From contig SKKN01000021.1 of NCBI GenBank assembly GCA_007121455.1, positions 1-33,721 on the forward strand: 33,721 bases of DNA. The letters are read 5' to 3'. The position numbers and the translations under genes were made by a program. Shown here one piece after another: positions 1 through 33,721 of this stretch (position 1 is its first letter; every line of letters starts with the position of its first letter). The stretch comes from Gemmatimonadota bacterium (GTDB taxonomy: Bacteria; Gemmatimonadota; Gemmatimonadetes; Longimicrobiales; Gaopeijiaceae). Under the pieces are notes generated by a model. That model saw only the letters and a list, made by a program, of their open reading frames with translations, had not been told where the DNA came from and made no database searches.

Positions 1-147
1 CCCATGGCGCCACCCCTGAGCTCTCGCTCCGGTCGCGTGACGGCACCTCCCACCTGACTCCGTCCGTCCCCTTCGTTCAACTCTCCGGCTGCTTGCCCAC
101 CCAGAACCCCCACCCTACCTTTCCTTCGCCCCTGAGAGGGCCTTTGA

Positions 148-1377
148 ATTGCCTATCCCTCGCAGCCGGGCCTCATCAATGGCGCGCAGCGCTCCATCGC
201 GGAGTCGTTCCGAGCGTACGCTCAGGACTTGGCGCTCATCGGTCGGGAGATCTTCCCCGCCGGACAGACCGGCGCGTGGGGCAACCCCGTCTTCATCCAT
301 GCCGGGCACGTCCAGGCCGAGTTCGGCCCGGGCTTCACCGCGCTTCACGAAGCCCGCTTCATCAGTGAGACGGCGATCTCACGCTTCACGGAGGTCGGCG
401 CCACGGACGACATGTTGCACCAGGCCAACCTCTGGGCGGGGCACTCGTACCGGATGCTCGGCGAGGCGTTCTGCGACGCGGTCCTTCCGAGCGCCGACCC
501 GACCGTGACGGATCCGGGGGAATACTACCCGGGAACTACGGACCCGTACTTCGAGCGGGCCGTCACGAACTTCACCAACGCGTTGGGATTCGCGACAAAC
601 GACCAGCAACGCCATGCAGCGTACGCGGGCCGGGCCTCGGCCAACCTCTGGCTCGGGAACTGGGACGACGCGCTCTCGGATGCCCGACAGGTGCCGGACA
701 ACTTCCTGCTCCAGATCGAACTGGACGACGGGGAGTCGAACCTCTACAACTACCTGTACGAGGCGAACAGCGGGACCTTCCGGTCCTATACGGTTCAGTT
801 CACCTGGTTCGAGGACTACTACAGTGAAACGGGCGATCCGCGAACCCCCTGGGGGATCGACCCGAACTACTCGGTCGGTGTCGGAAGCCTCTCCGGCTTC
901 CCGGGCGGTGCGGTCCCGTACAAGCCGCAACGGAAGTACACGAGCCGGTCCGACGACATGAATCTGTCCAGCGGTTGGGAGATGCGGCTCATCGAAGCCG
1001 AGGCCATTCTTCGAGGCGCGGGGTCGGGGAGCGTGAGCGACGCGATGGCTCTCATCAACTACGTCCGGACCCGGAATGCGAGCGACCATGACGGTCAGAC
1101 GCTCGAGCCGTGGGTCGCGTCGAACACGGAGGACGCGTGGACGTTCCTGAAGCGCGAACGGGCGATCGAGATGTGGCTGGAGGGCCGTCGGGTCGGAGAC
1201 GAGCGGCGCTGGACACAGGACGGCACACCGGGGACGTTGGACATTCCCGCGTGGGAGGACCCGTCTCATCCCGGACACACACCGCTCTTCATCGACAATC
1301 CTCGTGGGCCGCTCTGCTTCGACATCACGTCGGCGGAACGCGATCGGAACCCGAACGTTCCGGCGGTAGGAGGCTGA
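148..1377 (+). CDS. RagB/SusD-family outer-membrane nutrient-binding protein, 5' end broken
   Basis: SusD-like proteins are surface lipoproteins that bind glycans or peptides and cap a TonB-dependent SusC channel. The mature part is recognisable: TPR-like helices in the first half (AAYAGRASANLWLGNWDDAL), then the C-terminal signature with EMRLIEAEAILRGAG, ALINYVRTRN and FLKRERAIEMWLEGRRVGDERRW. The first usable initiator in frame is a TTG at 229, but SusD-like sequence (GLINGAQRSIAESFRAYAQD) reads back to about 169 and the frame is open to a TGA at 145. No signal peptide or lipobox precedes it. A one-base shift near 165-171 would join the frame ending SLAAG to LINGAQ, so the 5' end is probably frameshifted or rearranged. 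No SusC gene is in the window. A strong terminator follows. Confidence 0.8.
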   Translation: MAYPSQPGLINGAQRSIAESFRAYAQDLALIGREIFPAGQTGAWGNPVFIHAGHVQAEFGPGFTALHEARFISETAISRFTEVGATDDMLHQANLWAGHSYRMLGEAFCDAVLPSADPTVTDPGEYYPGTTDPYFERAVTNFTNALGFATNDQQRHAAYAGRASANLWLGNWDDALSDARQVPDNFLLQIELDDGESNLYNYLYEANSGTFRSYTVQFTWFEDYYSETGDPRTPWGIDPNYSVGVGSLSGFPGGAVPYKPQRKYTSRSDDMNLSSGWEMRLIEAEAILRGAGSGSVSDAMALINYVRTRNASDHDGQTLEPWVASNTEDAWTFLKRERAIEMWLEGRRVGDERRWTQDGTPGTLDIPAWEDPSHPGHTPLFIDNPRGPLCFDITSAERDRNPNVPAVGG

Positions 1378-1408
1378 TGCGGAACTGAACGTACCTGGCC
1401 GTAAGGCA

Positions 1409-1450
1409 ACGGGGCGTGGGATGCGATGGTGCATCCCACGCCCCGTTTTT
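1409..1450 (+). terminator. Rho-independent terminator after the SusD-like gene
   Basis: A perfect 16-bp stem (acggggcgtgggatgc, 1409-1424, pairing with 1431-1446) with a 6-nt loop runs straight into TTTTT at 1446-1450. It lies 32 bp after the SusD-like stop codon. The T-run is only on the plus-strand side, so it serves the SusD-like gene rather than the convergent lipoprotein gene. Confidence 0.93.
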
Positions 1451-1477
1451 CTTCGCCCTCGCTTCCGCTTCAGAGAT

Positions 1478-1996
1478 TCACGGAGCCCCGCCGAGCTGTA
1501 GCTCCGGACCGTTCCCCGGCAGCCCGGTCGTCCCTCCCTCCCCGCCACTGAACCGGAACGCAACGAAGACAGCCGCCATACCCCCGCCGATGATCAACGC
1601 GGTCCTTCCCCGGCTGAATTCCCTCTGGTCGATCGACAGAACCTCTCCGATGGGCACCCGCACCACCTGACCCAACTCGACGGCGGAGGGATCGTTGAAG
1701 CGACTCCGCTCGGGCACTCGAATCAGGAGCGCTTCACTCTCTCGACCGATGAGCTGCCCTTCGACGATGGGACGGACCTCGTCACGTCCGGTCACCCTCG
1801 CCAACTCCAGGCCGCCCTCCCGGGTAACAGCGAGGCGCACGTATTCCCCGACCGGAGTCACGCCCGTCTCCGAGGGAGCGTAGGTGTGACAACCGGGAGT
1901 GAGGAGAAGCGCGGCACCGATCGCGAACGTCGTCCAGCGAACGCGTGCCGGCCGACGGTTGCCTGCCCCACGGCCCAGCGAGGTGGATCGAGTCAC
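1478..1996 (-). CDS. small uncharacterised lipoprotein
   Basis: A 172-residue protein with a basic N-terminus (residues 1-20), a hydrophobic stretch and a lipobox LTPGC ending at Cys36, so it is probably a lipoprotein. The mature part reads as a small beta-rich domain (VRLAVTREGGLELARV, GQLIGRESEALLIRVP) followed by a Gly-rich hydrophobic segment near the C-terminus (TALIIGGGMAAVFVAF) that could be a membrane helix. I chose the GTG at 1996 because it is preceded by AGGA and gives a good lipoprotein signal. The frame is open further upstream, but that stretch does not look coding. Function unknown. The gene diverges from the penicillin-binding protein gene, so 1997-2262 probably holds both promoters. 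Confidence 0.7.
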   Translation of the reverse strand: MTRSTSLGRGAGNRRPARVRWTTFAIGAALLLTPGCHTYAPSETGVTPVGEYVRLAVTREGGLELARVTGRDEVRPIVEGQLIGRESEALLIRVPERSRFNDPSAVELGQVVRVPIGEVLSIDQREFSRGRTALIIGGGMAAVFVAFRFSGGEGGTTGLPGNGPELQLGGAP

Positions 1997-2262
1997 GATG
2001 ATATCCTGGGAGGAAAGTCCAAAAAGACGCCCGTATCCGGGCCGGCCGAGCAAAGAGACGTCCGCCGGCGCGTTTCTGTCAAGAATCCGAGCGGGGCCCG
2101 CTCCGATTGGACGATGGATCGCGAAGCCCTTTCCGGCGATATTTCCTCCGACCGAACGAAAGCGGGCAGCGAGCGGGATCGACGTGCACCGACGAAGGCT
2201 GTACCCTTCACTGCCGCGACTGGGTTCGATCCTCCCTCGCCACGACATGGAAAGACCCGAAG

Positions 2263-5200
2263 ATGCTCGACCGCCTCGTAGCCTTCACAAACCGACTCCG
2301 GCCCCTTCGAAGGGGCCGTGGCCCGTCGGTCTCCGAGGCCCCGGAGCCTCGGAAGAGGGGGAGCCGACGGTGGCGACGCGTGCTCTTCTCGGCTTCGGCC
2401 GTCGTGGCCCTCCTAGGGGTCGTGCTCGGAGCCATAGCGCTCTGGGAGATGCGAACCTCGACCTTGCAGGCGAGATGGTTCGTCCCGCTGGCCGAGGGGC
2501 TGACGTGGACCATGGCCGAAGGCTCCTCCCCGAACATCGTCTTTCCGGGTTCGGGTCCGTACGACCTCCGTCTGGGCTACACTCGCATTCCCGAGATGGC
2601 TCGAGGCGCTCAGGAGCATGGCTTTCTGTTCACCGAACAAGCCGAAGTCTCTCCGCAGCTTCGAAATCTCGTCGATGAATGGGGTCTCTTCCCGATCTAC
2701 CCGACGAAGGTACGGGCGGGACTGGAAGTCCGGGACCGGCGGGAGGAGCCCCTCTTCATCCGTACGTATCCCGCCCGGGTTTACCCCTCGTTCGAATCGA
2801 TACCCACCGTGGTGTGGCAGACCCTTCTCTTCATCGAGAACCGCACGGTGCTCGACCCGGACCGCCCCTCCCGTAATCCCGCCGTGGAGTGGCCCCGACT
2901 CTTTCGGAGCAGTATGGATCTCGGGCTCCGATTTCTGGGAAGAGAGGGAAACGTGGCCGGAGGCAGCACGCTCGCGACTCAACTCGAGAAGTTCCGACAT
3001 GCTCCTGAAGGCCTCACGGTCTCCCCCAGGGAGAAGCTGGTCCAGATGGCCTCGGCGTCCCTCCGGGTCTACGCCGCCGGCCCGGAAACGCTTCCAGCCC
3101 GCCGGCAGGTCGTCCTGGATTATCTGAACTCGGTTCCTCTTGCCGCACAGCGCGGAGAAGGGGAGGTCACGGGGGTGGGAGACGGACTGCATGCATGGTT
3201 CGGTCGGGACTTCACCGAGATCAACCGCGAGCTTGCCGCGATTCCCCCGCATAGCCCCCCTGGACACAGGACCCAGTTGCCTGCTCCGGACCAGGTGCTC
3301 CCGGAAGGGGCGCTTCCGGCGGCCGCTTTCTGGGCACCGCGCCTCTCCGGCGATGACGACGGGCTCACGGAGCGTCTCGTTGCATCGGTCGACGAGAGCG
3401 AGTCGAGTCGGGACGATCGCAGCGAGTCCGACCTCCGGGCCCAGGGAGCGGCGTACCGGGAGGTGCTGAGCCTCCTCCTCGCCCAACGGCGCCCGAGCTA
3501 TTACCTGATCCAGGAGGAGGGCCGGGAGGCGCTGCACCTCCTCACGAACCGGCACCTCGACCTACTGTGCGAAGAAGGGGCCGTCTCCTGCGAGCTCGCC
3601 AGCGCCGCTCGCGAGGCCACGCCCGAAATACGGGATGTCTCCCCACATGCGCAGAGAGCCTCCTTCGTGGAACGGAAAGGCGTCGACGCCGTGCGGATCC
3701 AACTCCTACCCGTCTTGGGAGTGCGGAGTCTCTACGATCTCGACCGCCTCGACCTCACCGTGGCGACCACTCTGGACGGACGCGCCCAGCGAGCGACGAC
3801 CGACTACCTCCTCCGAATGACCGACCCGGAATTCGTCCGCGAGCGTGGCTTCGGGGGACACCGCCTGCTGGATCGTGGCGACCCTGCCGAAGTCGTGTAT
3901 TCCCTGGTGCTCCACGAGCGGACCGAGAAGGGAAACGTCGTCCGGATCCAGACGGACAATATGGATACGCCCTTCAACGTGAACGAGTCCACCCTCCTGG
4001 AGTTGGGCTCGACGGCGAAGCTGCGCACCTTGGCCAGTTACCTGGAGGTGGTGCGGGAGCTCCACGGACGCTTTTCCGGACTGGCCCCGGACTCGCTCGC
4101 GCGCCTGCAGCTCTCTCCCAACGACAGGCTCGCCCGCTGGGCTGCGGGCCGATTCGTCGCGAACCCGGAGATCGAGCTCTCCGAGCTTCTCACTGCAGCG
4201 ATGAGCCGAAGCTACTCGGCGAATCCGGCCGAGCGTTTCGTGACCGGCGGGGGTGTCCAGACCTTTTCCAACTTCGACGCCACGTACGATCAGCGCGTGA
4301 TCACCGTCACGGAGGCCTTCCAACAGTCGGTGAACCTGGTATTCATTCGGATGATGCGCGATGTGGTGAACCACTACATCTACCGCGACCCCGGGTCGAA
4401 GGCGCACGTCCTCGACGAGCCGGATTCACCCCTCCGCATGGAGTACCTGATGTGGTTCGCGGACCGGGAGGGGATCCAGTTCCTGGACCGGTTCATCCCG
4501 AAATTTCGTGGTAGAGATCGAAATGAGATCCTCAAGGCGCTCGTGGAGGACCGAAGGCTCACGCCTCAGCGGAGCGCCTGGGCCTACCGGAGTGTGGCCC
4601 CCGACGCGTCAGCCGAGGAGCTCGCGAACGTCCTTCGAACGAGCCAGCCGGACGCCGCGTTCTCGGAGGCCACGGTCCAGGACCTCTTCCGCCGAGCCGA
4701 CCCCGCACCGCACAACCTGGCCGATCGCGGCTACCTCGCCGCGGTACATCCACTCGAGCTGTGGGTGGCCGGGTACCTGATCGAGCACCCGGATGCGACC
4801 CGGGCGGAGATCCTGTCGGCGAGCGCCGAGGCGCGACAGGACGTCTACGCCTGGCTCTTCCGCACGAGCCGCCAGGGTGCTCAGAACCAGCGGATCCGCT
4901 CACTCCTCGAGGTCGAAGCCTTCACCGAGATCCACGCCGTTTGGCAACGGCAGGGCTATCCGTTCGAGAACATCGTCTCCTCGCTCGGGAGCGCGATCGG
5001 AAGCTCCGGGGACCGCCCCTCGGCGCTCGGCGAGCTGGTCGGAATCATCCTGAACGAAGGGGTCCGGTTGCCGACCTACCGCGTGGACGAGCTCCACTTC
5101 GCCCAGGGGACCCCCTTCGAGACCCGGATGGCGAGGGGGGTGGCATCAGGGGAGCGTGTGATGGCGCCCGAAGTCGCACAGGTGCTTCGAGAGGCCATGG

Positions 5201-5565
5201 TGGACGTGGTGGAGAATGGTACGGGCCGCAGAATTTCCGGTGTGCTGCGACGTCCCGATGGAACTCCGTTGACCATCGGAGGAAAGACCGGTACTGGAGA
5301 CAACCGGTACCGTGTCTTCGGCCCTGGAGGAAGGATCGTGGAATCCCGGAGCGTGAACCGGACTTCAGCCTTCGTGTTCTTCATCGAGGACCGTTTCTAC
5401 GGGGTCGTCACCGCCTATGTGCCGGGAGCGGCCGCGGACCACTTCTGGTTCACGAGCGCCCTGACCACCCAGCTTCTCCGGGAGTTGGCACCGGTCCTCG
5501 AGGAGCTCATCGAGGAGAGCTCCGAGGCGCGGGCCGATGAGCCGACGCGATCGTCCGCGGGATGA
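2263..5565 (+). CDS. class A penicillin-binding protein (GT51 plus transpeptidase), enlarged
   Basis: A bifunctional peptidoglycan synthase of 1100 residues acting in the periplasm: GT51 polymerises lipid II and the transpeptidase cross-links. Start ATG 2263 has GGAAAG upstream. A basic tail is followed by one membrane anchor (about 40-62). GT51 comes next, with candidate catalytic Glu192 (FIENR) and GGSTLATQ (233-240), while the usual RKxxE motif is degenerate (PREKLVQMA). The transpeptidase has all three motifs: S583-T-A-K586, S652-A-N654 and K1008-T-G1010. The SxN-to-KTG spacing is 356 residues, against about 125 in E. coli PBP1b, because of a helix-rich insertion around 720-950, and the GT-TP linker is also long. 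Its stop overlaps the next start by ATGA. The transpeptidase looks active. Glycosyltransferase activity is less certain. Confidence 0.9.
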   Translation: MLDRLVAFTNRLRPLRRGRGPSVSEAPEPRKRGSRRWRRVLFSASAVVALLGVVLGAIALWEMRTSTLQARWFVPLAEGLTWTMAEGSSPNIVFPGSGPYDLRLGYTRIPEMARGAQEHGFLFTEQAEVSPQLRNLVDEWGLFPIYPTKVRAGLEVRDRREEPLFIRTYPARVYPSFESIPTVVWQTLLFIENRTVLDPDRPSRNPAVEWPRLFRSSMDLGLRFLGREGNVAGGSTLATQLEKFRHAPEGLTVSPREKLVQMASASLRVYAAGPETLPARRQVVLDYLNSVPLAAQRGEGEVTGVGDGLHAWFGRDFTEINRELAAIPPHSPPGHRTQLPAPDQVLPEGALPAAAFWAPRLSGDDDGLTERLVASVDESESSRDDRSESDLRAQGAAYREVLSLLLAQRRPSYYLIQEEGREALHLLTNRHLDLLCEEGAVSCELASAAREATPEIRDVSPHAQRASFVERKGVDAVRIQLLPVLGVRSLYDLDRLDLTVATTLDGRAQRATTDYLLRMTDPEFVRERGFGGHRLLDRGDPAEVVYSLVLHERTEKGNVVRIQTDNMDTPFNVNESTLLELGSTAKLRTLASYLEVVRELHGRFSGLAPDSLARLQLSPNDRLARWAAGRFVANPEIELSELLTAAMSRSYSANPAERFVTGGGVQTFSNFDATYDQRVITVTEAFQQSVNLVFIRMMRDVVNHYIYRDPGSKAHVLDEPDSPLRMEYLMWFADREGIQFLDRFIPKFRGRDRNEILKALVEDRRLTPQRSAWAYRSVAPDASAEELANVLRTSQPDAAFSEATVQDLFRRADPAPHNLADRGYLAAVHPLELWVAGYLIEHPDATRAEILSASAEARQDVYAWLFRTSRQGAQNQRIRSLLEVEAFTEIHAVWQRQGYPFENIVSSLGSAIGSSGDRPSALGELVGIILNEGVRLPTYRVDELHFAQGTPFETRMARGVASGERVMAPEVAQVLREAMVDVVENGTGRRISGVLRRPDGTPLTIGGKTGTGDNRYRVFGPGGRIVESRSVNRTSAFVFFIEDRFYGVVTAYVPGAAADHFWFTSALTTQLLRELAPVLEELIEESSEARADEPTRSSAG

Positions 5566-6695
5566 GGCCGTCGACCCCGACCGATGCCGCAAGAGGGGCC
5601 GCCGCCGGGGCCCTCCGTTTCCGACGGGCGTTTCTGCTCTCCCTCGCACTCGGAATCTCGGTTCTCTTCTTCCTGGTGATACGCAGGTTCGTCCTCACCG
5701 TGCTGCTCGCTGCAGTTTTCGCCGGACTCGCACACCCGCTGTATCGATGGCTCGAGAGCTACTTGGGCCGCCAACTGGCCGCCGTGACGACACTGGTGCT
5801 CCTCCTGGCGGGGGTCGGGCTCCCCGTTGCGGGATTTCTCACTCTCGTTGCCACGGAGGCGGTTCAGGTGAGCCACGGGGCGGAGGAATGGTTCCAGGAG
5901 GAAGGCAGAGTGGACCAGCTCCGCGGTTGGATCGACCGACTTCCGTTCGCGGACCGGCTCCTTCCGGAGGGGGATCAGGTGATGGAGCAGCTCCGGGAGG
6001 TGGCGGCTATGACCGGCCCCCTCCTCATGGGTGCGCTCGCCGCCGCCACGCGGGGGACCCTCAGCTTCATCCTCCAGCTCTTCATCCTCCTCTACTCCCT
6101 CTACTACTTCCTGGTGGACGGGCCCGCGATCCTGCGGAGCATCCTGCGGAACATCCCGCTCGCGCCGGCCCAGAAGGAGGAGCTCCTCGAACGCTTCGTC
6201 TCCGTCACTCGGGCGACCCTGCGAGGCTCCCTCCTCATCGGGTTGATCCAGGGGGGAGTCGCCGGGCTCGCCTTCTGGGTGGCGGGGGTACCCGGCCCCG
6301 CCTTCTGGGGGACCGTGATGGTCGTCCTCTCCATCATCCCGGCAGTCGGGGCGGCGCTGATCTGGGTCCCGGCCGTGGGTTACCTCTTCGTGATGGGGGA
6401 GATCGCCGCGGGGATCGGGCTTCTGATCTGGTGCGCAGCCGTGGTGAGCAGCATCGACAACTTCCTGCGCCCTCGACTCATCGGCAGAGACGCCCGGATG
6501 TCGGACCTCCTCATCCTCCTCAGCACTCTGGGAGGCATCGTCCTGTTCGGCGCGGTCGGCTTCATCGTGGGGCCCATCGTGGCGGCCCTCTTCGTCACCG
6601 TCTGGCACTTGTACGGGGAGACCTTCCAGGACTGGCTCCCGGAGGAGGAGGAGGAGGAGGAGCGCGTCGAGCGGAGCGAAGCCCGCACCTCATGA
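5562..6695 (+). CDS. AI-2E family (PerM/YdiK-like) membrane permease
   Basis: A 377-residue polytopic inner-membrane protein of the AI-2E exporter/PerM family (UPF0118). Members export autoinducer-2 or act as ion or metabolite transporters, and the substrate cannot be read from sequence. Paired N-terminal helices (about 24-58) are followed by another pair, an amphipathic soluble stretch (about 105-150) and the conserved C-terminal helix group, with the family's SIIPAVGAALIWVPA and DNFLRPRLIG motifs. The tail is very acidic (EEEEEEE). The start codon overlaps the upstream penicillin-binding protein stop as ATGA, indicating translational coupling. The gene is convergent with 6714-7358, with only 18 bp between stops. 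Confidence 0.9.
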   Translation: MRPSTPTDAARGAAAGALRFRRAFLLSLALGISVLFFLVIRRFVLTVLLAAVFAGLAHPLYRWLESYLGRQLAAVTTLVLLLAGVGLPVAGFLTLVATEAVQVSHGAEEWFQEEGRVDQLRGWIDRLPFADRLLPEGDQVMEQLREVAAMTGPLLMGALAAATRGTLSFILQLFILLYSLYYFLVDGPAILRSILRNIPLAPAQKEELLERFVSVTRATLRGSLLIGLIQGGVAGLAFWVAGVPGPAFWGTVMVVLSIIPAVGAALIWVPAVGYLFVMGEIAAGIGLLIWCAAVVSSIDNFLRPRLIGRDARMSDLLILLSTLGGIVLFGAVGFIVGPIVAALFVTVWHLYGETFQDWLPEEEEEEERVERSEARTS

Positions 6696-6713
6696 CCTGC
6701 GAGAACGACCCCG

Positions 6714-7358
6714 TCAGTGAGGTGGGGGATGTGCTTCCTCCTGCTCATAGCCCCACGGTGGCGGAGGAGGATCGACGGGGTCGGTCAGGTCGAAATCGAA
6801 CCGAACAAGCCATTCGCCCTCGGTCCGGTTACCGTACGAGAACCGCTCTCCGGGGACGTACTCGAGGACCCACCCCCCTTCCCCTTCCCCTCGGGTGAAG
6901 TCCTGGCGAATCGGCGTGCCGCCATCGCTGGTCGCCGCTCCATACATGGTATTGGAGGCATCCGAGCCGTCTCTCTCTCGATGGTCGTGACGGAGGTCGA
7001 GCCCGCCATCGACACGTGTGACGATCCAGGTGCGAGACCGGTCGTCATCGATGTGGCCCGGGATCCGGAGCTCGTCTTCGAAGCACTGGCGGAAGTGGGC
7101 GACCATGGCCCGTCCTCCGTAGAGACTGTCGCGGCGCGCGTCTCCTTCGATGATGACGGCGGCGTGCCCCGGAAACGCCTGCCCGCAGTACTTCGCCAGG
7201 TTCTCCCAGAACTCCTCCTGCTCGGGCGCGAGGGCGACCGACACCTCCTCGCTGGTGGCCGCCATCGAGCCGTTTCCCCCGGGCTCCTCGGTGTTCTCTG
7301 GCTCGCTTTCACATCCGACGGCAAATGCGAGAAAGAGGATGATCGTCGCGTTTCGCAT
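6714..7358 (-). CDS. conserved uncharacterised lipoprotein (YCGQAFPG family)
   Basis: A 214-residue protein starting at ATG 7358 behind AGAGGTGGG. It has a short lipoprotein signal with Cys16 (FAVGC) and an acidic, Gly-rich linker. The conserved body contains KYCGQAFPG, LRIPGHIDDDRSRTWIVTR, LRHDHRERDGSD and TMYGAATSDGGTPIRQDF. I recall this motif set from uncharacterised proteins of several diderm phyla, with no assigned function. The dense His, Asp and Arg around LRHDHRERDG could form a binding site, but that is a guess. It lies downstream of the M28 peptidase gene on the same strand and may be the last gene of that transcript. Confidence 0.75.
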   Translation of the reverse strand: MRNATIILFLAFAVGCESEPENTEEPGGNGSMAATSEEVSVALAPEQEEFWENLAKYCGQAFPGHAAVIIEGDARRDSLYGGRAMVAHFRQCFEDELRIPGHIDDDRSRTWIVTRVDGGLDLRHDHRERDGSDASNTMYGAATSDGGTPIRQDFTRGEGEGGWVLEYVPGERFSYGNRTEGEWLVRFDFDLTDPVDPPPPPWGYEQEEAHPPPH

Positions 7359-7461
7359 GACCCACCTCTGAAGTTGGGATGAAATCGGGAGTGAGCGCCG
7401 TGCTCGCCGCTCGATCCATGAGCTCGGAGCAGTCGCCCGCCCCACTTCGTGACCGCCCGGA

Positions 7462-9042
7462 TCAACGGCCCCAACTGCGGGCCGGCTCGCGGCAGGGAAT
7501 CCATTCACGCGGCTCCCCGGTCCGCGGGTCGGTCGGGAGCAGCGCGCGATCCCGCGGCACCCGGTCCGGATCTTCCGATGCCAGATAGGTGAGCATCGCC
7601 GCGAGAGTCGCGTTGTTCTTCAGGTCGTCGAAGATGATCTTGTCGAAGGTGTCCCGATTCGTGTGCCAGGTGTATTGGCGGTAGTCCGGGTAGTGGGACT
7701 GGAGGCGCCAACCCGGGGCTCCGTAGCAGAGGAACGCCACGTGATCGCTCCCGCCCACCTCCTGGGGACCCGGGAAATCGAGCTCGATGTGCTCCGAGAT
7801 CTCTGTGGGGAGCTGGGCGACCCACCGCCCTAGATTCGCCGAGGCTCCCAGAAGCCCCTGGGCCTGGATGTAGTCCACACGCCAGGTTCCGTTGTCCTGG
7901 TTGAAAACCGCCTGGAGGTTGTCGACCACATCGGGGTTGTCCTCAGCGTACGCCCGCGATCCGATGAGTCCCTGCTCCTCCCCTCCCCAATGGCCCACCA
8001 GGATCGTCCGGCGGGGGTTGGGATACGCCTCCTTCAGGATCCGCATCGCTTCCAGCATGGTGATCGTGCCCGTGCCGTTGTCCGTGGCCCCGGTGGCCCC
8101 GTGCCAGGAGTCGAGGTGGGCAGAGAGCAGCACGTACTCGTCGGGGAGCTCCGTGCCCGGGATCTCCGCCATGACGTTGTACATCGGGACGGTGCCGAGC
8201 TCCTCGGTCTCGGCATGAATCCGAATCCTCGGGCTCTGTTCGTTCTTCGCCAGCCGGGAGACGAGCCCGTAGTCCTCACAGGACAGGTCGATCGAGACGG
8301 CCTCCTCCGTCGCCGCGGAGAAGATCTTGTTGACCCCCCACCCCTCGGACCACCTCGAGGTGATGATCCCGACGGCCCCGGCGTCCTCGAGCGTTCGGTG
8401 CGGGTTGTTCCCCAACGCTCCGAGGCGCTCCGCCCACGAGCGCATGCGTTCCTCCCTCTCCTGCCGAAGCCGATCCACCGTCTCGGTTCGGGCCAGTCGC
8501 TCCAGCGCCTGAGGCTCGCGGCATGTCGGTTCGGCATGGGAAGCCAACACGATCTTCCCCTCGATCGAGCCGAGCCACTCCGCCACCTGTGCTTCGGAGG
8601 AGAACGCGGGAACCGCCACGACCTCCCCTTCGAGGAACCCCGAGGTTCCAGGGCTCCAGGCCAGGAGCTTCGCCTCGAGCGTCTGGATCCGCGGAGACGT
8701 CAGGTCGACGTGCAGCGCTCCTTGCTGCCAGCCCCTCCACGTTCCGTACTCCTCCTGTCGCACCTCGATGCCCCACTCGCCGTAAACCGAAACGAGCCAC
8801 TCGCCCGCCGCGTCGAATCCGGGGGATCCGGAGAGGCGAGGACCAATGGAGTCCATGAGGATCTGAGCCATCTCTTCGGTCTGGGAGTTCTCCATCCCCT
8901 CGTCCCACATCTGACGGAGGACCGGGTCATCGGTCCGAAACGTCTGGGCCTCCGCCGCGGCCGGAATAACGACGAGGAAGAGGGCGGAGAGGAGGAGCCC
9001 GGGGGCGAACGATCCGAGAGAATGACGGTAGCGGGTGCGCAT
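7462..9042 (-). CDS. secreted M28-family zinc aminopeptidase with PA domain
   Basis: A 526-residue exported metallopeptidase. Start ATG 9042 follows AGGAA and gives a signal peptide ending near AEAQ (31-33). A PA-type insert precedes the catalytic domain (about 120-285). The two-zinc site of M28 is complete: His309 (SAHLDSW), Asp321 (GATDNGTG), Glu355-Glu356 (GGEEQG, catalytic base plus ligand), Asp383 (FNQDNG) and His434 (GGSDHVAF). It probably removes N-terminal residues from peptides outside the cytoplasm. The gene starts 53 bp after the phosphatase stop on the same strand, so co-transcription is likely. Confidence 0.92.
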   Translation of the reverse strand: MRTRYRHSLGSFAPGLLLSALFLVVIPAAAEAQTFRTDDPVLRQMWDEGMENSQTEEMAQILMDSIGPRLSGSPGFDAAGEWLVSVYGEWGIEVRQEEYGTWRGWQQGALHVDLTSPRIQTLEAKLLAWSPGTSGFLEGEVVAVPAFSSEAQVAEWLGSIEGKIVLASHAEPTCREPQALERLARTETVDRLRQEREERMRSWAERLGALGNNPHRTLEDAGAVGIITSRWSEGWGVNKIFSAATEEAVSIDLSCEDYGLVSRLAKNEQSPRIRIHAETEELGTVPMYNVMAEIPGTELPDEYVLLSAHLDSWHGATGATDNGTGTITMLEAMRILKEAYPNPRRTILVGHWGGEEQGLIGSRAYAEDNPDVVDNLQAVFNQDNGTWRVDYIQAQGLLGASANLGRWVAQLPTEISEHIELDFPGPQEVGGSDHVAFLCYGAPGWRLQSHYPDYRQYTWHTNRDTFDKIIFDDLKNNATLAAMLTYLASEDPDRVPRDRALLPTDPRTGEPREWIPCREPARSWGR

Positions 9043-9095
9043 GCTGGGTTCCTGATTGAAGAAGAGGATCATTACGGGCGAACGAAAAGCAGCCC

Positions 9096-10712
9096 TCACG
9101 GGAGGAGGTCCTGTCCGTCCAACCCGGCCGGGACCGGGATCTCCAGAATACTCGCCACGGTCGGGGCCAGATCCACCGTGCGAGCCGGGTCACCCGAGCG
9201 AGCGGGGGTGACCGCCGAGGAGTAGAAGAGAAGGGGCACATGCCGGTCGTGCAGGTAGGGCGCTCCGTGGGTGGTGCCGGACGACCGCACGAGCGTTCCT
9301 TCCCGAAGCCGGACCTCGACCCCGTGCTCGGCCACGCGGGAGGTCAGTCGTTCGGGATGGAACGACCTCCGATACAACGCCGTGAACGAGTCGACCGGCT
9401 CACCGCCGGCCAACACTTCGAGGGGCATGGCAGCCTCCACCCACTCGACCTCCTCCAGTGCGTCGGCGAGCCGAGCCCGGAACTCCACGCTGTCGCGATC
9501 CGGACCACCTTCCCCCGGCATCTGCGGATCGCTGCCCACCTCGTGGGCGGCCCGTTCCATGGCGTCGTCGAGCTCCGAGGTGAGCCGGAGACCGTACGCT
9601 CCTCGCTCTTCCAGGTACTCCGGTAGGGGGAGGACTCCATGGTCCGAGGTCAAGGCGACGACGTAGCGATCCGGACCCACCTGCCGGTCCAGATCCTCGA
9701 AGAAACGACCGAGAGCTTCGTCCAACCGCATGAGGTTGTCGAGCTGCTCGAGGCTGTACGGCCCGAAGGTATGCCCGACCCTGTCGGTGGCCGAGAGGGC
9801 CAGGGCCAGGTAATCCGGCGCGTCCCCTCCGCCGAGCTGCAGCTCCCCTACCGCCGTGCTGGCCAGCGCCAACGTGGCAGCGTCCAGGGCCGGAGTCTGG
9901 GCGATGAAGTGGCCGACGTCACGGTATGGAGCATCGGCTTCACAGTGCGGAAAGTGTGTGTGGATCCCATCGGCTTCGTAGTCTACGGTGTCGCGCCGGG
10001 CACGCGACACGTGCTCCGCAGGGACCCGGCTTTCCCAGCAGCCGTCTCCCGCGAAGGTCAGGGCAGCTTCTTCGTTGAAGCCCGCTACCCACTCCGGAAG
10101 CTCCGCACAGTAATGGGTGGAGGTCACGAAGCCTCGATCCGCATCGCTGAACCAATACGCGTGGGCGCGCCCCTCTTCGTCCCCACCCGTGCCGCCGGCC
10201 ATGAGGACTCCGGCTGTGGATTTTCCGGAGAGGGAGACGACGCGAGCGTCCTCATGGTGCTCGAGAATCCAATCCGGGAGGCCTTCGACGAGAAGGTTCC
10301 GCGGGGAGCTCCCCGCGCCGGAGCCTCCGACCAACTCCGTCTCCGGGTCGGCCACACTGCTCACCGAAACCCACTCCTCATCCCGCAGCTCTCGCCAACT
10401 GTTCGCTACGATCCCATGACGAGCCGGTACCACTCCGGTGGTCGGACTTGCATGGCCGGGGGAGGTAAAGGTGACGGCGTGATCGTGCACGGTGTCTTCA
10501 AAGGCGTAGCCGCGATCGAAGAGTCGACGGAACCCTCCGCTCCAGAGCTCGTCGTATCGCTCGAGCAGGTCCGGCGTGAGCTGGTCCACGACCAGGATCA
10601 CGGCAAGAGAAGGGGGAGGATCGACCTCGGGCTCCGACGACGCGCAGGCAGCTGCGACGAAGAGCAGAGTCAATCCACTCCAAGTCAGCGAACCTCGGGG
10701 GAAGGGAACCAT
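9096..10712 (-). CDS. PafA-like alkaline phosphatase-superfamily lipoprotein
   Basis: A 538-residue phosphohydrolase resembling PafA-type phosphate monoesterases, which release phosphate from organic esters outside the cytoplasm. Metal and active-site residues are in place: Asp43 (VILVVDQ), probable Thr nucleophile T83 (TFTSPGHAS), ALSATDRVGHTFGP, TSDHG and a late His in the HDRHVPLLFY region. Two Met codons are close together (10718 and 10712). GAGGAG is at correct spacing only for 10712, which also gives a neat lipoprotein signal with Cys23 (FVAAAC). It is the first gene of the run 10712-6714, with a 16-bp palindrome about 155 bp upstream. A pyrophosphatase or phosphodiesterase role is the main alternative. 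Confidence 0.88.
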   Translation of the reverse strand: MVPFPRGSLTWSGLTLLFVAAACASSEPEVDPPPSLAVILVVDQLTPDLLERYDELWSGGFRRLFDRGYAFEDTVHDHAVTFTSPGHASPTTGVVPARHGIVANSWRELRDEEWVSVSSVADPETELVGGSGAGSSPRNLLVEGLPDWILEHHEDARVVSLSGKSTAGVLMAGGTGGDEEGRAHAYWFSDADRGFVTSTHYCAELPEWVAGFNEEAALTFAGDGCWESRVPAEHVSRARRDTVDYEADGIHTHFPHCEADAPYRDVGHFIAQTPALDAATLALASTAVGELQLGGGDAPDYLALALSATDRVGHTFGPYSLEQLDNLMRLDEALGRFFEDLDRQVGPDRYVVALTSDHGVLPLPEYLEERGAYGLRLTSELDDAMERAAHEVGSDPQMPGEGGPDRDSVEFRARLADALEEVEWVEAAMPLEVLAGGEPVDSFTALYRRSFHPERLTSRVAEHGVEVRLREGTLVRSSGTTHGAPYLHDRHVPLLFYSSAVTPARSGDPARTVDLAPTVASILEIPVPAGLDGQDLLP

Positions 10713-10866
10713 CGGCATCTCCTCGAGGGGGGGCGGGCGACACGCTCCGGCTGCTCTCGGTCGAAGTGGCACCGTGTATGGACGACTCGGCGGCCAGCAC
10801 TTCAGAACTCCAAGAGGAGATAGTCCGAGCGGACGGGGTGGCGCAAGGCGCCGGGTTTCTTGCTCC

Positions 10867-10882
10867 CCGCCTCGCGAGGCGG
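10867..10882. promoter_or_regulatory. 16-bp perfect palindrome in a divergent intergenic region
   Basis: ccgcctcgcgaggcgg is its own reverse complement. It lies between the divergent starts at 10712 (minus) and 10957 (plus), the kind of place for an operator shared by two promoters. No T-run follows on either strand, so a terminator is unlikely. GC-rich DNA makes such palindromes by chance at a modest rate. Confidence 0.35.
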
Positions 10883-10956
10883 CTGCTCCCGCGTTCTCGG
10901 TGCGATCCTTGCAAGATCGAGTAGTTCGACGATGCCCTCATGCCCGGGAGAACGCA

Positions 10957-11592
10957 ATGCGACCGGAAGGCTTTCTACAGACTTCCAGACGATTCCTCCT
11001 CGGCTCGCTCCTCCTCGGTGCGGCCGCAGGATGCAACGACGATCCCGCCGCACCCTCTCCCGGCGATCCAGTCGAGGAGAGTTTCACCTTCGACGAGAAC
11101 CTGGAGGGGTGGCAAGCCGCAGCGACCGACACCCTCAACCCCCCCATCGAGTGGCATGTGCAGCATACCACCGAGCGCGCGCGCATGGGGTCGGGCTCGG
11201 TGGAGCTCCATCTGGAGAACTTCAATGACGCCGGAAAGATCTGGATGGAGCGAGGTTTCGAGCTCGATCCGGGCGTGCTCTATCAAGTAGAGGTGAGCTA
11301 CGCCTTCGGCACCGCGGACTGGGGCGACGTGAACCTCTTCACGATCATCGCCGGAGTTCACGATACGGCTCCGCGTGACGCCGACGAGCTGACGTTCCAG
11401 GGGGAGACGGGCCACGACGAAGGGCAGGATGCGGGTTACGTGTGGCTCGACCAGGCGTACGACTTCTTGATCCCGGCGCCGGACGATGGCACCGCCTATG
11501 TCGCCCTCGGCGTCTGGGGTACGTGGGAGACGATCCGAACCTACTACATCGACGAGGTCACCGTCCGATTCGTCCCTGCGGAGCTGGAGTAG
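10957..11592 (+). CDS. lipoprotein with a CBM-like beta-sandwich domain
   Basis: A 211-residue protein. ATG 10957 follows GGGAG. The signal contains a twin-arginine-like SRRFLLG and a lipobox ending at Cys26 (AAAGC), so it may be a Tat-exported lipoprotein. The mature part looks like a jelly-roll carbohydrate-binding or extracellular ligand-binding fold: it opens FTFDENLEGWQA, contains GSGSVELHLENF, and closes with TYYIDEVTVRFVP. No catalytic motif is visible. It probably binds a polymer or small ligand at the cell surface, but the ligand is unknown. It is convergent with 11632-12192. Confidence 0.7.
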   Translation: MRPEGFLQTSRRFLLGSLLLGAAAGCNDDPAAPSPGDPVEESFTFDENLEGWQAAATDTLNPPIEWHVQHTTERARMGSGSVELHLENFNDAGKIWMERGFELDPGVLYQVEVSYAFGTADWGDVNLFTIIAGVHDTAPRDADELTFQGETGHDEGQDAGYVWLDQAYDFLIPAPDDGTAYVALGVWGTWETIRTYYIDEVTVRFVPAELE

Positions 11593-11631
11593 TCTGGCCG
11601 GCGGTAGGATCGCATCCCAGCCCCGCCGGCA

Positions 11632-12192
11632 TCACCTGCGGTTCGAGCCCCCGACCGTATCTTCGAGCGTCGTCACCATCGCCTCGAGACGGTCGAGGTG
11701 CGTCGGCATACGCTCCCCCAGCTCTTCGAGGGACGCCTCCTCCAAGTCCTCCGCCTCGGAGCGAAGCGCCGCCATCCCCTCCAGGAGCGCGCGGTGCTCC
11801 TTGAGCGACATTCCCATCATGGCAGCCAACTCGCTCTCATCCAGCGGTGCATGCAGTTGCAGCTCCTGCATCTGCCGGTCCATGAGGCCGACCATTCGCT
11901 CGACCACGAACACGTGCTCCGATACTCGGGCATGCTGCTCTACTGGAGGGCGCGCCCGGAACCTGGTGATGTGCGTCCTCACCTCGGCAGCCATCTCCTC
12001 GACCTCCTCCGCGTGACGCTCCGCCATCTCCGGCTCCACCTCCATCCGGTCCATCGGCATGTCTTCGACCTCCTCGACCGTGGTTTCCTCCATGGGCGGA
12101 GCCTCATCCATCTCGCAGGCGGCAAAGCCGAACAACAGTCCGAAGGCGAAGACCGCCCCGAGGTCCGGCATAGATCCCTTCTCGGTGGTCAT
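11632..12192 (-). CDS. acidic helical lipoprotein of unknown function
   Basis: A 186-residue protein from ATG 12192, preceded by GGAGGAGGG. The signal ends in a lipobox at Cys26 (GFAAC). The mature protein is Met/Glu-rich and almost entirely helical, with heptad-like stretches (EMAERHAEEVEEMAAEV, AALRSEAEDLEEASLEEL) suggesting a coiled-coil or small helical bundle in the periplasm. The high Met and His content could bind metal, but no defined motif supports that. No family recognised. Confidence 0.7.
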   Translation of the reverse strand: MTTEKGSMPDLGAVFAFGLLFGFAACEMDEAPPMEETTVEEVEDMPMDRMEVEPEMAERHAEEVEEMAAEVRTHITRFRARPPVEQHARVSEHVFVVERMVGLMDRQMQELQLHAPLDESELAAMMGMSLKEHRALLEGMAALRSEAEDLEEASLEELGERMPTHLDRLEAMVTTLEDTVGGSNRR

Positions 12193-12257
12193 GGCCCTCC
12201 TCCATCCGTCGGGAGCTTCTCGCGGTCCGCAGTAGGCCGCGGCACGGGTGTCGGGGG

Positions 12258-12614
12258 TCAGCCCCCTTCCCCTTGAAGCGCTCCGCTCAATTGATCGAGC
12301 GGAAGTGGTTCATCCGATCTCAGGACCTCTGTCCCGTCCAGAGCGATCAGGTGAAGGCCGAACTGGCCCTCCTCGATTTCGAACCGCTCGCGTGCCCGCT
12401 GTGCATCTTCGTTCGATACGGGGCGATCGTCGGCGAAGGAGGGGCCGTTCTCGAAAATGCCGAAGGGGGCGATCCTCGACTCCTCGAAAGCTCCGCTGTC
12501 GTCATGCAGATAGGTCGCTTGCTCCTCGTAGCGGACGTCCTGCGGATCGGGAGCGAATATGAGCAAAACGGGTCGCTTGTACTGATACTGATCGAGATCG
12601 AGTGTAGGGGCCAT
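12258..12614 (-). CDS. DUF4174-like protein
   Basis: A 118-residue protein resembling the DUF4174 fold, a thioredoxin-like domain without redox cysteines. Visible features are KRPVLLIFAPDPQDVRYEEQ at the start, RARERFEIEEGQFGLHLIALDG in the middle and a C-terminal region (PLPLDQLSGALQ) where the family usually has its last helix. ATG 12614 follows AAGGAG. No signal peptide is visible, whereas many family members are exported. Function unknown. It diverges from the glycine-zipper lipoprotein gene across 295 bp, which includes an imperfect hairpin (gcacac...gtgtgc, 12643-12677) but no other clear signal. Confidence 0.72.
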   Translation of the reverse strand: MAPTLDLDQYQYKRPVLLIFAPDPQDVRYEEQATYLHDDSGAFEESRIAPFGIFENGPSFADDRPVSNEDAQRARERFEIEEGQFGLHLIALDGTEVLRSDEPLPLDQLSGALQGEGG

Positions 12615-12909
12615 CGTCCCCGGCTCCTTGCATGAGGGTTCAGCACACGGCCCGCCTTTCGTTCGGGCGCGGTGTGCGCGAACCATTGCAAAAACGGGTC
12701 CGTTCGCGTTCGCGGCACGGCCACCCCTCCGAAGTCGAAGGCTACCCGGCTTCCCTACCCCCCCCTCTCTCATCCCTCTGAGCGATACCGCCCGGAGACC
12801 AATTGGACGAGCATTATCGTACACGATGGGTTCGAAGCTGGTTCTCCAGATCCCTCGGCGAATGCCCGAGCGACCTGCAAGACCGAGAGTCCATCCTCCG
12901 GAGAGCCTC

Positions 12910-13596
12910 ATGGGTCGATTCTTCCTGAGCATAGTCCTCGTCGCGGCGATGGCCGCCTGCGGCATGGATGCTGAATCCCGAGAAGTCCTGGAAAGCCAGG
13001 CGATCGGCGACTCGGCGTCCGTTCAACCTGTCCACACAGCCCAGGATCCACCGGCACCTGCTGCCCCCGCGCAACCCGTACGCGCGATCGAGGCGGGAAC
13101 CGTGCTGACCTTCGAGGTGAGAGAGAACGTCTCGACCTCGTCCCACACGTCAGGGGATGCGTTCTCCCTCGTGCTCGTCAATGCGGTTACGGGACCGGGG
13201 GGAGCCGTGCTGGCGGCCGGGACTTCAGCCCGAGGATTGGTGACCGATGCACACAGTAGCACGGGGCCCGACGATGAGGCCCTGCTCGCAGTGCGGATCG
13301 CCTCGATCGAGGCAGGGGGTTCGCAGAAGCCGATCGCCGGCGAGGTCCATTCGGCCGAGATCGACGCCTCCACCCGGGACAGCGGGGCGCGGAGCGCAGC
13401 CACGATCGCGACGGGCACCGCCGCAGGGGCGATCCTCGGCCAGGTCCTGGGCGGTGACACCAGATCCACGGTAACCGGCGCCGCAGCGGGAACAGCAGTC
13501 GGCGTCGTGGTGGCGCTCACGACCCGTGGCGGCGACGCCAACCTTCCCCAGGGCTCTCGGATCGCCGTCCGGCTCGACCGCGACCTGGTCTTCTGA
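12910..13596 (+). CDS. glycine-zipper lipoprotein
   Basis: A 228-residue protein from ATG 12910 behind GGAGAG. It has a lipoprotein signal with Cys17 (AMAAC) and a Pro/Ala/Gln-rich linker (about 38-58). A beta-rich domain follows (GTVLTFEVRENVSTSSHTSG, with GAVLAAGTSARGLV). A Gly/Ala/Thr-rich segment near residues 165-205 (GTAAGAILGQVLGG, TGAAAGTAVGVVVA) has the spacing of a glycine zipper, which can insert in or pack against a membrane. It ends in IAVRLDRDLVF. Exact function unknown. It is followed 73 bp later by the beta-barrel gene on the same strand. Confidence 0.72.
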   Translation: MGRFFLSIVLVAAMAACGMDAESREVLESQAIGDSASVQPVHTAQDPPAPAAPAQPVRAIEAGTVLTFEVRENVSTSSHTSGDAFSLVLVNAVTGPGGAVLAAGTSARGLVTDAHSSTGPDDEALLAVRIASIEAGGSQKPIAGEVHSAEIDASTRDSGARSAATIATGTAAGAILGQVLGGDTRSTVTGAAAGTAVGVVVALTTRGGDANLPQGSRIAVRLDRDLVF

Positions 13597-13669
13597 TATG
13601 CGAAAATCCCGAGTCGTTCCGGGTCGGCACCCCGTGGCCCCGGTTCGCTCTTCATCACGAGGAACTTCG

Positions 13670-14254
13670 ATGAAAACACAGATCAATACGACACGACCCC
13701 ACGTGAGAACGATGTGGGTGGTCCATGCGGCGCTCATGGCCACCGCTGCCTTTTGGCTCTTCGCGGGGGAGGCTCATGCCCAAGTAAGCTTTGCGGCGGA
13801 AGGGCGCGTGGGTGTCACCGTGCCGCAGGGAGATCTCTCGGACAGGGGTGCGGAGACCGGGATCACCCTCGGAGCCGAGCTGCAGGGAAACTTCCATCCG
13901 AATCTGACTGCGTACCTTGGTCTCTCTCGCCACGCCTTCGGGTGTGAGAGTGGCTGTGCGCTCGGTAGCAACCCGACGAGCACCGGCCTCGGAGCCGGCC
14001 TCAAGTATCTCTTCCACAGTCCCGGGGACGTCCATGTGTGGGGGCGTGGCGGGATCATCGCGGACAGGCTGAGCGCGCACGGCCTAACGAACGACCGGGG
14101 ACTCGGGTTCGAGGTGGGGATGGGAGCCGACCTCCCGGTCGCATCGCGGCTCTATCTGGTCCCGAGCCTCGGATTCACGAGCCACGATGTGGGGAGCACC
14201 TTCACGGCCCGTTTCTTCACGCTGGGTGTGGGAGCCCATTACCACATCAACTGA
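13670..14254 (+). CDS. outer-membrane beta-barrel protein
   Basis: A 194-residue protein. ATG 13670 follows GAGGAA. The signal peptide ends at EAHA-Q (about 37-38). The mature part is made of alternating amphipathic strands with Gly/aromatic patterning (FAAEGRVGVTVPQGDLSD, GAELQGNFHPNLTAYLGL, GLKYLF, FFTLGVGAHYHIN), typical of an OmpX/OmpA-like 8-strand barrel. CESGC (two Cys) may form a disulphide in an external loop. It ends the plus-strand run and is followed by a strong terminator. Confidence 0.82.
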   Translation: MKTQINTTRPHVRTMWVVHAALMATAAFWLFAGEAHAQVSFAAEGRVGVTVPQGDLSDRGAETGITLGAELQGNFHPNLTAYLGLSRHAFGCESGCALGSNPTSTGLGAGLKYLFHSPGDVHVWGRGGIIADRLSAHGLTNDRGLGFEVGMGADLPVASRLYLVPSLGFTSHDVGSTFTARFFTLGVGAHYHIN

Positions 14255-14281
14255 CGCACCACTCTACCGGTGTAGAGCTCC

Positions 14282-14323
14282 ACGAGCCGGAACGGGACCA
14301 AGGTGCCCGTTCCGGCTCGTTTT
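14282..14323 (+). terminator. Rho-independent terminator after the beta-barrel gene
   Basis: A perfect 15-bp stem (acgagccggaacggg, 14282-14296, with 14306-14320), 9-nt loop, then TTTT at 14320-14323. It lies 28 bp past the beta-barrel stop codon. There is no matching T-run on the minus strand. Confidence 0.9.
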
Positions 14324-14394
14324 GCCGCGTAATGGAACGGACGAAATGATCCAAGGGTGAGTTCCGGGCCCCGGCGCCGTCTCGGCCTCGAGGC

Positions 14395-15096
14395 TCATCC
14401 CATCTCGCTCCCGTCGTGGGCGTAGTGGACGGCGATCTGCAACCGACTATGCAGGTTCAGTTTCTCCATGATGTTCCGCAAGTGGCTCTTGACCGTGTGG
14501 GTCGAGATCTGGAGTCGGTTGCCGATCGCCTTGTTGCTCAACCCTTCCGCGATGAGGTCGATGACCTCCCGTTCCCGGCTGGTCATCCGCACCGAGTCGA
14601 GCACCTCCGGTCCCCCGGTGGAGAGCGCCTCCCTCGCGATCTCCGAAAAGAGTGAGCCGACCAGTTGGGGTGGCAGAACCTCGGCACCCATCGCGACCGA
14701 ACGGATCGTGGCCACGAGATCGTCGAGAGTCGCGTCCTTCATGACGAAACCGGCTACGCCCACTCCGACGAATTCGACGAGGTCCTCCTCGAAGGGCAGG
14801 AGATCCATCACAATGAGGCCCGCATCCGGGAAGTCGTGCCTGAGCTTGGTGGCGACCTGCAGGCTGTCGCCCTTCTCCAGTGCGAGGTCGAGGAGGATCA
14901 CGTGGGGGTCTTCAGACCCGCGAAGCGATTCGTGGTCGCCCGGCTCCGCCGTGAAGACCTCGATGTCCGGAAAACGATGGAGGAGCGTCGTGATCCCCTC
15001 GCGCACGAGACGATTGTCTTCGATGAGGGCGACCGTGATTTTCTCACTCGGTGGGGCGGCGGGCACTGCGCGCTCGCTTTCCGTGGTTTCCGTCAT
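14395..15096 (-). CDS. NarL/LuxR-family response regulator, orphan
   Basis: A 233-residue two-domain regulator. The receiver domain (about 20-135) has the acidic pair Glu26-Asp27, phosphoacceptor Asp70 (VILLDLAL) and Lys120 (GFVMKDA). The position that normally holds the signalling Thr/Ser is Asp98 (LIVMDLLP). The C-terminal LuxR HTH (about 168-225) has the normal signature MTSREREVIDLIAEGLSNKAIG and THTVKSHL. ATG 15096 is preceded by GGGAAG. No histidine kinase is adjacent, so its partner lies elsewhere or it works without one. The Thr-to-Asp change could weaken or bypass phosphorylation control (inference). Targets unknown. Confidence 0.9.
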   Translation of the reverse strand: MTETTESERAVPAAPPSEKITVALIEDNRLVREGITTLLHRFPDIEVFTAEPGDHESLRGSEDPHVILLDLALEKGDSLQVATKLRHDFPDAGLIVMDLLPFEEDLVEFVGVGVAGFVMKDATLDDLVATIRSVAMGAEVLPPQLVGSLFSEIAREALSTGGPEVLDSVRMTSREREVIDLIAEGLSNKAIGNRLQISTHTVKSHLRNIMEKLNLHSRLQIAVHYAHDGSEMG

Positions 15097-15354
15097 GGAG
15101 GCACTTCCCGTTGCAGAGTCGCGGGGGTTCCCGCGGCGCGAGTCCAGACCCCGCCGACGTCATGGCAGCGGGAGCGGAGCATTGAGTCCGGGGTCTCTCC
15201 GGGCACCAGTATAGCGCCAACCGAGCCCCGGGGAACACCGAACTTCCGATCCGAAAGGCCACGGTCGCTGGACGGACCGGCTCCCGAAGCGGCCCCTTCG
15301 ACGGGCCGCCTCATGCACGCCGTCCGCATGCAGAACGGTGGTGTGGGGGAGATT

Positions 15355-16014
15355 CTACGGGGCCGGGGAGGACTCCAGTGCGAGGACCAGGTCGGCAGCC
15401 AGGGTGGCCAGCCCCCGATCGAGCAGGCTCACCAGCCCGTCGAAATCTCCGACCGTCCAGCCGTTCGCCCTTACCTCGGTGAGCCCGCGCCCGAGCAGGG
15501 CTCCGCCCTCAGGGCGGAGGATTTCCCAGGCCACCTGCACGTGTGCCTCTCCCTCCATGGTCTGCGGGTCTTCAGGTGCAACGCCTTCGAACCGGAGCAC
15601 GTGCAGCTGGATTAAAACGTCGGGGCGGTCCCCGGGAGGCCAGGGAGCCGCCTCGACGCGGTGGGAGGGCGAACGGGCAACCATGTGGCCCGCCACGGTC
15701 CGGTTGATTCCTCGGGCCAGATCTTCGCCCCACCGGTCGAACTCGGAGAATCGGACCTGATGGACCCCTTTGCGAACCACGATATAGGGGGTCCCAAGAT
15801 ATCCTGCCAGTCGCGGTGGCCGGAGCCCGATCACCAGGATCGAGGGGGTTCGCACCGCCGACGTTGCGTTCTCCGTTCGTTCACTCGCTCCCAGCACGTA
15901 GTGCTGCTGGAGCGGTGCATTCCGGCTCAGGCTGTAGCACCCCGAAAGTGCGAGGAGGACGCCGATGAGGACCGGCCGAGTCACTTTCGTTGCTACCGGG
16001 AGCAAGGTCTGCAT
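15355..16014 (-). CDS. PqiC-type ABC transport auxiliary lipoprotein
   Basis: A 219-residue lipoprotein of the ABC-transport auxiliary (PqiC/DUF330) family. These sit in the outer-membrane inner leaflet or periplasm and work with MCE proteins in lipid movement. The signal ends at Cys26 (ALSGC). The mature domain begins YSLSRNAPLQQHYVLG and contains the family's PSILVIGLRPPRLAGYLGTP and RVEAAPWPPGDRPDVLIQL regions. Its ATG (16014) is 3 bp after the mlaD-like stop, making it the last gene of a four-gene operon. Confidence 0.88.
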   Translation of the reverse strand: MQTLLPVATKVTRPVLIGVLLALSGCYSLSRNAPLQQHYVLGASERTENATSAVRTPSILVIGLRPPRLAGYLGTPYIVVRKGVHQVRFSEFDRWGEDLARGINRTVAGHMVARSPSHRVEAAPWPPGDRPDVLIQLHVLRFEGVAPEDPQTMEGEAHVQVAWEILRPEGGALLGRGLTEVRANGWTVGDFDGLVSLLDRGLATLAADLVLALESSPAP

Positions 16015-16017
16015 GGG

Positions 16018-17004
16018 CTACCTCTCGGGCGGGCGTGGCCCGCGGATGAACATGTCGGGGTCGCGCTCGAGCGAGAGCACGAGCACGCGAAGAGCTTCCG
16101 CTGCCTCCCTGAGGCTTGCGAGGGTCTGCTCCAGGCCGTACCCGATCCCGGAGTCGGTCGTCATCATGCCGTGGGTCTCATCGATGGTCTGTCGGGCAGC
16201 CTGGAGCGTGAGAGTCGCCTCGTCGAGGGTGCCTTCCATCCCGGCCTGAAGGGGTCCGACCGCCTCGCCGACCCGACCCACCAGGAGCTCCATCTCGGTC
16301 ATCGTCCGGCTGAACTGCATGGCCATCTCCGGGAACTCTCCGAGTGCCGCCTGAAGCTCTTCGGATCCGACCAGACGCTCGACTGCCTCCGCCGATGCCA
16401 CCACCGCCGAATTCAGTCCCTGCATATCCACCTCCTCGAGCATCTCGTTCACTCGGAAGAGGATCTGCAGAACGTCGGCTACGAGGCTACCCGCCTCCGT
16501 TCCGAAGACGGCGAGCAGGGATGGGGTCGTCGGGATTTCGGGAAAGGCCGTCGGTCTCATCTCGAGATGAGCCGGTGACGCCTCGGGACGGTAGCTGAGC
16601 TCGATGTAGAGAAGCCCCGTGACGAGGCTCTCCATCTGGAGCTGAGCCCGGAGTCCGTCCGCGATCTGTTGGTTCAGGACCTCGTCGTCATCGAGATGGA
16701 GAAAGGCGCCGATCTCGGTGGTCAGGCGCGTCAAGTCGATCTCGTACTGAACGGGCACCCGGAAGGTCTTGTCCGTCTGGTCGATCTGGATCAGTAGCTC
16801 CGCCACCGTGCCGACCGGTACTCCCTGGAACTTCACCGGCGCCCCCCGCTCCAGGCCGTTCACCGATTCGTCGAAAAAGCTGATGAACGTGTGTCGGTCT
16901 CCGAACCAGGCCGTGGAGGCGAGGGTGGCCACCCCCAACACGGTCAGGGCGCCGGCGCCGAGCATGAATACTCCGATCGCGGTCGGGTTGGCGCGGATGC
17001 TCAT
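16018..17004 (-). CDS. MCE/MlaD-family lipid-transport protein
   Basis: A 328-residue substrate-binding subunit of an MCE-type lipid transporter. One N-terminal membrane helix (about 10-35), a single MCE domain (about 37-125; FFDESVNGLERGAPVKFQGVPVG is the family core), then a long helical C-terminal region (about 165-310) that may form a coiled-coil tube with other subunits. It is longer than E. coli MlaD (about 183 residues), closer to needle-type MCE proteins. Its ATG overlaps the mlaF-like stop (ATGA), so the two are translationally coupled. Confidence 0.93.
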   Translation of the reverse strand: MSIRANPTAIGVFMLGAGALTVLGVATLASTAWFGDRHTFISFFDESVNGLERGAPVKFQGVPVGTVAELLIQIDQTDKTFRVPVQYEIDLTRLTTEIGAFLHLDDDEVLNQQIADGLRAQLQMESLVTGLLYIELSYRPEASPAHLEMRPTAFPEIPTTPSLLAVFGTEAGSLVADVLQILFRVNEMLEEVDMQGLNSAVVASAEAVERLVGSEELQAALGEFPEMAMQFSRTMTEMELLVGRVGEAVGPLQAGMEGTLDEATLTLQAARQTIDETHGMMTTDSGIGYGLEQTLASLREAAEALRVLVLSLERDPDMFIRGPRPPER

Positions 17005-17831
17005 CGGCTGCCTTCGGGAAGGGATGCAGTTGCGTACTGGGGAGGTGCGGAGTCCGGGACTGAGCCGGCCTCGCTGTTTCGGGTCAGGAAGCGGCGGACT
17101 TCGTCGCTGGGCGGATCGTCTCTGAGCTCCCCCGGCGTCCCGAGCGCGGTCATGGTTTTCTGTTCGATGTCCAGGAAGAGGGCTCGATCCGCGATCTTGA
17201 AGATGCTGGCGAGATCGTGGCTCACCACGACGATCGTAGTGCCGAAGCTCGCCCGAAGCTGGAGGATCAGGTCGTCGAGACGGCTCGCCGTGATCGGATC
17301 CAGGCCGGAGGAGGGCTCATCGAAGAAGAGGACCTCGGGATCCATCGCGGTGGCGCGGGCGAGGGCGGCGCGCTTGCGCATCCCTCCGCTGATCTGGGAT
17401 GGATAGAACGAGCCGAATCCCCGGAGCCCGACCAGGGCGAGCTTCAGCGCCACGATCTCATGGATCGATTCAGGGTCCAGCTTCGTATACTCCTCGAGCG
17501 GGAGGGCGACGTTTTCGGCCAGCGTCAGTCCACTCCATAGAGCGCCGTTTTGATAGAGGACGCCCATGCGCTGGAGGATCCCTTTTCGGGTTCCGTCGTC
17601 GGCATCGACGAAGTCCTCTCCTTCGAAGAGGATCGCCCCCTCCGCGGGCCTCCGGAGGCCGATCAAGTGCTTCAGGAGCGTGCTCTTGCCGCTCCCACTC
17701 CCGCCCATGATCACGAAGATCTCTCCCTTCCGAACCCGAAAGCTCAGATCCCGCATCACGATGTGCGTGCCATATCTCATGGTGAGTCCTCGAACTTCGA
17801 TCGGAGCCGTTCCCACTTCCATGATCTGCAT
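17001..17831 (-). CDS. MlaF-like ABC transporter ATP-binding protein
   Basis: A 276-residue ATPase powering the MCE transporter. Walker A GGSGSGKST (43-51), signature ISGGMRKR, Walker B VLFFDEPSSGLDP and the switch His (VVVSHD) are all intact. IYASFVG-type permease contacts lie in the partner. The start ATG 17831 shares one base with the mlaE-like stop (TGATG). Alternative Met codons three residues later (MEVGTA) are possible. The frame extends far upstream of this ATG, but that part is antisense or out of frame to the permease and is not coding. Confidence 0.94.
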   Translation of the reverse strand: MQIMEVGTAPIEVRGLTMRYGTHIVMRDLSFRVRKGEIFVIMGGSGSGKSTLLKHLIGLRRPAEGAILFEGEDFVDADDGTRKGILQRMGVLYQNGALWSGLTLAENVALPLEEYTKLDPESIHEIVALKLALVGLRGFGSFYPSQISGGMRKRAALARATAMDPEVLFFDEPSSGLDPITASRLDDLILQLRASFGTTIVVVSHDLASIFKIADRALFLDIEQKTMTALGTPGELRDDPPSDEVRRFLTRNSEAGSVPDSAPPQYATASLPEGSR

Positions 17832-18955
17832 CAGATGTCCAGTAGCACGGCCAGCCAGTCGATGACGGCGTTCGCCACGATGATCAGCGTGATTCCGAGG
17901 ACCACGGCGGACGTCGCGGCCCTTCCCACTGCTCCTGCGTCGGCCCCGGTCTGCATCCCCTTCATGCACCCCGCGAGCCCGATGATCAGGCCGAAGACGG
18001 TCCCCTTGAAGACCCCGAGCAGGCCGTCGGAGAGCGTCACCGCGGCCAGGAGGCCACCCACGAACTGGGTGACGCTGAGGTCCAGCACGGTGATCGCGAC
18101 GACCATCCCTCCCAGGATGCCGACGAAGCTCGCGTAGATCGTCAGCAGGGGCATGGTCACGAGGAGGCCCAGCACTCGGGGGAGCACGAGGTGGTCGACG
18201 GGAGAGATACCGAGCGTCCGGAATGCGTCGATCTCCTCCGTGATCTTCATGCTGCCGAGTTCGGCGGCGAAGCCGGCCCCTGTCCGACCAGCCATGATGA
18301 TGCCCGTCATGAGGGCGGCCATCTCTCTCAACATCCCGTAGCCGACCAGGTACGAGACGAAGTACCCGGCCCCGAAGCGGCGAAGGACGACCGCTCCCAG
18401 AAATGAGATGATCATCCCGACGAGGAACGCGATCAGCGTGACGATGGGAAGCGCACCGGCGCTGTTCGATTGGACCGTGACCCAGAAGTCTCGCCAGCGC
18501 AGGCGCGACCGGCGAAGGATCAGGCGGGTGAAGCTGTCCGTGACCTCCCCTACAAAGCTGATCGCGGCCAGGAAGCCATCGTAGCCGGCGATACCCCTGG
18601 TTCCGAGGCGGGCGGGGAGGGAGGCAGCTCCCGCATCCCGATCCATCTCCTTTTCCGGAACCGCCCGGGCGAGCTCGAGGAGATGGCCGACCTCCTCGGG
18701 AAGGTTTCCTTCCTCGAATCCGAGGCCATGGGCTTCGCAGTAGGTTTCGACCTGCAGGAGGAAGGTGAGGAGGCTGCTGTCCCAGGTTCCGAGACCGGTG
18801 GCATCGAAGTCCACGGTATCCGTGGAGCGCGGAGCCGCTCCGTCCGCGACGAGTTGGCCAAACCGCGGAGTCGCGTTGGTCAGTGCCCAATCGCCGGTCA
18901 ACCCGACGATCAGCGTATTTTCCTTCCGATGGACATCCACCTGCATCGCGGTCAC
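17831..18955 (-). CDS. MlaE-like permease with N-terminal STAS domain
   Basis: A 374-residue inner-membrane permease of the MCE transporter fused to a STAS domain. Residues about 1-105 are STAS-like (VGLTGDWALTNATPRF, DFDATGLGTWDSSLLTFL). The rest is the MlaE fold with its signature EEIDAFRTLGISPVDHLVLPR and about five membrane helices. In E. coli the STAS protein MlaB is separate, so this one chain replaces MlaB plus MlaE. I prefer GTG 18955, which has GGAGAG about 10 nt upstream; an ATG at 18946 is the alternative. It is first in the operon. Confidence 0.92.
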   Translation of the reverse strand: MTAMQVDVHRKENTLIVGLTGDWALTNATPRFGQLVADGAAPRSTDTVDFDATGLGTWDSSLLTFLLQVETYCEAHGLGFEEGNLPEEVGHLLELARAVPEKEMDRDAGAASLPARLGTRGIAGYDGFLAAISFVGEVTDSFTRLILRRSRLRWRDFWVTVQSNSAGALPIVTLIAFLVGMIISFLGAVVLRRFGAGYFVSYLVGYGMLREMAALMTGIIMAGRTGAGFAAELGSMKITEEIDAFRTLGISPVDHLVLPRVLGLLVTMPLLTIYASFVGILGGMVVAITVLDLSVTQFVGGLLAAVTLSDGLLGVFKGTVFGLIIGLAGCMKGMQTGADAGAVGRAATSAVVLGITLIIVANAVIDWLAVLLDI

Positions 18956-19433
18956 GACGAACTCACTCTCCGGAGTCGGGTAACCGCCCTGCCCTCGCAG
19001 TCGAGCGAGAGCAGTGGAAGTCGTGGGATCAAGTGTGCGACGACGAGCCCTTCCGTCGATGCTCGCGAATTCAGGCCGCCGAAAGCGTGGCAGTCCCATC
19101 GACACAAGGTTGATACCCCGGTCCACCCGAAGAAGCCCATCTGCCTTCGGGAGATGGGCTCGCTCGCCCGCGCGCACCGTGGATTGCGGCCTTCCCTCGC
19201 AGAAGGGCGCGGCAGCGGGGGTGGATTCCCCACACAACGTCGTCCACGCAGGCCGCAGGGGAATTCAACGCCGGGTGGGTGGCGGGATTCCGATCGGCCC
19301 CGGTCGAGCGAGGGCGTTTGGGGATCTGGCCACTCGCCCGGCCGAAGGGCAGGCGCCGGCCTTCTTGTGCGGCACCCCTATGGCGACACCCGCAGTGGCC
19401 AGCGGAGCTTGGGAGAAGCGCCGTTGCGCTCCT
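18956..19433. other. gene-poor stretch upstream of the MCE operon, with a UUCG hairpin
   Basis: I see no convincing gene here in any frame; long open frames exist only because of GC bias. It must hold the promoter of the MCE operon. At 19134-19160 there is a 9-bp perfect stem (agcccatct/agatgggct) closed by CC-TTCG-GG, a stable tetraloop type on the plus strand. On the minus strand the same hairpin is followed by TCTTC, so it could act as a weak terminator after the hydrolase gene or as a leader structure. Confidence 0.4.
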
Positions 19434-20297
19434 TCACCGGCCGAAGTGTCGCCGTACGAAGGCCCCGATCGCGGGAGCGAAGGCGAGGCCGAAGTCCTCG
19501 GCGTCCCGCAGCTCAGCGCTCATCGCGACCCGGGCCAGCTCACCGCGGGGAAGCGTTTGGGCCACCGCCTGGGCGAGCTCCGGAGGGTGGCGCCGGTCCA
19601 TACCGGGGATCACGAGGATGGGGGCGTGGACGGACCTGAGCTCATCGAGGCTCCGAAAGGAGCGGTCCCGGCCGATGGCTGCGGCGGCGGCCGCGCTCTC
19701 CCGGTCCGCGCGCGGAAGCGCTTCTTCCACCATTCGGCCGATGAGGGGTGCGAGCTCCCCGAGGATCGGCGCCCAGCCGGCCTCGATGCCACCCCTTCGC
19801 ACCCGCTCGGCGAACGCCTCCATGTACCTGCGCTCGGCCTCCTTCGCCTGGTCGTCCTCGATGTCCTCGACGCTCACGAGGACGGCGGCGGCCACCCGGT
19901 CGGGGTGCGCGAGGGCGACGCGGAGCGCGATGGTGGAGCCGAGACCGGCACCTCCCACCACGGCCTCCTGGACGCCGAGGCAGTCGAGCCACGACACCAC
20001 GTCGTCGGCGTAGCGAGCCCAGGTATGGAGCGCCGGCTCCCGGCAGACCGAGCGGCCGTAGCCCCGCACGTCGGGAAGGATCACGGACAGCCCGAACCTC
20101 GCCCGCAGCTCGCCCGCGAGAGGAAGAAGGCTTCGGTGGTCGGGGCCACCCCCGTGCATGAGAAGGACCGGGGGACCGGCCTCGTCCGAGGCACCTTCCC
20201 CCCGCATCACGCGAGCGTGGAGCGGCCAACCGTCGTCCGCACGATCGTTGAGGAGCGCCTCACCCTCTTCGCCGCGCGAGGTGCGCGAGAAGGTCAT
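19434..20297 (-). CDS. alpha/beta-hydrolase-fold protein lacking the nucleophile
   Basis: A protein of about 287 residues with a clear alpha/beta-hydrolase fold: oxyanion-region HGGGPD, strand-turn VILPDVRGYGRS, and the nucleophile-elbow region VVGGAGLGSTIAL. In active members the elbow is GxSxG. Here the Ser position is Gly (codon at 19944-19946 reads GGT, one base from AGT). The late Asp may be MDRRHPP, but no His appears at the usual C-terminal position (MSAELRDAEDFG). It therefore looks catalytically dead in the classical sense, and may bind a ligand or use another mechanism. Start at 20297 is chosen for AGGA 5 nt upstream; a Met at 20312 is also in frame. Confidence 0.82.
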   Translation of the reverse strand: MTFSRTSRGEEGEALLNDRADDGWPLHARVMRGEGASDEAGPPVLLMHGGGPDHRSLLPLAGELRARFGLSVILPDVRGYGRSVCREPALHTWARYADDVVSWLDCLGVQEAVVGGAGLGSTIALRVALAHPDRVAAAVLVSVEDIEDDQAKEAERRYMEAFAERVRRGGIEAGWAPILGELAPLIGRMVEEALPRADRESAAAAAAIGRDRSFRSLDELRSVHAPILVIPGMDRRHPPELAQAVAQTLPRGELARVAMSAELRDAEDFGLAFAPAIGAFVRRHFGR

Positions 20298-20509
20298 GCA
20301 TCCTGCTCGCATCCGAAGTCCAGTGCCCGCTCGAGGAGCTCGCGGCCGGCGCCCACGGTAAGGGCGAGGAGCGGGTCATCACGCTCCCGGCGTCGGAGAA
20401 CCGCGGACCGGCAGCGGACCCCGGGGGCACCCCATTTGGCGAGTCCGGTAGAAGGAGGTGGGGCCGGATCGTGTCGCCCCCCTCCCTTGCACCGAGCGCC
20501 GGGCAGCCC

Positions 20510-21220
20510 ATGAACCGTCGAACGTTTCTCCGGACCGGAGGGGCCGTCGTGGCACTGGCGGGCCTGGCCGAGCCCGTCCCCTCGAGCCCCAGCTCCAAGT
20601 CGGGTCTCCGCCAGAGCGGATCGGCTCGGACCGGGCCGGAATCGGGATTTGTCTCCAGGGGGGGACCCCGGACCCTCCGTATCCCAGCTACCCTCCAAGC
20701 CGACGCCTTCGCCTCCTCCTCGGGAGCGGACGCCCGCTATCACGCGCTGGTCCACGAGGAGGGTAGCGCGGCCGGTAAGGCGCTCCTCACCACGCCTTAC
20801 CCGGACGGGGACGTAGCCCGGCAGCTTCGGGCCTCCGGCGCCCGGGACGGAGGAGGGGTCCCCATGTCCGCCTGGACCCTCCGGCGACTTCCCCTGGTTC
20901 CCGCTCCGGACCGGAGGGTGGAAGGCTCGCCCCTCACCGTGATGGTGGAATGGGAGGGATGGGGAGCTCCCCGGGAGCTGGCCCAACTCCTGCAGGACCC
21001 GGGAGGCCGGGGGGTGGAGCTCCGCTTCGGAGGGAACGAAGACCAGGATCACCACTGGGAGTCGGGATGCATCGTCTGCCTCTTCAGTTGCCCGGGTGGA
21101 GTGATCTCGAACGCCCGCTACTCGATCCGGGACCACGTTCGGGAAGTCACACGCTTTTCGCCAGCGGCCGACCTTCCGCCGGAGGGGACGGAGGTGACGG
21201 TGGTACTCAAGCTGGTATGA
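20510..21220 (+). CDS. Tat-exported YdjY-domain protein
   Basis: A 236-residue protein. The ATG at 20510 begins a twin-arginine signal (MNRRTFLRTGGAVVALAGLA), so it is exported folded, often a sign of a cofactor. The rest matches the YdjY domain: YHALVHEEGSAAGKALLTTP, GSPLTVMVEWEGWG, GGRGVELRFGGNEDQDHHWESG and a Cys cluster C187-x2-C190-x3-C194. The cluster plus Tat export could mean a metal or iron-sulphur site (inference). The domain's biochemical role is not established. The ribosome-binding site is weak. It diverges from the hydrolase-fold gene across about 210 bp. Confidence 0.8.
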   Translation: MNRRTFLRTGGAVVALAGLAEPVPSSPSSKSGLRQSGSARTGPESGFVSRGGPRTLRIPATLQADAFASSSGADARYHALVHEEGSAAGKALLTTPYPDGDVARQLRASGARDGGGVPMSAWTLRRLPLVPAPDRRVEGSPLTVMVEWEGWGAPRELAQLLQDPGGRGVELRFGGNEDQDHHWESGCIVCLFSCPGGVISNARYSIRDHVREVTRFSPAADLPPEGTEVTVVLKLV

Positions 21221-21331
21221 TACCGCTTGCGCCTCCTCAATGCCGCTCCCCCGTTGAATTGGCGTAGGGCTCCCGACGGGAGAGACCCGTGCTGGGAGAA
21301 GTGACCGAGGGACCCCACTCTGGAGGATCAC

Positions 21332-22087
21332 ATGACTGGGTTCGCCGACAAGACCGCGATCGTGACGGGCGCAGGATCAGGGCTCGGGGAAGCCATCGGC
21401 AAGGCTCTCGCCGCCCGCGGCGCAAACGTCGTTGTGTCCGATATCAACCTCGAATCAGTCGAGCGAGTCGCATCGGAGATCGAGGGGGCGGGCGGGACCG
21501 CGAGCGCGGTGCGCCAGGATACGGCGAAGCCCGAAGACTCCAAGCGCGTGGTGAGACACGCAGTGGACAGGTTCGGAGCGCTCCACTTCGCCGTCAACAA
21601 CGCCGGCATCGGAGGAGCCCAGGCACCCACCGGAGAGATCGATCTCGAGGATTAGCGGCGGGTGATCGACATCAATCTGAATGGCGTGCTCTATGGGATG
21701 CGCTATCAGATCCCGGCGATCCTCGAGACCGGCCCGCTCGAGGGCGCGATTGTCAACATGGCCTCCATCCACGGAACCGTCGCGGCGATCGGCAACGGAG
21801 CGTACACGACTGCGAAACACGGCGTCGTGGGATTGACCAAGAACGCCGCGGCCGAGTACGGGCCGCAGGGCCTGCGAATCAACTGTGTGGGGCCGGCGTA
21901 TATCGACACGCCCTTGTTGTCCGACTTGCCTGACCACGTACGGACGGATCTCGTGTCCCGTCACCCCTTGGGACGACTGGGACGGACCGAGGAAGTGGCG
22001 CCTCTGGTCTGCTTCCTCTTGTCCGACGAAGCGTCGTTCATCACCGGTGGCTATTACCTGGTGGACGGAGGGTACACTGCGGTGTAG
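21332..22087 (+). pseudogene. short-chain dehydrogenase/reductase interrupted by one amber codon
   Basis: A 251-codon SDR (NAD(P)-dependent oxidoreductase) that is complete except for TAG at 21653-21655. ATG 21332 follows GGAGG. The Rossmann motif TGAGSGLG (12-19), NNAG, catalytic Ser145 (MASIHG), Tyr158-x3-Lys162 (YTTAKHG) and the family C-terminus ([13 protein letters not shown]) are all in one frame. The stop falls where SDRs normally have Trp ([15 protein letters not shown]), so a single TGG-to-TAG change explains it. The second part could restart at GTG 21662, but without the Rossmann fold it would not bind cofactor. It could be a recent pseudogene, a sequencing error or a read-through site. 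Confidence 0.9.
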
Positions 22088-22133
22088 GTCGGACGACCCT
22101 CGAAAACCTTCTGGCGCTTCGCTCTTGTATCAC

Positions 22134-22166
22134 GGGTCTGGGTAGACTCGAGCTGCCGCCTCACGC
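22134..22166 (-). repeat. tRNA-Ile 3'-half-like fragment, copy B
   Basis: These 33 bp match 31370-31403 at 30 of 34 aligned positions (three substitutions, one gap), in the same orientation. The matching sequence is the variable region, T-arm and acceptor 3' strand of a tRNA-Ile gene read on the minus strand. The T-arm here is degenerate (ggcag against ctacc has one mismatch, loop ctcgagt), and no anticodon or D-arm can be folded around it. It is a relic, not a tRNA. It lies 47 bp after the interrupted SDR gene. Confidence 0.65.
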
Positions 22167-22240
22167 CGGCATCTCGCAGCCCCAGTGGCATAGCCCGCGG
22201 CGAAAGCGAAGGTTAGCGGAAGACGCCGGCTGAGCGGCCG

Positions 22241-22699
22241 TTAGCGGGGCCGGCTGCTCGTGTGGGTGTGACGTACCACCCAGCGGTTGCCACGGCGCTC
22301 GAGAATGGCCGTCCCGCGGCCCACGTGATCGAGCCGGCGATCGCCGTAATCGGCCCGGAGGGTGTAGCGGAAGATCGCCCAGGCGACGTCCCCCACCACT
22401 CGGGGTTCGACCTCGCTGGGCCGATACTCGAAGTTCTCGAACGCCTCGAGCTCCGGTCCCAGGTGGTCGTCGCGGTAGTCCGTCCAGCCGCGGTCGATTC
22501 CCGTCCCTTCGATCACGGTAAGGTCCTCGCCTGCGTACAGGGTATCGAGGGCGATCATGTCTCCGCGCTCCGCGGCTGCGAACAGCGCCTCTATGGTCGC
22601 GCGCACCTGTGCCGTGTCCGACGGCGCTCCGGCCTGTGCCTGGGCGACACCGGGTGTGAGCAGGAGCGGAAGAAGCAGGAATACGTGGCGGAGGCGCAT
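22241..22699 (-). CDS. secreted NTF2/SnoaL-like protein
   Basis: A 152-residue protein from ATG 22699 behind GGAG. The signal peptide ends at GVAQAQA (about 22). The mature domain is an NTF2-like fold of the DUF4440/SnoaL type: VRATIEALFAAAERGDMIALDTLY, then LTVIEGTGIDRGW, VGDVAWAIFRYTLRA and the closing strand pair GTAILERRGNRWVVRHTHTS. Such domains bind small molecules or act as simple cyclases or isomerases, and no substrate can be inferred. It stands alone in the first part of the accessory segment. Confidence 0.82.
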   Translation of the reverse strand: MRLRHVFLLLPLLLTPGVAQAQAGAPSDTAQVRATIEALFAAAERGDMIALDTLYAGEDLTVIEGTGIDRGWTDYRDDHLGPELEAFENFEYRPSEVEPRVVGDVAWAIFRYTLRADYGDRRLDHVGRGTAILERRGNRWVVRHTHTSSRPR

Positions 22700-22837
22700 G
22701 GCTGGGCTCCGGAGCTGGATCGCACGTCGCGATGCGTTGTTGTCGTCGCCATCCACCCAGCCCCTTTTCCGGGGAAGGGGAATGACGGTGATGGATACCG
22801 GGCACTCCTAAAGCTATGCCTCTCCTCCGGGAGAAGC

Positions 22838-23037
22838 TACCTACGGCCTGCGCCCGCGGACCCCGGCCCTGGTGCCGTTCGACTCATCATCAGTGCGTCG
22901 ACGAGTTCCGGCTCATCGGGTTCGGTCTGGAGCTCCCCGAGCGAGAGCCGTCCCGGAGGCCCCTCGAGCCCGACCTCCGTGAACCCCATTCGGAGCGCCC
23001 AGCAGGGTTCTCTCAGAGCGAATTGCCACGGCGGCCG
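22838..23037 (-). pseudogene. possible C-terminal gene fragment of unknown family
   Basis: A minus-strand frame between stops reads about 67 residues including FALREPCWALRMGFTEVG, GRLSLGELQTEPDEPELVDA and ends at a TAG (22838-22840). The composition looks protein-like and the ALRMGFTEVG phrase recalls acetyltransferase-like C-termini, but no start codon with a ribosome-binding site is present and it overlaps the TetR remnant on the other strand. It may be the tail of a lost gene, or chance. Confidence 0.25.
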
Positions 23038-23290
23038 GATTCACTACCGGCGCGATCTACTCCAATTTCGGCGGCAAGGAGGCTCTGTTCATCGCCCTTC
23101 TCGACGCCCACGTGGAGCGACTCCTCGCCGCCGTCGATGAGGTGAGCGGGCGGACCGACCCCCGTGTTCGGCAGCGACAGATGAGGGAACGCGTCGCCGA
23201 ACTGGTCATCAGGATGTCGGGTCCCCAGGAGAGCGAACTCGGCGGAACTGACCTGAGCACGCGTCAGCAGGACCAGGCTCCACTTCCTCC
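22983..23290 (+). pseudogene. TetR-family regulator remnant
   Basis: In one plus-strand frame, open from a TGA at 22980-22982, the sequence reads SERIATAAGFTTGAIYSNFG and GKEALFIALLDAHVERLLAA. This is the recognition half of a TetR DNA-binding domain plus the start of the ligand domain. The first helix and any start codon are missing. The C-terminal ligand domain dissolves after VAELVIRMSG (near 23220) where it meets the 3' end of the membrane-protein gene on the other strand. It is a gene truncated at both ends. Confidence 0.8.
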
Positions 23291-23883
23291 CCGCGGGCTC
23301 CTCCCCTTCCGGCCCCCCCCCGCCCCTCATGAGCACCGCCCGGCCTGAAAATGAGATGGGAGAGCAACAGGTATCCCACAACCGCACCCCCTGCGACCAG
23401 GAGCAGGTAAATCACCATGAGCATCAGGTAGCTCAATCCCATTTCGCCCACCACCGCCAGCACCAGCGCGGCAAGCCAGGAGACGCCGGAGACGGACCCG
23501 GTCAAGGCGAATAGCCACTGCTTCGACGTCAGCATCCGCTCCGGCAGTGTCTCATGGCGGTGTCGCCCCAGCATTGGGATCACCGTTGCATGGAAGACCA
23601 CCCCATTCGCCATCAACACCACCACCGCCGTCATCTTGGCCTGGAAGTGGAGCACCTCCCAGATGGCCACGTTGTGGAGCAACAGAGCAACCCCTGTGAG
23701 GACCAATAGGGCCAGGCCCGCCAGCACCACGTGTGCCGTTGCCCGGATAAGGACATACTGGTCGTCGCTGACCCGTCGATTCCGGATCGCGCTAAGGAAG
23801 ACCGAGTCGCTGGCTGCGGCGGCGCCTACACCTATGGCAGCACCCGACACGTGAAGAACGGTGCGGACGCCGTAGAGGCTCAT
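23209..23883 (-). CDS. uncharacterised integral membrane protein
   Basis: A 224-residue protein with about five membrane helices (near 5-30, 48-70, 80-105, 125-150, 155-178). Conserved-looking His, Lys and Asn occur in or near helices (RTVLHVSGAAIG, LHFQAKMTAVVVLMANGVVFHA). I recall similar small membrane proteins without assigned function. After about residue 182 the sequence becomes a low-complexity Gly/Arg/Glu tail that overlaps the TetR remnant, so the original C-terminus was probably lost in a rearrangement. Its ATG overlaps the TPR gene's stop (ATGA), showing translational coupling. Confidence 0.75.
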   Translation of the reverse strand: MSLYGVRTVLHVSGAAIGVGAAAASDSVFLSAIRNRRVSDDQYVLIRATAHVVLAGLALLVLTGVALLLHNVAIWEVLHFQAKMTAVVVLMANGVVFHATVIPMLGRHRHETLPERMLTSKQWLFALTGSVSGVSWLAALVLAVVGEMGLSYLMLMVIYLLLVAGGAVVGYLLLSHLIFRPGGAHEGRGGAGRGGARGEEVEPGPADACSGQFRRVRSPGDPTS

Positions 23884-25454
23884 GGCATTGTCGCCTCTCG
23901 GTGTTGGTTCACCGCGCTCGAGCGTGCGGCTCTCGCCTGCTCGATCCCCGTCTTGGCGTAGCGGCGATTGGGAGTCCGCTCCAGCGAAGCCTCGTACGCC
24001 GCGATCGCCTGGTCCGTGCGGCCTTCCTGGAGCAGCATGTCGCCATAGAGTTCACGCACAGGAAGGATCTCGCCCGGCGTGATGGGATGCTTCTCCATGG
24101 AATCCTCCAGATCGGCGGCCTCGCTCACGAGCCCGAGCGCCGTATCAGTCTCGCCGCTCTCGTAAAGAATCCAGGCTTCTACGGCCTGGCCGAGCGCCTC
24201 GGTCATGTGCGCCCAGTAGTCGTCGCCTTTCTCCCGCAGGGCGCGAACGGCTGCTTCGATACGCTCGCGCTCGCCCTCCGCCTGCTCGAGGTTCCCGGTG
24301 CGCGCCGCGCCGAGCCCCCGCGCGTAGTGGAAGAGCGCATCACCCGCCGGCATCGTCTCCCAGTCGATCACGTCCGGCGCCCTCGGCTCCAGCCGAGCTG
24401 CCTCCTCCCAGCGCCGCTGCTCGAGGTAGTAGCGGGCCTGCGGTGCCGCCACTCCGTAGGCGACGGTAAGGACCGGCGGCATCCCCTCCTCGAAGTTCTG
24501 GATACGCTCGAGCGTCTCCCGCGCCCTTTCCTCTTGGTCCATCTGCAAGTAGGCGTACATCGCATAGTCCAGAGCATGGACGTAGTGGCCACCCGCGCGG
24601 GGGTCCACGTCGGCCAAGCGCAGCGCCGCCTCGGCGGAGCGCTCGTTGAACTCGGCCGTCTCCTCCCACTGCCCGAGGCGCACGAAGATATGGCTTGCCA
24701 TATGAAGGGCGTGCGGCGTCTCCGGGGCCAACTCGCCATACGCCTCCGCCACCTCCTCTGCCCTGGGTGCGAGCTCCGGGCTGTCGTAGGCGTGCAGGAG
24801 ATAGTGGTGCAGGCCGGGGTGCTCCGGATGTCGGTCCAAGTAGCTCAGCATGAGCGCGCCGGCCTCCCGCTCCAGCGCATAATCATGCTCCTCCTCGGGC
24901 GAGAACTGCGTCTGTGCGTAGGCGACCTGCGCGAGAGCATAGAACGCGGCGGCGTCCACATCCTCGCGGTGCGCCTCATGCAGCTCGCGCTGGGCCTCTT
25001 TCCAGGCTAGCACCCGCGCCTCGTGATCGGCGGGGGGGCTGGGTGCGGCAGGAGCCGGATCGGTGAAAAAGGCTTCCGCAGCAGCGACATGCGCCTGCTC
25101 GCGCTCCGTCGGCGCACCGATCTCCTGGGCAGCCTCCACTGCCGCCGCGCCACGCTCCAAGCCCTCCTCGCTCGTCGGGTGCCAGAGCGGCTGAAAGCTC
25201 GTCATGGCGATCCCCCAGTGCGCCATAGCACACTGCGGGTCCAACCCGGCCGCGGAGTCGAAGTGCTCTTGTGCCTGCGAGTACATCATGTGGTGGAGCT
25301 GCAAAAGGCCCTGCTCGAACTCCCGCTGTGCTTCCTCGTTGCAGGAGATGGGAAAGTCGACTTCTCCCAGCTCCTGCTCCTGGGGCTGAGCCACTACCAG
25401 ACCCGCCGAGAGCAGAAGACCGAAGACTGCGGTGAGAAGTGCTCGAAGTTTCAT
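23880..25454 (-). CDS. secreted TPR-repeat protein
   Basis: A 524-residue protein. ATG 25454 follows GAGGAGG and starts a signal peptide ending near VVAQ (about 24). The rest is a helical TPR array: FEQGLLQLHHMMYSQAQEHF, AQCAMAHWGIAM-like repeats, HYVHALDYAMYAYLQMDQEE and a final AIAAYEASLERTPNRRYAKTG. The HPGLHHYLLHAYD and THALHMASHIF-type His-rich repeats are typical of a TPR subfamily annotated only as hypothetical. It is likely a periplasmic scaffold for protein contacts. It is coupled by overlap to the membrane protein gene downstream, so the two may act together. Confidence 0.85.
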   Translation of the reverse strand: MKLRALLTAVFGLLLSAGLVVAQPQEQELGEVDFPISCNEEAQREFEQGLLQLHHMMYSQAQEHFDSAAGLDPQCAMAHWGIAMTSFQPLWHPTSEEGLERGAAAVEAAQEIGAPTEREQAHVAAAEAFFTDPAPAAPSPPADHEARVLAWKEAQRELHEAHREDVDAAAFYALAQVAYAQTQFSPEEEHDYALEREAGALMLSYLDRHPEHPGLHHYLLHAYDSPELAPRAEEVAEAYGELAPETPHALHMASHIFVRLGQWEETAEFNERSAEAALRLADVDPRAGGHYVHALDYAMYAYLQMDQEERARETLERIQNFEEGMPPVLTVAYGVAAPQARYYLEQRRWEEAARLEPRAPDVIDWETMPAGDALFHYARGLGAARTGNLEQAEGERERIEAAVRALREKGDDYWAHMTEALGQAVEAWILYESGETDTALGLVSEAADLEDSMEKHPITPGEILPVRELYGDMLLQEGRTDQAIAAYEASLERTPNRRYAKTGIEQARAARSSAVNQHREATMP

Positions 25455-25686
25455 GGCAGACCTCCTCTCGCCTCTGGTGCATACTGCGGTCACACGGCTG
25501 CCTGTGCCTCGATAGGCGCCACCGCAACCATGTTGCCATGGAGCCAGAATGTGATAGCGATCCCCAGCCGTGCTGCTCGAGATCAAGATCCAATGCAAGA
25601 TTCATACGTTCGGCCAACCCTTTCCGACCGAGGCATTCCGAGCCGCACAGTCGCGCCTTCTCGAGCCCGCACTCGCCAACCGTCCT

Positions 25687-25959
25687 CTATCCCTCCCCCG
25701 GATATCCCTCCCCCGGAAACTCTTTCCACCACCGGAAGATTTGCTCCCACATGTCCAGGACGTTGGCACGGCCGCTCACCGTGTGGCCCTCGCCCGAATA
25801 GCGGACCAGGCGCGCCCGGTTGCCCCGACGGAGCAGCTCGGTGAAGAACATCTCGGCCTGTTGGATGGGCACGAAGTCCTCATCTCCGTGGATCATGAGA
25901 AGAGGTGTGTCCACATCGGCCACGTAGGTGAGCGGGCTGGCCTTGGCCAGCGCCATGAC
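25687..25959 (-). pseudogene. C-terminal remnant of an S9 prolyl oligopeptidase-family peptidase
   Basis: The frame reads ASPLTYVADVDTPLLMIHG, then GDEDFVPIQQAEMFFTELLR and the catalytic-His region YSGEGHTVSGRANVLDMWEQ. These are the last 80-90 residues of an S9-type acylaminoacyl peptidase, with the triad Asp and His but no nucleophile Ser, no beta-propeller and no start. Upstream of about 25959 the frame loses all resemblance. The C-terminus ends in a short repeated FPGEGYPGEG. It is a decayed gene, most of it deleted. Confidence 0.82.
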
Positions 25960-26185
25960 GGCGATCGGCAGCATCAGCCCCCGTCGATGATCGGCGGGAA
26001 GCCGACGGGGAGCCGTGATGGACAGTTGCGGGGAACCGAGGGCGGCAATGAACCGCTGCACGAGCGGAGGAAGCCTGGCGAGGGCGCATCGACACGCTCG
26101 ATGTGGCGGGTGTGTCGCGTGCCCGCTAATGTTGTCAACGAAAATGTTGGCGCACCGTCCTGTGTCCGCCTGAGGATCTCCTACC

Positions 26186-27070
26186 ATGCAGCAGACCTTC
26201 GATCCCGCCGAGACCCTGCAGTCTCTCTCCGAACTGATGGCCGAGTGGGGAGTCAGTGCCCTCGGAGCCGTGGCGGTCCTTCTCGTCGGGAGCTGGGTCG
26301 CACGCCGGATCAGGGACGGCATGCGGACGGCCCTGGGTCGGGGCAGCCTCGATCCCACGCTGGTGCCATTCGCGACGTCGATCGTCTACTGGGGCCTCAT
26401 GGCGTTCGTAGTGATCGCGGTGCTCGGGATCTTCGGAGTGCCCACCGCTTCATTCATCGCCGTGGTGGGTGCCGCAGGGCTCGCGGTAGGGCTGGCCCTT
26501 CAGGGGACCCTTGCAAACTTCGCATCCGGGGTCATGATCCTGACCTTTCGCCCCTTCGTGATCGGGAACTGGGTGGAGGTCGCGGGCGTGAGCGGCACCG
26601 TGAAGGAGATCGGGATCTTCTCCACGATCCTGTTCTCGGGGGACAACGTGAAGATCGTGGTTCCCAATGCACAGGTGTACGGACAGACGCTCAAGAACTA
26701 CTCCGCGAACGACACCCGCAGAGTGGACCTCGTGATCGGCGTAGGATACGACGATGACCTCCAGGTCGCGCAGGAAGCCATCCTGACGGTCCTCGACGCG
26801 GACGAGCGGATCCTCGCAGATCCGGCGCCCACAGTCGCCGTGCACGAGCTCGGCGACAGCTCGGTCGACTTCGTGGTGCGCCCTTGGTGCCGGGCTTCGG
26901 ACTACTGGCCCCTCCGCTGGCATCTGACCCGGGCCCTCAAAGAAGGCCTGGAAACGGCAGGCTGCTCGATCCCGTTTCCGCAGCGGGACGTGCACCTATT
27001 CGAGCGCGCCGAGACCGAAAACGGCGCAGTATCGGACCGCGGAAAGACTGTCACATCCGGTTCAAAGTGA
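26186..27070 (+). CDS. small mechanosensitive channel, MscS family
   Basis: A 294-residue channel that opens under membrane tension to release solutes during hypo-osmotic shock. Three membrane helices are visible. The third is the pore helix with Gly/Ala packing (AVVGAAGLAVGLALQGTLAN), followed by the beta-domain (FRPFVIGNWVEVAGVSGTVKEI, VVPNAQVYGQTLKNYS) and an alpha/beta C-terminal domain (DFVVRPWCRASDYW). ATG 26186 follows TGAGGA. It is intact and of normal length, in contrast to the decayed genes around it. Confidence 0.94.
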   Translation: MQQTFDPAETLQSLSELMAEWGVSALGAVAVLLVGSWVARRIRDGMRTALGRGSLDPTLVPFATSIVYWGLMAFVVIAVLGIFGVPTASFIAVVGAAGLAVGLALQGTLANFASGVMILTFRPFVIGNWVEVAGVSGTVKEIGIFSTILFSGDNVKIVVPNAQVYGQTLKNYSANDTRRVDLVIGVGYDDDLQVAQEAILTVLDADERILADPAPTVAVHELGDSSVDFVVRPWCRASDYWPLRWHLTRALKEGLETAGCSIPFPQRDVHLFERAETENGAVSDRGKTVTSGSK

Positions 27071-27182
27071 CTGTGCTCCAGGTAGCGGCCTGACGAGGTC
27101 CGGAGCGGCCGTAGGCCACCATCAGAAGTACGAGCGCCCCGAGGCACCGACCAGGAAACCGCCCGGGCATCCGCAAAGCCTT

Positions 27183-28904
27183 TCAGGGGCCATCCGTTGC
27201 CTCTCGTCGCTTTTGGAAGTAGAGCTCGAGGCGCTCGATCTCTTTCGCCGTCCAGCCGGGGGGCGCGACGACTTCCAACCAGGCGTCGATGTAGTGCTCA
27301 GGAGCGTAGACGTGCCCATAGCCCGTCGGCGCGGCGTCGCCCGCTGCGATGTCCACCGCCAACTGGAGCATACTGACGACGGGGTACCAACGAAGCTCGG
27401 GAGAGACGTCGGGTCCGCGCGGGTCGGCCATCCACTCGGGGCGCCTGAACAGGGCCCGCTGCTCGAAGAAGGTCACCGGGTCGCTCGCGTACTGCAGATA
27501 GACGATCCGTATGGGTCCCCATTCGGCTCCCGGCCGCTCCGGGGTGTTCTGCTGGTTCATGAACCGGACGATGGAGCCGTCGCGAAAGCGAGGAAGCCAT
27601 GCGGGAGAGTCGGGTTCTCGCTCCGCGGTGATCGTGCGCCAGGTGTTGCTCCGAAAAGGAGGCCCCGCCCAGAGCGCCCCTGCATAGGGATCCGCGATAA
27701 CATCGTAGAGGTCGGCCGCCCTTTCGCCGTTGAGAGCTCCGAGACTCAGGCCATATAGGTAGAGGTCGGGCCGGGCGTCCCGGGGAAGCTCCGTCCAATA
27801 TCCGTAGATCTCGGCGAACACGGTCCTCGCCGTCTCGGCCCCGTACTCGGGCTCCGCGAGGAGGGAGAGCCAGCTGGGCAGGTAGGAGTACTGAACTGCG
27901 ACCGTCGCCACGTCCCCTCGAAGCAAGTATTCGAAGGTGTCAGTGGCGTACGGGTCCACCCAACCCGTGCCGGTGGGTGTGGCGATGACCAGGACGGAGC
28001 GCTCGAAGGCTCCCAGACGTTGGAGCTCTCCCAAGGCCAGACCGGCGCGTTCTTCGATCGTCTCGGCCGAATTGATACCTACATAGACCCGGATGGGCTC
28101 CCGAATGGGTTCCGCGTCGCCCTCCCCGAAGAAGACCGCCAGATCTTCCGCGGTGGGGCCGGACGAGACGAACTCGCGTCCCCTTCGGCCGAGGTCGTGC
28201 CAGGCGACGAGCGAAGCGGCGCTTCCCGTGAGAAGCGGGTCTGTGGGCTCCTCCAGTTCCGGCTGCACGAGCGCATCGACCTGCTGGAAGGAGGCGTCCA
28301 AGGCGCGGAAGGAGGCCTCCACGAGGACGCCGTCGATCACCAGCCAGAAGACGGCGATCGCAAGGAAGCCTCCGGTGACGTTGGCGATCCTTCGGGGGAC
28401 GTGCCCGCTCAGCCACCCCGCGATGATCCGGAAGGTCAGGCCGAAGAGGCGGGCGATCTTGAGCAGGACGATGGCCACAAGAGCGGCGATGAGCCCCACG
28501 CGGATGGGTTGGGCGCTGTCCACCGATTCCAGCTCCATGAGGAGCCGGATCGAGTTCTGCCACTCGGCGGCCTGGTGGAGGAAGATCAGGGCGGTCGCGA
28601 GGGAGAGACCCGCCGCCGTCAGCGTCGTGATTCTCTGGGCTCGCGCCCCCGGGAGCGGCAACTCGAGGTAGCCCCAGAGCCAGCGACCGAACACACCGAG
28701 GCCATAGCCGGCAGCGAGCGAGAAGCCCGAAAGTACGCCCTGCGTGATGAGCGTGCGTGGGAGCAGGCTCGGCGTGAGCGACGCCGCGAAGAAGAGGGTC
28801 GCCACGAGCAGGCCCGGCGTGGACAAGGTCGCCGCGAACCGTGCGCTCCAGCGCGTCAGCGCGGATCCCACCAACGTCGAGCGACGCTGAGCACCCCGAA
28901 TCAT
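27183..28904 (-). CDS. membrane-anchored alpha/beta hydrolase (Abhydrolase_9, DUF2319)
   Basis: A 573-residue protein. The N-terminal half (about 25-200) has four or five membrane helices (Abhydrolase_9_N type). The C-terminal half is the catalytic Abhydrolase_9 domain with nucleophile Ser387 in GLSLG (LYLYGLSLGALNGE), a likely Asp in YASDPVTFF and His in GYGHVYAPEHY. Members are thought to act on lipids or esters at the membrane; the substrate is unknown. ATG 28904 has GGATAT upstream at 10 nt. It is convergent with the MscS gene and preceded by 620 bp without a gene. Confidence 0.88.
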   Translation of the reverse strand: MIRGAQRRSTLVGSALTRWSARFAATLSTPGLLVATLFFAASLTPSLLPRTLITQGVLSGFSLAAGYGLGVFGRWLWGYLELPLPGARAQRITTLTAAGLSLATALIFLHQAAEWQNSIRLLMELESVDSAQPIRVGLIAALVAIVLLKIARLFGLTFRIIAGWLSGHVPRRIANVTGGFLAIAVFWLVIDGVLVEASFRALDASFQQVDALVQPELEEPTDPLLTGSAASLVAWHDLGRRGREFVSSGPTAEDLAVFFGEGDAEPIREPIRVYVGINSAETIEERAGLALGELQRLGAFERSVLVIATPTGTGWVDPYATDTFEYLLRGDVATVAVQYSYLPSWLSLLAEPEYGAETARTVFAEIYGYWTELPRDARPDLYLYGLSLGALNGERAADLYDVIADPYAGALWAGPPFRSNTWRTITAEREPDSPAWLPRFRDGSIVRFMNQQNTPERPGAEWGPIRIVYLQYASDPVTFFEQRALFRRPEWMADPRGPDVSPELRWYPVVSMLQLAVDIAAGDAAPTGYGHVYAPEHYIDAWLEVVAPPGWTAKEIERLELYFQKRREATDGP

Positions 28905-29524
28905 GGAATGATATCCATTTGAGCGGAGCAGGCGCCTCTCCGTTCCATGCGTTCAAGTCCTCCGGTTCGCCAGCCGGAGCCAATCCCCCCGACAGCCGTT
29001 CGCACCAACCCAGAGGGGCGAGGAACCGCGGACGGATGCCCCCGGAGTGGGGCGCCCACCGGAGAGGAACGAGTCGGTCGGACGCGGGCGAGACAAGAGT
29101 CGAAATCGATGACTTTCCACGAAACGTTATCGCGATTCCTCCCGGAAAGCGAGACGGCTCAAGACGCCAAGCCACCCGGGCTCCGTCCCGGTCGACCTTC
29201 ATCTCGGATTCCGAGACGAAGGTCGAAGCCGATTCCGCCAGAGGCTTCGATGTCATGATTTCAATCGGCCTCGTGCCGGTGTTGCGGCGGGGCGCGTCCT
29301 TCTGTGGAGCTCTGTAGCGGCCCGGGCGCGGGGACGATCAGCTACGGGCGGATGTTCTGAGCGAGCTCGACTTCGAACGCCGCAGTGCGGGCGGGTCGAC
29401 CCCCGGAGGTATCCTCGACCCCCGCACCGAACGCCTCAGCCTTCATGCGGACCTGGAGCGCGGTCGGGTTGCCGGGGGCATCAAGGGCGCAGCGGCCCAG
29501 CCCGATCTGTCCGAGGGACCTCCG
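28905..29524. other. 620-bp gene-free stretch with two overlapping hairpins and a BON-like scrap
   Basis: No complete gene is supported here. Two inverted repeats stand out: 29192-29226 (tcgaccttc/gaaggtcga with an inner ctcgg/ccgag) and 29223-29250 (tcgaagcc/ggcttcga). They share four bases, so RNA could form only one at a time. At 29334-29380 the plus strand reads DDQLRADVLSELDFE, resembling the start of a BON-domain protein. The rest resembles intergenic or decayed sequence. Confidence 0.5.
29192..29250. promoter_or_regulatory. pair of mutually exclusive hairpins
   Basis: Hairpin 1 is 29192-29226: a 9-bp arm, a 2-nt internal loop, a 5-bp arm and a 3-nt loop. Hairpin 2 is 29223-29250: a perfect 8-bp stem with a 12-nt loop. 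The shared bases tcga (29223-29226) make them alternatives. On the minus strand they lie about 290-345 bp upstream of the Abhydrolase_9 start and downstream of cheB. They could be an attenuator or a processed leader; no T-run or start codon overlap makes this certain. Confidence 0.35.
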
Positions 29525-30529
29525 TTACCGTTCGACCTCCGCTTCGTCAAAGACCGCTTCCGTGCCGGACTTCAGCATGGCGCGGATGCGCTGGATGTGA
29601 ATGCCGAATTCCTCGGCTCGCTCACTCAGAGACCTGGTCTGGCTGCCGGTCATCGTGTCAGCCATCCGGACGAGCAGGTTCTTGCGCTCTTCGAACATTC
29701 GCAGCGCGGACCAGAGGGTCTCTTCAATCTTCGCGGTCTGTGCCACGAGGAGGACACCGGCGGTGAAGGCGTGCCCGGTGTGGCATCGATAACGGAGAGA
29801 TTCCACATTCTCGACTTCCCACAGGACGCCGCCGCAATCGGGACAGTTGAAAGGAACCTGATGTCCGAGAGTGTGGACAGAAGAGAGGTCGCTGAGAACG
29901 CGCCGGGCGATCCTGGCCTCGATGATGACATCATCGGGGATTGCCGGTTGTCTGCCAGGCTTTCGGCGCACAAGCTCGGTGAGCAGCGCGCCGAGCTGTG
30001 CGAGCGGCACGCAATGGTCGACTTCGGTCGCCTGCAGGGCGTTGCTCGGCATATCCGGATAGGCAGCATCGCTGGGATCCTGCACGACGCAGATTCCGCC
30101 GCATCGATGAATTGCGTTGAGGCCGGCGGTTCCATCATCGAGATGGCCCGTCAGAACCACCCCCGTCACCCGGTTGCCGTGCGCGACCGCGGCCGAGCGA
30201 AATAATGGATCGATGCTCGGGCGGGATCGGTTCTCCCGAGCACCTTTGGTGATCTGAATGGTCTCTTCATCGATCATCAGGTGGTGGTCGGCGGGGGCCA
30301 GGTAGATACGGCCCGGACGAAACTTCTGCCCATCGTCGGGTTCTGTGCACTCGAGCGGGCCATGGCGATTCAAGACGCGAAGGAGCGACTTTCCCGTGGT
30401 GTCGGCTGCCACGTGGTTGACGACGAAGACGGGCGCGGGAAAGTCCTCCGAAAACTGAGAGACCAGTCGCGTGAGTGCGTCCATACCGCCGGCTGAGGTT
30501 CCGATGACGACGATTGCGGTCTGCTTCAT
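29525..30529 (-). CDS. CheB-type methylesterase domain protein without receiver domain
   Basis: A 334-residue protein. Residues 1-185 form a CheB methylesterase domain with the Ser-His-Asp triad Ser12 (GTSAGGMDAL), His39 (VVNHVAAD) and Asp131/132 (TGHLDDGTAG). Classical CheB removes methyl groups from chemoreceptors and has an N-terminal receiver; none is present, so it is not phosphorylation-gated in the usual way. Residues about 226-334 hold a zinc-ribbon-like Cys/His set (C229-x2-C232...C249-H250-x2-H253) and a helical tail. No cheR, receptor or other chemotaxis gene is nearby. ATG 30529 has GAGGGA upstream. Confidence 0.9.
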   Translation of the reverse strand: MKQTAIVVIGTSAGGMDALTRLVSQFSEDFPAPVFVVNHVAADTTGKSLLRVLNRHGPLECTEPDDGQKFRPGRIYLAPADHHLMIDEETIQITKGARENRSRPSIDPLFRSAAVAHGNRVTGVVLTGHLDDGTAGLNAIHRCGGICVVQDPSDAAYPDMPSNALQATEVDHCVPLAQLGALLTELVRRKPGRQPAIPDDVIIEARIARRVLSDLSSVHTLGHQVPFNCPDCGGVLWEVENVESLRYRCHTGHAFTAGVLLVAQTAKIEETLWSALRMFEERKNLLVRMADTMTGSQTRSLSERAEEFGIHIQRIRAMLKSGTEAVFDEAEVER

Positions 30530-30545
30530 GATGATCTGATCCCTC

Positions 30546-30564
30546 GCACGTGAGCCACACGTGC
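30546..30564. promoter_or_regulatory. inverted repeat just upstream of the CheB-type gene
   Basis: A perfect 7-bp inverted repeat (gcacgtg-agcca-cacgtgc) lies 17 bp upstream of the start codon at 30529, in the 5' leader or promoter. The spacing and symmetry suit a dimeric DNA-binding protein or a small hairpin near the ribosome-binding site. No regulator gene is adjacent. Confidence 0.4.
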
Positions 30565-30829
30565 AGTCATGTCCGATACGGCGTGGGGACGCGGTCGTCA
30601 TCCGCCCTCTCTCCGTGAGATTGCAACCCCCGCGATCCCGAGAAGCTTGAACCTCGACGCGGCCGCGGAGGTTCTGCTCATCTTGAGCCGATGCAGGAGA
30701 CGGACCAGCGGTGGAGAAGGCGCCCGTGTCGTCGCCCGCGGGAGGGGCGCCTGCCGGCCGGGGCCTTGGTGACAAGGCGCACGGGTCGGCCCCCGTTGCC
30801 GTCGCGAACCGCCTTCCCAACTTCGACGA

Positions 30830-30889
30830 ATGGGAAATCGCTTTGCCGACTGGCTCAGACAGGCGGAGGCCGACCTGCGCGCGCGAGTG
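30830..30889 (+). pseudogene. N-terminal scrap of a HEPN-domain protein
   Basis: Starting at an ATG, the frame reads MGNRFADWLRQAEADLRAR, which matches the first helix of HEPN-domain proteins of MNT/HEPN toxin-antitoxin pairs. After about 20 residues the match stops and the frame ends at a TGA soon after. In another frame downstream the sequence reads PAAIDLAVMTEDGLEDLREP, loosely like a nucleotidyltransferase partner. It is too short to function, and the assignment rests on one helix. Confidence 0.45.
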
Positions 30890-31089
30890 TGTCCCCCGAC
30901 TATCTGCCTGACCGATTTCCGGCGGCCATCGATCTTGCGGTGATGACGGAGGACGGGCTCGAAGACCTCCGTGAGCCGCTCCAGGCTGGTACCGGGCGAT
31001 CAGCGCGGGGCGGATGCTCTGGGCTGGCTCGACTTCGAGCGGAGCATGAATCCCGCTCTTCACCTGTTCGCGTCCCCGGACGCCAGCCC

Positions 31090-31284
31090 GACCGAAAACT
31101 CCGCTGCAGCGCGTGCGGAAGCCGAGGTGAGCCGGAAGGGAGGGCGGCAGCTGTGGCCATCGACATGTCTTACGTCTACATCCGTACCGTACGGGACCAC
31201 CTCCCGCAGGCGTCCCTGGTATTCGACCGCTTTCATGTCGTGAAGTCGATGAACGCCAAGCTTTCGGATCTGCCAAAGCCCCGC
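31090..31284 (+). mobile_element. ISL3-family transposase remnant
   Basis: One plus-strand frame reads VAIDMSYVYIRTVRDHLPQA and SLVFDRFHVVKSMNAKLSDL, the conserved block of ISL3 transposases that includes the first two catalytic acidic residues (IDMS and FDRFHV). A preceding RKLRCSACG may be part of the zinc-binding N-terminus. The rest of the transposase, the catalytic Glu and the terminal repeats are absent. It is a dead fragment next to the tRNA-Ile relic. Confidence 0.75.
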
Positions 31285-31312
31285 AGGCCCCGAAGGGCCT
31301 TCCCGGGCGCAC

Positions 31313-31360
31313 AAAAAAAGCCAGGCCGTCCGCTGGAACACCGCGAACGGTCTGGCTTTT
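31313..31360 (-). terminator. bidirectional Rho-independent terminator after the tRNA-Ile relic
   Basis: A stem of 14 bp (31316-31329 with 31347-31360, one G-T pair) carries seven Ts on the minus strand (the A-run 31313-31319) and four Ts on the plus strand (31357-31360). On the minus strand it follows directly after the 3' end of the tRNA-Ile fragment, as expected for the native tRNA terminator. It suggests the tRNA 3' end and its downstream DNA are the original chromosomal side. Confidence 0.85.
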
Positions 31361-31368
31361 CAGGAAAA

Positions 31369-31413
31369 TGGGCCTGGGTAGACTCGAACTACCGACCTCA
31401 CGCTTATCAGGCG
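31369..31413 (-). pseudogene. tRNA-Ile(GAT) 3' half, copy A (possible attachment-site scar)
   Basis: Read on the minus strand this is a tRNA-Ile from the anticodon loop onward: CTGATAA (anticodon GAT), 3' anticodon strand GCGTG, variable GAGGTC, T-stem GGTAG, loop TTCGAGT, CTACC, acceptor CAGGCCC and discriminator A at 31369. No CCA is encoded. The 5' half (D-arm, first acceptor strand) is absent; homology stops within the anticodon stem at about 31413. Breaks inside the anticodon region of a tRNA 3' half are typical of integration sites. A terminator follows. Confidence 0.88.
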
Positions 31414-31654
31414 AAAGGGCCTGGGGCCCGATTCCGGCATCCTGCCGCGTTTCCCCACGTTACGCAGCGGGCTGCCGGGATTCGGACCGGCCAAGATCGG
31501 GTTCCGCCGGAGTCAGTAGACACCTTCTAGACACCTGCCGCCGGCCCTGCCTCCCTGAAGAGTTTTCCACGGGCTGCGAGGAGAGCACTCCCGTGCAGCT
31601 CCCCGCAGCAGCGTGTGGGAAACTCGGCGACTCGGGCGCCCAAACACCATGCGT

Positions 31655-32410
31655 TCAGCCAGGACTCTGCTCAGCGCCCACGCGCACCACGAGATCCTCA
31701 TCCAAGCCCTGTCGATGAATCTCCAGTCCTGGTCGGGATCCCATTTGTCTCGTCGTAACATCAAGGGCGAAGGGAAACAGCGCGGGGTCGTTCCGGAGGG
31801 CGTCCAACGGCCGAGGAGATCCCCCGAAGTCTGCGAGCGCCGCCTCCAGAAGCCACGCGCCTGTCGGATCTGCACTCCTGAGCCGAAGCTTGGCGGCTTG
31901 TGCGAAAACGCCGCGGTCGTCCTCCTCCGTCAGCACCCCCCAGAGGATCAGCGACCGGACCACTCGTTGTACCGCCCGGGCCACCGTGCTTCGCTCCCCC
32001 CACACCTGTGTGACTCGGCGAGTGATCTGGGAAAGGGAGGCCGTCCCCTGAACTGCGGCGAGCCGCCCCGCAGCGGAGGCCACACTCCGGAAGAACGGGT
32101 ACGTGGCCATGCACATGCCCCAGTGGAGCGGAAGGCGGTCGCGGCTCCCCCGGTCGTTGAGCAGGGCAAGCCCCTCGTCTCGGAGCGTCCCGAGACCGCC
32201 GGGCACCTGGACCCACACATGGACGAGGACGGTGACGGTATTCGCCCTGGCCTTCACCCCCGCCACGCTACCGTCGAGTAGATCGTACAGCCTGGATCGG
32301 ATCTCGCCTGCGGGACACCCCGCTGCCGTCCAGGCTGCTGTGGCGTCCAGCCACTCGAGGCGGATCTTCCGATCAAAGCCTACGATCCGGTCCTGGCTGC
32401 CTTGGCTCAT
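31655..32410 (-). CDS. unknown BREX-linked protein with a winged-helix-like segment
   Basis: A 251-residue protein whose ATG (32410) overlaps the pglZ stop as ATGA, so it is translated with PglZ. I do not recognise its family firmly. The central part (about 95-165: LPLHWGMCMATYPFFRSVA, RLAAVQGTASLSQITRRV, STVARAVQRVVRSLILWGVL) reads as a winged-helix or small DNA-binding fold. In type 3 BREX loci the gene after pglZ is brxA, so position makes a BrxA role possible, but I cannot see clear DUF1819 similarity. It ends the operon; about 240 bp separate it from the tRNA-Ile relic. Confidence 0.65.
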   Translation of the reverse strand: MSQGSQDRIVGFDRKIRLEWLDATAAWTAAGCPAGEIRSRLYDLLDGSVAGVKARANTVTVLVHVWVQVPGGLGTLRDEGLALLNDRGSRDRLPLHWGMCMATYPFFRSVASAAGRLAAVQGTASLSQITRRVTQVWGERSTVARAVQRVVRSLILWGVLTEEDDRGVFAQAAKLRLRSADPTGAWLLEAALADFGGSPRPLDALRNDPALFPFALDVTTRQMGSRPGLEIHRQGLDEDLVVRVGAEQSPG

Positions 32411-33721
32411 CGGGCCTCGATCTGGATGAACGGGACGATGATCTCCTCCAGGGAAGCGCCTCCGTGGGCCACCACGGTGTCCCCCGGGGGGACGAACGCA
32501 GTCCGTCCGGGAGCGAGAAGGGGAAAGTATTCCTCCGGCAGGCCCGTCGGGGACCAGGCGACGGACCCGGGAAAGTCCTTCTCCACCCGGCTCCGGAGGG
32601 CCGGATCCGGGAAGACCCGCGCCCGTTGGCCCCGGACATCGGCCACGGCGCCCTCTGAGGGGCGACCACATCCGCGGGCCTCCACGTTCCCGTGGTCCGA
32701 GGTGAGGAAGACCGTGAAATCCTTCCGGAGGAGAAGGGTGAGGAGGCCGGCCAGGAACCCTTCATGGACCCACTGGCGCACCTGGTTGTGCATTCCGGCG
32801 GTCCCGAGCGTCATTCCGTGCATGATCCGGTCGACCTGATCGACCACGAGACCCACGACCCGGACCCTGGCCCGATCGACGAGATCCTCCACTCGCTCAA
32901 GGTCCTCGGATGTACGAATCGCCCGCTCGTAGCCGACTTGCTCCCCGGCAACCCCCTCGCTCTCCCAGAACCGCTTCCACAGGGCCTCCTCACGAGAAGT
33001 GCTGCGGATGCTCTGCGGGAAATAGTAGGGCGGGTTCCCCGCGAAGCAGGCCTGCCGAGATACCGGGGTCAATGTGGGAAGCCACGCGAAGACGGCGTCC
33101 TCGTGGATGTCGGCGCCAAGACCGTGCTCATCGAGCGCATCTCGCACGACGATCCACTGGTCCAGGGAGAGACCGTCCAGCACGACGAGGGCGACCCTCC
33201 GCTCACCCTCGGCTGCCCTTCGGGCCATGTGGCGAGGGACATGATGAACCATGACCGGGGGGATGGGCGGCTGGTTGTGAAGGGTCGCGAAGCGCGCGGC
33301 CAACCAACGGTGGAAGGCCTCATCGATCTCGATCTGCAACTTCTTCACACGAGCAAGGTCCTCGTCGTCGAGGTTCGCTCCTCCCTGGCCGTGTTGGAGA
33401 GCCCCGAGCCGTGCCCACCGGAAGGCGAAGGCCGACCAGGCAGCGTGGCCAGCGTTGTCTTCCGGCACGCTCGAAACCACGGTGTCAAGGAGACCATCCC
33501 AGCGCATTCGGGCATCTCGCTCCGGTTCGAGGAGAAGTCCCACGGCAGCCCAGCTCTCCTCTAACCTCGCGCCGTTGGGATGGGAGACGGGTGTCAGGAT
33601 CCCTTCATGGAAAAGGTTGTCCACGTAGACGCGGACATCGTGGTGATCGAAGGGGAGTTCCTCGGGCCCCCGCAGCTCGAGGCCGTACGTCGGCTCCGGT
33701 TCGTGGCCGGCCCCACCCTCG
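32407..33721 (-). CDS. pglZ: BREX system phosphatase PglZ, 5' end beyond the window
   Basis: Part of PglZ, the alkaline-phosphatase-superfamily protein of BREX phage defence. The core motifs are intact: metal-binding VALVVLDGLSLDQW, VVDQVDRIMHG, TSDHGN and the C-terminal HGGASLEEIIVPF typical of BREX PglZ. At least 437 residues are visible. A GTG at 33624 could be read as a start, but the frame stays open to the window edge with coding-like sequence (YGLELRGPEELPFDHHDV), so the gene continues to the right. Gene order and the motif set best fit a type 3 locus (inference). BrxC, methylase and helicase genes would lie outside the window. Confidence 0.88.
   Translation of the reverse strand, partial: EGGAGHEPEPTYGLELRGPEELPFDHHDVRVYVDNLFHEGILTPVSHPNGARLEESWAAVGLLLEPERDARMRWDGLLDTVVSSVPEDNAGHAAWSAFAFRWARLGALQHGQGGANLDDEDLARVKKLQIEIDEAFHRWLAARFATLHNQPPIPPVMVHHVPRHMARRAAEGERRVALVVLDGLSLDQWIVVRDALDEHGLGADIHEDAVFAWLPTLTPVSRQACFAGNPPYYFPQSIRSTSREEALWKRFWESEGVAGEQVGYERAIRTSEDLERVEDLVDRARVRVVGLVVDQVDRIMHGMTLGTAGMHNQVRQWVHEGFLAGLLTLLLRKDFTVFLTSDHGNVEARGCGRPSEGAVADVRGQRARVFPDPALRSRVEKDFPGSVAWSPTGLPEEYFPLLAPGRTAFVPPGDTVVAHGGASLEEIIVPFIQIEAR

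Follow-up and report, generated by a model that had tools for sequence, protein, structure and literature searches.

Introduction

The locus described here has its closest precedents in two places, the ssrA islands that stand in tandem in Dehalococcoides and the tRNA islands collected in Islander. Islander holds 2083 islands with anticodon-centred sites, and crossover centred on the anticodon defines a known class of tRNA island (PMC4383910). The Dehalococcoides ssrA islands contain over a dozen 3′ repeats and include members without an integration module, an arrangement that has been explained by accretion (PMC3146451). The kind of insertion is already known, both from tRNA islands and from accretion, and the stretch of DNA analysed in this study would be a further case of it.

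The likeness to each of these systems is partial. As in the Islander islands, displaced 3′ fragments that start at the anticodon loop lie in the same orientation as one another and the tRNA would be restored by element-borne sequence; the differences are that no integrase lies inside, that the intact tRNA is off the contig, and that there are two displaced fragments instead of one. The Dehalococcoides islands share the numerous direct repeats derived from the 3′ end of a single RNA gene, the tandem arrangement, and members lacking an integration module, which are regarded as cis-mobilizable elements (PMC3146451), but their target is ssrA and their enzyme a serine recombinase, whereas the target here is tRNA-Ile(GAT) and tyrosine recombinases lie beside it in relatives. 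CIMEs and accretion arrays likewise have att-like sites at both ends and no integrase of their own; the segment here would be a candidate CIME with partly decayed sites, which a neighbouring element may have moved. The tycheposons of marine picocyanobacteria, as they are described in citing papers such as PMC10872708, also appear as cargo bounded by tRNA remnants in tRNA-associated islands, although they belong to another phylum and the likeness is one of description. A literature search of limited extent found no paper on a tRNA-Ile fragment array in Gemmatimonadota.

The window, that is the whole stretch of DNA analysed, is one entire contig of 33,721 bases (C21) in an 80-contig, 3.53-Mb assembly (genome G000). 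The closest named relatives of this genome are Gemmatimonadetes MAGs of the 'CSSed' series, which we take to be of soda-lake sediment origin from their name and from papers on Siberian soda lakes.

Results

Two displaced tRNA-Ile 3′ fragments in one orientation

The argument starts from three features, all on the minus strand:

31369..31413, minus strand: fragment B, a tRNA-Ile(GAT) 3′ half and att-type remnant covering tRNA positions 30-74 (45/45 against the intact tRNA-Ile on contig C48 of the same genome)
31312..31361, minus strand: terminator of the Rho-independent type directly after fragment B (hairpin of -30.9 kcal/mol, then a T run)
22134..22166, minus strand: fragment A, a decayed tRNA-Ile 3′ end covering tRNA positions 40-73 (30/34, one gap)

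The preliminary description had reported two tRNA-Ile 3′ fragments in the same orientation and had proposed aligning both with the tRNA-Ile of the same genome. That alignment bears out their identity: B is identical to positions 30-74 and A matches positions 40-73 at 30/34. The two fragments lie 9.2 kb apart and both reach the tRNA 3′ end in one orientation, as is characteristic of the displaced fragments of tRNA-targeted islands. The concern that the copy at 22134 might be no better than chance is answered by its score of 41.0 bits, which is above all 200 reversed or shuffled decoy queries (best 33.7 bits over 841 kb) and corresponds to an E of ~1e-4 across the whole genome. Only 1.2% of random 60-mers are as stable as the terminator of fragment B, and the sequence of that terminator differs from that of the intact tRNA-Ile; after fragment A no terminator is left.

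Neither ARAGORN nor Rfam finds a complete tRNA in the window. The single intact tRNA-Ile(GAT) of the genome (C48:111927-112000) stands at the end of contig C48, which overlaps contig C15 and not the window contig. The overlap between the end of C48 and the start of C15 (reversed) is exactly 121 bp long and starts exactly at tRNA-Ile position 30. A de Bruijn break of this kind usually means that the same 3′ half and terminator are present elsewhere in the sample with other upstream sequence. The overlap suggests an assembly-graph branch at the attachment site and would fit an occupied form of the tRNA-Ile site in the population. Contig C15 was considered as an integrase-bearing island and rejected, as no integrase was found among the C15 proteins checked and its content is chromosomal-looking.

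tRNA-Ile fragments, arrays and integrases in relatives

The two fragments belong to a pattern that extends across the family. About 18 tRNA-Ile 3′ fragments pass E 1e-9 among 39 relatives, whereas of two control tRNAs tRNA-Lys yields no fragment and tRNA-Ala a single one. In 36/42 boundaries examined the tRNA sequence starts within positions 27-33, where the anticodon loop (positions 33-39) begins, and two fragments in relatives start at position 40 or 41, like fragment A. Most of the fragments are followed directly by a terminator-like hairpin that is more stable than 90-99% of random 60-mers. On 14 contigs at least two tRNA-Ile copies are present, and neighbouring pairs have the same orientation in every case (16/16). 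Several phage contigs in IMG/VR, used for the crossover position only, have the same 3′-half identity from position 33 followed by a hairpin-like stretch, and one of the IMG/VR contigs has an ORF with a tyrosine-recombinase-like motif 101 bp from the tRNA-Ile 3′ half.

Three relatives have the textbook arrangement of intact tRNA-Ile, intervening DNA and displaced 3′ fragment, with same-orientation fragments 17.0 kb downstream of the tRNA in G122, 4.1 and 9.4 kb downstream in G129, and 8.7 kb downstream in G134. The G122 segment contains a Dsr1-like match and an HNH/helicase gene, while the content of the G129 and G134 segments is ordinary metabolic genes and peptidases, with no integrase among the genes checked; in both respects they resemble A-B. 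G006 (loci L080-L085) has about 10 tRNA-Ile 3′ halves. Some of them form pairs in one orientation, at distances of 1.6, 2.3, 2.3, and 9.2 kb, and within pairs the core is surrounded by repeats of 128-319 bp. Between or beside these fragments are AbiEi/AbiEii, Fic, HigA-like, and AAA ATPase genes, among others. A view of the segments bounded by fragments as defence cassettes alone was rejected, as their cargo is mixed.

The DNA that follows the fragment in G064 is collinear with a stretch of G070 located about 4 kb downstream of the tRNA-Ile gene there. This is a direct sign that G064 and G070 differ in what separates tRNA-Ile from this backbone, a contrast comparable to the one sought for the A-B interval. 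G035 has a fragment on the upstream side of its intact tRNA-Ile.

Tyrosine recombinases flank the tRNA-Ile gene in some genera; integrases near fragments were sought by sequence comparison. In G011 (C13:23351-25858) a tyrosine recombinase (Pfam Phage_integrase) ends 57 bp before tRNA-Ile and a second integrase, 74% identical to the first, ends 84 bp after it. More generally, paralogous tyrosine integrases converge on tRNA-Ile from both sides in genera g12/g37, 57 bp before and 65-84 bp after (loci with integrases flanking tRNA-Ile: L092, L261, L265, L266, L267; at other tRNAs: L268, L269, L272), and homologues of these enzymes are found next to tRNA-Val and tRNA-Pro. Members of this integrase family occur in 57/121 family genomes, and many genomes of two genera have at least 15 copies each. 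In the G000 bin no member was found at E 1e-10. That genome has three Phage_integrase genes in all, and none of the matches is on the window contig, so that the earlier remark that no integrase remains holds; the integrase expected inside a tRNA-targeted island is missing from the contig.

With intact tRNA-Ile genes and displaced fragments in relatives, and integrases near tRNA-Ile in some genera, tRNA-Ile is an insertion hotspot with stacked islands in this family. The proposal that the two fragments of the window are attachment-site scars of tRNA-targeted integration is likewise strongly supported by the family-wide pattern, namely the shared start at the anticodon loop, the terminators, the constant orientation, the displaced fragments, and the integrases adjacent to tRNA-Ile.

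Some further observations concern individual fragments. At three loci (L087, L255, L256) the 25 bases before the fragment, of the GCGCCCACGAGCGCT..GCTGATAT type, recur in more than one genus, as would be expected of a single element family whose end is conserved. At L118 (151-2712, genome G003) a tRNA-Ile 3′ fragment is preceded, at a distance of about 150 bp, by a DUF3987/Toprim primase-like gene. Such genes are typical of integrative elements.

A BREX type 3 system beside fragment B

Two genes to the right of fragment B were absent from the first account of this DNA:

31655..32413, minus strand: brxA of a BREX system (PADLOC BrxA 209.9 bits)
32407..33721, minus strand (listed ORF 32407-33624): pglZ of BREX type 3, cut by the right contig end (NCBIfam NF033449 474.9 bits, cut-off 250; PADLOC PglZ 530 bits; Pfam PglZ)

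They start 240 bp right of the fragment, and pglZ matches the NF033449 profile from position 243 on. A type 3 pglZ together with brxA identifies BREX type 3, and the likeness lies in pglZ, recognised by the BREX-3 model, being followed by brxA; the difference is that only the end of the operon is on the window contig, which stops inside pglZ. Since the genes just right of B are these, fragment B most likely closes a BREX-3 defence island that comes in from the right side. The clearest island end in the window is B, and its cargo lies on the right side and not on the side of A.

The interval between the fragments

The genes between A and B, with the one immediately left of A, are as follows:

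21332..22087, plus strand: SDR gene adjoining fragment A on its left and interrupted by an in-frame stop (adh_short / adh_short_C2 matches in both halves)
22241..22756, minus strand: SnoaL-like gene, open (PF13474)
22983..23348, plus strand: TetR regulator remnant (PF00440 positions 20-47 only)
23209..23883, minus strand: small predicted membrane protein, open (no Pfam match)
23880..25598, minus strand: TPR-repeat protein, open (PF13181; best match 73% in G030, of another family)
25687..26385, minus strand: S9 peptidase remnant, C-terminal part only (PF00326 positions 131-208 of 213)
26186..27070, plus strand: MscS-type channel, open (PF00924, PF21082; 75-77% copies in three family relatives)
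27183..28904, minus strand: Abhydrolase_9 membrane hydrolase, open (PF10081, PF15420; 70% copies in three family relatives)
29525..30532, minus strand: CheB methylesterase-like gene, open (PF01339; 72% copy in G016)
30900..31312, plus strand: ISL3 transposase remnant adjoining fragment B (match about 31.15-31.28 kb; PF01610 positions 56-98 of 240 only)

The interval had been characterised as rich in broken genes, in distinction to what precedes it. The truncated TetR, S9 peptidase, and ISL3 genes are indeed present, but in the frames tested Pfam did not recover the BON-like and HEPN-like remnants that had been listed with them, and at least six interior genes look intact. Nor is breakage confined to the interval, as the SDR gene left of A is split as well. 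With open genes inside it and a split gene outside it, the A-B interval is only partly decayed, and decay is also found elsewhere. Base composition was considered as a sign of foreign origin and set aside, since the interval (65.5% GC) does not differ from the left block (66.0%); the DNA right of B has 66.6%.

That the interval is one integrated segment is plausible. It has att-type repeats at both ends and neither an integrase nor transfer genes of its own, as a CIME does, but neither end has an intact tRNA. No relative was found in which the interval is absent or the same flanks are joined, none has the same gene order, and the empty site with one intact tRNA-Ile that comparison with related genomes had been expected to reveal was not found, as no relative is syntenic. 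Attempts to connect the left block with the backbone DNA that follows tRNA-Ile in relatives, where it has no homologues, and to place the interior genes in synteny with the flanks, were equally without result. With ordinary composition and no empty site found, the arrival of A-B as one piece is something we infer; most likely it is an older insertion layer without its own integrase.

Three interior genes (MscS, Abhydrolase_9, and CheB) have 70-77% copies in family relatives, about the level of the genes upstream of tRNA-Ile, and the relatives' copies of interior genes are in different neighbourhoods and not adjacent to each other. Judging from copies at this level of identity, each at a different place, the interior genes may be family genes that were carried along in a mobile segment, or they may have been resident here all along.

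Discussion

Probable history of the locus

We think it probable that the window is part of an accretion zone at tRNA-Ile(GAT), in which B is the outer scar of the BREX-3 island, A is an older scar, and the DNA between them is an earlier layer. By this mechanism a tyrosine integrase would recombine at the anticodon loop of tRNA-Ile, each incoming element would bring a copy of the tRNA 3′ half with its terminator and so restore the tRNA, and the previous 3′ half would be pushed outward at each insertion. Fragment B would then be the outer (attR-type) scar of the BREX-3 island, which extends into the window from the right end of the contig. Fragment A, lying further out, would be a scar of greater age that has since decayed. 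The 9.2 kb separating the two would be what is left of a layer accreted earlier, which has been broken in part and into which an ISL3 element has inserted. The order of events, the integrase that acted here, and the intact tRNA beyond the right contig end are what we infer from this arrangement. Stacking is the simplest history and predicts that the outer fragment is the older; in agreement with this layering, A (30/34, no terminator) is more decayed than B (identical, terminator intact). Several observations speak against this history: no member of the integrase family was found in the genome bin, no relative was found to lack the interval or to have its flanks joined, the GC content of A-B equals that of the left block, MscS and Abhydrolase_9 have family copies as similar as those of genes upstream of tRNA-Ile, the intact tRNA-Ile is on another contig, and fragments in other genomes lie far from the tRNA (G071) or upstream of it (G035).

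It is unlikely, though it deserves serious consideration, that B ends the BREX-3 island while everything leftward of B is resident chromosome, so that A is an unrelated older scar and A-B was never one mobile segment. The family copies of MscS, Abhydrolase_9, and CheB, the uniform composition, and the six or more open interior genes are all consistent with residence; pairs of tRNA-Ile 3′ ends in the same orientation, however, are expected from stacking and are repeatedly seen in relatives, and resident genes sit ill with copies that in relatives occupy different neighbourhoods and are not side by side.

A later rearrangement may instead have moved the fragments here, or integration may have used a secondary site elsewhere than at the tRNA gene. 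In the complete genome G071 a tRNA-Ile 3′ half and the integrase next to it are separated by 1.28 Mb from the intact tRNA-Ile and are on the other strand, which makes relocation of fragments a real alternative, as such fragments can be relocated, and the fragments of G017 and G011 are internal to long contigs that lack the tRNA. For the window we nevertheless regard this as improbable: the assembly places the contig neither way, but ordinary stacking is favoured by the defence cargo beside B and by the shared orientation of the pair. In G071 (C1, about 3,682,610-3,691,410) the integrase-bearing fragment is also 8.7 kb from a tRNA-Arg-looking gene, beside which there is a remnant of the same integrase family.

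That A is a chance match, with B as the sole real scar and no bounded interval, is very improbable indeed, for although A matches at only 30/34, starts after the anticodon loop at position 40, and is without a terminator, its score stands well above the decoy maximum at an E of ~1e-4 genome-wide, it ends at position 73 on the same contig and in the same orientation as B, and two fragments in relatives also start at position 40 or 41.

Significance of the tRNA-Ile site

A wider proposal can be put forward tentatively, and we hold it as a possibility rather than an expectation. In this Gemmatimonadota family tRNA-Ile may serve as a shared docking site for defence and metabolic segments without integrases, with integrases from other loci of the cell stacking, exchanging, and relocating them, that is a passenger-cassette system in which the mobile boundary is the 3′ half plus terminator. 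The many integrase-less bounded segments make passenger islands mobilised in trans or in cis testable in complete genomes of the family. The window also places a BREX-3 system at a tRNA-Ile site, and the tRNA-Ile 3′ half from the anticodon loop with its terminator offers an easy single marker for mobile and defence islands in an almost uncultured phylum. A protein-level marker of tRNA scars could exist as well: the small spurious ORFs at L081 and L083 encode 'DSNHRPHAYQ' / 'WTRTTDLTLVRHA' peptides, which are antisense readings of the tRNA 3′ half.
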